Source: Vibrio zhugei (GTDB lineage Bacteria > Pseudomonadota > Gammaproteobacteria > Enterobacterales > Vibrionaceae). Taken from it: a DNA stretch of 64,000 bases. A model generated the notes under the pieces. That model was not told the origin of the DNA. It worked only from the letters and a program-made list of their open reading frames with translations, and searched no databases. Each line of letters begins with the position of its first letter. The stretch's first letter is position 1. Below, piece after piece: positions 1-64,000 of the stretch. A program made the translations under genes and the position numbers. Location: contig NZ_CP033077.1 of assembly GCF_003716875.1 (NCBI RefSeq), positions 310,001 through 374,000 of the forward strand. The letters are read 5' to 3'.

Positions 1-210
1 GAGCCCGACTTCCAACCGGACCCAGATGATCCAGCTAAACAGTATGATCCAATGTGCGATCCAGACAAAATGAGTAATGCCGCGGCTTATCCAACTGGCG
101 CCATGGATGAAGCCCCACATGCGGGACGTTGGTACTCAGAAGGATTCCAATATCTACTGCAAAATGCTTACCCACCAGTGAGCACGCCAGCGGGTCCTCC
201 TGCTGAATAA
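1..210 (+). CDS. C-terminal fragment of an unidentified protein
   Basis: An open frame runs from base 1 to a TAA at 208-210 and encodes 69 residues rich in Pro, Asp and Ala, ending in PAGPPAE. The gene begins upstream of the window. I do not recognise the family. Two strong hairpins follow directly, the second with a short T run, which fits the end of a real transcription unit. The residue composition (acidic, proline-rich, one Cys) would suit an exported protein, but that is only a guess. Confidence 0.55.
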   Translation, partial: EPDFQPDPDDPAKQYDPMCDPDKMSNAAAYPTGAMDEAPHAGRWYSEGFQYLLQNAYPPVSTPAGPPAE

Positions 211-231
211 GCGGAATCAATAACCCGCTCT

Positions 232-300
232 CTGACTGTTTCCAAATAATTGGAAACAGTCGGATAATCCACACCGGATCTTATAACAGATCCGGTGTTT
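232..300 (+). terminator. Tandem hairpins, terminator of the truncated CDS
   Basis: The first hairpin pairs 234-245 with 250-261 (12 bp, 4-nt loop). The second pairs 271-281 with 288-298 (11 bp, GC-rich) and runs into TTT. The second is the better intrinsic terminator. Confidence 0.75.
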
Positions 301-341
301 CATTGTGGGAAAACATGACACAAAGACAATAACGCGACAAC

Positions 342-692
342 TTATAATCCAAAACCAACTTTGGGTAACTTACGGATTGAACGAACACCCCATGCGGCAA
401 GACTGGGTTTAGGTTCCCCTTTGTGCTCTCCCAAACAAATGTATCCTCTCGCCAAATAACGGTATAAAAAATCGCCCCCTTCTAACGCCGCGTTTTTATC
501 GTCCCCCACAGGAAGAGCAATGCGCTCAACACGTAGATCGGTGGCCGCTTTAAATGCAAGATAAGCGGTAGAAGCAATCGGATGAGCATCTAACTCTTTA
601 ATTAACGCTTTATCTGATTGCTTAGCTAAATGGCGGCTGAACAACATGATCAAACGCATTTGCTGTTCAGATGAAATAATGAGCATCTCCAT
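342..692 (-). CDS. Hypothetical protein, 116 aa
   Basis: Soluble protein with no signal peptide or membrane segment, not recognised. The open frame extends to 719, but I chose the ATG at 692 (MEMLIISSEQQ) because a GGGAG ribosome site lies 8 nt upstream (700-704). The N-terminal two thirds are predicted helical and the C-terminus is basic (SIRKLPKVGFGL). It lies downstream of the MarC-like gene on the same strand, separated by about 220 bp, so it probably has its own promoter. Confidence 0.55.
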   Translation of the reverse strand: MEMLIISSEQQMRLIMLFSRHLAKQSDKALIKELDAHPIASTAYLAFKAATDLRVERIALPVGDDKNAALEGGDFLYRYLARGYICLGEHKGEPKPSLAAWGVRSIRKLPKVGFGL

Positions 693-912
693 GATGGCGC
701 TCCCTTTGAAACAAAGCATTATATCTGAAAGCAGCGCCCAACTCTATTGAGTCGTACCACATCAAAAAAGTGACACTGTAATGATGTTCCCTATCCCATC
801 GGCGTCACTAGACTCTATTGCTTGCCAAGCGTTAACACGTCTTATCCGCCAATCAATACACAGAGCGGACGACGACGTTTGCTTGCCATCTTTTCTTACC
901 GAATGACTAGAA

Positions 913-1518
913 TTAACTGCCTAAATTGGCCATACCGAGTGCGTCCATCACGAATTCTACAGAGAGCGCCGCTAGAATCATCCCCATAATACGGGTTAAC
1001 AAGGATGCGCCACCATTGCCGATAACACGAAGGATTCCTCCGGAAAACAACAACAACAGCAACGTCGACGCTAAGACGGCTAACATCGTCAACGAGGTGA
1101 TCGCTTGTTGTTGAATCGTGTAGACATTGTTATCTGTGATGAGAATGACCGCGAGAATGGCCCCTGGTGATGCCGTCGCGGGAACCGCTAAAGGAAAGAT
1201 AGAGATGTCATGCATTGGCTCTCCGGTTTCCTCTTTCTTGCCATCGGCAAAAATCATCTGCAAACCGAATAAGAATAAAATAATCCCCCCAGCTACCTGA
1301 AATGAAATTAAGCTAATGCCCATCGCGCCCAAAAGCAACTGACCAACACCAATGGCCCCAACTAAGATCACCACCGCATAAAAAATGGTTCGATAAGCGG
1401 TTTTTCTTCGCTCTTTCGCCGGCATGGTTGCGGTTAAACTCACAAACAATGCCATGGTACCGATGGGATCAACGGTAGCCCAAATAATAAGAAAATCATG
1501 TATTACTTTATCTATCAC
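913..1518 (-). CDS. MarC/YchE family inner-membrane protein
   Basis: A 201-residue polytopic protein with about six hydrophobic segments. It matches the MarC (UPF0056/NAAT) family in length and in landmarks: the N-terminal DPIGTMALF stretch, a central GLQMIF helix end, the IFPLAVPATASPGAI segment and the C-terminal GMILAALSVEFVMDAL helix. The family's transport substrates are not settled; earlier links to multidrug resistance and amino acid export are weak. The start is GTG at 1518 with an AAAGGA site about 11 nt upstream. It appears to be monocistronic. Confidence 0.85.
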   Translation of the reverse strand: MIDKVIHDFLIIWATVDPIGTMALFVSLTATMPAKERRKTAYRTIFYAVVILVGAIGVGQLLLGAMGISLISFQVAGGIILFLFGLQMIFADGKKEETGEPMHDISIFPLAVPATASPGAILAVILITDNNVYTIQQQAITSLTMLAVLASTLLLLLFSGGILRVIGNGGASLLTRIMGMILAALSVEFVMDALGMANLGS

Positions 1519-1989
1519 AGGCCGTGTATTCCTTTATTCATATACTATACAGAGAGTCCCTCATAATCGGATAACTAGGCGAGACTGGAGAGACGTCGCC
1601 TGTTGTGTTTGGTGTGTGAACCCCACATCTTTCATCTTATAAGAAAACTCAACAAACACAGGCGGAACGTAATCTCTATAATACTATATTAAAGGTAAAT
1701 AAATGACGTCATGTCTTTGCCATTTGTTACTAAGTGTTTAGTTTCGTGTTAGAAATACGCAAAAGCGGATAAAACCAAGCTGGAACGGCTCATCATGGTG
1801 CAGAAAACTCGCACTACTCTCACCTCAAATAGCATCCTATGCAATACCTTCTAGGGCTCTTTAGTTCGCAACTCCCGACTTACCGTCTCCTATTTGCACC
1901 CTTTTATATGCCACAGTCATCATAATGAAATAATTGATTTTTATGCTTAATTCTCCACTCATTCATACTATGCATAAAGGAATCAAGGA
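1519..1989. promoter_or_regulatory. Divergent intergenic region, marC-like / alkaline phosphatase
   Basis: This 471-bp gap must hold promoters for both flanking genes. Before the phosphatase, 1914-1931 (CAGTCAT, CATA, ATGAAAT) weakly resembles a Pho box: 6 of 7 in the first half-site, about 4 of 7 in the second. A ribosome site AAGGA lies just before the ATG at 1990. I see no coding sequence. The Pho box call is tentative. Confidence 0.3.
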
Positions 1990-3408
1990 ATGAAACTCTC
2001 TCTAATCGGGCTAGCCGTAAGTACGACATTAGCCTTATCCGGCTGTGCGGATCATACTTCCGCCCATGATGATCTCGCATGGACTCAACGCGCAGCAACG
2101 GGTGATCTCACGGCTTTCGGCGGAGCGCGACGTTTGCATCAAGACATCAATCAACCATTGCAACAGGCACTGACTGACAGGGATGTGAGAAACGTTATAT
2201 TATTGATTGGCGATGGCATGGGAGATTCAGAAATTACCATTGCTCGTAATTACGCCAAAGGGGCAAGTGGCTTTTTTAGTGGCATTGATATGCTGCCTTT
2301 TACTGGTCAATACACCCACTATTCACTCGATAAAAAAACGCATAAACCCAATTATGTCACAGATTCAGCGGCATCAGGCACGGCCTGGTCGACCGGAACA
2401 AAAACGTATAACGGCGCTCTAGGAGTCGACGTATACGGCCAGCCTCATCGATCTTTGCTTGAAATAGCAAAACAAAGCGGACTGGCAACTGGCAATGTCA
2501 GCACTGCTGAAATTCAAGATGCCACACCCGCCGCTGAATACGCACATATCTCACAACGAAAATGCTATGGGCCGAAAGTAACAAGTGAACGTTGTCCACA
2601 AGCCTTACTATCAAACGGCGGGATGGGGTCGATTACAGAACAACTCATCAACACGCGTGCGGATGTTACTCTCGGTGGCGGCGCGGCAACCTTCGCAGAA
2701 CAAGCCCAATCCGGAGAGTGGCGCGGCAAAACCTTAATGCAGCAAGCGCAAGCAAAAGGCTATCAGATTGTACGAAATGCTAAAGAATTGGACGCCTTAC
2801 ACACCGCCACCCCATCCCAGCCAGTACTAGGGTTGTTTGCACCCGGCAATATGCCCGTGCGCTGGACTGGCCCAAAAGCCAGTTATCACGGCAATCTGAA
2901 ACAGCCACCCGTCACATGTCAAACCAATCCACAACGCACTGCCGATATTCCTACACTGGCGCGGATGACCCAAAAAGCCATTGATCTCTTGAAAGAAAAT
3001 GATAAAGGCTTCTTTTTACAGGTTGAAGGGGCATCAATTGACAAACAAGACCATGCGGCGAATCCTTGCGGGCAAATTGGCGAAACAGTCGATCTGGATG
3101 AAGCGGTTCAACAAGCCCTTGCTTTCGCCAAGCAAGACGGCCATACCTTAGTGATTGTCACTGCCGACCATGCCCATTCTTCTCAAATTGTGTACCCAGA
3201 TGCAAAAACACCAAGGTTATCGGAAGCGCTAATGACACATGATCATACGGTGATGTCAGTCAGTTATGGTAACTCAGAAACGAGCAGTCAAGGACATACA
3301 GGGACGCAATTGCGCATCGCCGCATATGGCCCTCAAGCTGACAATGTGGTCGGATTGTCCGACCAAACGGATCTCTTTTTCACGATCAAAAACGCATTGA
3401 AATTATAA
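1990..3408 (+). CDS. phoA: Alkaline phosphatase (PhoA family), lipoprotein signal
   Basis: A 472-residue phosphomonoesterase exported to the envelope. The N-terminus has a hydrophobic signal ending in a lipobox (LSGC, Cys about residue 19), so it is probably lipid-anchored rather than a free periplasmic enzyme. Family landmarks occur in order: [13 protein letters not shown] (metal Asp, about 70-82), DSAASGTAW with the nucleophilic Ser (about 125), [12 protein letters not shown] (Mg and Zn ligands, about 345), TADHAHSS (Zn ligands, about 395) and GHTGTQLRI (Zn His, about 435). It would release phosphate from organic phosphates. A bidirectional terminator follows. Confidence 0.9.
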
Positions 3409-3491
3409 GTAAGGCGGCTCTTCACTCATGAATGGAGATACCGACCCTATTGAGTGATGACAGCATCGCTATCACAGCAGACTGCATGACC

Positions 3492-3523
3492 AAAAAAAAG
3501 ACCAGCAAAGGCTGGTCTTTTTC
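3492..3523. terminator. Bidirectional intrinsic terminator
   Basis: AGACCAGC (3499-3506) pairs with GCTGGTCT (3511-3518) around an AAAG loop, flanked by an A run on the left and T run on the right. It can stop transcription from phoA and from the convergent BCCT gene. Confidence 0.85.
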
Positions 3524-3544
3524 GTCGAGGAATCGTCTTCGCTA

Positions 3545-5158
3545 CTACTTAGTGTAAAGATGCAGCTCGGTTCTCAACCCTCTTACTAAGCTAAAACACA
3601 TCAAGAGCAAAATAAAGTTGAATGGTAAAGCCGTCGTTACCACGCCCGATTGCAAAGCTTGCAAGGCATCAGTACCACCGATCCAAAGCATCATCGCGGC
3701 AATTGCACCTTCAATCGACGCCCAGAAAATACGCTGCGGTATGGGAGCATCAATTTTACCACCAGCGGTAATGCTATCGATAACCAATGAGCCAGAATCC
3801 GATGATGTAATGAAAAACACCAAAATAAGCACAATCGACACAACAGAGATAATGTGACCATATGGCAGTTGGTCGTATACTTGGAACAAGGTAAGAGAAA
3901 TATCAGTCAGACCATTCGTTCCTAGTGCTCCTACTTTATTGATCACTTGATCCAAAGCGATACCGCCAAAAATCCCCATCCAAACAATAGTGACTAATGT
4001 TGGAATAAACACGACTGCGAACAAAAACTCTCGCACGGTACGGCCCTTAGAAACGCGGGCAATAAACATACCGACAAATGGTGACCATGAAATCCACCAA
4101 GCCCAGTAGAATACCGTCCAACCATGCATCCATGTTTCATCTTCACGGCCATGCGGATTACTCAACGGAATAATATTTTCAATATACGCCATCAAGGTTT
4201 CAGGAACGGACTTGATCGCGGTATTAAAGCATACAATCGTAACGAAAATGAGCAATAAGAACGCGAAGACCATATTGATGTTACTCAGCAGTTTTACTCC
4301 GCCGTCAATGCCGCGAACCACTGAAATAATGGCAATCAAAGTCACAAAAACAATGACCACCAATTGCATACCAAATCCACCGTCGGTACCAAAGACGTAG
4401 TTGATACCACTTGTGGCTTGCTGAGCACCCAGCCCTAAAGACGTGGCTAGACCAAATAACGTCGCCAATACGGCCATGATATCGATGATGTGTCCCAACC
4501 AACCCCACGCTCTATCACCAAAAATCGGATAAAACACAGAGCGCATGGAAAGAGGTAAACCTTTATTGTAAGCAAAAAAGGCCAGTGACAGCGCAACGAT
4601 TGCATAGATAGCCCAACCATGAATCCCCCAGTGGAAGATCGTCGCCCCCAAGGCAAGAGACTTCGCTTCCGGTGTCATTGGTGGCACGTTGAGAGGGGTT
4701 CCGAACCAATCGGTGTAATAAGCGGTAGGCTCTGCAACCCCCCAAAACAACAAGCCAATCCCCATCCCGGCAGCAAACAGCATCGCCAGCCAAGAACCAC
4801 GAGAGTGGTCAGCAACAGAGTCTTTGCCACCAATGCGAATCTTGCCTAGTGGCGATAACATAATCGCAAAAGTAAATAAAACAAAAAAGTTAGCGGACCA
4901 CATGAACAACCCATCGAACTGGTCAATGATGCTGTTTTTCACCGCGTTCAGCGTGTCTTTTGCAACGCTTGGATCAACAAAAAGTAGCGAACCTAAAAAT
5001 AATAAAATAAGTCCAGCGCTGATACCAAAAACAGGGTTATGTACGTCAAACCCCCATTTCTGAACGTTATCCTGACCGACCTCATAATCCGTCGTGTCTA
5101 TGCTGTACTTTTTATATACATCTTTATCATTGTGCTGCTTATATGCATCCTCGTCCAT
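3545..5158 (-). CDS. BCCT family betaine/choline-type transporter
   Basis: A 537-residue sodium- or proton-coupled transporter for quaternary ammonium osmolytes such as glycine betaine, with 12 predicted membrane helices. BCCT signatures are clear: GMGIGLLFWGVAEP (about 131-144), FHWGIHGWAIYA (about 177) and the aromatic gate WAWWISWSPFVGMFIARVSKGRT (about 345-367), with the Trp residues that line the substrate site. It has short N- and C-tails, as in OpuD/BetL-type members, not the long BetT tail. The start ATG at 5158 has only a weak AGGG site. The exact substrate cannot be read from sequence. It is one of three BCCT genes in the window. Confidence 0.88.
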   Translation of the reverse strand: MDEDAYKQHNDKDVYKKYSIDTTDYEVGQDNVQKWGFDVHNPVFGISAGLILLFLGSLLFVDPSVAKDTLNAVKNSIIDQFDGLFMWSANFFVLFTFAIMLSPLGKIRIGGKDSVADHSRGSWLAMLFAAGMGIGLLFWGVAEPTAYYTDWFGTPLNVPPMTPEAKSLALGATIFHWGIHGWAIYAIVALSLAFFAYNKGLPLSMRSVFYPIFGDRAWGWLGHIIDIMAVLATLFGLATSLGLGAQQATSGINYVFGTDGGFGMQLVVIVFVTLIAIISVVRGIDGGVKLLSNINMVFAFLLLIFVTIVCFNTAIKSVPETLMAYIENIIPLSNPHGREDETWMHGWTVFYWAWWISWSPFVGMFIARVSKGRTVREFLFAVVFIPTLVTIVWMGIFGGIALDQVINKVGALGTNGLTDISLTLFQVYDQLPYGHIISVVSIVLILVFFITSSDSGSLVIDSITAGGKIDAPIPQRIFWASIEGAIAAMMLWIGGTDALQALQSGVVTTALPFNFILLLMCFSLVRGLRTELHLYTK

Positions 5159-5662
5159 AATAATACCCTAATGGTTATAGCCCTTCATGCCTTTGAAAAG
5201 CGAAAAACAAGAAAAAAGCGAAAAAAAATGATTAGTGCTCTAATTGTATTTTCAAGATATTAGCAGCATAACTGCCTCTTTTGCAATAAATAATAATAAC
5301 TAAGACATACCTTTCTCTAAAAATTACCCTCAAAAAGATAGAATTTTCGTATGATTTAACTCACTCGGCAATGAGCCAATCATACCGTTAAACCGCCCTA
5401 GCCACTTACCATAAACACGGTTCATGAAGGCCTATTATCTGCAAGAAAAGCGGATAGAATGCACCCTATTCACCTAAGATACCGCCTCATTATGACAATT
5501 TGGGGGCGAGCTTGTGATGCGGGTTTTATGGGCTACAGACTGATTATTCGCGTCTGCCCAGCGCCATTCACTCTGTTCTATCCCTTCGCCTTGCATTTAA
5601 TTTGAAGCCTAACGGGTATTTACGTAAAATCCGACCACAACTTCACCTACAGGACACGACGC
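5159..5662. other. Intergenic region, BCCT / DUF3859 gene
   Basis: A 504-bp divergent spacer, AT-rich near the transporter. Promoters for both genes must be here, but I could not assign boxes with confidence. No open frame with a plausible ribosome site was found. Confidence 0.4.
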
Positions 5663-6100
5663 GTGGCAAAACGAACCCCAGTCATCAGTATCTCTTCTTA
5701 TGGCATATACTCTCATTGGGATGAAAAATCCAAAGCACTTCCCAAAATTCGTGAATTCACGCAAATTATTCCGGCCAAGGAAGACATTGAATTTGGTTTT
5801 ACCGTCAACATCAAAAAAGCCAAAGGCGAACTGCTGACGTTCTGTATTCACCATCCTGGCGTGGTAAATAAAAAAGGACAAATTCTCGCCCCGTTTGATG
5901 GCGAAGTGTATGTTCGCAGTAACGATTGGGATTTCTATTTAGGCGACACGATTCAACTGCATTGCCCTATCAATGGCTTAGAGAGTAATTTGGGCAAATG
6001 GCATATGGTGATGGAGATGCAGGGTAAAGTCATTGCGGAAAAGACGTTTACAGTCATGGCAAACGACGCCGATCAATTTTGGAAAAAACGGGGATTTTAA
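5663..6100 (+). CDS. DUF3859-type conserved protein
   Basis: A 145-residue soluble protein that I match from memory to the DUF3859 family. It is a likely beta-sandwich: alternating strands, with LTFCIHHPG and the C-terminal WHMVMEMQGKVIAEKTFTVM typical of an immunoglobulin-like fold. No function is established. The start is GTG at 5663 with AGGA 8 nt upstream (5651-5654); no in-frame ATG is better placed. It stands alone between two minus-strand BCCT genes. A GC-containing hairpin follows it. Confidence 0.7.
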   Translation: MAKRTPVISISSYGIYSHWDEKSKALPKIREFTQIIPAKEDIEFGFTVNIKKAKGELLTFCIHHPGVVNKKGQILAPFDGEVYVRSNDWDFYLGDTIQLHCPINGLESNLGKWHMVMEMQGKVIAEKTFTVMANDADQFWKKRGF

Positions 6101-6140
6101 TCCTAATACTGATCCGTGATCTCGCTCAGTATGTAAAAGC

Positions 6141-6175
6141 GCGACATCCCCTAATAAAAAGTTAGGGGATATCGC
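6141..6175. terminator. Hairpin between convergent genes, probable terminator
   Basis: ATCCCCTAA (6146-6154) pairs with TTAGGGGAT (6162-6170), extended by a GCGA/TCGC outer stem across one mismatch. It lacks a T tract, so termination is inferred from position and stability only. Confidence 0.5.
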
Positions 6176-6227
6176 AAGCATGATGACGTACTATTTAACC
6201 TTGCATGATACTCCCTGATTTCTTTCT

Positions 6228-8231
6228 TTAGCGTAGCTGATTCAAGAAATACAGATGCTTTTCATAGTGGTCAATAATATCGGCAATCAATTGATTGTGG
6301 CTATAACCACAAATATCGTATTGTAGCGAACCTTCACGAAGATACACTTTAATGCAGCACTGTGTGCTTGGTTTATTCTTACTGCGCTCGCCAATGAAAG
6401 AAGGGGAACTCGTTTCACGTACCCAAGCGCCATATAAGAAATTACGCTCATCGCCATGGTCAACCGCTAGATAGCAGTGGCTATCTTCAACGTGTACTTT
6501 AGTGTTCAATCCTTTTTTCTCAAAGACGCCAGCGACATCACGCATTGCACTGACCACATTATTTTGTAAAAAGTCCATTGCTTGCGGTTTTTGCGGCAGA
6601 GAGATCAATTGCTCTAATTGTTGCTCCCAACTGGTTTCTTGGATACGTGCTAAGCTACTTGGCGTGGATTGGTTAAGATGCTGCATGCTATCTTTTTTGA
6701 TCATTTCCAAACGCAAAGATTTAAATAACCCAAATCCAACCAGTAGTAAAATCGGTGCAAATGGCAACGCAGAAGCCAGCGAGGCCGCTTGCAATGCCGC
6801 TAACACGTCTTGGCCTCCAGCAATCACCAACGCTGCTGCGACAAGCCCTTCTGAAACAGACCAGAAGATACGTTGTTTCACTGGTGTTTCATCACCATCT
6901 TTAGCTGTTAAGGTATCAATCACCAAAGAGCCAGAATCTGACGATGTGACAAAGAATGTGAAAATCAACAAGGTTGCAATAACCGATGAAATGCTTGCTA
7001 AAGGCAAGGTATCAAGAAAACGGAATAATGAGGTTGGCGTATCCGCAAACACTTGATCAACAAGGTTTGGCATTGTTCCTGTCATGATGCCATGCAATGC
7101 GGTATCACCAAATACGGTTAACCAAATAATGGTGACTAATACCGGCACAAATAATACACCAAGCACAAATTCTTTAATCGTACGGCCGCGAGAAATACGA
7201 GCGACGAACATACCAACAAACGGAGACCACGCAATAAATCATGCCCAGTAGAACAAGGTCCAACCGCCTAAGAATGACTGTGTTTTATCACTGTTAATGT
7301 AAGCAAAGCTATTGAATGTCATGTCGACAATTGATGAGACATAACTATCGATGTTTTGCGCTAACGATTGGAAAATGAATAAGGTTGGTCCGGCAATCGC
7401 CACAAAAACCAATAGTACAACCGCTAGGTTCAGGTTCCACTCGGACAGACGGCGAATACCACTATCTAATCCAAGGCACACTGAAATACTCGCCATGGTT
7501 GTCACAATGGCAATCAATACCAATTGAACCCCAGTTGTCATTGGAATATCAAATAGATAATTTAATCCAGAGTTGATTTGCAAGACACCAAGGCCGAGTG
7601 ACGTCGCGATACCAAACATGGTGCCAAATACCGCAAGAATGTCGACTACATAGCCAATAGGACCATAAATACGATTCCCAATAACTGGATATAGCGCCGA
7701 ACTAATACGCAGTGGCAAACCATGGCGGAAGCTAAAGTAACCTAATGCCAGCGCAACGATAGCGTATACACCCCAAGCATGAACTCCCCAGTGGAAGAAA
7801 GTCAGCGTCATTGCATGACGTGCTGCTTCAACAGTCGAAGGGTCGCCTGTCGGTGGGTTAGCATAATGGAATACGGGCTCGGCAACGCCGTAAAAGATTA
7901 ATCCAATCCCCATACCCGCAGAAAACAGCATGGCAAACCATGACATATAACTGTATTCCGGCTGGCTATGATCTGGTCCAAGTTTAATGCTGCCATAACG
8001 GCTAAATGCTAACACTAGGGTTATGATGAGAAAAATACCCATCGAAAGCAGATAGAACCAGCCAAATGTATCAATGATCCAAGCTTGTAATGAACCAAAC
8101 CATTGGCCTGCCGTTTCTGGCATTAATATAGTAAATAACACAAACAGGACGATAAGACTGGCTGATGGATAAAACACGGGCGGATTAATACCGGCTATTT
8201 TAGGGTGATTGTTTTCCGTCGTAATACTCAT
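6228..8231 (-). pseudogene. betT: betT-like choline transporter interrupted by in-frame TGA
   Basis: One continuous frame of 667 codons contains a single TGA at 7241-7239. Upstream half (7239-8231): BCCT helices with GMGIGLIFYGVAEP and FHWGVHAWGVYA, ending FYWA-stop. Downstream half (6228-7235): FIAWSPFVGMFVARISRGRT, the last helices, and a roughly 160-residue cytoplasmic tail (LEQLISLPQKP through DIIDHYEKHLYFLNQLR) typical of BetT. The usual WAWW aromatic gate reads W-A-stop-F here, so both the stop and a Trp-to-Phe change fall in the substrate-gating helix. No frameshift is present. Unless the TGA is read through, only a truncated, inactive protein is made. A divergent LysR gene lies 250 bp away. 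Confidence 0.85.
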
Positions 8232-8481
8232 AATTAGAAGATTTCATTGACCTCATGATAAGAGAATGGAGACCGAAGGCTGATTTGACTATGAGCTGAG
8301 AGTCACGACACAGGACAACTAATCCGATGATGCATCGCTTAAATGGGAGTGATTAATGCCACTGTGATCGACAAACGAACATAGACATTGATAGTAAAAG
8401 CCGTCGATTTTGATGGGTGGTATTGTGAGGCAGGGCGCTATATTATGAAAACGATAAATCTTAATAAGAGTATTACGAAAC

Positions 8482-9378
8482 GTGATAATAAAGAATGCAA
8501 ACCATCGCCCGTTGGACTTAGTGTTGCTCAAAACATTCGTTCAGGTGATTGATAGTCAGAGTTTTACCTGGGCGGCCGAAGAACTGCATTTGGCGCAATC
8601 CACAGTCAGCGCCCATATCAAACGACTTGAAACCTTCGTTGGTTCAGCTTTGCTTGAAAAACATCAGCGTATGCCTGAGCCAACACTAGCAGGACGCAAA
8701 TTACTCGTGCATGCACGGAGGTTACTCAATCAAAATACTCTGGCATGGCAAGACCTGTGTGATCATCGTCTAGAGGGTACCATACGCTTAGGTATCCCCG
8801 ATGATTACTTGGTTTATATTCCCAGCATGTTATCCAATTTCGAAAAGAGGTTTCCTGACGTCGAGTTGCAAGTGCATTGTGGGTTAAGCGTTGAATTACT
8901 CGATAAGCTGCATGCCAATACGCTCGATTTAGCGATCACAACTCGCCAACCTTATACACCCGGTGGCACAGTTCTATATCATGAAAAAACCGTTTGGGCG
9001 GCGGCAGAAGGATTCGACATCAATAAGAGGGCCGAGTTACCGTTAGCATTGTCAAGAGATGGGATGTGCATTTTTCGTCAGCGCGGTATTGAAGCACTAA
9101 ACAGTGCGGGAATTCGCTGGCGTGCAGCTTATACAAGCGCCAGCTTATCTGGGCTAAGTTCGGTGGTGAAAGCGGGGCTGGCGGTCACCATTTTAACCCC
9201 GTCCATGCTGGTGCCCGGTATGGTCACACTAAACGCCGACATCGGTTTACCAGACTTACCCTCAACAGAGATAGCCTTGCACCGTCATCCTTTCGCAAAA
9301 GACAATCCTATCGTCGACGAGCTAGTGGATTGCTTCCATCAGCTTAAACCACTCAACAACGGTAAGACCCTATGCTAA
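8482..9378 (+). CDS. LysR-type transcriptional regulator
   Basis: A 298-residue LTTR. The N-terminal winged helix-turn-helix (about 12-70) includes FTWAAEELHLAQSTVSAHIKRLE. The C-terminal effector domain has the usual GTIRLGIPDDY opening of subdomain I and GLSSVVKAGLAVTILTPSM near the end. It is transcribed away from the broken betT gene, the arrangement in which LTTRs usually control their neighbour, so a role in osmolyte transporter control is an inference. The GTG at 8482 is the assumed start; it has only a distant AAGAG site, and the true start could be slightly downstream. Confidence 0.85.
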   Translation: MIIKNANHRPLDLVLLKTFVQVIDSQSFTWAAEELHLAQSTVSAHIKRLETFVGSALLEKHQRMPEPTLAGRKLLVHARRLLNQNTLAWQDLCDHRLEGTIRLGIPDDYLVYIPSMLSNFEKRFPDVELQVHCGLSVELLDKLHANTLDLAITTRQPYTPGGTVLYHEKTVWAAAEGFDINKRAELPLALSRDGMCIFRQRGIEALNSAGIRWRAAYTSASLSGLSSVVKAGLAVTILTPSMLVPGMVTLNADIGLPDLPSTEIALHRHPFAKDNPIVDELVDCFHQLKPLNNGKTLC

Positions 9379-9435
9379 AGATGCGCCCCCTCAAAGGAGC
9401 GTAATGTGAGCGCAGAACGGGGCAGTAATCCCCCG

Positions 9436-9912
9436 CTAGCTCTTACTTAAGTCAAATCGATGAATGATTTGGTTAGCACTGCCCCGCCACAATAGCTCAG
9501 GATCGTATTGGCTTTGTTCGAACTTGCCATCAATTAACACATCAATTTGATCTGTGATGGCGCGCTGGGCTTCGCTCAGTTGATTGAGTGTGTACCCGGT
9601 CCACAGCCAGATGTCTTTCTCTGGACATTGATGTTTCACGCGAGTGACGAGACGTTCAATTACCGCTAAGTTAGCAGGATGTAGTGGATCCCCCCCCGAC
9701 AGCGACAAACCACGCCGTTTGATTCGCGTATCCATCAGATCGGCAATGATGCGATCTTCCAAGGCCTGCGTATACACATGTCCTGAGTCGACTCGCCAAG
9801 TGGATTGGTTATAACAGCCTTTACAGTGATGTTCGCACCCTGCCACAAACAAAGTGCAACGCGTGCCTTCACCGTTCACCACATCCACTGGATGATATTG
9901 ATGATAGTTCAT
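9436..9912 (-). CDS. nrdG: Anaerobic ribonucleotide reductase activating protein
   Basis: A 158-residue radical SAM activase that installs the glycyl radical on NrdD. The 4Fe-4S motif CEHHCKGC (CX3CX2C, about 26-33) follows the N-terminal VNGEGTRCTLFVAGC. LSLSGGDPLHP (about 71-81) is the SAM-binding GGE-like motif, and DIWLWTGYTL matches the family. The length is normal. The gene begins one base after the nrdD stop codon, so the two are cotranscribed and probably translationally coupled. Confidence 0.96.
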   Translation of the reverse strand: MNYHQYHPVDVVNGEGTRCTLFVAGCEHHCKGCYNQSTWRVDSGHVYTQALEDRIIADLMDTRIKRRGLSLSGGDPLHPANLAVIERLVTRVKHQCPEKDIWLWTGYTLNQLSEAQRAITDQIDVLIDGKFEQSQYDPELLWRGSANQIIHRFDLSKS

Positions 9913-9913
9913 T

Positions 9914-12034
9914 CTATAGATGCTTCACGCGGCGCTGAACCTCTTGCTGCTTACCCAAGTTAAATGGACGCGCATCAGGGCTGCCTAGGTAACCGCATAC
10001 TCGACGGATCACTGAGACTTTTTCCGTATCGTGATTACCGCATTTCGGGCACACAAACCCTTTGCTGGTGCAATTGAACTCTCCAGTAAAGCCGCATTCA
10101 TAGCACTCATCGATTGGCGTATTGGTGCCATAATAAGGCACTTTACTATAGCTGTAGTCCCAGACATTTTCTAACGCTTCGATATTACGCTGCATATTGG
10201 GAAATTCCCCATAACAGATAAAACCGCCGCTTGAGAGTGCGGGATATGGCATTTCGAAATCAATTTTATCGTACGGATTCACGCTTTTTTCCACATCGAG
10301 ATGGAAACTGTTCGTGTAATAGCCTTTGTCGGTCACACCGTCCACAACCCCGAAGGTTTTCGCATCCAATGAACAAAAACGATGGCATAAATTTTCACTT
10401 GGTGTGGCATACAAACTAAAGGCATACCCAGTTTCTTGCTTCCACGTATCAACGGCTTGACGTAGGTGTTGTACAATACGAACCCCTTCTTGACGTAGCG
10501 TGCCATCGTCGTAGATATGGGCATCAGTACCAAACAAGGCATTGATGGCTTCATACACCCCGATGTAACCCAAAGAAATCGACGCTCGTCCGTGCTTAAA
10601 GATGTCAGCAATCGGATCATCGGCGTTCAGCCGAACCCCACAAGCGCCTTCCATGTATAAGATAGGGGCGACGCGGGCTTTCACATTCTCAAGCCGTGCA
10701 ATACGCGAATCTAATGCGCGACGCGCGATCACAAGCGTCTCATCCAGTAACTCATAAAACCGCGTGATGTCGCCTTTGGCCTTGAGGGCGATGTGTGGCA
10801 GGTTCACACTCACCACCCCTAAGTTATTACGTCCATCATGAATTTGTTTGCCATGTTCTTCATACAGATTGAGAAAACTGCGGCACCCCATTGGCGTTTT
10901 AAACGACCCTGTCACTTCAACTACGCGATCGTAATTGAGGATATCGGGATACATACGCTTACTGGCACACTCAAGCGCCAATTGTTTGATGTCGTAGTTG
11001 CAATCACCGAAGCGCTGATTGACCCCTGGTTTAATCGCAAACACCAATTTTGGAAACACCGCCGTCTTACGATTTTTACCGAGCCCAGCAATCCGGTTTT
11101 TCAAAATAGACTGTTGGATGAGCCTTGCTGACCACGACGTTCCAAGTCCAAACCCCAATGTAACAAACGGGGTTTGCCCATTCGCGGTATGCAGCGTATT
11201 AACTTCATACTCCAGCGATTGAAAGGCATCAAAACATTCTTTCTCTGTGCGTGACTCAGCAAAACGTTCCGGGTGTGGGATGTCCCATTCAATCGCCACA
11301 TTCAAATGTTTTTGATAACTGGCTTTCACATAGGGCTCTAAAATTTCATCAATGCCATTAATGGTCGTGCCGCCATAGATATGGCTGGCAACTTGGGCGA
11401 TGATCTGTGCAGTCACGGCTGTCGCAGTCGAAATCGACTTCGGTGTTTCTATTTCCGCGTTGCCCATTTTAAAACCACCGGTCAACATGCCTTTTAAGTC
11501 GATTAACATACAGTTAAACATTGGGAAAAACGGCGCATAGTCTAAGTCATGATAATGGATCTCACCACGCTCATGAGCAGTGACAACGTCACGAGGAAGG
11601 ATGTGCGCTTTGGCATAATGCTTTGCCACAATACCCGCCAATAAATCGCGCTGTGTAGGAATCACCTTGCCATCTTTATTGGCATTTTCGTTTAATAATT
11701 CGGCATTGCTTTCTTGAATTAACCCTTCGATTTCTCGATTCAACGCACTCTGCTTTTCACGTGCCACATCACGGTCATGTCGATATTCAATATACGCTCT
11801 GGCAAGCACTTTATGCGGTCCTTGCATCAATTCATTTTCCACTCTTGTTTGAATATCCCTGATCGCAATCCGCTGGTACGTTGCGCATTGCTCCGTCACG
11901 CGTTTCGCCACCAGCGCGGCATACTCGGTGATCTCAGGTGTCACGCTACTGGCAGCACTGGTAACGGCGGTTTGAATGCGGATGGGGTCAAAGCGTGCTT
12001 GTGATCCGTCTCGTTTGATGACTGTGGGTGCCAC
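9914..12034 (-). CDS. nrdD: Anaerobic ribonucleoside-triphosphate reductase
   Basis: A 706-residue class III reductase that makes dNTPs without oxygen. Features in order: ATP-cone N-terminus (VIKRDGSQARFDPIRI, about 5-95), catalytic barrel, a Zn site built from CYECGFTGEFNC and CPKCG (about 643-668), and the C-terminal glycyl radical segment RRVCGYLGS (about 680). An upstream ATG at 12067 exists, but I chose GTG at 12034 because AAGGAG sits 6 nt before it and the protein then starts at the family's usual place. It heads an operon with nrdG and is preceded by a consensus FNR site. Confidence 0.96.
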   Translation of the reverse strand: MAPTVIKRDGSQARFDPIRIQTAVTSAASSVTPEITEYAALVAKRVTEQCATYQRIAIRDIQTRVENELMQGPHKVLARAYIEYRHDRDVAREKQSALNREIEGLIQESNAELLNENANKDGKVIPTQRDLLAGIVAKHYAKAHILPRDVVTAHERGEIHYHDLDYAPFFPMFNCMLIDLKGMLTGGFKMGNAEIETPKSISTATAVTAQIIAQVASHIYGGTTINGIDEILEPYVKASYQKHLNVAIEWDIPHPERFAESRTEKECFDAFQSLEYEVNTLHTANGQTPFVTLGFGLGTSWSARLIQQSILKNRIAGLGKNRKTAVFPKLVFAIKPGVNQRFGDCNYDIKQLALECASKRMYPDILNYDRVVEVTGSFKTPMGCRSFLNLYEEHGKQIHDGRNNLGVVSVNLPHIALKAKGDITRFYELLDETLVIARRALDSRIARLENVKARVAPILYMEGACGVRLNADDPIADIFKHGRASISLGYIGVYEAINALFGTDAHIYDDGTLRQEGVRIVQHLRQAVDTWKQETGYAFSLYATPSENLCHRFCSLDAKTFGVVDGVTDKGYYTNSFHLDVEKSVNPYDKIDFEMPYPALSSGGFICYGEFPNMQRNIEALENVWDYSYSKVPYYGTNTPIDECYECGFTGEFNCTSKGFVCPKCGNHDTEKVSVIRRVCGYLGSPDARPFNLGKQQEVQRRVKHL

Positions 12035-12121
12035 TGTGTTCTCCTTTTTCGAATGCGATAATCGCACCCATTACAGGATGTGGTATTATTTCGCACTCTT
12101 GATACTATATGTAGGGAAAAC

Positions 12122-12163
12122 ATTAGACGCTGATCTCATGAGGTCGTTGTTGATGTAGATCAA
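12122..12163 (-). promoter_or_regulatory. FNR-activated class II promoter of nrdDG
   Basis: TTGATGTAGATCAA at 12150-12163 matches the FNR consensus TTGAT-N4-ATCAA exactly. On the minus strand a -10 element TCTAAT (12127-12122, 5 of 6) is centred 32 bp downstream of the box centre. That spacing puts the box at about -41.5 relative to a start near 12115, the classical class II position. Anaerobic induction of nrdDG by FNR is established in enterobacteria. Confidence 0.85.
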
Positions 12164-12289
12164 AAAGGTTCTGCACGCGCACAAGACATCGCCAATAATG
12201 ACTGATGGATCGAAAATTTTTCACCCGCTATTGGTGAGTATATAATTCAGTCGTTACGTTCATCACAGTCAACATTATTGAGAATTAGA

Positions 12290-13189
12290 ATGAAAATACT
12301 TTTTGGTTGGTTTATCGGTATTATCGCGATATTTGCTGATGCAACGGTCGCCAAGGCGCAGCCGCTTACCGTCATGACGTGGAATATGGAATGGCTCACG
12401 CTAACGCCCTCGCCATTTGGACCGCCACGAACGCAAAGCGACTACACCGCAATGCAAACAGAACTGAATCGCACGACCCCAGATGTATTCGCCTTTCAAG
12501 AAGTGGACAGCCCGGAAGCATTGCAGCGTGTCATTGGCAAAGACTATCGTATTTACTTCTCTGATCGCCGCCAAGCACGGTATGCCAACACCCACCAGTT
12601 TCCTAATGTCAATCAATACACAGGGATCGCCGTCCATCGCTCAATTGCAACGGAGGATCCAAGCGATGTGGATTTATTGCCGGATCGCCACCACAGTAAA
12701 TTACGATTTGCGACCTATGTGATCCTGACGCTTCCTAAACAGAAAATTCATATGCTATCGGTGCATTTAAAAGCCGGTTGTAAAACGGCGTATCATGCAA
12801 AGCAGCGGAGTTGTCGACTGCTGAAAAAACAAGGTCAAGCGCTCAACCAATGGGTACAACAACGCGTTCAACAAAACCAAGCCTATGTCATCCTCGGCGA
12901 TATGAATCATCAATTGGCTTACCCTAACGATTGGTTATGGAACACCATGACGGCTGACATTACGCCCCACCCCGTGCTATCAACCCGTTATACTGCATCG
13001 CGCTGCATTGCTCGCTCCGCATCGAAACCAACACGGACGGTGACGTTTCGACGCTTAATTGATCACATTATCCATAGTCGTAATATTGTAATGCGCACCG
13101 CTGAGCAACAACCGTTCGCTCGCGATGATGTGCTTAAACATCATTTATCCGATCATTGCCCGATCGTCACTCGATTAACTGCGAATTAA
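12290..13189 (+). CDS. Secreted endonuclease/exonuclease/phosphatase-family protein
   Basis: A 299-residue protein from the ATG at 12290; a TTG at 12278 is an alternative. A signal peptide ends at AKA-Q (about residue 23). The rest is an EEP (DNase I-like) fold: TWNMEWL (metal Asn), FAFQEVDS (metal Glu), SVHLKAGC, ILGDMNHQL (catalytic Asp/Asn), LIDHIIHS and C-terminal LSDHCPIV with the catalytic His. Two Cys in the LKAGCK...RSC region could form a disulfide. The substrate (nucleic acid, phosphodiester or sphingolipid) cannot be told. It diverges from nrdD. Confidence 0.85.
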   Translation: MKILFGWFIGIIAIFADATVAKAQPLTVMTWNMEWLTLTPSPFGPPRTQSDYTAMQTELNRTTPDVFAFQEVDSPEALQRVIGKDYRIYFSDRRQARYANTHQFPNVNQYTGIAVHRSIATEDPSDVDLLPDRHHSKLRFATYVILTLPKQKIHMLSVHLKAGCKTAYHAKQRSCRLLKKQGQALNQWVQQRVQQNQAYVILGDMNHQLAYPNDWLWNTMTADITPHPVLSTRYTASRCIARSASKPTRTVTFRRLIDHIIHSRNIVMRTAEQQPFARDDVLKHHLSDHCPIVTRLTAN

Positions 13190-13218
13190 GAAAACGAATA
13201 AATATGGATACGTCGCAA

Positions 13219-13251
13219 GCGTGAATGTATGCAACGGTCACACATTCACGC
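13219..13251. terminator. Hairpin between convergent genes
   Basis: GCGTGAATGT (13219-13228) pairs perfectly with ACATTCACGC (13242-13251). There is no T tract on either strand, so it may be a weak terminator or an mRNA 3' stabiliser. Confidence 0.45.
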
Positions 13252-13260
13252 GCTGAAAGG

Positions 13261-13554
13261 TTATAAAAAGACGCGTTTTAAGGTATTGACGATATCGGTC
13301 ACTCGATGATCCACTAAGGAATAGAACACCTTCTGGGAATCCTTACGAGCTTGAATGATATGATGATTGCGTAAGACAGTAAGATGCTGAGAAAAAGCCG
13401 ATTGACTCAGATTGGAATATTTCAGCAAATCTCCTACGCCCAGTTCGCCAGAGGTCAATTGATAGACCACCATCAAACGCTCAGGATGAGCTAAAATACG
13501 CAGCCATTCCGACACTTCTTCTGACTGTGCGCGCATCGTTTGAATGTCGTTCAC
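13261..13554 (-). CDS. ArsR/SmtB-family regulator
   Basis: A 97-residue winged-helix repressor. The N-terminal ILAHPERLMVVYQL helix and the recognition helix in YSNLSQSAFSQHLTVLRNHHII (about 48-69), followed by the wing KDSQKVFYSLVD, are typical. It has no cysteine and no obvious alpha3 or alpha5 metal-ligand set, so a direct metal sensor is unlikely. It resembles the HlyU/BigR-like, non-metal branch. The target is unknown; neither neighbour is an obvious partner. Confidence 0.85.
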   Translation of the reverse strand: MNDIQTMRAQSEEVSEWLRILAHPERLMVVYQLTSGELGVGDLLKYSNLSQSAFSQHLTVLRNHHIIQARKDSQKVFYSLVDHRVTDIVNTLKRVFL

Positions 13555-13809
13555 CCCTCATTTCCCCATGTTATGACAAAAACCATAGCATAGCGCCACT
13601 CAATATTAGTTGCAACTTTATAAGACTCGCTAACATTAGGTGCGGCTAATTTGGGGTAGACATCACGTTTTCGTGCTGTGCCAACGACCCATTACTCTCA
13701 TCATTGACCAACGTTATCCTGCTTAACGAGCAATACCGTGATAAGCGGTCGCTTTTATCAAGCTGAAGTGACATAATGACGCGGTAATTTACTCATAAAA
13801 CGGTTTTCT

Positions 13810-14049
13810 ATGAAACTTCTTGTTCGCAATTTAGCGCGTACGCTCTCCGAGCATGATGTCCGTGTCTTGTTTTCAGAATACGGCGATGTCACTCACTGCA
13901 ATTTAGTCTTGGATGCAGAAACGGGGCAATCTAAAGGCTTCGGCTTTGTTGAAATGCCTGACATCGATGATGCTCAGCGTGCCATGAACGCTCTGAATAT
14001 GTCCACGGTCCAAAAAAGTAAGATTCGCGTAAAAGCAGCGCAAGAATAA
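13810..14049 (+). CDS. Small RNA-binding protein with one RRM
   Basis: A 79-residue single RNA recognition motif. RNP2 is LLVRNL (3-8) and RNP1 is KGFGFVEM (about 44-51), with the alpha-helix and strand spacing of the Rbp family seen in cyanobacteria and many marine gammaproteobacteria. There is no extra domain. Such proteins bind single-stranded RNA and are often cold-inducible; that role is an inference here. A stable terminator hairpin follows. Confidence 0.9.
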   Translation: MKLLVRNLARTLSEHDVRVLFSEYGDVTHCNLVLDAETGQSKGFGFVEMPDIDDAQRAMNALNMSTVQKSKIRVKAAQE

Positions 14050-14070
14050 ACGCTTGTGACACAAATACAA

Positions 14071-14096
14071 CAAAGCCAGCCTCAGGGCTGGCTTTG
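14071..14096 (+). terminator. Terminator after RRM gene
   Basis: CAAAGCCAGC (14071-14080) pairs with GCTGGCTTTG (14087-14096). The T tract is short; it may also serve the convergent GNAT gene. Confidence 0.7.
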
Positions 14097-14522
14097 TCAT
14101 TCAGGCGATATCACGGTTGCCATTGTTATCAAAGACTCATCACGCCCTGTGACCGAAAATCCAAGACGCTCATATAACGCTTTCGCTGGATTGTTCGCGA
14201 AGACTCGCAACCGCAATTCTGCTCTCTTCGCTTGTTGGCAATAACGCTTAGCAAACTTGAGGGTTGCAGCACCTACTCCCTGATTACGATACTTCTCACC
14301 GATCTGTAAATCTCGAATGTAAACCGCATTGTCATCATGGCTAAAACGAATGACGCCTACGCGCTGGCCACTCTGATAAATTTCAAAATTATCAAAACTC
14401 TGCCATGAAGCATCAAAAATGTGATCATCCCAAGTGATGCCATACTGGTCATAATACCCTTGCATATTCGCCAAGGTCAGGGTTCGTGCGAACTCTTTAT
14501 CGTCGGTCGGTAACCACTCCAT
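14097..14522 (-). CDS. GNAT family N-acetyltransferase
   Basis: A 141-residue GNAT-fold enzyme transferring an acetyl group from acetyl-CoA. Motif A, with the pyrophosphate loop, is IGEKYRNQGVGAATL (about 76-90). The following LRLRVFANNPAKALYERLGFSVTGRD is motif B. The acceptor is unknown; the layout (Q-G-V-G-A loop, NNPAKALYERLGF) is that of general small-molecule or protein acetyltransferases. It is a single gene, convergent with the RRM gene. Confidence 0.88.
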   Translation of the reverse strand: MEWLPTDDKEFARTLTLANMQGYYDQYGITWDDHIFDASWQSFDNFEIYQSGQRVGVIRFSHDDNAVYIRDLQIGEKYRNQGVGAATLKFAKRYCQQAKRAELRLRVFANNPAKALYERLGFSVTGRDESLITMATVISPE

Positions 14523-14663
14523 TGCTTTCTACCTCTGCTTAAAACATTCCTTTAATATCGATACCTTACCCCTATTTCACCCTGTAATCCAACGTGAAAC
14601 GCTTTTTCTTCCGTTCCGATTACAGATAAGCAGGATGACACTTGCTTGACTGTCTTTTACACA

Positions 14664-14680
14664 GAAATATGTTATAACGT
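14664..14680 (+). promoter_or_regulatory. Candidate Zur operator upstream of zevAB-like genes
   Basis: GAAATATGTTATAACGT contains the GTTATAAC core of gammaproteobacterial Zur boxes. It lies 40 bp before the GTG of the DUF1007 gene, where binding would block transcription. The outer arms are only partly symmetric. The call rests on motif plus gene function. Confidence 0.5.
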
Positions 14681-14719
14681 CCGGACTTCCCTAAATGCTA
14701 CTACTATATAAGAGTTATC

Positions 14720-15400
14720 GTGTTGTTTGACTGGCCCAGATTACGCGCTGTCGCGCCCAAAATGTTTCTCTCTCGCTCTTGGTTGTCCTTGCTCGGGTTA
14801 TTGGCTTTTGTTCCGAGTAATGCGCATGCTCATCCCCACTCATGGGTAGATATGACCACAAAAATCAACGGTACTGACCAAGCCATCACCGGGTTTTCCA
14901 TGATTTGGGAATTTGATCCGATGACGACCGCCTATCTCTTTGATGGCGAAGATATGTCCAAGGCTCATCGCGCGGCAACCATGCAGAAACTGGCTGACAA
15001 TATGATCAAAAATATGCTCAGCACTCACTACTTTACCTATTTTTATCAACATAAAACCACACCGATACGGTATAAAACTGCGCGAAACGCCGTGTTGACC
15101 TCACATCGAGGTAAAGCCACGCTAACCTTCGACTTGCCTCTAACACAGCCGTTTAAGTTCACCAACGCTCCCTTGAATCTCCTCATTTTTGATCCAACGT
15201 ATTATGTGGACATGTCTTGGAAAGGCCGAAAGAACATTCAACTTTCTCCCGCTTTAGAGCAGCATTGCCAATATAAAATTCTTGCCCCTAATCCCACTCC
15301 CAAAGAGGTGGCTTACGCGAGTAATTTGCCCGCCGATGCCGACCCCGATAATACGTTGGGACAGCTTTTCACCCAAAAACTCACACTGACTTGCCACTGA
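14720..15400 (+). CDS. zevA: DUF1007 periplasmic protein (ZevA-like)
   Basis: A 226-residue exported protein of the DUF1007 family. A signal peptide ends in NAHA-HPHSW (about residue 38), and the mature N-terminus starts with the family's HPHSWVDM metal-binding-looking motif, followed by FSMIWEFDPMTT. ZevA of Haemophilus works with ZevB in zinc acquisition; the same pairing is seen here, with the membrane partner 13 bp downstream. The start is GTG at 14720 with AAGAG 7 nt upstream; an internal ATG at 14762 would still leave a signal peptide. The zinc role is inferred from family and the upstream Zur-like site. Confidence 0.78.
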   Translation: MLFDWPRLRAVAPKMFLSRSWLSLLGLLAFVPSNAHAHPHSWVDMTTKINGTDQAITGFSMIWEFDPMTTAYLFDGEDMSKAHRAATMQKLADNMIKNMLSTHYFTYFYQHKTTPIRYKTARNAVLTSHRGKATLTFDLPLTQPFKFTNAPLNLLIFDPTYYVDMSWKGRKNIQLSPALEQHCQYKILAPNPTPKEVAYASNLPADADPDNTLGQLFTQKLTLTCH

Positions 15401-15413
15401 GAGGACGTTACCA

Positions 15414-16493
15414 ATGTCGCACACTCATGAGCCGCCTTCGCCTAGCACTGCTGCAATAGACACCATGACGCCGCCACAAAAAAAACGGTATTTAACGCTC
15501 AGCCGTACCGTGACTCTTGCTGTCGTGACCACAACCCTCGCGATTCTGATCCATTTTATCTATATTATGTGGCCACATATTTTGATCATGAGTGTTCAAT
15601 GGCAACGCTCCTCGGTCGACCAATTGAGTGATTTAATCTACGATTCCGTGCAAAGCCGCACCGCCATGTATTCTCTGATTGAAGTGAGTTTTCTCTATGG
15701 CATTTTTCATTCATTAGGCCCAGGACACGGTAAGCTCATTGTCAGCACGTATCTTGCGACCAATCCCGCCAAAGTCAAAATGGGATTGATGATAACGGTG
15801 GTGTCAGCGCTTGTTCAAGCGTTGGTTGCCATTGGTGTGGTGTCGGTATTTTTATTTGTGCTCAAGCAGACCATGCGTCATGTGAACGCGTTTGTCGGCC
15901 AAATTTTCTCCCTCAGTTATGTCGGTGTATTACTGATTGGCGCCATCATTTTCTATCAAGGAATGCGCTACTTCTATAAGCAATGGCGAACAAGTCATCG
16001 CCATCATGACCATTCGCCCCATGACACGACGCACCATCATGAGCACCATCATGAACATGAACATGAACATCATATCCACGAAGACGGCAGTTGCAGTTGC
16101 AGTTGCGGTCATAAACATATTGCTACGCCAAACGAGATCAATCGCGCGAAAAGTGTGCGCGAATATGTCGCCATCATTATGAGTATTGGTATCCGGCCCT
16201 GCACTGGGACCATCTTGGTATTGTTCTTTGCCAACTTAGCGCATCAATACTGGGTGGGAGTATTCAGCGCGGTCATCATGTCGGTAGGCACCGCATGTAC
16301 CACTTCAGCTATTGCCTTAGCCACCGTGTCAGGGCGTCAATTTGTACAGCGCTACCTCAAAGACGATCAGCAACACTTTCCGTGGATTGCCCCCACATTG
16401 CGTCTTCTTTCTGGGGCGACATTAATGTTGGTCAGCTATGTCCTGTTTCATCAAAGCGGTTTTGGCGTCTCGCCGATCTTCAATGTTCATTAA
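15414..16493 (+). CDS. zevB: NicO/RcnA-like metal transporter (ZevB-like)
   Basis: A 359-residue inner-membrane protein with about six to seven helices. The family motif LGPGHGKLIVSTYL (about 101-114) is followed by a long cytoplasmic loop packed with His and ending in CSCSCGHKH (about 195-235), then SIGIRPCTGTILVLFFA. The HX-rich loop binds transition metals. NicO proteins include nickel/cobalt exporters, but pairing with a DUF1007 protein points to the ZevAB zinc system. A GAGGA site precedes the ATG. The His-rich loop is low in complexity and its length may vary between strains. Confidence 0.82.
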   Translation: MSHTHEPPSPSTAAIDTMTPPQKKRYLTLSRTVTLAVVTTTLAILIHFIYIMWPHILIMSVQWQRSSVDQLSDLIYDSVQSRTAMYSLIEVSFLYGIFHSLGPGHGKLIVSTYLATNPAKVKMGLMITVVSALVQALVAIGVVSVFLFVLKQTMRHVNAFVGQIFSLSYVGVLLIGAIIFYQGMRYFYKQWRTSHRHHDHSPHDTTHHHEHHHEHEHEHHIHEDGSCSCSCGHKHIATPNEINRAKSVREYVAIIMSIGIRPCTGTILVLFFANLAHQYWVGVFSAVIMSVGTACTTSAIALATVSGRQFVQRYLKDDQQHFPWIAPTLRLLSGATLMLVSYVLFHQSGFGVSPIFNVH

Positions 16494-16518
16494 CATGCCC
16501 TAAGCCCAGTTCACCGCT

Positions 16519-16550
16519 AAAAAAGCCCGCTATCATAGGCGGGCTTTTTG
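16519..16550 (+). terminator. Terminator of zevAB-like operon
   Basis: AAAAGCCCGC (16521-16530) pairs with GCGGGCTTTT (16539-16548), followed by T residues. The A run on the left lets it also act on the convergent apbE transcript. Confidence 0.85.
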
Positions 16551-16579
16551 TGTGTTTTAGCGTATTGAAGAAGTTACGC

Positions 16580-17650
16580 TTAATTCGGCTCGTCTTGAGA
16601 AAAACTCACGCGCTGAGACTTGAGCAGCGCTTCGCTAGAGAAACTCTTCGCGTCTTTCTCAGTACCACGAATGAAAAACACCTCGAGGTTTTTACGCAAC
16701 GCGACCGCTTTACCCACTTTCGGGCCTAAACATAGCATCGCCGTTGCCCATGCATCTCCGATTTCAGCATCATCACTAAAAATAGACGCAGAAGACAAAT
16801 CGTGCGTCACAGGTGAGCCAGTACGAGGATCCAAAATATGCGGGTATTCTTTACCATCTTTATCAAAGGAGTGATGGTAGGTTCCTGACGTATTCAACGT
16901 CACCCCTTTCTCGTCATTAATTGTGACGATTTTATAAGGCTTGATTCCATCTTCTAACGGAATAGGACGTTCAATCGCCACACGCCACTTCTGTCCATCG
17001 GGCTTGTGACCACGGATCTTCATATCACCGCCAAATTCGACAAGATAGTTAGTAATACCATCCGACTCTAAAATATGACTCAATTGCTTGATGGTATAAC
17101 CTTCTCCCATTGACGAGAAATCAAGTTGAACATTTGGCAATGTTTTACGTATCCGCATGCCACTGTGATCCACTTGAATTTTATCCAATCCCATTTGCTT
17201 TTTAACCTCGGTGATTTGCTCCGCGGTAGGTACAACTAAGGTTCCTTTTTGAAAACCCCATAATTGGAATAACGGTGACACCGTTGGATCGTAACAGCCT
17301 TGAGTATCACGATTAATGACGCGTGATAAATCAATTAAATGGATGAAGTCTTTAGATGCTGGCTGCCAGTTGGTGTTTTTTTTCTGATTGAAACGTGAAA
17401 TGTAAGAATCATCGCGATAGGTAGAAAGCTCTTCATCGATCATATCGAGCTTAGTTTGAAATTGTTTCTTGATGGTTTTCTTATCGATATCTTTGGTGGT
17501 CCAGTAACTAATATGGTAACTGGTGCCTTGAGCAAAACCTTGGATCTTCTGCATTTCAGGAGGTTGATTACACGCGGTTAATCCTGCGCTTACTAGCCCT
17601 ACAAGCAAAATATTACGGCATAATTTTGAGGTAGCATGACGGTTATTCAT
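16580..17650 (-). CDS. apbE: FAD:protein FMN transferase, lipoprotein
   Basis: A 356-residue ApbE that attaches FMN to Thr residues of envelope flavoproteins such as NqrB/NqrC or RnfD/RnfG. A lipobox (GLTAC) near residue 27 indicates a periplasm-facing lipoprotein. Core motifs are present: MGTSY-like FAQGTSYHISYW, LDFSSMGEGYTI, YLVEFGGDMKIRG and TSGTYHHSF, with the metal-binding DPRTGSPV and GDAWATAM segments. I prefer ATG at 17650 over the upstream GTG at 17680. It stands alone; its usual Nqr/Rnf partners are not in the window. Confidence 0.92.
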   Translation of the reverse strand: MNNRHATSKLCRNILLVGLVSAGLTACNQPPEMQKIQGFAQGTSYHISYWTTKDIDKKTIKKQFQTKLDMIDEELSTYRDDSYISRFNQKKNTNWQPASKDFIHLIDLSRVINRDTQGCYDPTVSPLFQLWGFQKGTLVVPTAEQITEVKKQMGLDKIQVDHSGMRIRKTLPNVQLDFSSMGEGYTIKQLSHILESDGITNYLVEFGGDMKIRGHKPDGQKWRVAIERPIPLEDGIKPYKIVTINDEKGVTLNTSGTYHHSFDKDGKEYPHILDPRTGSPVTHDLSSASIFSDDAEIGDAWATAMLCLGPKVGKAVALRKNLEVFFIRGTEKDAKSFSSEALLKSQRVSFSQDEPN

Positions 17651-17882
17651 GGAATTAAAGCAACCCTGTTCGATGTACACATGCCCAACAAGAGATCAGA
17701 GGTGACGCACATTGATGCGTTGATAGCATCACTGCTCTCGATGGGGAGGAGAATAAAGTTGGTGCAGAGTCTAACGGTTCACTGCTTATTTTGCGACCCT
17801 TATTACTGCTCTCGTTCAAGATAATTTCAATACGTGTATAAAATCGACATATTTTGATGAATTTTATAGCGTTAAAACGCGT

Positions 17883-18389
17883 TTACGACATCTTGGGCAA
17901 ATGAGTCATGACAATATGAATCTGATCCCACAGGTGTTCACATAAATCAGGCCGATAGACTGAGGCGACAAATTGCGCATGTTCACGCTGATAGGTCGCG
18001 ATTTTTTCTTGGTCTTGCGTCACACTGCACATACGAAGGTTGGCTAAGCGATCAGCGGCTTTCACCAACAACGCCAGCTCTAATCGGCCGCTCACTTGCG
18101 CCATTTTATGATACGTACGTGCTTTTTTGATCGCTCGATTGTCGCCCGGTTCATCAGTAAGAATGGCAACACACGCGGCAATGTATTCACCAAAGTGCTC
18201 CGCGACTAACGACACACTGGCCTGCGTGTCTTCAATCACATCGTGAAGATAGGCAACAGTCACGGCATCGCTTCCATAAGGCAGACACAACAAGGCCACC
18301 ATATCCAAATGGTAAACGTAAGGATCACATCCATAGCGTTGCTCACCATGGTAATGTTGTGCAAACGCACGCGCCGGATGATTCATCAT
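17883..18389 (-). CDS. HD-domain protein resembling (p)ppGpp hydrolases
   Basis: A 168-residue protein consisting of only a RelA/SpoT-type HD hydrolase domain. Metal-site residues are intact: YVYHLDMV (first His), YLHDVIEDT (HD plus ED pair, about 64-72) and KAADRLANL (distal Asp). There is no synthetase, TGS or ACT domain, so it resembles small alarmone hydrolases of the MESH1 kind. Hydrolysis of (p)ppGpp or another nucleotide is inferred, not shown. The neighbouring AEC transporter gene ends 31 bp upstream of its start on the same strand, so the two may be cotranscribed. Confidence 0.8.
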   Translation of the reverse strand: MMNHPARAFAQHYHGEQRYGCDPYVYHLDMVALLCLPYGSDAVTVAYLHDVIEDTQASVSLVAEHFGEYIAACVAILTDEPGDNRAIKKARTYHKMAQVSGRLELALLVKAADRLANLRMCSVTQDQEKIATYQREHAQFVASVYRPDLCEHLWDQIHIVMTHLPKMS

Positions 18390-18422
18390 AATTCTGGTCT
18401 CTACTCAATTACGTCTAATTCA

Positions 18423-19307
18423 TTAGTTCATGACAAACATTTTAATGATGACGAGCGCGCACAACGCGGTCGGTAACGTCAAAAATGTCAGTCCAGCAAC
18501 ATCGTTCACTGGGCCTTTATAACGCGTGGCAAAAATATAATTCAGCACCGCCACTGGCATACAAAACGCAATCAGTAAGTTCGCCGTATGTAAGGGCGAT
18601 AATCCGAGAGCCACAGCCGCTAGCCATGCCATCGACATTCCCATAATCGGTCGGTAACACGCCAAAAAGATCAAACGTCCCCATTTTGCCTCATGCACTT
18701 TCATATGCGCGAGCGACCGCCCTAGCATCAGTAACATAATCGGCACAGTAATACTGCCGAGCATATCAAATACCGTTAACATAAAAGCCGGAATTGGCAT
18801 GCCGCTTCCCATGATTAGGGCCCCGACGATCAGCGAAATCACTGGTGGGTTCGCCAGCAAACGACGCGCATTAAAGCTGCCGGACATCATACCGATGCCC
18901 AGCGTAAAATGACTGATTTCAATGATGGATGAAATAATCACCGCCCCTGCTAATCCTTGCTCGCCGAGCAACGCATAAGCGATCGGGATGCCCAAATTCC
19001 CAGTATTAGGATTCACCAATACCGGTAAGTAATAGCGTGCGGGCAGTTTCATGACTTTAAGTACCACCAGTGATAGGACCACCATCGCCCCTAATGCAGC
19101 AGCGGCCGCGATGACTAACTTTCCCATCCCCATGAAATCAATATGATCGCCCAGCATGGAATGCATAAGAAGTGCGGGCATCCCAACATTAACAATCAGC
19201 TTAGGTAAGTTCGGATCATCTAAATACTGAGTCTTTTTACTTAACAGCGTACCGACTAATGCGATAATCAAAACAGGTAAAATCGCAGAAATGAATGCGG
19301 CGAACAT
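18423..19307 (-). CDS. AEC family transporter
   Basis: A 294-residue inner-membrane protein of the auxin efflux carrier family, with about ten helices in a 5+5 repeat. Landmarks are the N-terminal ISAILPVLIIALVGTLLSKK, the discontinuous-helix segment VLVNPNTGNLGIPIAYALLGEQGL (about 100) and the second-half counterpart near FCMPVAVLNYIFATRY. Bacterial members export or take up organic anions such as malate or malonate; the substrate here is unknown. I chose ATG at 19307 over a TTG 21 nt upstream. Confidence 0.85.
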   Translation of the reverse strand: MFAAFISAILPVLIIALVGTLLSKKTQYLDDPNLPKLIVNVGMPALLMHSMLGDHIDFMGMGKLVIAAAAALGAMVVLSLVVLKVMKLPARYYLPVLVNPNTGNLGIPIAYALLGEQGLAGAVIISSIIEISHFTLGIGMMSGSFNARRLLANPPVISLIVGALIMGSGMPIPAFMLTVFDMLGSITVPIMLLMLGRSLAHMKVHEAKWGRLIFLACYRPIMGMSMAWLAAVALGLSPLHTANLLIAFCMPVAVLNYIFATRYKGPVNDVAGLTFLTLPTALCALVIIKMFVMN

Positions 19308-19926
19308 ATTATCCCTATTTAAGCTCAATCAATATGAAAACGGTATGCTAACACGCTTGGGCGCAAGACACCCATTATTGTTATGATTTATTCTGGCGAA
19401 ACAGTAAGCAATTCATCGACTTGATGAGTCCTCTATCGATACGATTTACGAGTCAGAATGCGTCCATAAAATACTCAGAACATGACACGCGTCACTCGGC
19501 TTTTTTACGCCCAAAAATGCACCCAATCCATCATGTGATTGGCCCGTAAACGCCGTCTGTCACACGATTAACCCGCGATTAACATCCCGAAAAATGCAAT
19601 TTTTTGATAAAAATCAGCGCCCCAGGGCCTCTTTATCAGTAAGTTTGTTAGTACTATGCAACATATTCTGCAGTCGCCTCTCATTTGATTGTAAATAAAT
19701 GTATACGAATAGATCTCTTACCCATAAAGGAGTAAGATCAACATCACAAAATTCGAACTAATATCGAATCCCGCATTGAAGCGATGTATTGAGCACCGCG
19801 ACGATGCAGCAACGTTGTCTATTTATAAGGTGAAACCATCATACTGCTTGGTAAAGTATCCAATCCATCATTATGTGGATTAGGCTTTTTAGATGAAAAA
19901 GCACTCTTAAATAAGGCTATTCGACT
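19308..19926. other. 620-bp intergenic region before kinase-like gene
   Basis: No coding sequence found. It is divergent, so it carries both promoters. A small hairpin (AATCCA 19862-19867 with TGGATT 19876-19881, then GGCTTTTT) resembles a weak terminator or attenuator 40 bp before the downstream ATG. A second imperfect hairpin surrounds AAGGAG at about 19715-19737, which has no ATG after it. Confidence 0.35.
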
Positions 19927-20496
19927 ATGCAACACTCTCAATTAACAATCGATAAATGCGTTATCGATGGCGTATACGAAACCAATAAAATGCTGTTAAA
20001 AATTGGGGATGATATCGTCACAAAATTTTTCAAACCAAAATCTAGCACTCCTCGACGCTACGCAATCGAAAAAGAAGCATTGTCAAGATTGCAAGGTATC
20101 GCCGGCATCCCTGTCCTATACGGTGTGGATGACCAAAAACACGTGATCCGTATGTCTCGCTTATCGGGTGAGTCTGCACATACTCTATCACCGGAACAAA
20201 TCATCACGTTAACTACTATCGTGAATAATATGCTTAATGCGGGAGTTGCTCGTCATTCAATGCCGATCCGCGATATTGTTGTTGATGAAAATGGAACCTT
20301 AGGGTTAGTGGATTTTGAACGTGCCACGTTACGTCGTCGCTCATGGAGTCCGATTTGGCGTATCGCGCGTAAAGTATCGTTATATCACCTCTATCGACTC
20401 ATTGCTGAGCATCAGCCGCAAATGTTGTCTGAAACGCAACGTAAGTTGGTGGAATTAGGCGGAAAAGTTCGACGCATCGGACGTATGATACGCTAA
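19927..20496 (+). CDS. Small protein-kinase-fold (RIO/Kdo-kinase-like) protein
   Basis: A 189-residue protein with a compact kinase-like layout: an N-lobe with KFFKPKS (candidate ATP-binding Lys), EKEALSRL helix C, a GVDDQKHVIRMSRLSG hinge, and a C-lobe with ARHSMPIRDIVVDENGTLGLVDFERATL (about 115-142). Aligned to the usual HRDLxPxNIL...DFG, the catalytic Asp position is Ser and the Asn position is Asp, while DFG reads DFE. It may therefore be a divergent or inactive kinase. The C-terminal 25 residues are strongly basic. Lipopolysaccharide or aminoglycoside-type substrates are possible. A strong terminator follows. Confidence 0.65.
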   Translation: MQHSQLTIDKCVIDGVYETNKMLLKIGDDIVTKFFKPKSSTPRRYAIEKEALSRLQGIAGIPVLYGVDDQKHVIRMSRLSGESAHTLSPEQIITLTTIVNNMLNAGVARHSMPIRDIVVDENGTLGLVDFERATLRRRSWSPIWRIARKVSLYHLYRLIAEHQPQMLSETQRKLVELGGKVRRIGRMIR

Positions 20497-20561
20497 ACAC
20501 TCTGCACCCATTACCTCAGTCCTTTTATACTCCTTTTTCTCTGCGGTAATCATTGTGGATA

Positions 20562-20590
20562 CTAAAAGCCCTAATTGTTAGGGCTTTTTT
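20562..20590 (+). terminator. Intrinsic terminator
   Basis: AAAAGCCCTAA (20564-20574) pairs perfectly with TTAGGGCTTTT (20578-20588) across a 3-nt loop, followed by more T. Confidence 0.9.
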
Positions 20591-20979
20591 ATATCTACTA
20601 TTCCTACTTTTCCCGAACACTCACTCTCATACCTAACACAGTAAAACGTGCACAGTGAAAGTGCACAGCACTGCCATAGCGTGTCAACTTGGTTCAATCT
20701 CCCCCCTCCACGTCAAATGGCGAGAGGAAACAAATCAGTGTATCTCTCTTTTTAGCGACCTCATGATATGACACGGTAGATAAAAATGTGGCAAATAAGA
20801 TGAGAACCACTCTTCGACACTGAATATTGTTCACGTTCTTAAAATCGGTATGAGTTTCGCTAGCACTGCGTAAGTAAGAATGAACAAGTCAGTCCGCGAG
20901 ATCCAACAAGGACGGCGGATTTGATGCGTAAGGTGGAACACGGACGTGCGTCACCCTCAATTGTTTTCAGGAGATCGAT
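20591..20979. other. Region upstream of ethanolamine permease
   Basis: About 390 bp with no gene. The last 100 bp contain the ribosome site CAGGAG before the ATG at 20980. No operator or riboswitch was recognised. Confidence 0.35.
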
Positions 20980-22344
20980 ATGACCGCCAAATTACAGAAA
21001 TCACTCGGAGCGATATCCTTGTGGGGAATCGCCGTTGGGCTCGTAATATCCGGTGAATATTTTGGATGGAGTTACGGATGGGGCGTTTCAGGGACACTAG
21101 GATTTCTCGTGACCACCGTCATAGTGGCTTTGATGTACACCTGCTTTATCTTCAGTTTTACCGAGTTGACCACCGCCATTCCACATGCTGGCGGTCCATT
21201 CGCGTATAGCCGGCGCGCTTATGGCGAAACTGGCGGACTCATCGCAGGCTTCGCCACATTAATCGAATTTGTCTTTGCGCCGCCAGCCATTGCTTTAGCC
21301 ATCGGAGCCTATCTCAACGTACAATATCCTCAGTTGGATCCGAAACTTGCGGCATTGGGCGCCTATCTGATCTTCATGCTGCTTAATATTCTAGGGGTCA
21401 AATTAGCCGCCATGTTTGAGCTGTGTGTCACCGTATTGGCAGTTGGCGAATTGCTTATTTTCATGGGCGTTGTCTCGCCAGGGTTTAGCCTGAGCAACTT
21501 TGTGGCCAATGGCTGGGCGGGAAGCGATCATTTTAGTCTGGGAACCGTATCGGCGATTTTTGCTGCCATTCCGTTTGCGATTTGGTTTTTCCTTGCCATT
21601 GAAGGCGCAGCGATGGCTGCGGAAGAGGCCAAGGATCCCAAACGTACCATCCCTAAAGCGTATTTAAGTGGCATCATTACCTTGGTTTTTCTCGCCTTTG
21701 GCGTGATGATTTTTGCCGGAGGCTCGGGAGATTGGAGCAAACTCTCTGGGATTAATGATCCCTTACCACAAGCCATGAAAATGGTGGTGGGAGAGCACTC
21801 AAATTGGCTCCATATGCTGGTGTGGATTGGCTTATTTGGTTTAATTGCCAGTTTCCATGGCATCATTCTGGGTTACTCACGACAATTTTTTGCGCTCTCC
21901 CGTGCGGGCTACCTGCCAAAGAGCTTAAGCAAACTGTCACGTTTTAATACCCCATATCGAGCCACCATTGCAGGGGGCGTCATTGGTATCATTGCCATTT
22001 ACAGTGATGGCATTGTGGAACTGCAAGGCATGGGACTCACTGCGGCGATGATAACCTTGGCCGTCTTTGGTGCAATCGTCATGTATATCATGAGCATGCT
22101 AAGCTTATTCAAACTGCGTAAAACAGAGCCCGACTTACAACGGACTTACCGTGCACCGTTTTATCCTATCGTCCCCGCCATCGCCCTTGGCCTCGCGGTA
22201 CTGTGCTTAATTGCCATGGTTTGGTTTAACCGTGAAATTGCCCTTTTGTTTTGTCTATTAATGGGAGTCGGTTATCTATACTTCACCCTGACGAAACAGC
22301 AGCGAGACAACGCCGAGCAAGATGTCTTGCTCGCGGGTGAGTGA
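20980..22344 (+). CDS. eat: Ethanolamine permease (APC superfamily)
   Basis: A 454-residue, 12-helix amino acid/polyamine/organocation transporter that closely follows the ethanolamine permease type. The N-terminus SLGAISLWGIAVGLVISGEYFGWSYGW is characteristic; HAGGPFAYSRRAYGE and the FFLAIEGAAMAAEEAKDPKRTIPKAY loop (about 205-228) are diagnostic for the family. No eut catabolic genes are nearby, so imported ethanolamine would be used by enzymes encoded elsewhere. It is a single-gene unit ending in a good terminator. Confidence 0.88.
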   Translation: MTAKLQKSLGAISLWGIAVGLVISGEYFGWSYGWGVSGTLGFLVTTVIVALMYTCFIFSFTELTTAIPHAGGPFAYSRRAYGETGGLIAGFATLIEFVFAPPAIALAIGAYLNVQYPQLDPKLAALGAYLIFMLLNILGVKLAAMFELCVTVLAVGELLIFMGVVSPGFSLSNFVANGWAGSDHFSLGTVSAIFAAIPFAIWFFLAIEGAAMAAEEAKDPKRTIPKAYLSGIITLVFLAFGVMIFAGGSGDWSKLSGINDPLPQAMKMVVGEHSNWLHMLVWIGLFGLIASFHGIILGYSRQFFALSRAGYLPKSLSKLSRFNTPYRATIAGGVIGIIAIYSDGIVELQGMGLTAAMITLAVFGAIVMYIMSMLSLFKLRKTEPDLQRTYRAPFYPIVPAIALGLAVLCLIAMVWFNREIALLFCLLMGVGYLYFTLTKQQRDNAEQDVLLAGE

Positions 22345-22367
22345 CCGAACAGCTCGAATCCCTATCA

Positions 22368-22400
22368 ATAAAAAAGTCAGCTTTCGCTGGCTTTTTTATT
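22368..22400 (+). terminator. Intrinsic terminator after eat
   Basis: AAAAAGTCAGC pairs with GCTGGCTTTTTT across a TTTC loop (one G-T pair), followed by T. Confidence 0.85.
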
Positions 22401-22544
22401 CGCTGAGCACACAGCGGCGCCCAAAGCTCACACAACATCACTGACTCATTCTATTCATACCATCAATATACCCACTTCTGGTTATTTTTTATTCAATCAT
22501 TGGTATTACAATAGCCGCTTTTCCTCACACTGTTCGGAGACACC

Positions 22545-22910
22545 ATGCCCTTTCCTTCCCAACCTATCGATGTGATTTGTGAACAGTGTTATCAAGAGTT
22601 TTCTCTGAGTCATAACGAACTGCGCCGACGTTCGTCCGCTCATCAGTTAGTCTGTCCACATTGTCATGAGAACATGACATTGCAAGAAACCATTAGTCAA
22701 AAAATCATTCAGCGTGGCGTAACAGTCCTCTTCACCGTGAATATGGTGGTCCTTTTGTGCGTGATAAGCAGCCACCTTATTTCGGAGATCGGCTTATCTC
22801 CTTTGATTGGAGTGGGTTGCGTATTGCTGAATGTCCTGATGACGTACTCACGTAAACCAACATCAGTGAGATTGATTTCAACCGCCAAACGAACAACGCT
22901 GATGCATTGA
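22545..22910 (+). CDS. Small zinc-ribbon membrane protein, hypothetical
   Basis: A 121-residue protein. The N-terminal domain has two CxxC pairs (CEQC at 12-15 and CPHC at about 38-41), consistent with a zinc ribbon on the cytoplasmic side. Two hydrophobic segments follow (about 57-75 and 80-95), then a basic tail. GGAG precedes the ATG at 22545. The layout resembles MJ0042-type zinc-ribbon proteins, but I do not recognise a named family. Confidence 0.65.
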   Translation: MPFPSQPIDVICEQCYQEFSLSHNELRRRSSAHQLVCPHCHENMTLQETISQKIIQRGVTVLFTVNMVVLLCVISSHLISEIGLSPLIGVGCVLLNVLMTYSRKPTSVRLISTAKRTTLMH

Positions 22911-23014
22911 TTGTCGTCATGCGACACATGCATGTTTGATCAATTTGCCACATTCACTACACTGTTAGTGAACATGGTGTGTCTGTCCACCACTGATCAA
23001 TGAAAGGAGCGAAC

Positions 23015-23203
23015 ATGAACATTCAAGACCGCATTGATAGTATCGAACATGACATTTACGTGGCTTGTTCTGAAGGCAACTACGAACAAGTTGCTAAATT
23101 AGAACAAAAATTAGAGTATTTACGAGGTCGTATGGCTCATCCTTTCGACGATGATCCTTACGCGTTAGAGGGGAGAACGTATCTTGATAACGACGAGCTC
23201 TAG
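23015..23203 (+). CDS. Small acidic helical protein, hypothetical, 62 aa
   Basis: The first half (MNIQDRIDSIEHDIYVACSEGN through LEYLRGRM) is a probable antiparallel helix pair or short coiled coil; the C-terminus is acidic. I chose ATG at 23015 because AAGGAG lies 7 nt before it; the ATG at 23000 overlaps that ribosome site and has none of its own. An exceptionally strong terminator follows, which supports a short, highly expressed transcript. Function unknown. Confidence 0.7.
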   Translation: MNIQDRIDSIEHDIYVACSEGNYEQVAKLEQKLEYLRGRMAHPFDDDPYALEGRTYLDNDEL

Positions 23204-23217
23204 AACAGAATAACGAT

Positions 23218-23253
23218 AAGGGGAGAGAAAGTCAGACTTTCTCTCCCCTTTTT
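23218..23253 (+). terminator. Strong 15-bp intrinsic terminator
   Basis: A perfect 15-bp stem (23218-23232 with 23236-23250) and a 3-nt loop, followed by T. It can also end the convergent S4-domain transcript, because its left side begins with A residues. Confidence 0.95.
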
Positions 23254-23289
23254 CATCGATGAACGTTCATCTAAGGTAATGAAGATCCA

Positions 23290-23820
23290 CTAGAAGAAAC
23301 GAATAGAATTTCGTCCAGTTGACGGTGTTTGCTCAGACTCGTTTTCTTTCGCAGGCTCGTCTTGCTCCGGTGTCGCCTTAGGCTTCATTGGCTCCGCTTT
23401 TGCAGACAGCCCACTTTTAGCATTGGACTTTTGCTCTGCGCGCTGCTCTTTTACGGCTTGTTGCTTGGCCGCTTTCTTCGCTTTTTGATCCGCTTTTTGC
23501 TGAGCTTTGGCTTTCTCTTTCGCCTTCTCTTTGACTGCAGGATCGGTCACTGGCGCATCACAAATCACGAGATAGAACTCTTGATTAAATTCGACCAGAT
23601 CACCGTCATACAGTTTGCGACGTTTGCGTGTTTCTAGCTCGCCATTGACCGCAACGAATCCATCAGAGATCGCGTATTTCGCTTCTCCCCCACCGCTGAC
23701 CGCATCGGCGATCTTCAATACTTTATACAGTTCGATAGGTTGTTCTGAAACTTCGACACCGATGGCTTCAATTTCAATTTCGTCATCGTCGTGTAATGCA
23801 ACTTGATCGGGTTCTGACAT
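23290..23820 (-). CDS. S4-domain RNA-binding protein with charged tail
   Basis: A 176-residue protein. An S4-like RNA-binding domain (about 26-88: IELYKVLKIADAVSGGGEAKYAISDGFVAVNGELETRKRRKLYDGDLVEF) has the YbcJ/YaaA-type GG-A and N-G-x-x-E-x-R-R-K pattern. It is followed by a roughly 80-residue Lys/Ala/Glu/Gln-rich low-complexity tail and a short conserved-looking end, TGRNSIRFF. Ribosome or structured-RNA binding is likely; the tail is not usual in E. coli YbcJ, which is only the domain. Confidence 0.82.
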   Translation of the reverse strand: MSEPDQVALHDDDEIEIEAIGVEVSEQPIELYKVLKIADAVSGGGEAKYAISDGFVAVNGELETRKRRKLYDGDLVEFNQEFYLVICDAPVTDPAVKEKAKEKAKAQQKADQKAKKAAKQQAVKEQRAEQKSNAKSGLSAKAEPMKPKATPEQDEPAKENESEQTPSTGRNSIRFF

Positions 23821-24040
23821 GAATTACTCTCATTATGATTTTGCACGAAGTGTACAAACATATTCTGCAAGTTTAAACCGTTATACGGCATTTATCCTCT
23901 TATAATCGTCAAACTAAGCGCCTTTCATTGACTATCGTTGACCACGCGGCGTATTCAGACCGATTCCTGAAATCGATGCCTTGCAGAAATCGTTCAACCA
24001 GTAGCATAATGACACTCTATTATGTGTTAAGGATGACCTT

Positions 24041-24760
24041 ATGACCGTTTTTGAGCTGTTCGATATTCACAACACCCTAGTGACCATCCCACTCGGCAGT
24101 GGGTACGATATGTCATGGATTGAAGCCATCGGTACGTTATTTGGTTTATTGTGTATTTGGTTTGCAAGCAAAGAAAAAACCATTAACTACCCATTTGGTC
24201 TGCTCAACGTGACCTTATTTGCCATCATTTTTTATCAAATCCAACTCTATGGTATTTTACTGCTGCAAGTGTTTTTCTTTGCCGCCAATGTGTATGGGTG
24301 GTACGCATGGACTCGTACAGATGATAACGGTGAGACCTTATCAGTCCGTTGGATGACTCCGAGCAAACAAACCGTCGTCGCCGTACTGTCGGTCATCAGT
24401 ATCGCACTCATGACCATGTATATTGACCGCTTTTTTGCGCTGCTTGCCAACTTCACCATCAACACAATGAACGTCTTTGGTGCCCGCTTAACCCTGCCGA
24501 CTTTATCGCCTGATGCCTTTCCATTTTGGGACTCAACCTTAACGGTGTTATCCATCGTGGCGCAAATTTTGATGACACGGAAGTACGTTGAAAACTGGAT
24601 TCTCTGGGTTGTGGTCAATGTAATCAGTATCGGGGTGTACGCCGCACAAGGAGTCTATGCGCTTGCTATCGAATACGTCATTTTACTCTTTATTGCTTTA
24701 AACGGCACACGTGAGTGGGTGAAGACCGCCTCCAGTAACGCCGAAGCAAATCAACAATAA
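24041..24760 (+). CDS. pnuC: Nicotinamide riboside transporter
   Basis: A 239-residue PnuC transporter with about seven helices. Landmarks: SWIEAIGTLFGLLCIWFASKEKTINYPFGLLNV (about 24-56), the QLYGILLLQVFFFAANVYGWYAW motif whose Trp/Gln/Asn residues line the substrate site, and the C-terminal VVNVISIGVYAAQGVYALAIEYV. It facilitates uptake of nicotinamide riboside, which is trapped by phosphorylation in the cytoplasm. It is followed after 9 bp by a nucleoside phosphorylase gene, a two-gene salvage operon. Confidence 0.92.
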   Translation: MTVFELFDIHNTLVTIPLGSGYDMSWIEAIGTLFGLLCIWFASKEKTINYPFGLLNVTLFAIIFYQIQLYGILLLQVFFFAANVYGWYAWTRTDDNGETLSVRWMTPSKQTVVAVLSVISIALMTMYIDRFFALLANFTINTMNVFGARLTLPTLSPDAFPFWDSTLTVLSIVAQILMTRKYVENWILWVVVNVISIGVYAAQGVYALAIEYVILLFIALNGTREWVKTASSNAEANQQ

Positions 24761-24769
24761 GGACATTTT

Positions 24770-25492
24770 ATGAGCATGCAACCTCACATCGCCATCGATT
24801 CAGTGTCACCTTTGGTGATTGTCTGCGGGGAGCCGGACCGCGTTAATCGCATCGCATCACTGTTACAAGATGCCGAAGCGATATCAGAACATCGCGAGTT
24901 TCGTATCTACCAAGGCACGTATCGCAATAAGTTGATCACCGTTTGCAGCACCGGGATTGGCGCCCCATCAACATTAATTGCTTTAGAAGAACTCATTCTT
25001 TGCGGGGCTAAATCCATTATTCGGGTCGGCTCTGCAGGTGCCATACAACCCAATATTGGTTTAGGCGATCTGGTGATTGCGGAAGGTGCGGTCCGTGATG
25101 ACGGTGGCTCACAAAGTTATGTCGATAACGTCTACCCAGCCTACGCAGATTTTCGTTTACTGAACCGCATTGAAAGCTTCGTGAAAACACTCGATCGCCC
25201 GAGCCACTTTGGGGTTGTACGTTCACATGACAGCTTTTATCGCGATGATGAACTCACCGTCTGCCACTACTGGAATCAATACGGTATCTTAGCCGCGGAT
25301 ATGGAAACCGCAGCGCTGTTAACCGTTGGCCGCCTGCGTGGAGTGCAAGTCGCCGCGATTCTTAACAATGTCGTGTTGTATGATCACGATGTGAAAGACG
25401 GAATCCAACAGTATGCTGATGAAGACACGGTTATGATGGATGGCGAGAGACTGGCTGCCAAAGCCGCATTAGAAGCACTGACATCTCTGTGA
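24770..25492 (+). CDS. Nucleoside phosphorylase (uridine/purine phosphorylase family)
   Basis: A 240-residue PNP/UDP-family enzyme that splits nucleosides with phosphate. Motifs: VICGEPDRVNRIA (phosphate loop), VCSTGIGAPSTLIALEELILCGAKSIIRVGSAGA (about 62-95, the family signature) and AADMETAAL (about 175-183), the ribose-binding Met-Glu. It is nearest in layout to uridine phosphorylase, but coupling to pnuC suggests action on nicotinamide riboside or related nucleosides; this is inferred. It is cotranscribed with pnuC. Confidence 0.85.
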   Translation: MSMQPHIAIDSVSPLVIVCGEPDRVNRIASLLQDAEAISEHREFRIYQGTYRNKLITVCSTGIGAPSTLIALEELILCGAKSIIRVGSAGAIQPNIGLGDLVIAEGAVRDDGGSQSYVDNVYPAYADFRLLNRIESFVKTLDRPSHFGVVRSHDSFYRDDELTVCHYWNQYGILAADMETAALLTVGRLRGVQVAAILNNVVLYDHDVKDGIQQYADEDTVMMDGERLAAKAALEALTSL

Positions 25493-25537
25493 TAAAACAG
25501 GCACATTATATGCGTTATGTTTCATTTAACATCATAT

Positions 25538-25559
25538 AAATGTGATCATAATCATAAAA
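25538..25559 (+). promoter_or_regulatory. Candidate CRP site upstream of 5'-nucleotidase gene
   Basis: The left half-site AAATGTGATC is a perfect match to the CRP consensus; the right half is degenerate (about 15 of 22 overall). It lies 94 bp before the ATG. cAMP-CRP control of nucleotide scavenging would make sense but is unproven. Confidence 0.35.
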
Positions 25560-25652
25560 CAGTACATGATGTAAATTTGTGTCAAAGTATGTCAACAAAA
25601 CATCACTTATCTCGTTTAAATTAGGCGCTTCAATATTGCAAAGGGATTTTCC

Positions 25653-27338
25653 ATGACTCTCAATCGCCTAATACTTGGGATAACCATCGCCTTTTCACTC
25701 GCGGGATGCAACCAAACCACCGAGCAAGCCGCGAACTGTGAACAAGCCGACTCTTGTATCAAATTTACCATTCTACATACGAACGATAACCACGGTCGCT
25801 TCTGGAAAAATGACCACGAAGAATACGGCATGTCAGCGCGTAAGACATTAATTAATCGCATTCGCAATGAAGTCGCAGAAAGTGGCGGTTCGACGCTGGT
25901 TTTCTCCGGTGGTGATATTAATACTGGCGTTCCTCAGTCGGCTCTTCTTGATGCGGAGCCTGATTTTATCGGTATGAATGATATCGCCTACGATGCCATG
26001 GCGGTCGGTAACCATGAGTTTGACAACAGTTTAGATGTTCTAGAAAAGCAGCGAAATTGGGCAAACTTCCCAATGCTAGCGGCCAACATTTACGATAAGT
26101 CGACAAATAAGCGCTACTTTGAACCGTATAAGATTTTCAAAGTACAAGGATTAAACATCGCTATTGTCGGATTAACCACGCAAGACACAGCGAAAATCGC
26201 AAACCCTCAATATATCCAATCGATTGAGTTTCGTAATCCAACCACCGAACTCAAATCGGTTATCCAAGAATTAGACGCTAACAAAAAAGCCGATCTGGTC
26301 TTTGCTGTGACGCATATGGGCCACTATCTCAATGCAATGCATGGTGCCAATGCCCCCGGCGATGTCACACTTGCACGCAACATGGCTCCCGGAGAATTAG
26401 ACGGCATTATCGGTGGGCATTCGCAAAACCCAGTCTGTATGAAAGCGGGCACCAACGATAAAGAATACGCCGTGTTTAAACCTGGTGATGCGTGCATGCC
26501 AGATCGCCAGAATGGGGCATGGATCATGCAAGCCTATGAATGGGGAAAATACGTCGGTCGTGCTGACTTTGAATACTACAACAATGAGCTGCACCTCGCT
26601 TCTTATGCATTGGTGCCCGTCAACCTGCGCAAGCTTGATGACAAAGGCGAGCGTACCGATGAGTTTGCACAAACCTACATTCCTGAAGATACGGCGCTGT
26701 TTGAACGATTAGAAGTGTTTCAAAAACAAGGCGAACAAAAACTCAGTGAAAAACTCTCCAGTACGAATGGTAAACTTGATGGCGAGCGCTCCAGTGTCCG
26801 ATTCAAGCAAACCAACCTTGGCGTCTTAGTGGCTCGCGCCCAATCCACTGGCATCGCTGACTTTGGCATCGTCAATGGTGGCGGTTTACGTGCGTCCATT
26901 GAGAAGGGAGACATCACTTACAATGACGTTTTAACCGTGCAGCCATTTAGTAACCAAGTCGCGTTAAATACCATGAAAGGCTCCAAACTGGAAGACTACC
27001 TCAGCAAAGTGGCCACGATTCAACAAGATTCCGGCGGCTACGCCCAGTTCGATGGCATTGATATGACCGTCGATTGTGCGAATCAATCCGTCGACATTCA
27101 TGCGATAGATGGTAAAAGTTATGATGCTCAAAACACGTATACCTTTACCGTACCTGACTACAATGCGAACGGCGGCGATGGCTACCCTAAATTGAATTAT
27201 CAACCAACCGGTAATGTCGATTCGGTGGTTTTGTATGACTACTTAAAAGCTCACCCTTCCATTGATACCGCACAATATGATCCCGGTTCACATATTGTGT
27301 ATATCAACTCAAGCAGTAACAATGGTTGCGCGCCATAG
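25653..27338 (+). CDS. ushA: 5'-nucleotidase (UshA/NutA type), lipoprotein
   Basis: A 561-residue envelope nucleotidase similar to the Vibrio chloride-dependent 5'-nucleotidase. A lipobox (LAGC) at about 16-19 indicates lipid anchoring. The metallophosphatase domain holds ILHTNDNHGRFW (D, H), SGGDINTG (D), AVGNHEFDN (N-H-E), VFAVTHMGH and GIIGGHSQ (His ligands); the C-terminal substrate domain holds FGIVNGGGLRASI and DYNANGGDGYP. It would dephosphorylate nucleotides, and possibly hydrolyse NAD, outside the cytoplasm, feeding the pnuC/phosphorylase genes just upstream. Its terminator has been split by an IS element. Confidence 0.92.
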   Translation: MTLNRLILGITIAFSLAGCNQTTEQAANCEQADSCIKFTILHTNDNHGRFWKNDHEEYGMSARKTLINRIRNEVAESGGSTLVFSGGDINTGVPQSALLDAEPDFIGMNDIAYDAMAVGNHEFDNSLDVLEKQRNWANFPMLAANIYDKSTNKRYFEPYKIFKVQGLNIAIVGLTTQDTAKIANPQYIQSIEFRNPTTELKSVIQELDANKKADLVFAVTHMGHYLNAMHGANAPGDVTLARNMAPGELDGIIGGHSQNPVCMKAGTNDKEYAVFKPGDACMPDRQNGAWIMQAYEWGKYVGRADFEYYNNELHLASYALVPVNLRKLDDKGERTDEFAQTYIPEDTALFERLEVFQKQGEQKLSEKLSSTNGKLDGERSSVRFKQTNLGVLVARAQSTGIADFGIVNGGGLRASIEKGDITYNDVLTVQPFSNQVALNTMKGSKLEDYLSKVATIQQDSGGYAQFDGIDMTVDCANQSVDIHAIDGKSYDAQNTYTFTVPDYNANGGDGYPKLNYQPTGNVDSVVLYDYLKAHPSIDTAQYDPGSHIVYINSSSNNGCAP

Positions 27339-27351
27339 GCCGTGTTATGAA

Positions 27352-27412
27352 ACAAAAAAACCGCTCATTGAGCGTAATGCCAGTCAGTTAAGCTGATTGG
27401 CATTTTTCTTTT
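27352..27412 (+). terminator. Split ushA terminator and replacement terminator in IS end
   Basis: The original terminator (A7, CCGCTC-ATT-GAGCGG, T7) is divided: its left part is at 27354-27374 and its right part at 28811-28828. The IS left end supplies a new one. The 12-bp stem 27376-27387 with 27393-27404, loop TTAAG, is followed by TTTCTTTTT, so ushA transcription should still stop. Confidence 0.75.
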
Positions 27413-28715
27413 TATACGGATATTTCCGAGGTTTTGGTTTTACCCACCTTGGGTAAGTTCGGTCTTCTCGCCTTGGTGGAAGTTTAAAATAGCCCATTTG
27501 TTCCAATAAGGACTCATAATGTTTTGGGATATTTCCCGGACTTGTCAGCGGTAAAGTTGCAAAAAACTGAGTGATAGCCATTGAACAACTGGTAAAACTG
27601 AGTTGATTTGGCCAAACACTATCCAGTTTTTTAGCGGCCGCTGTCATCCCTAATCGTATGAGGTTGTAACAGAGCAACACTCCCCATAGCTCTTGCTCTA
27701 TCATGTCCGGTCTTTTACTTCTCAGTGTATATTGGCTGTTTAACAGAGACTGCTTCATTTCTCTATACCCCAGTTCTATTTCCCACCGGTAACGATATAA
27801 CTCAACCATTTCGTCGCTCGGGAAACGTAATTCATCGACCATAGAGGTGAGGATTCGATACTCTTTTCCCTTAATGGTTTTACTCACTAAACGAGCCTCG
27901 ATAAATTCCGGTAACTCATCGAACTTTTTGCGAGACTGAGGCGTCGTTTTCAGGCGAACACGATAGTCATTTTTTCCCGACCGATGCAGCACTTCATAGT
28001 TTAAGTCCTTTCGCGCGGGGATTAGCCAATGCCGCTCTGTCCCTGTTTGAGACCATCGGTTAAGTAACCCCAATGAGTAATAACCTTTATCGAACAAGGT
28101 TAATGAATGATCTGGCGTACTATCAATGAGCTGTTCTGCGAGCACCATTTCACTCGTTCGATAACCAGAAAAAGCACTGTTAATGAGCTGATGGCTTGTC
28201 AACTCCATATGACAGACCATTCTAATTTGAGGGTAAGTATTTTCACGATGTTGATTACTTTGAGTTTCAAAGACTTGATGATTTTCTAACGTGTCTGCAG
28301 TTCGCCATACAACGCCATCAACGGCGAATAAATTCAGCCCTCCCCATTGCTCAAACGAATTCGTTTCATAGCCGTGTTGAGCGACGGCTTTAAATACCTC
28401 TTTTACGGCATCAGCCCCCAAACGTTGCCTTGCTTGAACCAAAGCACTTGGGGCAACCAAAGGCTTTTTATCTGGCAGCATAATATCCATCTGAGTTGCA
28501 ATATCCCAGACAGACTTCTGACGATATAGTGCCATGCCGATGATGGACCATAGAACCGTTTCGAGTGGTAGTCGGCGCTTTCTCAACGTGGCGACTCCAG
28601 CTTGTTTAAAGCCTTGCTGAATAAGCTCTGGCGATAGTAACTCAGCATACTTTTCAAAAGTATGGAAGGTATTACAGGACTTAAAGGCTGTGGCTAATTC
28701 ACTTTCAAAACGCAT
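27384..28715 (-). CDS. IS4-family transposase
   Basis: A 443-residue DDE transposase. The IS4 signature Y-(2)-R-(3)-E-(6)-K is exact in [15 protein letters not shown] (about 303-317), with the catalytic Glu. Candidate catalytic Asp residues lie in FAVDGVVW (about 130) and LTLFDKGYY (about 205). The N-terminal DUF4372-like region and the AVDG stretch fit IS4 proteins. Eight T residues and a 14-bp hairpin lie directly before the ATG, leaving no free ribosome site, so expression is probably tightly gated. Confidence 0.95.
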
Positions 28716-28753
28716 AAAAAAAATCCGATATTAAATCACTAATATCGGATTTT
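28716..28753 (-). promoter_or_regulatory. Terminator-like hairpin abutting the transposase start
   Basis: On the minus strand AAAATCCGATATTA (28753-28740) pairs with TAATATCGGATTTT (28733-28720), a perfect 14-bp stem with a 6-nt loop, followed by T8 and then the transposase ATG. It has the form of an intrinsic terminator or attenuator and buries the only GGA that could act as a ribosome site. Confidence 0.8.
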
Positions 28754-28885
28754 GAAGCCTTTTAAAGATCGGTCAAATGATCTCAAAAATTTCTTAACTG
28801 ATCGGCATTACTCATTGAGCGGTTTTTTTATGAGATCTAGACGTCTGTAAGGATTCTATTTTACACTTTGCTCTGAAGGAGAACG

Positions 28886-29263
28886 ATGATGACGTTATTG
28901 ATAGAGCGATTAGCAGAGCAGCGTATTCAAGAAGCACTGGAGAACGGAGCCTTCGATGATTTACCCGGCAAGGGGCAACCATTGAATATCGACGATGATA
29001 GTGATGTACCTGAGCACTTACGCATGGGCTACCGCGTCCTTAAAAATGCCGGCTTTTTACCGCCCGAACTGCAACAGCGCAAAGAAGCCCTCACCTTATG
29101 CGACCTTATCGAGCACAGCGATCCACACTCGCCAGAGATAAAAGACGCCGCCAAACGTTTACACTACCTAGAGCAGCGGATGCGTTTACAAGGTGTCGAC
29201 ACGCACTTTATACAGCGCTATTGGTTAGAAAAACGGGAACAATTCCGTGAAGACGAGCAATAA
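28886..29263 (+). CDS. yhdN: DUF1992 / DnaJ-C28-domain protein (YhdN-like)
   Basis: A 125-residue helical protein of the DUF1992 (DnaJ homologue subfamily C member 28) family. The conserved N-terminal block is IERLAEQRIQEALENGAFDDLPGKGQPL (about 6-33), followed by DVPEHLRMGYRVLKNAGFLPPELQQRKE. No J domain is present despite the name. Function is unknown. AAGGAG precedes a double ATG; the first (28886) is used here and the second, 3 nt on, has slightly better spacing. It sits just beyond the IS4 element and is convergent with a cysB-like gene. Confidence 0.85.
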   Translation: MMTLLIERLAEQRIQEALENGAFDDLPGKGQPLNIDDDSDVPEHLRMGYRVLKNAGFLPPELQQRKEALTLCDLIEHSDPHSPEIKDAAKRLHYLEQRMRLQGVDTHFIQRYWLEKREQFREDEQ

Positions 29264-29320
29264 CAGATCACAGTCGATCACGCTATTGCTCTATCGTCTG
29301 CCATAGACAATGACCGTGCA

Positions 29321-30295
29321 TTAGTAGACGGGTAATTCAATCTCTTTGAACAATGTATTAATGCGTGAGGGCGCACTATTGGCAATCACTTCTTCCATCA
29401 ATTGTTTGGTGAGATGGGGTGAGAACGATCCCAAAAAGTCATACATATAATTATGTAAAATGACGTCTTTACTGAAACAAATCCACGCCTTACAGGGGTC
29501 CAATAGATGATCGAGATTGATATACACGAGATCCGTATTGGTAATATCGGTGGCCGCGAGGTTCGAGATAATCCCGACACCAAAGTTCAAATTCACGTAG
29601 CGTTTGATGACGTCCGCGTCCATCGCACTCATAAAATACTTCGGTTCACAGCCCGCTTCGCGCATCGCTTTGTCGAGACACTCGCGCCCAGTTGCGCCCG
29701 GCTCATAAGATAATAAAGGATGTTGCGCGATTTGCTCAGCGGTCGGTTGACGCACTTTCGCCAATGGGTGATCTTTATGGACGACCATCCCCATGCGCCA
29801 TAAGTAAGCAGGCAAGACAATCAGGTCCGAATCAGGAGCAACAACCTGTGCGACGATGGAAAAGTCGGTATGACCTTTGCTGATCCCCCCACGGCTGTCA
29901 GACGGAATCGTCGGAAAAAGGTTAAAGTTCACGTTAGGGTAGCGTTTCGTAAACTCAGCAACACTGTGGGGAAGTAAATAACTGGCGATGGTGTGCGTGG
30001 TGTAAATATTAAACGAACCTTTGCCTGGATCCACATACTCTGAGGCAAGAGATTTGATTTTATTTTCCAAAATCAACATTTTTTCGACTTCTAGGAAAAT
30101 TTTCTCACCGATATCCGTCACACGTTGTAAATGCTTACCATGGCGTTCGAAAATCCGCACCCCCATTTCCTGCTCAAACAATAAAATCTGCTTACTCACG
30201 CCGGGCTGAGTGGTATATAACGACTCAGACGCCGCCGATATATTGAGATTGTTATCCTTTACTGCTTTGAGATACTTTAATTGCTGTAGCTTCAC
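29321..30295 (-). CDS. CysB-like LysR-family regulator
   Basis: A 324-residue LTTR. The N-terminus MKLQQLKYLKAVKDNNLNISAASESLYTTQPGVSKQILLFEQEMGVRIFERHGKHLQRVT is the CysB/Cbl signature, and the effector domain keeps ISTTHT-like IYTTHTIASYLLP (about 98) and TDADVIK-like MDADVIKRYVNLNFGVGIIS (about 225). Compared with typical CysB the sulfate/thiosulfate pocket region is noticeably diverged, so it is more likely a paralogue sensing another ligand than the sulfur regulator itself. No cys genes are adjacent. Confidence 0.82.
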   Translation of the reverse strand: MKLQQLKYLKAVKDNNLNISAASESLYTTQPGVSKQILLFEQEMGVRIFERHGKHLQRVTDIGEKIFLEVEKMLILENKIKSLASEYVDPGKGSFNIYTTHTIASYLLPHSVAEFTKRYPNVNFNLFPTIPSDSRGGISKGHTDFSIVAQVVAPDSDLIVLPAYLWRMGMVVHKDHPLAKVRQPTAEQIAQHPLLSYEPGATGRECLDKAMREAGCEPKYFMSAMDADVIKRYVNLNFGVGIISNLAATDITNTDLVYINLDHLLDPCKAWICFSKDVILHNYMYDFLGSFSPHLTKQLMEEVIANSAPSRINTLFKEIELPVY

Positions 30296-30511
30296 GTTCT
30301 ACGCTTCCTCATCAATTCCACAATGCCTAGAGTGGACTTCCTCGCCCTACTGTGACGCATTACGCTCTACTTGAACTCCCATAATAAGGAACCTTGCCGC
30401 CTAAATCTACGATATTTCTATATTTCCATAATTAAATGCCGATCTAATCATCATTTATTCACATCGAACTAAAGTGGCTCGATAAAATACTGACCCATTG
30501 AATTTACACAT

Positions 30512-30544
30512 AAAAAAAAACCATAGTGCGAACACTATGGGTTT
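30512..30544 (-). terminator. Terminator of deaD
   Basis: CCATAGTG (30521-30528) pairs with CACTATGG (30533-30540) around CGAA. On the minus strand it is followed by a run of nine T. Confidence 0.88.
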
Positions 30545-30563
30545 CTATTATCACTTAGCGCGA

Positions 30564-32387
30564 TCAGTCGCTGCTACGGCTTTTGTTCACACGTTCACCA
30601 CGGTGGTTACCACGATGATCACCGCCACGATTACGGTCGAAACGGCGTTCACCGTTACCACGACCATTACCACCACGGCCACCGTTACCACGGAAGTTGC
30701 CACCGTCACGACGGCCACCGCCATCACGACGACCACGGTTTTCACGGAAGTCATCAAAGTCAGAAACAACCGCATTCACTTCTTTTTGGCGAATACGCAG
30801 TTTGCGCAATTTCTTACCTGTTTCAGCAGACATTGTCTTAGGTAACTGAACAAACGTATGCTCTGGCGCTAGTTTGATAGCACCGATAGACCCTTTCGTT
30901 AGGCCTAGTTCATTAGCAAGTGCACCAACGATGTCTTTAACTTGAACGCCTTGTTCACGACCCACTTGTAATTGGTATGTTTCCCAATCTGCATTGTTGG
31001 TCTCACGCGTATCACGACGCTCACGGCGACGCGCTTTATCACGCTCAATGGCTTCAAGCATTGGGTCTTCACCGACGTAGAACAATGGACGTTTGCCTTG
31101 TTGACGTTTCAATAACATCGCAGCCAATGTCGTCGCATCGATTTCAAGCGTGGTTTGTAGCTTCTCGATCAAGTCAGAGAATTTCTCGAGTGCTTTATGT
31201 TCTTTTTCAGCGCGTAACTCTTCAGCCAATTTAGACAAGCGCGATTCTGCCACTTTGTCACGATGTGGCAATTGAATTTCTTCCATAGAAGAACGCGTGA
31301 CACGTTCGATGGTACGCAGCATGCGAATTTGGTTGGTACGAACCAATAGGATCGCCTTACCTTTACGTCCAGCACGACCAGTACGACCGATACGGTGAAT
31401 GTAAGATTCAACATCAAACGGAATATCGTAGTTAAATACATGATTAATACGTGGAACATCAAGACCACGAGCGACAACGTCGGTCGCAACTAGGATATCA
31501 ATCACACCGCGTTTGATGTGGTCAACAGTACGCTCACGTAAAGATTGTGGAATATCACCGTGTAATGCAGCGGCTTTGAAACCACGAGCACTTAACCAAT
31601 CGGCTAGACGTTCAGTATCTTGACGAGTACGTACGAAGACAATTGAGGCATCCGTTTCTTCTGTTTCTAGAAGACGTGCCATCGCTTCGTCTTTTTCAAC
31701 ACCTTTCACTACCCAAAACTGCTGTTCAACTTTGTCAACAGTCTGGTTAGTACCGGCAACGTCAATGCGTGCAGGATTACGTAGGTAACGGTCAACAATG
31801 GTTTTTACCATTGGCGGCATGGTTGCAGAGAACAATACGCGTTGCGCAGTCTCTGGCGATTTTTCCATGATCCAAGTTACATCGTCCACGAAGCCCATTT
31901 TCAGCATCTCATCCGCTTCGTCAAGAACGAAGGTATGACATTCATCAAGATGAAGGCGATCGCGAGTAATCAAATCTTTCACACGGCCAGGTGTACCAAC
32001 CACGATGTGCGCACCCGATTTAAGAGCTCGGATTTGGTCTGAGATAGACGCACCACCGTAGATTTCTAGCACTTTAAGGCCTTTGATATTACGACCTAAG
32101 TTTTTAACCTCAGCCGCCACCTGAATAGCGAGCTCACGAGTTGGAGCCATTAAAATCGCTTGAGGTTTACGCTGAGATAAATCAATCTTGTTTAACAACG
32201 GAAGGGAAAATGCTGCTGTTTTACCTGTACCTGTTTGTGCTTTACCTAAGGCATCGCGGCCTTCAATCAGAACAGGAATTGACGCTGCTTGAATTGGTGT
32301 TGGTTTCTCAAAGCCCATATCTGTTAGGGCTGATAAAATTGCACTGTTAAGTGCTAAGTCACTAAAATGAATGACGGTTTCTTGCAT
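30564..32387 (-). CDS. deaD: Cold-shock DEAD-box RNA helicase
   Basis: A 607-residue DeaD/CsdA helicase that unwinds RNA in ribosome assembly and mRNA decay, mainly at low temperature. All motifs are present: Q motif (GFEKPTPIQAASIP), AQTGTGKT (I), PTRELAIQ (Ia), TPGRV (Ib), DEAD (II, about 155), SATM (III), FVRTRQDTE (IV), ATDVVARGLD (V) and HRIGRTGR (VI). These are followed by the CsdA dimerisation region, an RNA-binding domain (VKDIVGALANELGLTKGSIGAIKL) and a Gly/Arg/Asn-rich tail of about 60 residues. A TATAAT at 32674-32669 gives a leader of about 270 nt, as expected for cold-induced csdA-type mRNA. Confidence 0.95.
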   Translation of the reverse strand: MQETVIHFSDLALNSAILSALTDMGFEKPTPIQAASIPVLIEGRDALGKAQTGTGKTAAFSLPLLNKIDLSQRKPQAILMAPTRELAIQVAAEVKNLGRNIKGLKVLEIYGGASISDQIRALKSGAHIVVGTPGRVKDLITRDRLHLDECHTFVLDEADEMLKMGFVDDVTWIMEKSPETAQRVLFSATMPPMVKTIVDRYLRNPARIDVAGTNQTVDKVEQQFWVVKGVEKDEAMARLLETEETDASIVFVRTRQDTERLADWLSARGFKAAALHGDIPQSLRERTVDHIKRGVIDILVATDVVARGLDVPRINHVFNYDIPFDVESYIHRIGRTGRAGRKGKAILLVRTNQIRMLRTIERVTRSSMEEIQLPHRDKVAESRLSKLAEELRAEKEHKALEKFSDLIEKLQTTLEIDATTLAAMLLKRQQGKRPLFYVGEDPMLEAIERDKARRRERRDTRETNNADWETYQLQVGREQGVQVKDIVGALANELGLTKGSIGAIKLAPEHTFVQLPKTMSAETGKKLRKLRIRQKEVNAVVSDFDDFRENRGRRDGGGRRDGGNFRGNGGRGGNGRGNGERRFDRNRGGDHRGNHRGERVNKSRSSD

Positions 32388-33492
32388 GGGATTCCCATAA
32401 TAATAAAATAAACCAAGGTCCCATGAGCTTTACCATTTCCAACCAATCCAAAAATTGCTGATTCCTTTCAGATGCGGATAGTTATTAAAACGCATCAAGC
32501 CACTTGGGACATACATAGGGGAGCGGATTATTCACTAAATATATAAAAAAAGCTAGGAAAAATTGAAATTCATCACAAATATTTCATTCATATGATGAAA
32601 ATTTAACATAACGGTTCGAAATCTAGCGCTCCTAATGCTCTGACGTGGCCGTAAGAGCATGAAGAGCGATTATACTACGAAGTGAATGTTTTTTCCGATT
32701 TATTCTCATCCAATAGCCATACTTGATTTAAATTTAACCAGTTAGAGTTACTGCGTCTTTTTTAATTCATTATAAAATATATGGAATTAGGTATGTTAAT
32801 TCATAGAGTTATAGTGATGAGTTACATTTAAGCTTCCATTCGTTATCGAGTATGCCATCGATTTGAGTTCCTCCTCGCCGACTTGAGTTTGTGCATATTT
32901 CTCGCCAACCTTCGTGAGAACAACGTGGATAAAACGACAAGAATTACCTTGTTGAATGAAATTACCACTTTAAATGTATAAAAAACACTCATTACGGTTT
33001 TATAATAGCCATAAGGCACTGAATAACAATAACTATCCTTCGATTACTCATAACTTATTAACAAAAAATAAAACTTACCTCAATAAAAAGCGCCGTATGT
33101 TCAGTCACTAACCCATCCCCTGCTCGCCGCTAACCCTCAATTTATGCGGTTCCACTTGATATACACCCAACAACTCGCGCTTACGCTTTCGATGCTCTCC
33201 TCACAGCAGCAGACCGACGGTGAGCCTGTGTCAGCCAGACTCATCAATGACCATTCATAGCACCGCTCAGACGCAAATCCAACGATATACTTTTTTATGA
33301 TTAACTAGTAACATTACCGTCAGTTTTATGTATCACGTACTGGGCGACGAATGAGGCCAGCGCAACCAATGCGCACAGCTCAGCACAGTATTTTAAGTTA
33401 ACTTTTATTCTTACTAACCCATCGGTTTTTAAGTGAATTTTTTGGATACCTCTTCCTTATATGGAATGAGTACCAACCAATAAGAGTAAATA
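32388..33492. promoter_or_regulatory. 1.1-kb divergent leader region, deaD / rnb
   Basis: No gene is visible. A -10 TATAAT at 32674-32669 (minus strand) lacks a good -35 and would start deaD mRNA near 32661. The rnb side ends with a weak AAGAG site 9 nt before its ATG. The right half (about 33060-33300) is less AT-rich and could hold a small RNA or a decayed gene, but I cannot support either. Confidence 0.45.
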
Positions 33493-35514
33493 ATGTTTCA
33501 AGACAACCCATTGCTTGCCCAATTAAAGCAGGACATCCAAGAGAACCTTCCGAAAAAAGAAGGTACCATCAAAGCAACGGATAAAGGATTTGGCTTTCTC
33601 GAAGTGGACAGCAAAAACAGTTTCTTTATTCCGCCACCTTACATGAAAAAATGCCTGCATGGCGACAAAGTAATGGCGATCATCCGTACCGAGAAAGAAC
33701 GTGAAGTGGCTGAGCCACAAGAGCTACTTGAGCCATCACTGGAGCGCTTCATCGGCCGTATCAAAATGTTCAAAGACAAATTGAACGTTGTGCCAGACCA
33801 CCCTCAGTTGAAAAAGCAATCGTTGAAAGCGCGTACTCGTAAAGGGTTAAACCCAACAGACTTCAAAGAAGGCGATTGGGTTGTGGCGCATTTAGTTCGT
33901 CACCCTTTGAAAGGCGATAATGGTTTCTTTGTCGAGATTTCAAAGAAAGTCACCGATGCTGATGACAAAATCGCGCCTTGGTGGGTAACACTGGCAAAAA
34001 ATGATCTCCCTAACTCAGAGCCAGCGGGCATTGACGAATGGTCACTAAAAGACGATGCGGATCTCGTGCGTGAAGATCTTACCGACATCCCATTTGTGAC
34101 GATTGATGGGGCATCAACCAAAGACATGGATGATGCGCTTTATGCTCAAAAGCATGACGATGGCCGCTTTTCACTGACCATCGCGATTGCCGATCCAACG
34201 GCCTACATCACCCCCGATGACACCATGGATACGGTCGCCCGTGAGCGTGGCTTTACCATTTATCTGCCGGGTCGTAACATTCCAATGTTACCGCGTGATT
34301 TGGCTGATGAGCTGTGCTCACTCATGGAAGGCGAAGTACGCCCAACCGTATGTTGCAGTGTAACGGTCAGTGCTGATGGCGTAATTGGCGATGACATTCG
34401 CTTCTTTGCGGCCAACATCCAATCTCATGCTCGTTTAGCCTATGACAACGTATCTGATTGGCTTGAAAACGGCCACTGTGATGAATGGCAACCGTCTGAA
34501 ACGATCGCTCAAGTCGTCTCTGATCTGTATGACTTCTCGAAAGCACGTGCTACTTGGCGTCAAGAGAACGCCGTTGTGTTCCCTGATCGACCAGATTACC
34601 GCTTTGAACTGAGTGACGATAATGACGTAGTCGCCATTCATGCTGACATGCGTCGCAGCGCCAACCGCTTGGTCGAAGAAGCCATGATCACCGCCAACAT
34701 CTGTGCGGGTAAAGCCTTGAGCCAACACTTCTCGACTGGCGTATTTAATACCCATGCTGGTTTTAAAGAGGAAAAGCTGGCAGAAGTAGTCGAGTTAATG
34801 AACGAACACGGCGCGCCTAACGCCACTGCTGAAAGCTTAAATACGGTAGAAGGTTTTGCAGCCCTACGCCGTTGGTTAGCCGATCAAGACACATCTTACT
34901 TGGATAACCGCATTCGCAAATTCCAAAGCTACAGTGAAATTGGCAACCAACCGCTTCCTCATTTCGCAATGGGCTTAGATGTGTACGCCACATGGACATC
35001 GCCGATCCGTAAGTACGGTGATATGATCAACCATCGTCTTCTCAAAGCGATGATTCTTGGCAAAGAGCCGGTTCAACAACCGGATGATACCGTTGGTGAA
35101 GAGCTGGCACTCCATCGTAAGCACCACAAAATGGCAGAGCGTAATGTCGGTGATTGGCTATACGCACGGACATTGGCAAACGAACCTGAGAACGCGACGG
35201 TTTATCAAGGTGAAATTTTCGATATCAACCGCGCTGGCATGCGCGTTCGTTTACTTGAAAACGGTGCTATGGCATTTGTCCCAAGCTCATTGATCCTAGC
35301 CAATAAGCAACGCTTAGAATGCAACGGTGACAATGGCACTGTGTCTGTCGATAAAGAAGTAGTCTTCAGGCTGGGCGATGTTCTTGAGGTACAACTGACC
35401 GAAGTGAACCAAGAAAACCGCAGCATTGTGGCAAAGCCAGTACAAGTCTTTGCTGACGCGCCAGCAGAAACCGAGCAGCCAGAAAGCGCAAACAACACGC
35501 AAAGCGCAGAATAA
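33493..35514 (+). CDS. rnb: Exoribonuclease II
   Basis: A 673-residue 3'-5' exoribonuclease. N-terminal cold-shock domains (about 15-170, with [12 protein letters not shown]) precede the RNB catalytic domain, where [17 protein letters not shown] (about 201-217) supplies the catalytic Asp cluster and [33 protein letters not shown] matches the family. A C-terminal S1 domain (about 555-640) is followed by an acidic Gln/Glu tail. The length is slightly above the 644 of E. coli, owing to the tail. It diverges from deaD, another RNA-turnover gene. Confidence 0.95.
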
Positions 35515-35548
35515 CGCGAACCAGCGGATTGGCTCGCGAATATGAAGT

Positions 35549-35577
35549 AAAAAGCATTCAGCAATGAATGCTTTTTT
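35549..35577. terminator. Bidirectional terminator after rnb
   Basis: AAAAGCATTCA (35550-35560) pairs with TGAATGCTTTT (35565-35575), loop GCAA, followed by T; the A run serves the opposite strand. Confidence 0.9.
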
Positions 35578-35936
35578 TATTGCTCAAACCAAATGATATG
35601 CCGCGGATCCATAACAACAATTTCGATTAAATCGGATAAAGGATGACTGCCCGATAAGTGCGGGTACGGTACCCACATTTCCACCCCTTGCTCTTGCTGT
35701 AACAGCGACAGCGACCAATGACATGGCTCGACTTGATACACAATTTTCGCGACGATACTGCTGTAATCACTGTGAGTGGAATCGAGTTTGTAATGATGCT
35801 GAACGAATTGTACCCCTTGCTCGATTCTCTCGTAGCTTGCCGTTCCCACATCAAACGGTAAATTCTGATTACGCCGATGACACGCCACCTCGGCGGATTT
35901 CTCAAGTTGGTGTTGCAGTAAATTAATCACCGACAT
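35577..35936 (-). CDS. Conserved hypothetical protein, 119 aa
   Basis: A soluble protein with no signal or membrane segment. Notable stretches are ASYERIEQGVQFVQHHY and the C-terminal WVPYPHLSGSHPLSDLIEIVVMDPRHIIWFE, which looks like a conserved small Vibrio domain similar in length to DUF3024-type proteins; that link is only a recollection. It is convergent with rnb and shares its terminator. Confidence 0.6.
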   Translation of the reverse strand: MSVINLLQHQLEKSAEVACHRRNQNLPFDVGTASYERIEQGVQFVQHHYKLDSTHSDYSSIVAKIVYQVEPCHWSLSLLQQEQGVEMWVPYPHLSGSHPLSDLIEIVVMDPRHIIWFEQ

Positions 35937-36137
35937 AGTTACCCCACTCTCACTCAGCTCTTACTGACTCATCTTAGTATGAACCCCACTAATAGCATAC
36001 ATCAATAGCGTGATCCGTAACCTAGCCCGATAATCGCAAAGAAAACCCATGCCCCTGTCTCAAAATAGTATCCTACACTATATATATGACAATAAAATCC
36101 ATAGTCGACGATGAACTAAATCAGTAGGAGCCACTGT

Positions 36138-36965
36138 ATGTTACGCATTTACATAACGACCCTTGCTGTACTTTTGTCTTTTCCCACTTTGGCCGCGCCT
36201 CAGCAAGACATCCAAATTTCAGGATCCTCATCGGTTGCAGAGGTGATGGACGTATTGGCGACGCAGTTTCAAACGACTCACCCACAAGTGAGGGTCGATG
36301 TCCAAGGCATTAACTCGGTGGCTGGAATGACCATGCTGAAAAAAGGCGTCGCAGATATTGCTCTCAGCTCCCACTATTTAGCGCTCTCTGAGCAGGAATC
36401 CCAACTGAAGGTCGAAACGTTAGCCATTGATGGCTTAGCCGTTATTGCTAACTTGAATAACCCAGTAAAAAACTTATCACGCCGCGAGCTATTCGATATC
36501 TATCGTGGTGATATTCGCAATTGGAAACAACTTGGCGGCGCCGATCAGCCCATCGCGGTGATCACCCGCGAGCCCGATTCAGATTCACGCTACAGTTTTG
36601 AAACCTTGATGGGTCTCAACAAGGTGCTCAACGAACATCAAGTATCGACCATGACCCCAACAGCACTGGTGGTTGATAGCCCTGCCATGATGAAATCCAT
36701 CGTTCATAATAATGCACATGCCATTGGCTATGTGTCGACGGGCGCAGTCGACCATTCCATCAACGCCATGACCATCGACCATATTGCGAGTAGCCCAGAA
36801 AACATTGCCAAACGCGATTACCCACTGTCGCGGCCTTTTTTGATGCTGCACTACCCAAAGCAAGATTCAAAATGGGTCAAAGAATTTCTTGAGTACACCC
36901 ATAGCAAAGAAGCCAAACGCGTCTTATCGAAATATGGCTACCAAAAAACCGTCACGGCTGAATGA
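36138..36965 (+). CDS. PstS-like phosphate-binding periplasmic protein
   Basis: A 275-residue exported protein. The signal peptide ends near LAA-PQQD (about 20). The PBP-like domain opens with IQISGSSSVAEVMDVLATQF and contains GVADIALSSHYL (about 77-88) and the PstS-type NLSRRELFDIYRGDIRNWKQLGG (about 115-137), where NW is diagnostic, plus the EPDSDSRYSFE anion-binding loop. It would capture phosphate or a similar oxyanion. No pstCAB genes are next to it, so it may act alone or with distant permeases. AGGAG precedes the ATG. Confidence 0.85.
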   Translation: MLRIYITTLAVLLSFPTLAAPQQDIQISGSSSVAEVMDVLATQFQTTHPQVRVDVQGINSVAGMTMLKKGVADIALSSHYLALSEQESQLKVETLAIDGLAVIANLNNPVKNLSRRELFDIYRGDIRNWKQLGGADQPIAVITREPDSDSRYSFETLMGLNKVLNEHQVSTMTPTALVVDSPAMMKSIVHNNAHAIGYVSTGAVDHSINAMTIDHIASSPENIAKRDYPLSRPFLMLHYPKQDSKWVKEFLEYTHSKEAKRVLSKYGYQKTVTAE

Positions 36966-37008
36966 TTCATACCCAAAGATGTTGAGATTGACCATTCTTG
37001 AGACAATA

Positions 37009-37038
37009 AAAAAGGAGAGCATCATTGCTCTCCTTTTT
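37009..37038. terminator. Bidirectional terminator
   Basis: AAAAAGGAGAGCA (37009-37021) pairs with TGCTCTCCTTTTT (37026-37038) across TCAT. It serves the PstS-like gene and the convergent MaoC-like gene. Confidence 0.92.
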
Positions 37039-37061
37039 AAACTCTCGATGGGCAAACGCCA

Positions 37062-37724
37062 TTAAAAGTGTAATTGAATCACTGACGTGACCACACAACC
37101 TGGGCGGCGTATACCTTCGATTTGAACTTTAATTTCACGTTCAATTTCTAAGCCTTTACGAATTGGTGTCACCTTTGATAATGTGCTCACTGCTCGTACT
37201 CGACTACCAGATTTAACTGGGTAAGGAAATCTTACCGAATTCAACCCAATATTGACCACCATACGCGCCGTTGGGAATTGTGGATTTTCAGGATCCACGC
37301 TATCCGTTAACTTGGGTAACATAGCCAATGTTAAGAACCCATGTGCAATGGTTGTTTTAAAAGGAGACTGTTCCGAGGCTTTCTCTGGATTCGTATGAAT
37401 CCATTGCATATCTTCCGTGACTTCGCCAAATTGATTGATTTTGTCCTGATCAATCGTCATCCATTCACCCGTGTGAATCACTTCACCAATTTGTGTTGAT
37501 AACTCATCATAAACGGCTTGAGTTTCAGGCTTCATCACAATCGGATCAGATTCTTCGTTTGCAGGTTGGCTAAATTCTCTAACCCAGGCAAACAAAGGAC
37601 GATTATTGGCTTTATTTAGAAACTCTCCCCAATACTCTCGTACTGACGGTGACATCCATTGCTTGAATTCAGTGTGCTTCACTAAGTTTTCAGCACGATG
37701 CTTCAAAAGATCCGCGACTTTCAT
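37062..37724 (-). CDS. MaoC-like hydratase (hotdog fold)
   Basis: A 220-residue protein. The C-terminal half (about 85-220) is a MaoC/R-specific enoyl-CoA hydratase domain, with the hydratase-2 motif spread over FGEVTEDMQWIHTNPEKASEQSPFKTTIAHGFLTLAMLP: catalytic Asp and His, then the AHG loop. The N-terminal 75 residues (KQWMSPSVREYWGEFLNK) form a helical extension not found in minimal MaoC proteins and resembling PHA-granule-associated hydratases. It may act in fatty acid or polyhydroxyalkanoate metabolism. I prefer ATG at 37724, which has GAGG 5 nt upstream, over TTG at 37727. Confidence 0.85.
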   Translation of the reverse strand: MKVADLLKHRAENLVKHTEFKQWMSPSVREYWGEFLNKANNRPLFAWVREFSQPANEESDPIVMKPETQAVYDELSTQIGEVIHTGEWMTIDQDKINQFGEVTEDMQWIHTNPEKASEQSPFKTTIAHGFLTLAMLPKLTDSVDPENPQFPTARMVVNIGLNSVRFPYPVKSGSRVRAVSTLSKVTPIRKGLEIEREIKVQIEGIRRPGCVVTSVIQLHF

Positions 37725-38049
37725 CAAAACCTCATTCTCTACTCGGAATAAATGCGATGGAGTAATTTTGTCCTAGATCTCATTTTTTCGCAATAACTTT
37801 CGGGCGAACAGTCGTATTCTGAACACTGTTTTAATTTTAAAAAACAAAAGGTTATCAATAAAACATTATTTTATTAATAAGCGAGATGAAACGAAAGTTT
37901 AATAAAAAATACGTTTTACTGTAAAAATCACATCAATCCCATGTCAACTCCGTGTCAGGGCGTGATTATGTTGAAATAATCGGCACTTAAACGCCCGACT
38001 CTGCTTTTCACTTTACAACCCCCTGAGAAATACATAATATACGCCCCAT
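37725..38049. promoter_or_regulatory. AT-rich spacer with tRNA-Ser promoter
   Basis: Most of this 325-bp stretch is AT-rich and non-coding. TTTACA (38012-38017), a 17-bp spacer and TAATAT (38035-38040) make a good sigma70 promoter starting close to the tRNA at 38050. Confidence 0.65.
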
Positions 38050-38140
38050 GGAGAGATGGCTGAGTGGTCGAAAGCACCGGTCTTGAAAACCGGCAACCGT
38101 TAATAGCGGTTCTAGGGTTCAAATCCCTATCTCTCCGCCA
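38050..38140 (+). tRNA. serT: tRNA-Ser (anticodon UGA)
   Basis: A 91-nt type II tRNA. The acceptor stem GGAGAGA pairs with TCTCTCC, the anticodon loop CTTGAAAA shows UGA, there is a long variable arm (CAACCGTTAATAGCGGTT), the T arm is GGTTCAAATCC and the CCA is encoded. It reads UCA/UCG serine codons. A strong terminator follows. The DNA after it is an accessory patch with GNAT genes and insertion sequences. Confidence 0.97.
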
Positions 38141-38147
38141 CATTTAG

Positions 38148-38186
38148 AAAGCCCGAGCCCTTGATAGACAAGAGCTCGGGCTTTTT
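38148..38186 (+). terminator. Terminator after tRNA-Ser
   Basis: AAAGCCCGAGC pairs with GCTCGGGCTTT, extended inside by CTTG/CAAG, and is followed by T5. Confidence 0.9.
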
Positions 38187-38353
38187 CGTTCTGAAAACTT
38201 TTTTGGCATGATATGTACACGTGATACACTCATGTTCCTACTCAAAGACCGCCATACAACTTACTGCGTTCAGCAATCTATTGATTATTGATAGTCAAAA
38301 AGAAAGCATCCATTATAGAGCTATGAAAAGCGGCTTTTTGCCGTATAGAAAGC

Positions 38354-38801
38354 GTTAGGTTTTTTGATAAGCTTATGGAAATAAAAAAATTTCAATTTCA
38401 TCATTTAAATGCTGTAAAGAAGCTTTATTTAGAGTCACGACTAGCAACATTTACGTGGTTGAGGACAGGTGAATTTGACTTGTCAGATTTTGAACGGGAT
38501 ACAGACGGCGAAAGTATTTGGGTCGTCATCGATTCAAGCGAAGTCGTCGGTTTTATCTCAATTTGGGCGCCTGAAAACTTCATCCACCACCTGTTTGTAA
38601 GTCCTCATAACTTACGAGGCGGTATGGGGTTAAAACTACTAGACCTCGCTAAACAAAAATATCCAAATTTGAGTCTCAAGTGCCTTAGCCAAAATGGTAA
38701 TGCCACTGACTTTTATTTATCGCAAGGCTTTACAATCGCCGAAACGGTGGAGAATGGTGCGGAAAGTTATCATCTAATGAAGTGGAAATCATAAACCTAA
38801 C
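38354..38801 (+). other. Possible integron-like gene cassette boundaries
   Basis: GTTAGGT (38354-38360, preceded by GC) lies 14 nt before a GNAT start codon, and its exact complement ACCTAAC (38795-38801) begins at the base after the GNAT stop. This matches the R' core and R'' order of an inserted integron cassette. A full attC is not visible on the right. Confidence 0.4.
38375..38794 (+). CDS. GNAT acetyltransferase, cassette-like
   Basis: A 139-residue GCN5-type acetyltransferase. The CoA-binding segment is IHHLFVSPHNLRGGMGLKLLDLAK (about 70-93, pattern RxxGxGxxLL with RGGMG), followed by LKCLSQNGNATDFYLSQGFTIAET. The gene is more AT-rich than the window average and has tight cassette-like cores on both sides. 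Such genes are common cargo of chromosomal integrons. Acceptor unknown. Confidence 0.85.
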   Translation: MEIKKFQFHHLNAVKKLYLESRLATFTWLRTGEFDLSDFERDTDGESIWVVIDSSEVVGFISIWAPENFIHHLFVSPHNLRGGMGLKLLDLAKQKYPNLSLKCLSQNGNATDFYLSQGFTIAETVENGAESYHLMKWKS

Positions 38802-39131
38802 AAACCAACAACACCACGCGTGCCGAATCTACTTAGACAGCTTGTTCGCATTTGGTATCGAGCAACGTCAAAGCCAAACATCTCTTGCCTATCTACAAGC
38901 TCAAAACCAAATTGTTCGTAAAATACCCTTAAACGCTTTCGACCACCGTGACAATCACACCTTAGCCAAATACAGCCATTATCTTTCGCTAGCTCTAAAA
39001 GAGCATTCAAAGCTCTTGCACCAAATCCCAACCCATTATGTTCATCACCAATAGCCAATTTATGAAAAAAGAGACTATTAGTTGTATCCATTCCTGACCA
39101 AAAATTATCAGTTTCAAAGCTAACAAAGACG

Positions 39132-40220
39132 CCCGAATTCAACTGCGAAGTGCGACACTCTCCAATATCAAGAAGCTAAAGCCATCTCCTCAAATATAAT
39201 GGCTGCCTGCTTGAAGCCTAAACACTTTCTCGGACGGTAATTTATCCGCGATAAAGCGAACTCTATATCGATGTCCGTCACTGTCGTTAGATCGGTTCCT
39301 TTCTTCACATATTGCCTTAAAAGACCGTTCGCATTCTCATTAGCACCACGCTCCCAAGAACTGTACGGATGAGCAAAGTACACATCAGCCTTTAATTCTT
39401 TTGCGATGGTTTCATGACCTGCAAACTCTCGCCCGTTATCTGCCGTAATGGTATGGACATGTTTCTTATAGGGCTTCAGTAGCTCTATTGTCGCTTTGGT
39501 GACATCATCCGCTGACTTAGATGGCACTTTCTTTACCACGTAAAATCGAGTCTTACGCTCTAAAATAGTCACCATTGCACCTGTACCATGCTTACCTAGC
39601 ACAGTGTCGATTTCCCAGTCACCAAACCGCTCCTTACTGTCAACGATGCTTGGTCTATCATCAATCGAAACGGCATTTTTTATCGCTGGAGCTTTCTCTT
39701 GTTTACCTCGGCGATACCGCTTATGACCTTGTCTCAAGTGACGATATAACTTACCGCCCAAGCGTTTATCTTGAGCAACAAAGCGATAGATCCACTCATG
39801 ACTGACAGATGCACCAATTTTCGTTAATACATTAGAAATCTGCTCTGGACTCCAATCTGTTTCTAAAAGAAGGCGGATAAAATCGACACGTTCCTTTGGT
39901 ATTCGGTATTTACGTGCTGTTTTGCGCTTTTTGGTAGACGACATCTGGGCTTCGTTAGGGCAATAATGCTCTCCCTTCCGACCGCGTTTAAGCTCACGGT
40001 ATACCGTCGAGCGGTGGCACTGAACTGTTTTAGCTATTTCAGGAACCGAAATTCCCCGTTCCAAAAGAGCAGAAATCTGGTATCTTCTGCCTTCGGTCAA
40101 CTGTTGATAATTCATGGTAGTACTGCTTGTTTCTTTGGCGAGAAGAGCGTACCACTTTCAGCAGTTGGCTTCCTCTTCTACATATTTCCATGAATGTCGC
40201 ACTTATTATCTGAAATCGGG
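39132..40220 (-). mobile_element. IS30-family insertion sequence, 1089 bp
   Basis: The ends share imperfect inverted repeats beginning CCCGA(A/T)TTCA and containing the identical block AAGTGCGACA. A 2-bp duplication CG (39130-39131 and 40221-40222) flanks it, as expected for IS30. It contains one intact transposase on the minus strand. The boundaries are confirmed by the repaired reading frame of the interrupted GNAT gene. Confidence 0.9.
39168..40115 (-). CDS. IS30-family transposase
   Basis: A 315-residue DDE transposase. The N-terminal helix-turn-helix is YQQLTEGRRYQISALLERGISVPEIAKTVQCHRSTVYRELKRG (about 3-45). The catalytic core has WEIDTVLGK (first Asp, about 168), ITADNGREFAGH (second Asp, about 225) and SSWERGANENANGLLRQYVKKGTD (catalytic Glu, about 258). 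It is full length with no frameshift. Confidence 0.96.
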   Translation of the reverse strand: MNYQQLTEGRRYQISALLERGISVPEIAKTVQCHRSTVYRELKRGRKGEHYCPNEAQMSSTKKRKTARKYRIPKERVDFIRLLLETDWSPEQISNVLTKIGASVSHEWIYRFVAQDKRLGGKLYRHLRQGHKRYRRGKQEKAPAIKNAVSIDDRPSIVDSKERFGDWEIDTVLGKHGTGAMVTILERKTRFYVVKKVPSKSADDVTKATIELLKPYKKHVHTITADNGREFAGHETIAKELKADVYFAHPYSSWERGANENANGLLRQYVKKGTDLTTVTDIDIEFALSRINYRPRKCLGFKQAAIIFEEMALAS

Positions 40221-40526
40221 CGCAACCAATAAACTTATCGGCAGTTTTCAAGAGATAAAGACTTTCACTTGGATACACTGATTTCAACGAAGAAATACGA
40301 ACTTGGCTATGAGTCCATAAAGGTAAACCATTTCTGTTACATCGTTCGACCGTTTGAGTTAGAAACATTGACGCTATTTCCCAATATTTATCACCAGCAG
40401 CTTGTACTAATTCCATTAATTCCTCTTTGAATGCTAATGTTAAGCTCAATGTTGCTCTACTATAGGCACTAAAAGCTGATAAAAACCAAAAGTGGCCGAT
40501 GTAAATTCATTCATTGGCGCGTGTTG

Positions 40527-41030
40527 TTAGCTCACGATAGCCAAGTTAAACTCATATATACCTAATTCTTTGGCATTTGTGAGTTTTGTAAAGCCAAGTT
40601 TGCGTAAAACGGCTTCACTTCGCTTGTTCCAGCTATGAACACCAGCCCAAATATTCCCGCGGTAACCTGAGCGACTTATTTGGAAAATTAAGGACTGACA
40701 TATTTCAACTGCCATACCTCTACCCCAATATTTAGGATTAACCCAATACGCTAAAGCTAAACAATTTGATTGTGGGTATAAGGTTACTTGACCTATCGTT
40801 GCCAAATCGCCCTGACGTCGGCAAGTCCAAACAAAATACGTTCCAGCATTCCAGTCTGATGCGCGGTCAGAACACCATTGCCTTGCTTCATCTAAAGTGG
40901 CTATTTTTGCCAGAGGCAGAGCTGAAGGAAATTTATCAGAACTTACCGCATCGAATAATGCGGCTCCATCATCTATACAGACCGCAGTAAAAATATACTT
41001 AGAACACGTAAATTCTTCGCAAAAATTCAA
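40527..41030 (-). CDS. GNAT acetyltransferase (RimJ/RimL-like)
   Basis: A 167-residue acetyltransferase: FDAVSSDKFPSALPLAKIATLDEARQWCSDRASDW, then the acceptor and CoA region ALAYWVNPKYWGRGMAVEICQSLIFQI (about 93-119, GRGMA loop) and WNKRSEAVLRKLGFTKL. The layout is that of RimJ/RimL-type N-acetyltransferases acting on protein or small-molecule amines. The start is TTG at 41030, supported by AGGAG 6 nt upstream. Its stop codon overlaps a CTAACAA core like those beginning attC sites. It is a third GNAT in 2.7 kb. Confidence 0.85.
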   Translation of the reverse strand: MNFCEEFTCSKYIFTAVCIDDGAALFDAVSSDKFPSALPLAKIATLDEARQWCSDRASDWNAGTYFVWTCRRQGDLATIGQVTLYPQSNCLALAYWVNPKYWGRGMAVEICQSLIFQISRSGYRGNIWAGVHSWNKRSEAVLRKLGFTKLTNAKELGIYEFNLAIVS

Positions 41031-41108
41031 ATATTACTCCTATGCCCGAATCAATGGTGCATCCGCTTTTACAAAGTACAAGTCACTTCATAACAAGAAT
41101 GCCTGACG

Positions 41109-42442
41109 CTTACGAATCCCCTCATAATTTCTATATAAAACAATGAGTAGACGCACATCGCTCATTCTGATCTAATGAATTTCGCCAAAAACACACTTGA
41201 TTCAATGAATTTAATAGGGAGCCCTAACGATGCGCGATGTTCAAATTCTACAGCAAACTCTTGAAAACCAATGCCCTGGTATTCACAAAAAACGACTTAG
41301 ATCTCTTATGCTTGCAACCAGAGCGGTACTGGGCGGCTCTGATCTCACCCTCACTAAAATTGGACGAGCTCTCGACACTGATACCACGGTGAAACATGCC
41401 ATCAAACGTATTGACCGATTGCTTGGTAATCGCAGTCTACATCGTGAAAAAGAGTCCATATATAAATGGCATGCGTCCCTTATTACCCGAGCCAATCCTT
41501 TTCCTGTACTACTGGTTGATTGGTCGGATGTTCGTGAGCAACTGCGCTATATGACATTGCGAGCTTCGATATCCGTTAAAGGTCGCGCCGTCACGCTTTA
41601 TGAACAGGCATTTGAGTACAAAAACTACAACTCACCCAAGAGCCATCAGCACTTTCTCGATAAGCTTCAATCCTTGCTCCCCCAAGGTTGCACCCCTATC
41701 ATTATCTCCGACGCTGGCTTTAGAAATACGTGGTTCAGGCAAGTCGCCAACAAAGGTTGGTTCTGGCTTGGGCGTGTACGGGGCGAAGTCTCGATTAAGT
41801 GTGGCGAGAGCGCTTGGCAATGGAATAAAGCCTTTTACCCTCAAGCGACTGATAAGCCGCTGTTTTTAGGAGAAAGCCAACTGGCTAAGCGCTCACCGCT
41901 TCAGTGCTTTGCTTACTTATACAAGAGTCATCCCAAAGGCAGAAAAGCCCATCGGCATAGTCGAACCTGTCAGAAACACTCGGCTGGAAAAGTGTTCCAT
42001 AAAGGAGCGAAAGAGCCTTGGCTTCTGGTCACTAACATCCCCAACCATGTACTTAACGGCATTAAAATTACCCGTTTGTACGCCAAAAGAATGCAAATTG
42101 AAGAGTCGTTCCGAGATCTAAAAAGTCCAGCCTACGGGTTGGCGCTTCGCCATAACCGAACACGTTGCACCAAACGTATTGATATCTTGTTGCTCATGGC
42201 ATTGATGGCCGAAATCATCATGTGGTGGAATGGCTTAATCGCCATGCAAGCCAAATGGCATTATGACTTCCAAGCCAACACCATCAAGCATCGCCGTGTG
42301 CTCTCCATTCCTAGACTTGGTAAGGAAGTACGTTGCCACCGAAGATACCGAATACAAGAGTCCCAATATCATTGGGCAATGGTCGAATATCAACGCCTTA
42401 CGCATACCTGTGGGTTGGGGGAATTATGAGGGGATCCGCCAG
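41109..42442 (+). mobile_element. IS10-like IS4-family element, 1334 bp
   Basis: The terminal repeats read CTTACGAATCCCCTCATAAT (left) and CTGGCGGATCCCCTCATAAT (right, reverse complement), close to the IS10 end CTGATGAATCCCCT. A 9-bp duplication TGCCTGACG lies at 41100-41108 and 42443-42451. A Dam site GATC is in the right (inside-type) end, as in IS10-Right. The single transposase is intact. Confidence 0.95.
41230..42429 (+). CDS. IS10-type transposase
   Basis: A 399-residue IS4/IS10-group DDE transposase. Catalytic residues fall in LVDWSDVRE (first Asp, about 97), IISDAGFRNTWF (second Asp, about 160) and the YREK signature YAKRMQIEESFRDLK (about 281-295, catalytic Glu). The length matches the 402 residues of Tn10 transposase. 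GGGAG lies 7 nt before the ATG. Confidence 0.95.
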   Translation: MRDVQILQQTLENQCPGIHKKRLRSLMLATRAVLGGSDLTLTKIGRALDTDTTVKHAIKRIDRLLGNRSLHREKESIYKWHASLITRANPFPVLLVDWSDVREQLRYMTLRASISVKGRAVTLYEQAFEYKNYNSPKSHQHFLDKLQSLLPQGCTPIIISDAGFRNTWFRQVANKGWFWLGRVRGEVSIKCGESAWQWNKAFYPQATDKPLFLGESQLAKRSPLQCFAYLYKSHPKGRKAHRHSRTCQKHSAGKVFHKGAKEPWLLVTNIPNHVLNGIKITRLYAKRMQIEESFRDLKSPAYGLALRHNRTRCTKRIDILLLMALMAEIIMWWNGLIAMQAKWHYDFQANTIKHRRVLSIPRLGKEVRCHRRYRIQESQYHWAMVEYQRLTHTCGLGEL

Positions 42443-42477
42443 TGCCTGACGTTATATGCATCCATTATCATTTCTTG

Positions 42478-42602
42478 TTATACATTTTTACCTAGTGCAT
42501 CTTTGATTAGTATAAAAGCCCGTTCTCGTCGCTCTCCGGCTTTAGAGTCATAGAAGTATTTGACTCCGGCATCATTCGAAGAACCGAGTAAAGACGATTG
42601 TT
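42478..42602 (-). pseudogene. C-terminal remnant of an unidentified small gene
   Basis: An open frame of about 40 codons ends LLGSSNDAGVKYFYDSKAG then ERRERAFILIKDALGKNV and stops at 42478. An in-frame stop closes it upstream and there is no ATG, GTG or TTG start. It looks like the protein-like tail of a gene otherwise lost. Its stop lies within an inverted repeat that also brackets the IS10-like insertion. Confidence 0.4.
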
Positions 42603-42820
42603 ATGTAATGAGAGGTAGAAATACGTGAGTCAATCATACTCAATCCGTTTCTATTTTCGTAGCTTATTACGTACACCACATTAATTCCCACAACACTTCA
42701 AAAATATAGCGACTATCAACATGAATTTTTTTCATGTTGATAATGAAGCATTCTCAATAGGATTTCTTACTATCTGTGGTTAAATGCTTTTATGGATGTT
42801 TAGCAGTATGGAAGTCTAAA
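42603..42820. other. Spacer between accessory patch and mmuM
   Basis: AT-rich. A short inverted repeat (CAACATGAA, then TTTTTCATGTTG) at about 42717-42739 precedes mmuM by about 80 bp and could be an operator or weak attenuator. No methionine-type operator or SAM riboswitch was recognised. Confidence 0.35.
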
Positions 42821-43717
42821 ATGACAGGTATTACAATTCTTGATGGTGGTATGGGGCGTGAGCTCAAACGCATTGGTGCGCCTTTTTCTCAACCCCTGTG
42901 GAGCGCCCAAGCACTCATTGAGTCGCCCAACCATGTGAAGCTGGCTCACCAAGGCTTTATTGACGCTGGCGCGCAAATGATCACCGTCAATAGCTATGCA
43001 TGTGTGCCTTTCCATTTAGGAGAAGCGCTGTTTGCTGAGCAAGGCGCTCAGCTGGCCGAAAAAGCGGCCTGCCTCGCTCAGGAAGTGGCTTGCCACGCTG
43101 ACCATCACGTATTGGTAGCTGGATCAATCCCGCCCGCTTTTGGCTCTTATCGTCCGGATCTTTTTAACGCCGAACGAGCACGCGAGATCAGTCAGACGCT
43201 ATTTGATGCTCAAGACAAGCATGTTGATGTCTGGCTGGCTGAAACCATCGCGAGTTTGGCCGAGGTGGAAGTGATTGCTGAAGTATTGGCTCAAACCGAT
43301 AAGCCAACGTATCTTTCTTTCACTTTGAGCGATGACACTGACCAAACGTCACGCCTTCGTTCAGGCGAGCTGGTTACCGAGGCGGTTGAGGCCGTATTAC
43401 GCACTCATGCAACCGGTATCTTTTTTAATTGTTCAGTTCCCGAAGTCATTGAACAAGCGATTGCAGATGTAAATCAAGTACTTGAACGTACGGGTAAAAC
43501 ACTCACCATTGGTGTATTCGCCAACAGTTTCACGCCCATTCAAGCCACTCATCAAGCCAATAGCACGCTGCAAACAGTTCGCGATGTATCGCCGCAAGAA
43601 TACCTAACGTTTGCGAAACGTTGGCACCAGTTAGGCGCCAGTATTATCGGTGGCTGCTGTGGCATTGAGCCGCGCCACATTCAAGCATTATCCCAATGGA
43701 GAGATAACGTTGAATAA
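42821..43717 (+). CDS. mmuM: Homocysteine S-methyltransferase
   Basis: A 298-residue zinc enzyme that transfers a methyl group from S-methylmethionine (or SAM) to homocysteine, giving methionine. TILDGGMGRELKRIG (N-terminus), AGAQMITVNSYACVP, FFNCSVPE (first Zn Cys, about 208) and IIGGCCGIEPRHI (Zn Cys pair, about 283-284) are all present. ATG at 42821 is preferred over 42776 because GGAAG lies 6 nt before it. It overlaps the start of a BCCT transporter, so the two are translated together. Confidence 0.92.
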   Translation: MTGITILDGGMGRELKRIGAPFSQPLWSAQALIESPNHVKLAHQGFIDAGAQMITVNSYACVPFHLGEALFAEQGAQLAEKAACLAQEVACHADHHVLVAGSIPPAFGSYRPDLFNAERAREISQTLFDAQDKHVDVWLAETIASLAEVEVIAEVLAQTDKPTYLSFTLSDDTDQTSRLRSGELVTEAVEAVLRTHATGIFFNCSVPEVIEQAIADVNQVLERTGKTLTIGVFANSFTPIQATHQANSTLQTVRDVSPQEYLTFAKRWHQLGASIIGGCCGIEPRHIQALSQWRDNVE

Positions 43718-45245
43718 CCTCAATTTTGGACTCACCATCCCTGCGATCTTGATGGTATTGTTGGTACTGATTGTCTCGTCGCTCTTCCCCGAGCTGTCGC
43801 AAACCATGGCGGGAAATGCCATGACGTTTGTTACCACTTGGTTCGGTTGGTTAGTCCAGTTGGGGAGTTTAGCCTTAGTGTTTTTTCTCTTCTGGCTTGC
43901 GTGCTCGAAATATGGGACGATTCGCCTCGGTGATGATAAACCTGAATATTCCAACTTTTCCTATGGCGGCATGATTTTTACCGCAGGTGTGGGCGCCTCA
44001 CTCATCTATTGGGGCATCGGTGAGCCCATGTATGATCTGCAATCGCCGCCTTTATTTGCATCGGCCAACAGTTATGCCGCCGCGGCTTGGTCTGTTACCT
44101 ATTCGATGTTCCACTGGGGCATTACAGGCTGGGCGATTTACTGCTTTCCTGCGATTCCGTTTTCATATGCGTTTTATATCCAAAAAAAGCGCACCTTAAA
44201 ACTTTCCACGCTGTGTGAACCGGTATTAGGTAAGCACCCTCTCGTGGCTAAAAGTATCGACCTGATTGCCATATTCGGCACTTTAGCGGCTTTCGCCAGT
44301 TCCTTGGCGTTAACGGTGAGTTTACTAAGCTCTGGGGTCTCTGAACTGTTTGCGGTTGAGAACAATTTGTTGCTGCAAGGCAGCATTATTTTACTGTTTG
44401 TGGTGGTGTTATTTGCCGTGATGCTGCTCGGCTTTAACAAAGGCATTAATCGCATTTCTGATTACACTGTCGTCGCCGCCATTAGCTTCGCGTTGCTCGT
44501 GCTATTTGCCACGAATACCCCCTTCATTTTAAACAACGTCACGGATTCTCTTGGGGTCATGTTGGATAACTTTTTCCGTATGTCCCTGTGGACCGACCCG
44601 GTACAGCGCAGTGGCTTTCCGCAGAGCTGGACTCAGTATTACTGGTTTTGGTACTACGCCTATCTCATCATGATGGGATTGTTTATTACCCGTATTTCCA
44701 GAGGCCGCACGATACGTGAAGTCATTTTGTATACCATTTTCATGGGGTCTTTCGGCTGCGCGTTCTTTATCTCTATTTTTGGGGGGTATGCGGTTTGGGC
44801 ACAGCTCTTTGGCGGATACCCAGTACAAACTTGGATGAGCGAAGGGGGGCTGTCTTTTGCCGTGGTATCACTTATCCAAACGTTGCCAGCAAAGAACATC
44901 ACTTTAACCGTGTTCTTGATCATTGAGTTCTTCTTGATGCTCACCACGATGTCGAGTGCGAGTGTGGCAACGGCCATGCTAACCACCAATCAACTGTCAT
45001 TGAATGGCGATCCGGATAACCGAGTCAAACTGTTGTGGGCAGGCGCTATCGCGCTGATTAGCTTCAGCGTGTTCTTATGCGGAGGCGGCATTGATACGAT
45101 CAAATCGTTGTGTGTCGTCGCTGGGCTACCGATGATGTTTGTCTATGCGATTTTGGCCAAGCAGTTGATTAAGCAGCTTTCCGGTGACCCGCTTCAAGAG
45201 AAGAACACCGAAGAATCGTTTGAATATCAACAAGTGACCCCTTAA
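43710..45245 (+). CDS. BCCT transporter coupled to mmuM
   Basis: A 511-residue BCCT transporter. The TTG start at 43710 overlaps the mmuM stop (TTGAATAA) and has GGAGAG 6 nt upstream. The family motif reads GVGASLIYWGIGEPM (about 94-108) and FHWGITGWAIYC. The gate segment is YYWFWYYAYLIMMGLFITRISRGRT rather than WAWWISWSPF, so the aromatic box differs from betaine carriers. With mmuM in one unit, S-methylmethionine or another sulfonium such as DMSP is the likely substrate; this is inferred. Confidence 0.88.
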   Translation: MNNLNFGLTIPAILMVLLVLIVSSLFPELSQTMAGNAMTFVTTWFGWLVQLGSLALVFFLFWLACSKYGTIRLGDDKPEYSNFSYGGMIFTAGVGASLIYWGIGEPMYDLQSPPLFASANSYAAAAWSVTYSMFHWGITGWAIYCFPAIPFSYAFYIQKKRTLKLSTLCEPVLGKHPLVAKSIDLIAIFGTLAAFASSLALTVSLLSSGVSELFAVENNLLLQGSIILLFVVVLFAVMLLGFNKGINRISDYTVVAAISFALLVLFATNTPFILNNVTDSLGVMLDNFFRMSLWTDPVQRSGFPQSWTQYYWFWYYAYLIMMGLFITRISRGRTIREVILYTIFMGSFGCAFFISIFGGYAVWAQLFGGYPVQTWMSEGGLSFAVVSLIQTLPAKNITLTVFLIIEFFLMLTTMSSASVATAMLTTNQLSLNGDPDNRVKLLWAGAIALISFSVFLCGGGIDTIKSLCVVAGLPMMFVYAILAKQLIKQLSGDPLQEKNTEESFEYQQVTP

Positions 45246-45670
45246 CACCTCAATAATAGACGCCCTCTTATACAGATAAGCTTCAGACCGCTGAATAAGG
45301 GGGCATCTCTTCACCTAACGCGTAGAAGATCGTCCCCTTTCCTGCCAAACCACCAGCGTATTTCACACTCAAAGCCCCCCTGTCTTAGGTGCAATCTCAA
45401 TAAACCCAAGGGAAAATCGCAACCGATTGAAATCGTTTTAAAAGTAAGCTGTTTCACAAAAAGCTTAAGAAATGCTTAAGAAAAGCTTCACTTTACTGTC
45501 TTATTTTCGTTACAATAGGCAAGTGATGGGATACTGCGTTAGTAGTATATTCGCATCGTCAGCACATCACATAAAGGCTTAGTGAAGAGAACAACTCAGC
45601 GCAAGCATACCTCCGTTGTTCAAAGACTCCTTCACCAATATTACTCAATGATAACTATACAGTGGCATTT
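45246..45670 (+). promoter_or_regulatory. yrbL-like promoter with PmrA/BasR-type box
   Basis: CTTAAG (45464-45469), N5, CTTAAG (45475-45480), N5, CTTCAC (45486-45491) are repeats in exact 11-bp phase. The first two match the PmrA/BasR consensus YTTAAK-N5-YTTAAK exactly. A -10 TACAAT lies at 45511-45516, so the repeats occupy the activator position just upstream of -35. The rest of this gap holds no gene. Confidence 0.65.
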
Positions 45671-46234
45671 ATGTACGTAACGCTTAGTGAAAAATTATAC
45701 CTGGCAGAAGGCAGTTGTCGCACCGTGTATCAACACCCAAGTGCGGATAATTTATGCATTAAGGTCAATCATAATCCAGATAAAGACCGTAATATTACCG
45801 AAATCGTCTTCTTTAAAAACCATCGTAAGCAACCGTTGGATTTCATTTCGCATTACGAAGGCACGATTGATACGAACTTAGGTAAAGGGGTTGTCACCGA
45901 AATCGTCAAAGATCATGATGGCTCTGTGTCAAAAAGCCTCGAAGACTATATTCGAGATGGGGTGCTATCCATTGAACAAGCGCTTGCTTATGTAATGGAT
46001 CTTCAAAAGCAAGTGCTGACGTACGGTGTGTTACTCCATGATGATGGCATCCAAAATATTCTGATGCGTAAAGAAGTGGACGGCAGTTTAACGCCAGTCT
46101 TGATTGATGGTTTTGGCCCACGTGATATGAGCTTGAAAGCCATCACCCGCATGCTGTTGCGCCCGTTAGCCAAACATAAGAGCAAACAAGTCGTCAAAGG
46201 CATGATGAAACGCACCACCATGATGGAAGGCTAA
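45671..46234 (+). CDS. yrbL: YrbL-family protein-kinase-like protein
   Basis: A 187-residue YrbL-type protein with a small kinase fold: a glycine-rich-like GSCRTVYQHPSADNLCIKV (candidate Lys, about 32), the family segment HYEGTIDTNLGKGVVTEIVKDHDGSVSKSLEDYI, and the catalytic loop LLHDDGIQNIL (about 120-130, Asp and Asn kept) with LIDGFG. In E. coli yrbL belongs to the PhoP regulon. ATG at 45671 aligns with the E. coli start; a GTG at 45662 is possible. The substrate is unknown; cell-envelope adaptation is the likely context given the operator upstream. Confidence 0.82.
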   Translation: MYVTLSEKLYLAEGSCRTVYQHPSADNLCIKVNHNPDKDRNITEIVFFKNHRKQPLDFISHYEGTIDTNLGKGVVTEIVKDHDGSVSKSLEDYIRDGVLSIEQALAYVMDLQKQVLTYGVLLHDDGIQNILMRKEVDGSLTPVLIDGFGPRDMSLKAITRMLLRPLAKHKSKQVVKGMMKRTTMMEG

Positions 46235-46278
46235 TCTCGGCTCATTCTGTTATATCCATTTGTGGTACATGAATACAT

Positions 46279-46322
46279 GACATCGACATCCCTATCATTG
46301 GATCAGGAATGTCGATGTTTTG
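46279..46322. terminator. Bidirectional terminator
   Basis: ACATCGACATCCC (46280-46292) pairs with GGAATGTCGATGT (46306-46318) with one mismatch, then T4. It lies between convergent yrbL and acyltransferase genes. Confidence 0.75.
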
Positions 46323-46324
46323 GT

Positions 46325-47296
46325 TTATGACCGCGCCTTTATTGCCCCACCATTAAGAACTCGATACGCGGGTCGACACATTGTTTTTAATCCAATCGCA
46401 AATCCCGTCACCACAATAAACGTAAGCAACGCAATCATAATGTCGCTATCCATATCGTGTACCGCTAAGGCCTTGCCAATGACGTACATAAAAATCGGAT
46501 GACAGGTATAAATCATCAATGAGTAATCACGCCCCACTTTGGCAACCGGGTTGTCTTTCGCATTGAGTTTGATGGCAACGAGCAGCAATGCGATACAGAA
46601 CGGGATGACGAAGATAGGAAACTGACGCAACATGATGTCACGCGTATGGTCGCCATCAAGCCAATACGGCAGAAGATAGATACCCGCTAAACTGAGTAAG
46701 GCCACCCCACTCGTTAACGGTAATGAGATGGACTCGACCTTCACTTGGCTCAAACGATAGCCAAAGAATAAACAAGGCAGAGAAATCATATGACGAACCC
46801 AGTTTTCATGCTCGGTGATCGAGGGGTAGAGATCCACAATAAAATAGCCGCCGACAATCAGCGCACTGAGCACAAGCATACTTTGGTGACTTAAACGATG
46901 GTGAAGCAGATAAAACGTCACTAAACCAAAAATTAACGAGGACAAATACCATAAGTGGAACGACATGCCTGACATGATGATCGTATCCGAGGTCACTCGT
47001 GCCGCAATATGCTCAAGACTGAAGTCATGCTTAAAGTATGAATATGGGATATAGATGAGCGAGGTAATGACAAAGATTTTAGCGATTTTTACCGCATGTT
47101 GCGGCATACGAGCTTCTAACTGTTTGACACCAATGAAATACCCGGTCGACATGAAGAAAAAAGGCACCGCCCAGCGACCGGTCAAACGAATCACTTCACC
47201 ATAGAACGACGAGAGATCGCGATACAAGCCAACATGCAACGTGATGACAAAAAAGGCCGCAACGGCTTTTAGACTATCTAAAGTATATAAACGCAT
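46325..47296 (-). CDS. Acyltransferase family 3 membrane protein
   Basis: A 323-residue OafA/WecH-type O-acyltransferase with about ten membrane helices. The N-terminus LYTLDSLKAVAAFFVITLHVGLY has the catalytic-type His, RWAVPFFFMSTGYFIG has the conserved Arg and F-F, and HLWYLSSLIFGL follows. Such proteins acetylate or acylate surface polysaccharides, lipid A or peptidoglycan-linked sugars. Close to an envelope-regulated yrbL gene, but convergent and not cotranscribed. The start is uncertain; ATG at 47296 is preferred, with GTG at 47308 and ATG at 47302 as options. Confidence 0.85.
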   Translation of the reverse strand: MRLYTLDSLKAVAAFFVITLHVGLYRDLSSFYGEVIRLTGRWAVPFFFMSTGYFIGVKQLEARMPQHAVKIAKIFVITSLIYIPYSYFKHDFSLEHIAARVTSDTIIMSGMSFHLWYLSSLIFGLVTFYLLHHRLSHQSMLVLSALIVGGYFIVDLYPSITEHENWVRHMISLPCLFFGYRLSQVKVESISLPLTSGVALLSLAGIYLLPYWLDGDHTRDIMLRQFPIFVIPFCIALLLVAIKLNAKDNPVAKVGRDYSLMIYTCHPIFMYVIGKALAVHDMDSDIMIALLTFIVVTGFAIGLKTMCRPAYRVLNGGAIKARS

Positions 47297-47560
47297 AATC
47301 ATCAACACAGTTAATGGATATTAAGGAGTGATACTCTCCCACCCATCTTTACTCTATCGTACTGACGCGTTCTGCGCGAATGCTGGCCGCCAGCAGCAGC
47401 ACGATTGGTCACCCTGCAAATGACGGCCTCACCGAACGCTTACATCAGTCTGTTGATAGCTTTACCTGTTACTGACGTATCACTCATAAATGAGCCTGTT
47501 ACCAAAAAATAATGAGACTTTCTAACCAATATTAGACAGTGTAAAAATCACGCAAAAATA

Positions 47561-47761
47561 TCATGGCTTGTTATTATCGGGGCGGCTCTGTTGCTGTGAA
47601 CGCTGCTGGCAAAGCGCCAAAATCTCAGCGCGCTGCGTATCATCGGCATGATTCCACATCAAGATTTCAGACAATGTCCGCCAACACCCAATACAGATAT
47701 CGTCATCATTTAAACAGCAATGGCGACAACACGGTAATTCGATCCTTGCTGACTGACGCAT
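47561..47761 (-). CDS. DUF1289 family protein (YdhL-like)
   Basis: A 66-residue small protein with the DUF1289 pattern CCRHCCLNDDDICIGCWRTLSEILMW, in which four Cys probably bind a metal or cluster, followed by a helix DDTQRAEILALCQQR. The family is widespread and of unknown function. It diverges from the methionine aminopeptidase paralogue, with a roughly 140-bp shared promoter region. Confidence 0.85.
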   Translation of the reverse strand: MRQSARIELPCCRHCCLNDDDICIGCWRTLSEILMWNHADDTQRAEILALCQQRSQQQSRPDNNKP

Positions 47762-47902
47762 AACGCCTCCTTGATACCCCTACAAAAAGTGCAGTTAACT
47801 GCACTGATATTAGGTTAAATGTAAGAAAAATCACTACACTTTGCTGTGAAATGATTTTACACTAAAATCATCAGTGATTATCACGTCAAAGAAGGGTGAT
47901 GC

Positions 47903-48700
47903 ATGAACGGCCGAGCACCAACTCCGATAAAGACCCCTTACGAAATTGACATTATGCGACGAAATGGTCGCTTACTCGCCACGGTATTTACCATGTTAGA
48001 TACTTGGATCACCCCAGGTGTCTCCACTCTTTGGCTCAATCAACAAGTGGACGAGTACATTCGTGATACCTTACAGGCGATTCCCGCATCGTTAGGCGCT
48101 TACGGGTATCCGTTCAGTATCAATGTGTCACCGAATCACGTGGCGTGTCATGGTATGCCCTGCGAGCACACCCACATTACCGACACTGACATCGTCAACA
48201 TTGATATTACGCTTAAAAAAGACGATTTCATCGTCGATTCCAGCAAAATGTATGTCATGCCGCAAGCACCGCGCTCCTCACAAACGCTCGTTGATACGGC
48301 CTATCACGCAATGTGGCAAGGCATTCAACAAATCGCGCCAGGAGCACACAGCGGGGATTTAGGCTACGCGATTCACCAGTATGCAATGCAGCAAGGTTGC
48401 AGTGTCGTACGGGAGTTTTGTGGTCACGGCGTGGGTAAACAATTGCATGAGCCTCCACAAATTTTATCGGTCGGATTACCAAAACATGGGGTTGTGTTAC
48501 AAGAAGGAATGGTATTCACCGTTGAGCCCATCATCAATCAGGGCAACGCTCAAGTTCGTACGCTTGAGGATGGCTGGACTGTCGTGACGCAAGACCATCA
48601 ACTTTCGGCACAGTTTGAACACACTGTATTAGTGACCGACACTGGTTTTGAAGTCTTAACCCTGCGCGATAATGAGACGGTGCCCACATTCGTTTCTTAA
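47903..48700 (+). CDS. Methionine aminopeptidase type I, paralogue
   Basis: A 265-residue MetAP fold. Metal ligands are kept: NIDIT (Asp), FIVDSSKMY (Asp), EFCGHGVGKQLHEPP (His), TVEPI (Glu) and FEHTVLV (Glu). The substrate-cleft motif reads SPNHVACHGMP rather than the usual NxxxCHGIP, and GDTSxMF has become VDSSKMY. This is not the rpsB-linked housekeeping map gene, so it is an accessory paralogue, perhaps with altered specificity or induced under special conditions. AGGGTG precedes the ATG. Confidence 0.88.
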   Translation: MNGRAPTPIKTPYEIDIMRRNGRLLATVFTMLDTWITPGVSTLWLNQQVDEYIRDTLQAIPASLGAYGYPFSINVSPNHVACHGMPCEHTHITDTDIVNIDITLKKDDFIVDSSKMYVMPQAPRSSQTLVDTAYHAMWQGIQQIAPGAHSGDLGYAIHQYAMQQGCSVVREFCGHGVGKQLHEPPQILSVGLPKHGVVLQEGMVFTVEPIINQGNAQVRTLEDGWTVVTQDHQLSAQFEHTVLVTDTGFEVLTLRDNETVPTFVS

Positions 48701-48769
48701 TTCGCCTGCGCCGCTGTATCCCGCTCCCTTATTTATGTTAGTGTAAATAATCAAAACAAGGAGCGGCGA

Positions 48770-49045
48770 ATGCAAGATAAAACCAACTCTTATGAGATTG
48801 ATCTAGGACGTGAACATATTATTATTCAACAACGTTACCAAGCGCTGGGCGCGTTAAACGATTTGTTGATTGCCATTTGGTTCTTAATCGGCTCTTTTTT
48901 CTTTTTAAATTCCCAACTAGAAGCCAGTGGTACTTGGTTGTTTATTGTCGGCAGTGCTCAGCTTATCATCAAACCTTTCCTCAAACTCAGTGGCTTAGTT
49001 CACGTTGCGCGTGTGCGTAAAAAGGCCCCCAAATGGCAACCTTAA
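48770..49045 (+). CDS. YrhK-domain small membrane protein
   Basis: A 91-residue protein matching the YrhK domain pattern: Y-E-I-D-L-G-R-E-H-I-I-I-QQRYQALGALNDLLIAIWFLIGSFFF, with two membrane helices and SGTWLFIVGSAQLIIKPFLKL. The function of the domain is unknown. AAGGAG lies 7 nt upstream of the ATG. Confidence 0.78.
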   Translation: MQDKTNSYEIDLGREHIIIQQRYQALGALNDLLIAIWFLIGSFFFLNSQLEASGTWLFIVGSAQLIIKPFLKLSGLVHVARVRKKAPKWQP

Positions 49046-49093
49046 CTGGGTGCCTTATTCGTTAAAACTAATAAACTCGTTCGAGTCACGAAC

Positions 49094-49588
49094 CTAGAAT
49101 AGGCTAATGCTCGCGGTGGCATTGAGCATCGATACGCTGTCATTGCCTATTTTATAGTTCGAATATTCAAGGCCAAGAGAAATCGGCCCCATGAACGAGT
49201 AATTCGCCCCGATCCCCCAAAAGCTATCGAGATCATCATCGTCTTCTATCCGCGTGTCATCGAAACCTTCGCGAACCCAAGACTGGACTCCCCCTTTGGC
49301 GTATAGCTCTAACGGACCAAAATCCACATGCGGTTTTATCGCACCATAGACCGAATCCAATTCCACATGCCCGCCTTCGAGTTTATAGCGGCCAAAGTCG
49401 GCATAGCCGCCCTCAATACCAATCCAAGGAATAATGTTAGTACCGAGGTAAAAGGTATGCGCCAATGCATTTTCATGTTTATATTCAGACACACCAGCAC
49501 TGGCACCACCATAAAACCAAGAATCCGCCATGGTAGGAAATGATAACGCTCCTAAACTGAGGGCTAACACATACAATCGAGCTTTCAT
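49094..49588 (-). CDS. Outer-membrane beta-barrel protein
   Basis: A 164-residue protein with a cleavable signal (FPTMA-DSWFYGGASAG, cut about residue 21). Alternating amphipathic strands (WIGIEGGYADFGRY, ELYAKGGVQSWV, FWGIGANYSFMGPISLGLEYSNYKI) and a terminal Phe form a small eight-stranded barrel of the OmpA/OmpX-like type (OMP_b-brl). Role unknown; surface attachment or PagP/Ail-like stress functions are possible. It lies downstream of a PAP2 phosphatase gene on the same strand (44-bp gap), probably in one operon. Confidence 0.82.
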   Translation of the reverse strand: MKARLYVLALSLGALSFPTMADSWFYGGASAGVSEYKHENALAHTFYLGTNIIPWIGIEGGYADFGRYKLEGGHVELDSVYGAIKPHVDFGPLELYAKGGVQSWVREGFDDTRIEDDDDLDSFWGIGANYSFMGPISLGLEYSNYKIGNDSVSMLNATASISLF

Positions 49589-49632
49589 TAAACTGTCTCC
49601 TTGTCACATCATTTTCGACTCGAAATCGACGA

Positions 49633-50190
49633 TTAAAATTTCATTGAAGCATATACCCCAAACTGCTCATCGCTGATCACAGGGGTAATGGCTAAATTCT
49701 GCACACTGACGCCTTGTTCGGTAATCAGGTATTGAATCGTTGTGGCTAATGCAGCGCCTGCGACGACATCTCGCCAATAGTGGTAGTTATTGTCGACGCG
49801 TGAGTAACCGACTAAGCCGGTTAACATATAAGCGGGCACGCCGTAACGCCAACCGTAGCGAAATTGCAGAAAAGCCGCGCCTTGTGCCGCACCTGACGTG
49901 TGGGCCGATGGCATGCTGTAATCATGCCCGTTGGGGCGTGTTGCGTTAATTTCCACTTTTAACACGTGCGTCGTCACTGAAGTCCATAATGCGCCCTCCA
50001 CCAATTGGCCAAGCCCTTCTCCATCCAACTTACCTGCCGCAATAAAGCCAGCTCCGACCGGAATGGCCCATTGTAACGTGTCGCCAACTTGATAGAGCGT
50101 TTCACTTTCTGCGTAGGCCGCGGTTCCTGACATCCATGCCCAAAGACTGACAATTCCAATGACACTTCGACGTAAACGGTGTTTCACCAT
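49633..50190 (-). CDS. PAP2-family periplasmic phosphatase
   Basis: A 185-residue exported protein. The signal peptide ends AYA-ES (about 27). The three phosphatase signature motifs are intact: KVEINATRPNG (motif 1, KxxxxxxRP), MPSAHTSG (motif 2, catalytic His) and SRVDNNYHYWRDVVAGA (motif 3, SRxxxxxHxxxD). It would dephosphorylate a lipid phosphate such as undecaprenyl diphosphate, phosphatidate or lipid A. The C-terminal 45 residues (QNLAITPVISDEQFGVYASMKF) look like beta strands and end in Phe, unusual for PAP2 and possibly for outer-membrane docking. Confidence 0.87.
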   Translation of the reverse strand: MVKHRLRRSVIGIVSLWAWMSGTAAYAESETLYQVGDTLQWAIPVGAGFIAAGKLDGEGLGQLVEGALWTSVTTHVLKVEINATRPNGHDYSMPSAHTSGAAQGAAFLQFRYGWRYGVPAYMLTGLVGYSRVDNNYHYWRDVVAGAALATTIQYLITEQGVSVQNLAITPVISDEQFGVYASMKF

Positions 50191-50527
50191 GCTCCCCCTT
50201 ATGACTCATTATTCGTAGCCGACTGCGCAGTGCGACCAGCTATGAACGTTAACCATTACGTATTAGAACTCGTTAAAACAACGGGTTAGTAATGCAGATA
50301 TGATCATAAGAAGCATATGCCATTCATTGGCAGGCAACCGAGTAATTCACCGATAAAATGCATAAAATTGATGTAGATAACACTTTGTGAAATACATTGC
50401 ACAAAAAAGCACGGTGGGCGAAACAACAATAAAGACATGGAAGTCACCAACCGATAAAAAAATACCACCCTTGTGGATGGTATCGTTACGGCCGCTGAGC
50501 GCGACTTCCTCGTCATTGACGACAATC
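50191..50527. other. Spacer with terminator of the HAD gene
   Basis: A hairpin (ATACCACCC 50462-50470 with GGATGGTAT 50475-50483) gives on the minus strand a stem followed by T7, the terminator of the upstream HAD gene. The rest of this 337-bp spacer holds the PAP2 promoter and no gene. Confidence 0.7.
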
Positions 50528-51340
50528 TCAAACGAACGGAGGTTCTTTTTGTAATACGCGTTCAATCACATTTTGCGCCCCAGATTCATCATTCGATTCG
50601 GTACTGAAGCGGCTCACGGATTTCACTGTGTCGTTGGCATTACTCATGGCAACCGAGTACCCAACCAGTTCCAGCATTTCTTTGTCATTCAAGCTGTCCC
50701 CAATGGCCACACAATCTTGGGGAGAAATCCCCATTTCATCCAACACTTTTTGCAATCCATTGGCTTTGTGTAAACCCGGAATAATCAAATCAATGAATCC
50801 GAAACCACTGGTTACCGTATGAACCACCTCACCTAATTGCTCAGCCAGTTCAACCACTAATATCTCAGCATGTTCCACCGTGGTTTTGATGGAAAATTTA
50901 AAAATCACATCCTCCACCTCACGAACATTGTGAACGCGCTCTAACCGTTGATAGTGCTCCTTGGCAATTTCAGCAAACTCGGCGGAAATGCGCGGCGACA
51001 TATAAGCACTATTGAGGCCACATGCCACATACTCGATTGACGGGTCGTCATCTAATAAATCGTAGACTTTCGTGAGTGCATCCTGGCTCATTTCACCATG
51101 AAATAATTCCCGACCATGGAGATAAATTAGTGCACCGTTCTCGGCGACGTAAGAAATGTCATCACGAATCTCGGGAAAGTGACTGGCTAACTGATAATAT
51201 TGATTACCACTGGCAACAATGAACTCAATGCCTTGTTCGGTTAACCTCTGATATAAATCACGAAAGCGCTCTCGATCATAATCATGATGCGAATTTAGAA
51301 ACGTTCCGTCCATGTCGACAGCAATCGCTTTAACTGACAT
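50528..51340 (-). CDS. Cof-type HAD hydrolase
   Basis: A 270-residue HAD phosphatase of the Cof (IIB cap) subfamily, similar to E. coli YbjI/YidA sugar phosphatases. Motif I is AVDMDGTFLNS (about 7-17), motif II is IVASGNQYYQ (about 41), motif III Lys is in IPGLHKANGLQKVL (about 195) and motif IV is AIGDSLNDKEML (about 216-227). ATG at 51340 has AGGAG 8 nt upstream; the longer frame to 51358 overlaps that site. The substrate is a small phosphorylated metabolite such as a sugar or flavin phosphate. Confidence 0.9.
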   Translation of the reverse strand: MSVKAIAVDMDGTFLNSHHDYDRERFRDLYQRLTEQGIEFIVASGNQYYQLASHFPEIRDDISYVAENGALIYLHGRELFHGEMSQDALTKVYDLLDDDPSIEYVACGLNSAYMSPRISAEFAEIAKEHYQRLERVHNVREVEDVIFKFSIKTTVEHAEILVVELAEQLGEVVHTVTSGFGFIDLIIPGLHKANGLQKVLDEMGISPQDCVAIGDSLNDKEMLELVGYSVAMSNANDTVKSVSRFSTESNDESGAQNVIERVLQKEPPFV

Positions 51341-51805
51341 GCAATGTACTCCTTTCAATCTCTACTTGCGTCGTTTTGCCTTGCACAAAGCCGACAGAGT
51401 GACCACTCTAGCGGGTCATACCGCATTGTTCTCGATGTTAGGCTACCATGAACCTTGTCACAATCGTGATTTGGCTGACGCTTCTGTGATCCTTTTTACA
51501 GACTTGCCCTCAAGCCCGTTATTGTTCCACTAAAGTCTAGCGGTAACGTTCAGTGAATCTCATGATTTTGTGTGAACCGGGTTCAAGCCCCTAGGTTTTT
51601 GCAACTTTATCAAGCGCGCTTGCTGATTTTTACTACACTGAAATAACAAAACTGTAATTTAGTACCGGCTCTAAAGTTTATGAAAAAATGAGCGTAACCT
51701 TGATGATGTCACGAGCCAAATGCTCAAACTGCATTATGCTTACTGTTGTTCCCTAACTGTTATTCACATAGTAACCGTATTTTTTCAGCCTGATGGGAGA
51801 GCTAA
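51341..51805. other. Intergenic region before signalling locus
   Basis: 465 bp, divergent. No gene was found. The ribosome site GGGAG lies before the ATG at 51806. No recognisable operator. Confidence 0.35.
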
Positions 51806-52618
51806 ATGAAACAGACGTTGTGCGTTGTGTGCCTAACACTCATTCTGTGTCGTTATGGATGGGCTCAACCGATTACCTTTGGTATCGTACCACAACACTC
51901 GGCTGTCGAATTAGCACATAAATGGGCTCCGGTTCTTCATTCACTCTCGTCCATGACATCACTCGACATCCAATTTCGTACAGCGAAAGATGTCCCCACG
52001 TTTGAACAGTATTTATTGTTGGGGGATTATGACATTGCCTTTATGACGCCGTTTCAATATATCAATCTGCCGAAAAAGACGCAGTACGAGGCCTTTGTAA
52101 AAGCCTCAGATTCCCCCATCAATGGACTCATTGTGGTCAATAAAAACAGTGACATTCAGACGCTCACGGATTTAAAATACATGACACTTGCTTTTCGTTC
52201 TTCAGAGCTCTCCGCGTCAACGTGGATCACCCAACAAGAGCTCAAGGCGGCTGGCATCAAGGTTTATTCACGCTACGTATCTTCCGATGAATCCGTCTAT
52301 CTCAATGTCAACAAGGGCTTTTACCCTGCCGGCGCTGGCATACAAGCCACATGGGAATCGTCATCAGAGCAACTCAAAGAAAATTTACGTGTTTTGTGGA
52401 CCAGTCGAGACTACCCAACGTACGTTTTTGCTCATAATACTCGGTTATCAACGGATACCGTGACTGAAATTCAAAAGGCGTTATTGCAATTGTCTGATAC
52501 TGTCGAAGGCCTCAATCAGTTAACCACATTAGGACTGTCGCCTTTGGTCTCCGCACAACATGGGGATTGGGACTCGATTCGTACTCTGTCGTCAACTAAC
52601 TTGCCTGGAATTCAATAA
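51806..52618 (+). CDS. PhnD-like periplasmic binding protein
   Basis: A 270-residue exported protein. The signal peptide ends GWA-QP (about 20). The mature part opens FGIVPQHSAVELAHKWAPVLHSLS, and YDIAFMTPFQYI (about 75-87) is the phosphonate-binding PhnD signature; NGLIVVNKNSDIQTLTDLKYMTLAFRSSELSAS follows. No permease or ATPase genes are linked. Instead a membrane histidine kinase gene starts 5 bp downstream, so it is probably the sensory ligand-binding subunit of a two-component system rather than a transporter part. Confidence 0.85.
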   Translation: MKQTLCVVCLTLILCRYGWAQPITFGIVPQHSAVELAHKWAPVLHSLSSMTSLDIQFRTAKDVPTFEQYLLLGDYDIAFMTPFQYINLPKKTQYEAFVKASDSPINGLIVVNKNSDIQTLTDLKYMTLAFRSSELSASTWITQQELKAAGIKVYSRYVSSDESVYLNVNKGFYPAGAGIQATWESSSEQLKENLRVLWTSRDYPTYVFAHNTRLSTDTVTEIQKALLQLSDTVEGLNQLTTLGLSPLVSAQHGDWDSIRTLSSTNLPGIQ

Positions 52619-52623
52619 TATTA

Positions 52624-54252
52624 ATGGCTATGAAATCATTGTCTTTACGTTTTAAAACCATTGCAGGTATCGCACTTATCGAGATCGTCACGCTCTCGGT
52701 GTTGGTCACGATAACCATATGCTATTTATATCAAACCAGTTATGACGCAATGGAACAACGAGTCTCATCAACCTTGGATTTATACACTCGAGCCATTACC
52801 AGCCCAGTCTTAAGTTCAGATTTGGCCACTTTGAATCATTACACCGAAACCTTGATGAAAAGCAAGGGCGTGAAGTACATCGCGGTCCTCAATACCTCAG
52901 GCATGATCCTAGCCGAAGATGGCGACTATCCGAGTCGCTTTACACCAGGTATGTTGGAAGCGAACGCGGAAGCGGTCACCGATTCTGTTTATGATGTTTC
53001 GCGTCGTATTGAAGAATCCGGGGTCACTTTTGGTACGATTTGGATCGGCTTTAGCATGAAAGAGATCAACCAAACCATCGCAAATGCGGCAAGATGGGCG
53101 GTGATCATTGTGGCATTGGATATTATCTTTGTCGCTATTTTCTCTTATATTTTGGGGTATTTCCTCACTAAACGATTGGCAAAACTCAGTGCTGCTACAA
53201 CAAAAATCGCGCAAGGCGATTTGGATGTGGATATCCCTCAAGAAGGCAATGATGAAGTCTCTAAGTTAACACTTGCCTTTAATCAGATGATCGCGCAACT
53301 GAAAAACACCACCGAGCAAAATGCGCATTATCAAGCACAGTTACAAGAGATGAATAATTCACTTGAAGAAAAAGTGAAAGCAAGAACATCGCAATTTCTC
53401 ACTGTGAATCAACAGCTTTCCGATGCCAATGAAGAGCTGATCACCACGCAACACCAGCTGATAGAAAGCGAAAAAATGGCCTCTCTGGGGATCATGGCAT
53501 CTGGATTTGCTCATGAAATTAATAACCCTGCAGGCGTGATCAGTGGCAATTTAACCGTTTGTCAAAGTTACATAGAATTGTATAAAGAACGTTTTAAGCG
53601 CCAGCAAGATTTGATTGATCAGTATATCGATAACAAACACACCCAGTCGCTAAACCAATGGTTAAAATTAAACGACTTCAGCTTTATTGATGAGGATATC
53701 CTCGACTCTCTCACCGATTCAGTCAAATGTATTGACCGTATTCATAGTATCGTCACCGCATTGCAGTACTACTCGAATGAACGCCATAATAATCGCGAGG
53801 GCATTGAGCCCATTGATATCTTCCCCAGCCTAGACCGAGCCATTGATCATACCTACCATGACGAGTCTATTGAACTCGTGTTATCACCAGAGCTGCACGT
53901 CTTGCCGCGTATCCTCGGCATTCCTAATGAGCTGGACCGCCTCCTTAAAGAAATTCTACAAAATGCCTTTCAAGCCTGCCAACAGGTTGTAGAGGGTCAG
54001 AAGCGGGTTATTATTTCCAGCCAAGTGCTCGATAAACACATTCTACTCTCGATCAAAGATACCGGGCCGGGCCTCTCAGAGCTCAATATGAAGCATTTAT
54101 TTGACCCATTCTATACCACACTTCCCGTCGGTGAAGGCATGGGATTGGGATTAACGTACGCGTACGACATCATCAAACATTTACGGGGTAATATAGAAAT
54201 TAAGAATTGGACGTCGGGAGCCGAGGTGACTCTGACATTCCCGACGAGTTAA
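52624..54252 (+). CDS. Membrane sensor histidine kinase (HAMP, HisKA-like)
   Basis: A 542-residue kinase. TM1 is at about 12-33, a periplasmic sensor loop about 34-155, TM2 about 158-182, HAMP about 183-238 (LTKRLAKLSAATTKIAQGDLDVDIPQEGNDEVSKL), a coiled coil about 235-285, then the dimerisation domain with GIMASGFAHEINNPAGVISGNL (phospho-His about 301). The ATPase has an N box (LLKEILQNAFQACQ), DTGPGLSE and GEGMGLGLTYAYDII. It is cotranscribed with the PhnD-like protein. No regulator follows on its strand; candidates lie in the convergent operon. Confidence 0.9.
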   Translation: MAMKSLSLRFKTIAGIALIEIVTLSVLVTITICYLYQTSYDAMEQRVSSTLDLYTRAITSPVLSSDLATLNHYTETLMKSKGVKYIAVLNTSGMILAEDGDYPSRFTPGMLEANAEAVTDSVYDVSRRIEESGVTFGTIWIGFSMKEINQTIANAARWAVIIVALDIIFVAIFSYILGYFLTKRLAKLSAATTKIAQGDLDVDIPQEGNDEVSKLTLAFNQMIAQLKNTTEQNAHYQAQLQEMNNSLEEKVKARTSQFLTVNQQLSDANEELITTQHQLIESEKMASLGIMASGFAHEINNPAGVISGNLTVCQSYIELYKERFKRQQDLIDQYIDNKHTQSLNQWLKLNDFSFIDEDILDSLTDSVKCIDRIHSIVTALQYYSNERHNNREGIEPIDIFPSLDRAIDHTYHDESIELVLSPELHVLPRILGIPNELDRLLKEILQNAFQACQQVVEGQKRVIISSQVLDKHILLSIKDTGPGLSELNMKHLFDPFYTTLPVGEGMGLGLTYAYDIIKHLRGNIEIKNWTSGAEVTLTFPTS

Positions 54253-54255
54253 ATA

Positions 54256-54276
54256 TGAATAGGCAATGCCTATTCA
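54256..54276. terminator. Palindrome between convergent operons
   Basis: TGAATAGGCA (54256-54265), one base, then TGCCTATTCA (54267-54276). It is a compact hairpin lacking a T tract, placed exactly between the kinase stop and the end of the opposite operon. Confidence 0.45.
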
Positions 54277-54283
54277 CGGACGG

Positions 54284-55639
54284 TTAGATGAAAATGGCGA
54301 GAGGATACTGAGTGTCTTTTTCGATGCGTTTTAGCTTTTCAAGCAAGGCTTCACTGATTTCTTGCCCCGCTGTCAACATTAGGCTGCCATTGGATAAATA
54401 CACATCACGCTTAACCACAGTGCCCACTTTCACTTCATTGACACTGACACACCGTTCCAAACCATCAGCCTGATCGACATCACTCATCACAGCTAAGAAC
54501 GCTTTGACCACATTCGGATCATACAGCACACCACTGTAGTCGGTTAAAAAACGTCGAGCACTGGTCGCGGTCATGCGATTGCGGTTATTTTCGGCGGCAA
54601 CAAAATAGTCGTAATTTTTAAGGACACGAATAATACGCGAACCAATCGGAATATCATCCCCTTTCAAATGAGACGGACCACCGGTCCCATTGTAGTTTTC
54701 ATCCTGATGTTTAATGACCGACATCAACGGGGCAAAACGCTTGATGCGTCCTACAATTTCCGCGCCTAACACCGAGTTCGCATCGGGCGTACTCGGAATA
54801 CCAGCATTGCGTTTCATCAACGTCGGTTTGCTATCTTTTCTAGCGGCCAAACCAATCTCGTGCAACAGCGCACAAAGATACACTTGGTTTATCTCCGCAT
54901 CCGATAAACCCAATTTCTTGGCGACGACTTTCGATTGTTCTGCCACCCGTTCGCTGTGGTTAGCTGGCATACCACTACTGTATTCAATGATCGCTTTTAA
55001 CGTCGCTAAAATATCATTAAACGTTTGATTTCTTGCTTTGAGCACTTTTTCTAGTGAACTGTTTGCTTCTTTTAACGCTTGGGTGCGTTGCAAGACTTTT
55101 TCTTCCAAACGTTGATTGAAGCTTTTAAGCTCGACGTTTTTTTCTTCGAGTGTGACCAGCAATTGATCATGCTGTTTGCGTAATACATAAAATTCTGCCG
55201 CTTTCGCAACGGTCAGCTTTAAGGATTGATTATCCCAAGGCTTTGATAAATATGTATGTATTCCCCCTTCATTAACCGCACGAATGGTGGATTCCATATC
55301 ACTGTACCCGGTCAATAAAATGCGCACTGAGCCAGGGCAAATTTCTTTCGCGATGGATAAAAACTTCGCTCCATCCATTTGGGGCATGCGCATATCAGAA
55401 ATAATGATAGCGACAGGGTGATCACTTAAATACTCGAGCGCATCTTCACCTTCATTAAACGAGACAACGTCATAATCAAGCCGCAACACTCGTGTCAACG
55501 TTTTAACAATGTCGGCTTCATCATCGAGAAGCAGAAGGGATAGCCTTTGCGAGTCAGTATCTGGTGTTTCGACCGCCTCACTCACCTCTTCAACGGGCGT
55601 ATCAGGTGAGTCAGGCGTGATTTTTGAGTCAGTCATCAT
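54284..55639 (-). CDS. Response regulator with degenerate HD-GYP domain
   Basis: A 451-residue protein. An acidic N-tail is followed by a receiver (about 32-150, LLLLDDEADIV, phospho-Asp in ISDMRMPQMDG, LLTGYSD, YLSKPWD), a coiled coil (about 160-205), and an HD-GYP-like domain (about 210-390) in which HD reads LLHEIG, the HHExxDGxGYP block reads HQDENYNGTGGP, and the Asp in the RIIxVxD stretch is lost. Phosphodiesterase activity is therefore doubtful; it may bind c-di-GMP or partners instead. A C-terminal beta domain (VGTVVKRDVYLSNGSLML) resembles the tail of similar regulators. ATGA overlaps the preceding gene's stop. Confidence 0.88.
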   Translation of the reverse strand: MMTDSKITPDSPDTPVEEVSEAVETPDTDSQRLSLLLLDDEADIVKTLTRVLRLDYDVVSFNEGEDALEYLSDHPVAIIISDMRMPQMDGAKFLSIAKEICPGSVRILLTGYSDMESTIRAVNEGGIHTYLSKPWDNQSLKLTVAKAAEFYVLRKQHDQLLVTLEEKNVELKSFNQRLEEKVLQRTQALKEANSSLEKVLKARNQTFNDILATLKAIIEYSSGMPANHSERVAEQSKVVAKKLGLSDAEINQVYLCALLHEIGLAARKDSKPTLMKRNAGIPSTPDANSVLGAEIVGRIKRFAPLMSVIKHQDENYNGTGGPSHLKGDDIPIGSRIIRVLKNYDYFVAAENNRNRMTATSARRFLTDYSGVLYDPNVVKAFLAVMSDVDQADGLERCVSVNEVKVGTVVKRDVYLSNGSLMLTAGQEISEALLEKLKRIEKDTQYPLAIFI

Positions 55640-57276
55640 TTACTCTCCTGCGGCTGATAATCCTTAACATATTTGATAAACGCCTCCTTTGATAAGGGTG
55701 GACTGAACAAATAACCTTGAACATGCTGACAGCCATGTTCGCGCAATATTTCTAGCTGGGTCTCATCTTCGACACATTCTGCAATGACGCCCATATTCAA
55801 TGAATTGGCACTTTCGACAATGGAATGAAAAATGGCATTGTCAGCGGCTGATTGGCCCAGCGCACGGATAAATCGGCCGTCGACTTTCAACACATCAAAG
55901 GGCAGCTCAGAAATCATTTCGAACCCAGAAAATCCCGTTCCGAAATCATCGATCGAGAGCCGGACACCAAATTCTGAAAGCCTCTTCATCTCGGCTCGAG
56001 TTTTCTCATAACTCTGGATCAATTGAGTATCGGTCATTTCTATATCTAGACGTAATAAAGCCTTAGCATTCTCACCGGCGAAACGTTCTAAGAAACGATG
56101 AATCAGTCCCTTTTCTACTTGGCTAGAGACAACATTAATAGCGCAACGAATGTCAGTTCGGCCTTTTTCTTCGAGCCAATTTATCATCGCGATGCTTTGC
56201 TGAAAAATGGATAACGTCATGTCATCAATAAAGTTATATTTGGTCAACAAAGGAATGAATGTCATCGGAGCTTCGTAGCTGCCGAATTCATTCTGACGAC
56301 GCACTAACGCCTCACACCCATCAATGGTATTGGTTTCTACATTAATTTGTGGTTGAAAGAAGGCGACAAAGGGTTGAGCGTCCTCATTGAGCAACAAATG
56401 CACTAAATGCTTTAATTCGGACTGTGTTTCGTGTTCTTGTCCTTGCCAAAAATACGGCGAGTCACCAATCTTATCTAAATAACACTTGCGCTCATTCACG
56501 GCCTCAGAACTGAGTGAGTCCCAGCTTTTAAATTCGCTGATATACAAATTAAACCCATAAGGCGAGTCTGGCTTAGCAAAATTTTGCCAAGCAAGATGAA
56601 TCTGACTGAGCACATCGGTAAGCAAGTCGACACTTTCAGGCGCACAATCTAACACGATGAAGAATTTGTCCTCATCTCGATAGATATCCAAAGCGATATG
56701 TTGCTTGAGTTGCGCTGCCACTTCTTCGATAACCGTATTCACGGCGGTGACGCCATAGGTGGTATTGAGCGTTGCGGTATTACGCAAATCTATCGTCAAC
56801 AGTAACATGGGAAGCGAGTGTTGAGCGTCAGAGAGTTTTTGTAATTGTTCATTGAGTCGATTGGGTAACTGACACTGAGTCAAGATATCTTGATGCGCAA
56901 AATCGGCTTGGCTCTCTAGGGCGTGATGAATTTCTTTAATCAGTTCGACCGAGTCCCAAGGCTTGGTGATGAACTTATGCAGAGCGCCCACATTCAAGGC
57001 TCTACTGACATCACTGAGTTCAGCTTGACCAGACAACATAATCGTCGACAACTGAGGATTAATCGCTTTGAGCTTCATCAATAGCTCAACACCGTTCATT
57101 TTCGGCATGCGAAAATCAGAAATAACGAGGCTAATGCGATGCTGCTTGACGATCTCAATCGCTTCATCGACATGCGTTGTGCTATAAATTTCAGCAAACT
57201 CCATACGCAAGGTGCGAATCAGTGATTTGAGAATCGGTAGCTCATCATCCACTAATAAAATTTTTTCGTAATACAT
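55636..57276 (-). CDS. Response regulator with degenerate GGDEF and EAL domains
   Basis: A 546-residue protein from ATG 57276 (GGGGA about 9 nt upstream). The receiver is about 5-120 (ILLVDDELPIL, ISDFRMPKMNG, LSGQAE, ITKPWD). A GGDEF-like domain follows (about 130-290) whose signature is RDEDKF, so it cannot be a normal cyclase. The EAL domain (about 305-540) keeps GCEALVR, INVVSSQ, LDIEMTD, SIDDFGTGFSG, LKVDGRFI, AECVED and QGYLFSPP, so c-di-GMP hydrolysis is likely. The output of the operon is thus probably lowered c-di-GMP on phosphorylation. Confidence 0.9.
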   Translation of the reverse strand: MYYEKILLVDDELPILKSLIRTLRMEFAEIYSTTHVDEAIEIVKQHRISLVISDFRMPKMNGVELLMKLKAINPQLSTIMLSGQAELSDVSRALNVGALHKFITKPWDSVELIKEIHHALESQADFAHQDILTQCQLPNRLNEQLQKLSDAQHSLPMLLLTIDLRNTATLNTTYGVTAVNTVIEEVAAQLKQHIALDIYRDEDKFFIVLDCAPESVDLLTDVLSQIHLAWQNFAKPDSPYGFNLYISEFKSWDSLSSEAVNERKCYLDKIGDSPYFWQGQEHETQSELKHLVHLLLNEDAQPFVAFFQPQINVETNTIDGCEALVRRQNEFGSYEAPMTFIPLLTKYNFIDDMTLSIFQQSIAMINWLEEKGRTDIRCAINVVSSQVEKGLIHRFLERFAGENAKALLRLDIEMTDTQLIQSYEKTRAEMKRLSEFGVRLSIDDFGTGFSGFEMISELPFDVLKVDGRFIRALGQSAADNAIFHSIVESANSLNMGVIAECVEDETQLEILREHGCQHVQGYLFSPPLSKEAFIKYVKDYQPQESK

Positions 57277-57289
57277 CAGCTGATCCCCA

Positions 57290-58597
57290 CTAGTCTTGGG
57301 AAGATTCAAGGATACTATTCGGGCCTTCCGTTGGTAGTAGAATAGTAAAGCATGTGCCTTCGCCTTCTTTGCTGGTTACGTCAATCGTTCCTTTATGGGC
57401 ATTAATAATGCCATAAGAAACGGACAAACCGAGTCCTGTGCCTGAACCGACTGGTTTGGTGGTGAAAAACGGTTCAAAAATACGATTTAACTTTTCTTCC
57501 GGTATACCACACCCTGTATCACAAATGGCAATGCTCACCCAATCATCGCCACTTCGTTTCATCTCAACAATGATCTTGCCATCCCCATCAATCGCTTGGC
57601 TGGCATTGACTAAAATATTAAGAAACACTTGATTAAGCTGCATTGGCTGGCATAACACTAAAGGAAAATCGTCATCGTATTTGCGTTCAACTTCGATGCT
57701 GTACTTAATTTCGTTATTGATGATCTTCAGGGTCGATTCCATACCCTGAACCAAATTGGAATGATTCCACTCGGCGTTATCAAGATGGGAGAAATCCTTA
57801 AGATTTTTCACAATCGCAACAACGCGATCCGCGCCTTCTAGTGACTCTTTAATCAAATCTTCAACATCTTCTAAGATAAAATCGAGCTGGTACTTCGCCT
57901 TCGTTTTCTGAATGTCTTGAACAACTTGTTCGCTCACGTTCGCTTGCAGTAATTGTTCAACATCCGTGAAGTAATTGACGATCTTACTAAAGTAGTCTTG
58001 TAAGGTTTGAACGTTGGAGGTAATGAAACCAATGGGATTATTAATTTCATGGGCGATCCCAGCCGATAGTTGTCCAATCGACGCTAATTTTTCCGACTGG
58101 AGTAATTGAACTTGGGTATCTTTCAGTTGTTTTAACGTGTCATTCAGGTTTTGATTGTTGTCTTCTAACAGCTCAGACATCGACTTCAACGCTTTTTGCT
58201 GTGAAGCCTGCGTCGTGACATCATAAACACACACGCACACGTGCTCGAGTGAGCCATCGTCATTGTGAATAGGGATGACTTCAATATCTTGATACATGTC
58301 ATCCTCTTTACCAGAAACTGGCCGAGAACTCTTAAAAGGGAGAAAATGTGGCTGTTGCTCCCAAGAAGAGAAACTCGAGGATTCAATGACAAACGCCGTA
58401 TCAATTTTCCGTTTTAAAAACGTCGCTGAGTCAGGAAAAAGCTCAAGAATATTTTGTCCGACAAAATTCTCACAGTTAACCTTTGCGCGTGTTTGAAAAT
58501 ATTCATTGGCTGTCATGATGCGATAATCACGCCGCACAATACACAAAGCAAAGGATAACTGATTCAATAAATCAGATAACATGAGTTTGGCTTTCAT
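57290..58597 (-). CDS. PAS sensor histidine kinase, cytoplasmic
   Basis: A 435-residue kinase with no membrane segment. A PAS-like sensor (about 5-130, [22 protein letters not shown]) is followed by a coiled coil (about 135-165) and [25 protein letters not shown] with the phospho-His (about 181). The ATPase has [16 protein letters not shown] (N box), [32 protein letters not shown] (G1, F, G2). Its H box and N box belong to the same subfamily as the membrane kinase in the opposite operon, so both may feed the same regulators. Soluble location suggests sensing of an internal signal. Confidence 0.92.
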
Positions 58598-58616
58598 TCG
58601 CCTATCCTTTGAGTCA

Positions 58617-59207
58617 TTATAACAATTCGTCTAACTGAACAAGCACTTGGTCCAGCCCGTTGTCTGCAAATAAAATGATGGTTTTGGTTTGAAATTCGGC
58701 GACTTCAATAATGAAATCCACCTCCATTAAAATCGGTGTCTTCCATTCCGATAAACGATGCTGTTGCTCTGACGGTTTAAAGATTGACGGCGGTTGAATT
58801 TTCAAATTCAAATCAATTTGTTGGCATAGACCCTTTAAACTCGCCCCACTTAATATATTCGATATATCGAGCAAACAGTCATCGATCAGAATATTCGACA
58901 TATTTTCCGCTTGCTGAGAATCAAGCTGATTCATTTCAGCTGCGATGGCACGCCCACCTTTTTTGGACAATAACGTGACAAGTTCCCCAGACATACCGCC
59001 GTAAAAAGACTGTCGTGTAAAATGATAAAGCTCTTCCATCCCTTCAATTTTATCGAGCTCGGCTTTATCCACGAATTTTATGTCGGGAACCGTAAGAGTT
59101 ACATGCAAATTAAGTAAGCGAGCGAGTTTCGCGGCCGCTTGCCCCATAGAAATGTTCAATAGCTCTTTCAATGTGTCGGTGTGATCTGCGCTTAATTCTT
59201 TGCTCAT
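58617..59207 (-). CDS. CheC-type CheY-P phosphatase-like protein
   Basis: A 196-residue protein of the CheC/FliY phosphatase fold. Two pseudo-symmetric active-site helices are visible: LKELLNISMGQAAAKLARLL with VTLTVP (about 12-42), and CLLDISNILSGASLKGLC with LKIQPP (about 111-139). The consensus (D/S)xxxExxN is kept in the first; the Glu of the second is Asp. It would dephosphorylate a receiver, most likely the product of the upstream gene, whose stop overlaps its start (ATGA). No chemotaxis genes or CheD are near. Confidence 0.82.
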   Translation of the reverse strand: MSKELSADHTDTLKELLNISMGQAAAKLARLLNLHVTLTVPDIKFVDKAELDKIEGMEELYHFTRQSFYGGMSGELVTLLSKKGGRAIAAEMNQLDSQQAENMSNILIDDCLLDISNILSGASLKGLCQQIDLNLKIQPPSIFKPSEQQHRLSEWKTPILMEVDFIIEVAEFQTKTIILFADNGLDQVLVQLDELL

Positions 59208-59569
59208 AACAAGCCTACCTCATGTAATACGGAACGGAGTAAGTTCATATCAAGTGGCTTTTGTAAGAACCGAACTGCGCCTAGCTCATTGACGAGACGT
59301 TGCGATTCCGGCTGAATATCAGCACTGATAACAAACACATAATTACGTGCACTTTCTGCTTTTAACGTTTTTAATACTTCAAACCCGTCCATCACTGGCA
59401 TAATCAAGTCCAGAAACATAACATCGGCCTTTCCCGCTCGATAACACTCAACCGCCTCTTCGCCGTTGGTTGCTTCGGTTAACTCGATATCCCAATCTTC
59501 AGGAAGAGCTCTAATGACGGCTTTTCTCGATAACTTAGAATCATCACAAACTGTCACGGCAATGGTCAT
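59204..59569 (-). CDS. Stand-alone CheY-like receiver
   Basis: A 121-residue single receiver domain. The acidic pair is VCDDSKLSRK (about 8-9), the phospho-Asp is in MFLDLIMPVMDGFEVL (about 54), the Thr/Ser switch is VISADI and the Lys is FLQKPLD. There is no output domain, so it works through protein contact, by phosphotransfer, or as a phosphate sink. It sits between an HDOD regulator and the CheC-like phosphatase, to which it is translationally coupled. Confidence 0.9.
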   Translation of the reverse strand: MTIAVTVCDDSKLSRKAVIRALPEDWDIELTEATNGEEAVECYRAGKADVMFLDLIMPVMDGFEVLKTLKAESARNYVFVISADIQPESQRLVNELGAVRFLQKPLDMNLLRSVLHEVGLL

Positions 59570-59579
59570 ACGCTTACCC

Positions 59580-60725
59580 TCATTGGCTACTTAGTTGCAA
59601 TACATTGGTGATAGCGCTTTTATACTCACTAGGAACGCGTGCCAATAATTGTTCCGGAGTTACACCATCTTTATTCATTACAAACTGAATGAAAAAGGCG
59701 ATAGATACACAATTTGTTATTCTATCTTCTTTAAGATTAGTCAAAGAAAAACTGATAGTTAAAATCTTACGCGTAATTTCTTCAGAATACCCCCAAAGCG
59801 TTAATACGTAGGCAGTAATCAGTAAAATGTCGTTGAGCGAACCATCCAAATGACGGCTCTCTAATGGATTGTGATCTGTATCGCATCCTGATTGCGCAAT
59901 GGTTAAAGCCCCGATCGAGACCATCAAAGTCATCATGAATGCCATTTCTTGCTCTTCTCGTGATAAATGCAGCGCATGCGTTAGGCTTTTCGCCTTTTGT
60001 GATGCCTCTAGATACTCATTGACGATCATCTGGTGCTGCTCATCCGTCAAATGACCGCTATGATCGGTATTTAGCATGCATAACGTAATGGCCTCAATCA
60101 TACGGCTGCCAAGCCGGCTGATCGCCACTTCGAGAAACAAGGTTGAGCTGCTAAAACCAAAATACGCAGAGTTCGCTAATTGAATCACCCGTGCCGTGAG
60201 AGAGGGCTCTTGCTTGATAATCTCAGCCAGTTTTTTTAAATCCCCGTCTTCACTTTGCATCAGTGTTTGGACGTCCTTCACCACTTTTGGCATGACGGGG
60301 ATATAAGCACTAATTTTATTCAGTTTATTTAAGCACTCAGGAGAAAATGGCGGGGAATTAAGGCGATAAGCGGCGGCCAATACAGAGGCCAGATCCCCCT
60401 CCGAAAACGGCTTGGGCAACACGAAATGTGAGTAATCATGCAATGCACTGGTCGCATCCTGGTTGGTATTTCCTGTGACTAAACACCTCAGAGCCAAAGG
60501 GAAACGCTGTTTTGCATCAATGAGGAGTGAATCTCCTCGTATTTGCGGCATTAATAAATCGGAGATAATCAATAACGGTTCACAAGCGAGGTTCTCGGCC
60601 CAATGCACTGAATCACTCACGGTCGTAATTGACCACTCTGGTTGAATACGACGAATCATTCGAGCGGTTGCCTTTAACATCAAAGGATCATCATCTATGT
60701 ATAAGACATGTAATCCTATTGCCAT
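59580..60725 (-). CDS. Response regulator with HDOD output domain
   Basis: A 381-residue protein, first gene of the operon. The receiver (about 5-120) has VLYIDDDPLML, LLIISDLLMPQIRGD (phospho-Asp), LVTGNTN and VLPKPF. The HDOD domain (about 135-330) begins IPVMPKVVKDVQTLMQSEDGDLKKLAEIIKQEPSLTARVIQLANSAYFGFSS and AISRLGSRMIEAITLCML, the classical HDOD start. HDOD is a non-hydrolytic HD relative used as a signalling scaffold. ATG at 60725 has GAGAAG just upstream. The gap to the next gene is 10 bp. Confidence 0.9.
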   Translation of the reverse strand: MAIGLHVLYIDDDPLMLKATARMIRRIQPEWSITTVSDSVHWAENLACEPLLIISDLLMPQIRGDSLLIDAKQRFPLALRCLVTGNTNQDATSALHDYSHFVLPKPFSEGDLASVLAAAYRLNSPPFSPECLNKLNKISAYIPVMPKVVKDVQTLMQSEDGDLKKLAEIIKQEPSLTARVIQLANSAYFGFSSSTLFLEVAISRLGSRMIEAITLCMLNTDHSGHLTDEQHQMIVNEYLEASQKAKSLTHALHLSREEQEMAFMMTLMVSIGALTIAQSGCDTDHNPLESRHLDGSLNDILLITAYVLTLWGYSEEITRKILTISFSLTNLKEDRITNCVSIAFFIQFVMNKDGVTPEQLLARVPSEYKSAITNVLQLSSQ

Positions 60726-61215
60726 ACTCTTCTCCCGCACTCTCGCAAAATATTAAGTTGGTGTACGAATCATCGGTATACCTTTGATGAATTATAGTTC
60801 TATACCTTTTCAGCATAGCTCTAAATATTTAATGCTTAATATTAATGGTCATTTAGGTGACTCAGATCGCGCGAGAAGACGATTGGACCGCAATTATGTC
60901 CAGCCTGTCTCACAATTAAGACAAGCAAGATCGCATCGCTATTCTTCATATGAATACAATGACGTACGCAAATGAATAAAAATGTGAAGTAAACCACCGG
61001 ATTTACCTTTGTTTAACATTTGAGACCAAATTTACATTTAAAAAAACGCACTTTTCAGTATGATTCTCTCACTGTTTGCTAGAAACAAAACGTTACATAG
61101 TGAGTTTTTATTTCATATCAGTCGATTAGAGAAATTACAACTGCAGCATAATATCGATACTAACTAACCGTATTTGATGTGTCGTAAACAGTTTTTATAA
61201 ATTTGAGGAGACCAA
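60726..61215. promoter_or_regulatory. Divergent promoter region, signalling operon / agcS
   Basis: 490 bp, AT-rich, promoters for both directions. An open frame at 60784-60975 lacks a ribosome site. No glycine riboswitch features were found before the symporter; the ribosome site GAGGAG lies at 61204-61209. Confidence 0.4.
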
Positions 61216-62640
61216 ATGGAATTTTTACAATCCTTTTTCGGAGTAATCGGTGACCTAACATGGGGTGCGTCACTGATACCGTTCTTAGTAATATTTGGCG
61301 TGTTCTTTACGATCGTGACCAACTTCGTTCAGTTCCGCTTTTTCAAACGTATGTTTAATGTGTTGTCGCAAAAGGATAAGAAGGCAAAAGATTCTATCTC
61401 TGGTCGCGAAGCATTATTACTGTCAATCGGCGGCCGTGTCGGTGGTGGTAATATCGCCGGTGTCGCCGTTGCGATCACATTAGGTGGTCCAGGTGCCGTC
61501 TTTTGGATGTGGGCGATTGCCTTAGTTGGCATGGCAACAAGCTTAGTCGAGTGTACTCTGGCGCAGCTGTTCAAACGCAAAGACGGTAAAGATTTCCGTG
61601 GTGGTGCGGCATTTTCCATTATTCACGGTTTAGGAAATAACTATCGTTGGTTAGCCATTGCCTATGCCATCTGTTTAATTGCCTCTTTTGCACTAGGTTT
61701 TAACGCTTTCCAAGGAAACACAGTAGCGGGCGCTATCCAAGACAGTTTAGGCATTGGTCGTGAATATACGGCGTTCTTCCTTGCTATTGTGGTGGCTTAC
61801 ATCATCTACGGCGGTATTAAACGTATTGCCAAAGTGGCCGACGTCATTGTTCCTATCATGGCCGTGGGTTATGTCCTACTCGCAGCGCTTGTGATTATCA
61901 TGAATATTGGTCACGTGCCGGAAGTACTGACCAGCATCGTTAAAAATGCCTTCGGTTTCGAAGAAGCCGTCAGTGGTGGTATGGGTGCCGCTATTGCTCA
62001 AGGTCTGCGTCGAGGTCTGTTCTCGAACGAAGCAGGCTTGGGCTCAGCGCCGAACGTAGCCGCGACCGCCGATGTACCGCACCCAATTAGCCAAGGTATT
62101 GCGCAATCTTTATCAGTATTCATTGATACGATCGTTGTCTGTACTTGTACGGCGATGATTATCTTATTGGGTACCGTGTATGTACCTGGTGCAGAAAATA
62201 TTGATGGCGTCGTTCTCACGCAGCAATCGCTTGTGTCGCACCTGGGTGTTTGGGCGAAATATTACCTTACCGTTGCAATCCTACTGTTCTCATTCAGTTC
62301 AGTCGTTTACAACTATTACTTAGGTGAAAATGCCCTAAGCTTTATGTCAAAAAATAAAGCTTACGTACATGTATTGCGTTTAGCCGTTATTGCGATTGTG
62401 TTTATTGGCGCGATTGCTCCTGGGGCAACGTCCGTGTTCTTCTTCTCAGATCCATTAATGGGTGTCCTTGCCATCATCAACTTACTTGCGTTGATTATGC
62501 TTTTCCCAACGGCGATGAGAATGTTGCAAGACTACCGCAAGCAACTTAAACAAGGCATTGACGAGCCTGTCTTTAATCCAAATGAATTCCCAGATTTGGA
62601 TATTGACCGCAATGCGTGGATCGCACCCAAGTCTAAATAA
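61216..62640 (+). CDS. Sodium:alanine/glycine symporter (AgcS family)
   Basis: A 474-residue AgcS/DagA-type symporter with about eleven helices. Signatures include the N-terminal TIVTNFVQFRFFKRMF, SIGGRVGGGNIAGVAVAITLGGPGAVFWMWAIALVGMATSLVECTLAQLFKRKD (about 71-124) and GLRRGLFSNEAGLGSAPNVAATADVPHP (about 264-291), the family's sodium and substrate region. It imports alanine, glycine or D-alanine with sodium. It is a single gene with a strong terminator; its promoter region is shared with the signalling operon, but a regulatory link is not evident. Confidence 0.93.
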   Translation: MEFLQSFFGVIGDLTWGASLIPFLVIFGVFFTIVTNFVQFRFFKRMFNVLSQKDKKAKDSISGREALLLSIGGRVGGGNIAGVAVAITLGGPGAVFWMWAIALVGMATSLVECTLAQLFKRKDGKDFRGGAAFSIIHGLGNNYRWLAIAYAICLIASFALGFNAFQGNTVAGAIQDSLGIGREYTAFFLAIVVAYIIYGGIKRIAKVADVIVPIMAVGYVLLAALVIIMNIGHVPEVLTSIVKNAFGFEEAVSGGMGAAIAQGLRRGLFSNEAGLGSAPNVAATADVPHPISQGIAQSLSVFIDTIVVCTCTAMIILLGTVYVPGAENIDGVVLTQQSLVSHLGVWAKYYLTVAILLFSFSSVVYNYYLGENALSFMSKNKAYVHVLRLAVIAIVFIGAIAPGATSVFFFSDPLMGVLAIINLLALIMLFPTAMRMLQDYRKQLKQGIDEPVFNPNEFPDLDIDRNAWIAPKSK

Positions 62641-62662
62641 GTGCTCCACCACTTTCCCCATA

Positions 62663-62693
62663 AAAAAGCCAGTCATACCGTGACTGGCTTTTT
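62663..62693 (+). terminator. Terminator after agcS
   Basis: AAAAAGCCAGTCA (62663-62675) pairs with TGACTGGCTTTTT (62681-62693). Confidence 0.93.
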
Positions 62694-62780
62694 CTTATTC
62701 ATGCAATTCGTTGCGAAATCCCTCATTTTCAATCATCAATAACGCATCCCGCGAGTGCCATCGTTTCACACTGTCCGTAA

Positions 62781-62810
62781 CAAAAAAGCCGCCCATGCTG
62801 GACGGCTTTA
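62781..62810 (-). terminator. Terminator of the TldE/PmbA gene
   Basis: On the minus strand AAAGCCG...CGGCTTT forms a stem with an inner CC/GG pair and is followed by T6. Confidence 0.75.
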
Positions 62811-62844
62811 GCCTAGACTCATCCCAAGCAATGAGCGCTGGACG

Positions 62845-64000
62845 TTATTTACCCGCAATACTCAAAGAGGCAAAGCGGACTTTAGGGGCATAAAAAGCTC
62901 GCAAGAAATCAAACTCGACTTCCTGACCTATCGCAACAATGTTCTGTAACATCGCATAGAAATTGCCTGCCACCGTCACTCCACGCACGGGTTGAATGCG
63001 CTCACCATCTCGGCATAAAAATCCGCTGGCACCAAAAGAAAAATCCCCCGTCACAAGATCAGCACCTGAATGGACACCGTGTAACTGAACCAACTCCAAA
63101 TACTCACCTGATTGCACATCACTCAACGAGTGATGGCCAGCGTCAATGACAATATGCGAAGCTTCGATACCTAACGATGTCATACGCTCGGCATTTGCCG
63201 TCGTTTCGGTATGAAAATAGCTTGCCGTTTCACTGTTATGAAGCAGTGAAAGGAGCACCCCATTTTGTATCAATGTCGTATTGCGTGTCGTAAATCCTTC
63301 ACTGTCGAAGGCCTTTATATGCATGCCCCCAGGTTGGAAAGGCGCATCGCGTAACGTCAGTCCATCGTACCCCACTTGCTGTCCAATGCGCTTTGTCAGT
63401 GGACTGAGTCCCTGCATTGCCACTTTACCGGAGAAAGCCCCTGCGAATGCAGAGAAGACGCCACCTAATTCTTCTACCGAGAAAATAATGTCATAATGCC
63501 CCGTTGCAACGGGCGCACCGTCCAATAAATCACGGGCGACTTCTGTACTGTGGCGAATGACAAATTCTGTATCCAAATCATCAAAGTGGCGTGCCAACGA
63601 GCTGCTGTAGTGCATCGATTGTTTCTCATCATGAGCACACAGCACTTCTGCGCCATAACATAACTGGCGCTCGTGATGCTCACGAGAAACCCCGAGGGTA
63701 TTCGCCACGTGATATTGAATCGTCGCTTCGCTGTAATAGTTTGCAGTAATATTGTCAACATGGCGCTGTTGGCGCAATGCCTCTTCAACGGACAAAACCA
63801 AGTTCACTTTGGCTTCAATATCCACGTCATCCGGTTGGTTAATCGCTTCCTCTAACTCGATTTTTTCTGGCTTAGTACACACTATCCGTTGATGCTCAGA
63901 GGTTTTGGTATAGGGCAAGCTTTCCAGCAGGGTATTCACCATTCGCTTAAGATCGTTCACTTCGAACGATTCTGAACATCCAGCCGCCACTTTTTGGTCT
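62845..64000 (-). CDS. TldE/PmbA family protein, N-terminus outside window
   Basis: 385 residues are visible; the frame stays open to the edge (DQKVAAGCSESFEVNDL), so the start is outside. TldD/PmbA landmarks: NTLGVSREHHERQLCYGAEVLC (about residue 95 of the visible part), the barrel part SVEELGGVFSAFAGAFSG, DAPFQPGGMHIKAFDSEGFTTRNTTLIQNGVLLSLLHN and the C-terminal TGDFSFGASGFLCRDGERIQPVRGVTVAGNF. There is no HExxH metal motif in the visible part, as expected for the TldE/PmbA partner rather than TldD. Such complexes process peptides, including antitoxins and microcin precursors. TldD is not in the window. Confidence 0.85.
   Translation of the reverse strand, partial: DQKVAAGCSESFEVNDLKRMVNTLLESLPYTKTSEHQRIVCTKPEKIELEEAINQPDDVDIEAKVNLVLSVEEALRQQRHVDNITANYYSEATIQYHVANTLGVSREHHERQLCYGAEVLCAHDEKQSMHYSSSLARHFDDLDTEFVIRHSTEVARDLLDGAPVATGHYDIIFSVEELGGVFSAFAGAFSGKVAMQGLSPLTKRIGQQVGYDGLTLRDAPFQPGGMHIKAFDSEGFTTRNTTLIQNGVLLSLLHNSETASYFHTETTANAERMTSLGIEASHIVIDAGHHSLSDVQSGEYLELVQLHGVHSGADLVTGDFSFGASGFLCRDGERIQPVRGVTVAGNFYAMLQNIVAIGQEVEFDFLRAFYAPKVRFASLSIAGK

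Follow-up and report, generated by a model that had tools for sequence, protein, structure and literature searches.

A Vibrio zhugei signalling locus looks like a version of the Hno/Nos c-di-GMP switch and carries a likely receiver-phosphatase pair

What drives a bacterial locus in which two histidine kinases, four receiver proteins, a CheC-type protein and a periplasmic binding protein are encoded side by side, and what does it control? We asked this of a stretch of Vibrio zhugei DNA of 64,000 nucleotides (the window), where all eight open reading frames between 51806 and 60725 are intact and every domain that an earlier note had assigned to them is backed by Pfam matches. The genes, with the corresponding positions in Vibrio cholerae, are as follows.

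51806..52618, + strand: PhnD-type periplasmic binding protein (PF12974; vc1089 position)
52624..54252, + strand: membrane histidine kinase with periplasmic region, HAMP and HEINNP H-box (Pfam, H-box; vc1088 position)
54284..55639, - strand: receiver with degenerate HD-GYP, HnoD/NosR family (NF053512; vc1087 position)
55636..57276, - strand: receiver, degenerate GGDEF and EAL, predicted HnoB-type phosphodiesterase (Pfam, motifs; vc1086 position)
57290..58597, - strand: cytoplasmic PAS histidine kinase, HEINNP (Pfam, H-box; vc1084 position)
58617..59207, - strand: predicted CheC-type phosphatase with two active-site motifs (Pfam, motifs, AlphaFold2 model; vc1083 position)
59204..59569, - strand: lone receiver, overlapping the CheC gene by 4 bp (ORF list, Pfam; vc1082 position)
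59580..60725, - strand: receiver-HDOD protein (ORF list, Pfam; vc1081 position)

The two units converge, with stops at 54252 and 54284 and 31 bp between them. The gaps of 10, -4, 19, 13 and -4 bp that had been given for the second unit were reproduced with ATG starts at 60725 for the receiver-HDOD gene (a GTG is present at 60740) and at 57276 for the receiver-EAL gene (a TTG is present at 57309), and its description as a single operon was borne out as an operon-like unit. A scan for promoters and terminators was uninformative: it gave 13 promoter-like sites (shuffled sequence, 21.0) and 11 terminator-like sites (shuffled, 8.4). In a PHROGs search, the only matches of the locus were to receivers of unknown function, and CheC had none.

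The earlier note knew of no named system with this set of genes, which proved mostly wrong. The gene order is that of V. cholerae vc1081-vc1089 minus vc1085, and the HD-GYP protein falls into the NosR family. In the literature, VC1086 is called HnoB, vc1080-vc1087 is described as a nitric oxide (NO)-sensing and biofilm operon, and V. cholerae HnoK is reported to transfer to HnoB and HnoD. The Hno network of Shewanella oneidensis and V. cholerae, in which HnoX-HnoK and HnoS act on HnoB, HnoC and HnoD, resembles the window in its receiver-EAL protein, its degenerate receiver-HD-GYP protein and its several kinases. However, the window adds a lone receiver, CheC, the HDOD protein and a binding-protein kinase. 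Searches of the window for H-NOX, an HnoK-type kinase and HnoC gave zero matches, the HnoK query matching the two kinases of the locus only. An Hpt relay in the V. zhugei strain was also considered and was unsupported, as the window contained no Hpt match.

The two output proteins have the Pfam architectures receiver-GGDEF-EAL and receiver-HD_5. Aligned to 4rnh, the former has lost its GGDEF site but retained the EAL and DDFGTG motifs, so that the proposed EAL output would indeed be expected to lower c-di-GMP. The latter scored 434.5 bits against NF053512, the curated NosR family (cut-off 400), and in the alignment HE replaces HD and GGP replaces GYP. Given the gene-order match to V. cholerae, the score above the NosR cut-off and the loss of the HD pair, the output proteins are, by sequence, members of the known Hno/Nos network. 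Against the Hno/Nos-type reading, identity to the Shewanella counterparts is only 30% for receiver-EAL (with the HnoB-position protein) and 35% for receiver-HD-GYP. In 12 of 30 Vibrio loci the HD-GYP protein is kept and the receiver-EAL gene is absent from the locus, so inhibition of HnoB may not be the only role of HnoD. We considered whether the HD-GYP site might be intact in loci that lack the EAL gene and rejected this, as all aligned Vibrio rows, with or without that gene, have HE, HQ or HK in place of HD. In a V. cholerae colonisation test, loss of VC1086 (CI, 1.24) and loss of VC1087 (CI, 1.48) acted in the same direction, whereas a simple inhibitor model predicts opposite effects; the in vivo data, from two papers, are not clear-cut.

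The kinases share the H-box type that the earlier note had seen, HEINNP in each. The PAS kinase has the domains PAS_4-HisKA-HATPase_c. The membrane kinase, 81% identical to its homologue in the nearest genome compared (G182), has HAMP and HATPase_c, a HisKA match of 17.6 bits that is below the cut-off, and two hydrophobic stretches, at about residues 10-37 and 151-185. An exact pattern search of G182 found HEINNP only twice, in the two kinases of this locus, although it would miss a HELNNP kinase, the form found in Shewanella. The residues that follow HEINNP differ between the two kinases, which counts against the Hno/Nos-type reading. VC1084, VC1085 and VCA0719 have been reported as copies of one kinase, and VCA0719 is described as the H-NOX-associated kinase of V. 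cholerae.

Three other systems share parts with the locus. With NosP-NosK-NosR of Burkholderia (NF053512) it has in common a NosR-family regulator with a degenerate HD-GYP and a HEINN kinase H-box, the form reported there for NosK. Unlike that system, the window has two kinases and a separate EAL regulator, and a search of the window for a FIST-domain NosP gave zero matches. The PhnD-type binding protein adjoins a membrane kinase, as in AioX-AioS arsenite sensing, where Cys106 of AioX is given as the pocket cysteine. Arsenite sensing of this type was rejected because the cysteines of the window protein, at positions 6, 9 and 15 only, lie within the likely signal peptide, and the mature protein has none equivalent to Cys106. 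The binding protein matches PF12974 with 161 bits; its nearest solved relative by sequence is PtxB (5o2j; E, 6.5e-11), and its relationship to PtxB and PhnD is roughly no closer than that between those two families. The CheC protein resembles chemotaxis CheC/CheX phosphatases such as Thermotoga maritima CheC in fold, Pfam families and active-site motifs, but its neighbours are a PAS kinase and c-di-GMP regulators, and CheA and CheD are absent among the genes of the locus.

The CheC protein matches both CheC and CheX in Pfam, and its AlphaFold2 model (pLDDT, 89.3) found T. maritima CheC as first match (E, 5.2e-12). The active site of the family has two motifs of acidic residues and Asn followed by Pro. 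D11, E15, N18 and P41 of site 1 are present in 22/22 aligned proteins, and so are D or E110, D or E114, N117 and P140 of site 2; position 114 is D in the window protein and in 16 of the 22. An ExxN motif is also described in the literature. In 78/78 loci the lone-receiver gene shares 4 bp with the CheC gene, and two related proteins examined are receiver-CheC fusions. CheC is supported as the likely phosphatase of the lone receiver. The lone receiver is only 23 to 26% identical to the three other receivers of the locus, so a different kinase may phosphorylate it.

Conservation of the gene set beyond close strains, on which the earlier note had staked its reading, extends far, through the Vibrio loci to examples of a receiver-CheC-PAS kinase triad in Shewanella, Rheinheimera and Alteromonas. 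This triad is the most widely shared core. Among 30 Vibrio loci collected via their CheC, the PAS kinase and receiver-HD-GYP are present in 30, receiver-HDOD and the lone receiver in 29 each (the one receiver-HDOD miss being a contig end in L062, and the one lone-receiver miss a frameshift in the assembly of L002), the membrane kinase in 20, and receiver-EAL and the binding protein in 18 each. The Vibrio gene set is assembled more than chance would give. A scan of genome contigs with CheC alone found zero relatives; an alignment-based scan returned 67 loci, including two Thermoplasmata loci, lacking the receiver and PAS kinase next to CheC, that were excluded from the synteny comparison. At the cut-off and uncorrected for kinship, the NosR/HnoD family was found in 27/27 Vibrionaceae genomes with the triad and 0/80 without it, and likewise in 10/12 versus 44/184 genomes of the family of G019; only some candidates per genome were scored (19 and 8 in the respective searches), so a genome without a match may still carry the gene. 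Eight Vibrio genomes whose loci carry it were missed by the genome search, and two of these scored 468.6 and 466.6 bits directly. In Shewanella (L048) the neighbours of the triad are NosP, HnoD, HnoC and HnoB; in Rheinheimera (L060) they are HnoD and HnoB. In three Vibrio species hnoX-hnoK lies 1.1 to 2.2 kb from the locus, and in Vibrio penaeicida (L003) the genes, including one for an HnoK-like kinase, lie on one strand. H-NOX is absent from G182.

The locus appears to be the Vibrio form of a c-di-GMP switch already known and linked to NO sensing in relatives. We give close to an even chance to the fuller reading, drawn from the sequence, of an Hno/Nos-type locus that takes input from two kinases and has a phosphatase arm, for which we take the published logic of HnoK/HnoS, HnoB and HnoD as support. 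The PAS kinase would autophosphorylate on a cytoplasmic cue, and the membrane kinase on a periplasmic ligand held by the binding protein. Phosphoryl groups from both would pass to the HnoB-type receiver, turning c-di-GMP hydrolysis on, and to the HnoD-type receiver, ending its inhibition of HnoB. One or both of these kinases would also phosphorylate the lone receiver, from which CheC would strip the phosphoryl group; together, receiver and CheC would act as a drain or timer for the signal. NO would enter at the same receivers in organisms that have H-NOX/HnoK or NosP kinases. Since G182 has no H-NOX, the inputs in this lineage would be the local kinases, possibly with a FIST/NosP-linked kinase encoded elsewhere.

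The lone receiver could instead be an output with a target of its own, such as the flagellar motor, with CheC ending the signal as in chemotaxis and the HnoB/HnoD branch separate. CheC is best known from family annotation as a CheY phosphatase, L059, L061 and L064 have receiver and CheC but lack the PAS kinase, and the Alteromonas triads have no c-di-GMP genes beside them, HnoB and HnoD included, which also speaks against the Hno/Nos-type reading. However, the triad tracks the NosR/HnoD family and in Vibrio belongs to one gene run with HnoB and HnoD, and we know of no target for the lone receiver; we consider this alternative unlikely. We think no better of the chances that the binding protein and membrane kinase form a system of their own, which only happens to converge on the operon and signals to another regulator. 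Among triad-bearing Vibrio loci the kinase is missing from 10/30 and the binding protein from 12/30, a second point against the Hno/Nos-type reading, and VC1088 has been termed an orphan kinase beside vc1080-vc1087 under separate LuxT control. Yet no other receiver gene adjoins the membrane kinase, its H-box class is common to both locus kinases and seen only twice in G182, and in V. penaeicida its gene precedes the others and shares their strand.

Less probable still is that the main input in this lineage comes from a FIST/NosP NO sensor and its kinase, encoded outside the locus, and that the local kinases play a minor part. FIST proteins occur in 25/27 locus-bearing genomes, with two in G182, the two genomes without FIST have H-NOX, and in Shewanella NosP and its kinase adjoin the triad; but these counts cover locus-bearing genomes only, and the HEINNP search of G182, which HELNNP would escape, found no further kinase.

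Returning to the Hno/Nos-type reading, the lone receiver and CheC are likely an unstudied pair of small signal carrier and eraser, which has accompanied the switch in several bacterial families. We offer more tentatively, as a rather doubtful extension, that they form a dedicated phosphate drain inside the network. A phosphatase of the chemotaxis type, recruited to an ordinary kinase network, would then govern how long and how strongly several kinases can drive one EAL phosphodiesterase, and NO would be only one of several exchangeable inputs.

New here are the triad core that tracks NosR/HnoD, the invariant overlap together with the fusions, the exclusive HEINNP pair in a genome without H-NOX, and the nearby hnoX-hnoK. 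The output pair is kept in genomes without H-NOX; thus, NO via H-NOX need not be the main input. The receiver-CheC pair could limit the signal in an Hno-type network. A review (PMC6335343) gives the second Hno kinase as having an unknown signal and poses the integration of two signals as a question. For that question the locus offers candidates in the PAS kinase and the pair of binding protein and membrane kinase, which share one H-box class.

The region 51806-60725 is occupied by eight intact genes, and each domain call was backed by Pfam. The forward strand encodes a binding protein and a membrane kinase; the reverse strand encodes a receiver-HDOD protein, a lone receiver, CheC, a PAS kinase, a receiver-GGDEF-EAL protein, and a receiver-HD-GYP protein. 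The earlier note had observed this locus accurately: the two units converge, 31 bp from stop codon to stop codon, and the gene spacings it gave (10, -4, 19, 13, and -4 bp) are correct when the ATG codons at 60725 and 57276 are taken as starts. Gene content and motifs are established for the locus, as are a predicted fold and conservation. The window comes from a Vibrio, and its CheC is 92% identical to a Vibrio palustris CheC. In the nearest genome examined, G182, we found the same gene order for the entire block, flanked by the same AlsT-like and HAD-like neighbours, with a CheC 92% identical to that of the window. Conservation beyond close strains proved wider than sequence alone could reveal. 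However, the claim that no named system has this gene set is mostly wrong: the outputs fit a network already described, and the V. cholerae operon has been published.

With a score of 434.5 bits, the receiver-HD-GYP protein passes the 400-bit cut-off of the NCBIfam NosR model. It carries HE in place of HD and GGP in place of GYP, and all aligned Vibrio rows have HE, HQ, or HK at the HD position. Alignment to 4rnh shows that GGDEF is lost from the receiver-GGDEF-EAL protein and that its EAL and DDFGTG motifs are retained. We call these proteins HnoD/NosR and HnoB after the nitric oxide (NO)-linked Hno/Nos networks. Passages of PMC6335343, PMC8846402, and PMC7108781 describe HnoB as hydrolyzing c-di-GMP once phosphorylated by HnoK, a kinase inhibited by NO-bound H-NOX. 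They describe HnoD as lacking phosphodiesterase activity and suppressing HnoB until kinase input lifts the suppression, and HnoS as a second kinase, of unknown signal, to the same regulators. They also report as confirmed that V. cholerae HnoK transfers phosphate to response regulators. By gene order, the window block is V. cholerae vc1081-vc1089 minus vc1085; V. cholerae was represented by L121, and the L121 CheC shares 98.5% identity with a V. cholerae protein. An excerpt of PMC4441509 predicts an eight-gene operon, VC1080-VC1087, with EAL residues conserved in VC1086 and HD-GYP catalytic residues missing from VC1087. Other excerpts identify VC1086 as HnoB and VCA0719 as the H-NOX-associated kinase (PMC8738867) and treat VC1084, VC1085, and VCA0719 as copies of one kinase (PMC2709254). 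By position, VC1083 would be CheC and vc1089 the binding protein. VC1083 is not mentioned in any of the ten papers found for VC1080-VC1085.

A scan with 22 CheC proteins as queries yielded 67 loci. The part common to Vibrio, Alteromonas, Rheinheimera, Shewanella, Pseudoalteromonas, and Aeromonas is a triad of lone receiver, CheC, and PAS kinase; the PAS kinase is absent from L059, L061, and L064, where receiver and CheC are present. Wherever the receiver and CheC genes were both recovered whole, they overlap by 4 bp (78 of 78 loci), and two of the more distant matches join them in a single protein (identity to the pair in the window, 42-47% and 28%). The pairing of lone receiver with CheC is well supported. 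Similar fusions appear to be common both in Vibrionaceae and in the family to which genome G019 belongs (L112, L113, and many matches of ~340 residues, most judged by length only). Site 1 of CheC does not vary among the 22 proteins, and the acidic positions of site 2 are Asp or Glu (Asp in the window). The AlphaFold2 model of CheC (pLDDT 89.3, pTM 0.85) best matched Thermotoga maritima CheC (E 5.2e-12, TM 0.74).

The triad is found together with HnoD, HnoB, and a receiver-HDOD gene in Rheinheimera aquimaris (L060), and with receiver-HDOD, HnoD, and a GGDEF-EAL gene with no Pfam receiver in Aeromonas (L063). Next after the triad in Shewanella L048 come a hybrid kinase, a kinase, a protein with the NosP domain (FIST), and a NosR-family regulator (455 bits) on the opposite strand, and past these lie a helix-turn-helix receiver and the beginning of a receiver-EAL gene. 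L057 repeats this order minus the FIST gene, and its receiver-GGDEF-EAL gene reaches the slice end. Clustering placed FIST-type genes at six loci, and Pfam was run on one of these genes. In L026 (11914-13151) a sigma factor (Sigma70 regions 2 and 4) and an RskA-type anti-sigma factor come after the triad, encoded on its strand; clustering counted 13 Alteromonas loci of this kind.

CheC of the locus type (>280 bits; next match, 97 bits) occurs in 27 of 296 sampled Vibrionaceae genomes, always flanked by receiver-HDOD and PAS kinase. The lone receiver is an open reading frame in 26; in V. metoecus it is frameshifted in the assembly (L002, 9638-10001), truly or by sequencing error, and the EAL and membrane-kinase frames are short. 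Among 30 Vibrio loci with wide flanks, where some counted V. metoecus genes are partial, CheC, PAS kinase, and receiver-HD-GYP were present in 30, receiver-HDOD and receiver in 29, membrane kinase in 20, binding protein and receiver-EAL in 18 each, an Hpt-like gene in 15, and a second kinase in 14. The small Hpt gene (vc1080 position, before receiver-HDOD; PF01627 in L002 and L006) and the second kinase (vc1085 position) are present or absent together: 14 loci have both (L001, L002, L004, L006, L058, and L114-L122), 15 neither, and only L007 has the Hpt-like gene alone. The window has neither.

NosR exceeded its cut-off in at least 19 of the 27 CheC-bearing Vibrionaceae genomes; the other eight have a homologous gene in the locus, two of which scored 468.6 and 466.6 bits. 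Among the matches listed, it did so in 0 of 80 genomes without CheC, picked in listing order rather than at random, and two of these gave matches at E 1e-60, of which the better scored 391 bits. For the G019 family (CheC >170 bits), the figures were at least 10 of 12 genomes with CheC versus at least 44 of 184 without (Fisher p 5e-5). The counts for both families are uncorrected for kinship and for the limit on candidates scored per genome. NosR is thus common there without the triad, and in 8 of 10 genomes NosR and CheC lie at least 20 kb apart or on separate contigs.

Of the 27 genomes with the locus, 10 have an intact H-NOX; in G012 (L081), where the locus is kept, the sole match is partial with two internal stop codons. 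The genome search found no H-NOX in G182, and neither H-NOX, NosP, nor Hpt matched within the 64-kb window. FIST proteins occur in 25 of the 27. In V. coralliilyticus, V. europaeus, and V. ostreicida (L128-L130), hnoX-hnoK lies 1.1-2.2 kb past the binding-protein gene. In V. penaeicida L003 one strand carries all the genes, an HnoK-like kinase as well as the binding protein and membrane kinase among them, and there is no receiver-EAL gene.

The earlier note assigned both kinases one H-box type, and both do carry HEINNP. In G182 the motif is confined to these two among 28 HATPase_c places (not all kinases), and a DNA pattern for it matched exactly the same two places. Across six genomes the pattern matched 20 places, 14 in locus kinases or HnoK and six in two other kinase groups; a reversed-pattern control gave 0 matches. 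Residues past HEINNP differ between the membrane and PAS kinases. A quick tree of 61 kinases, with several long branches and only hybrid and EnvZ-like kinases as outgroup, placed PAS, Vibrio HnoK, FIST-adjacent, and membrane kinases near one another with moderate support (SH-aLRT 86-93) and put two Alteromonas PAS kinases and non-Vibrio HnoK elsewhere. It is at most plausible from these sequences that the two locus kinases share receivers. Part of PMC12570481 describes a NosP-system kinase with the same HEINN motif as likely both kinase and phosphatase, so by analogy the locus kinases may dephosphorylate their own regulators.

Most likely, the two kinases would activate the EAL receiver and lift the HD-GYP brake, which together would lower c-di-GMP, and the lone receiver and CheC would drain phosphate. 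Every phosphotransfer step is inferred, as are the ligand, the drain, and what the HDOD protein does. Several observations count against this reading. HnoD is retained without a receiver-EAL gene in 12 of the 30 Vibrio loci (L003, L006-L008, L013, L058, L062, L114-L116, L118, and L125), so the degenerate receiver-HD-GYP protein may have a partner other than HnoB. In Alteromonas loci neither HnoB nor HnoD adjoins the triad. The lone receiver is only 23-26% identical to the other receivers of the locus. Finally, loss of VC1086 and loss of VC1087 had effects in the same direction in one published test (excerpt of PMC4441509). The output half belongs to the Hno/Nos network and, like the V. cholerae operon, was already known; novelty remains in the receiver-CheC arm, in the input through the binding-protein kinase, and in the persistence of the locus in genomes without H-NOX.
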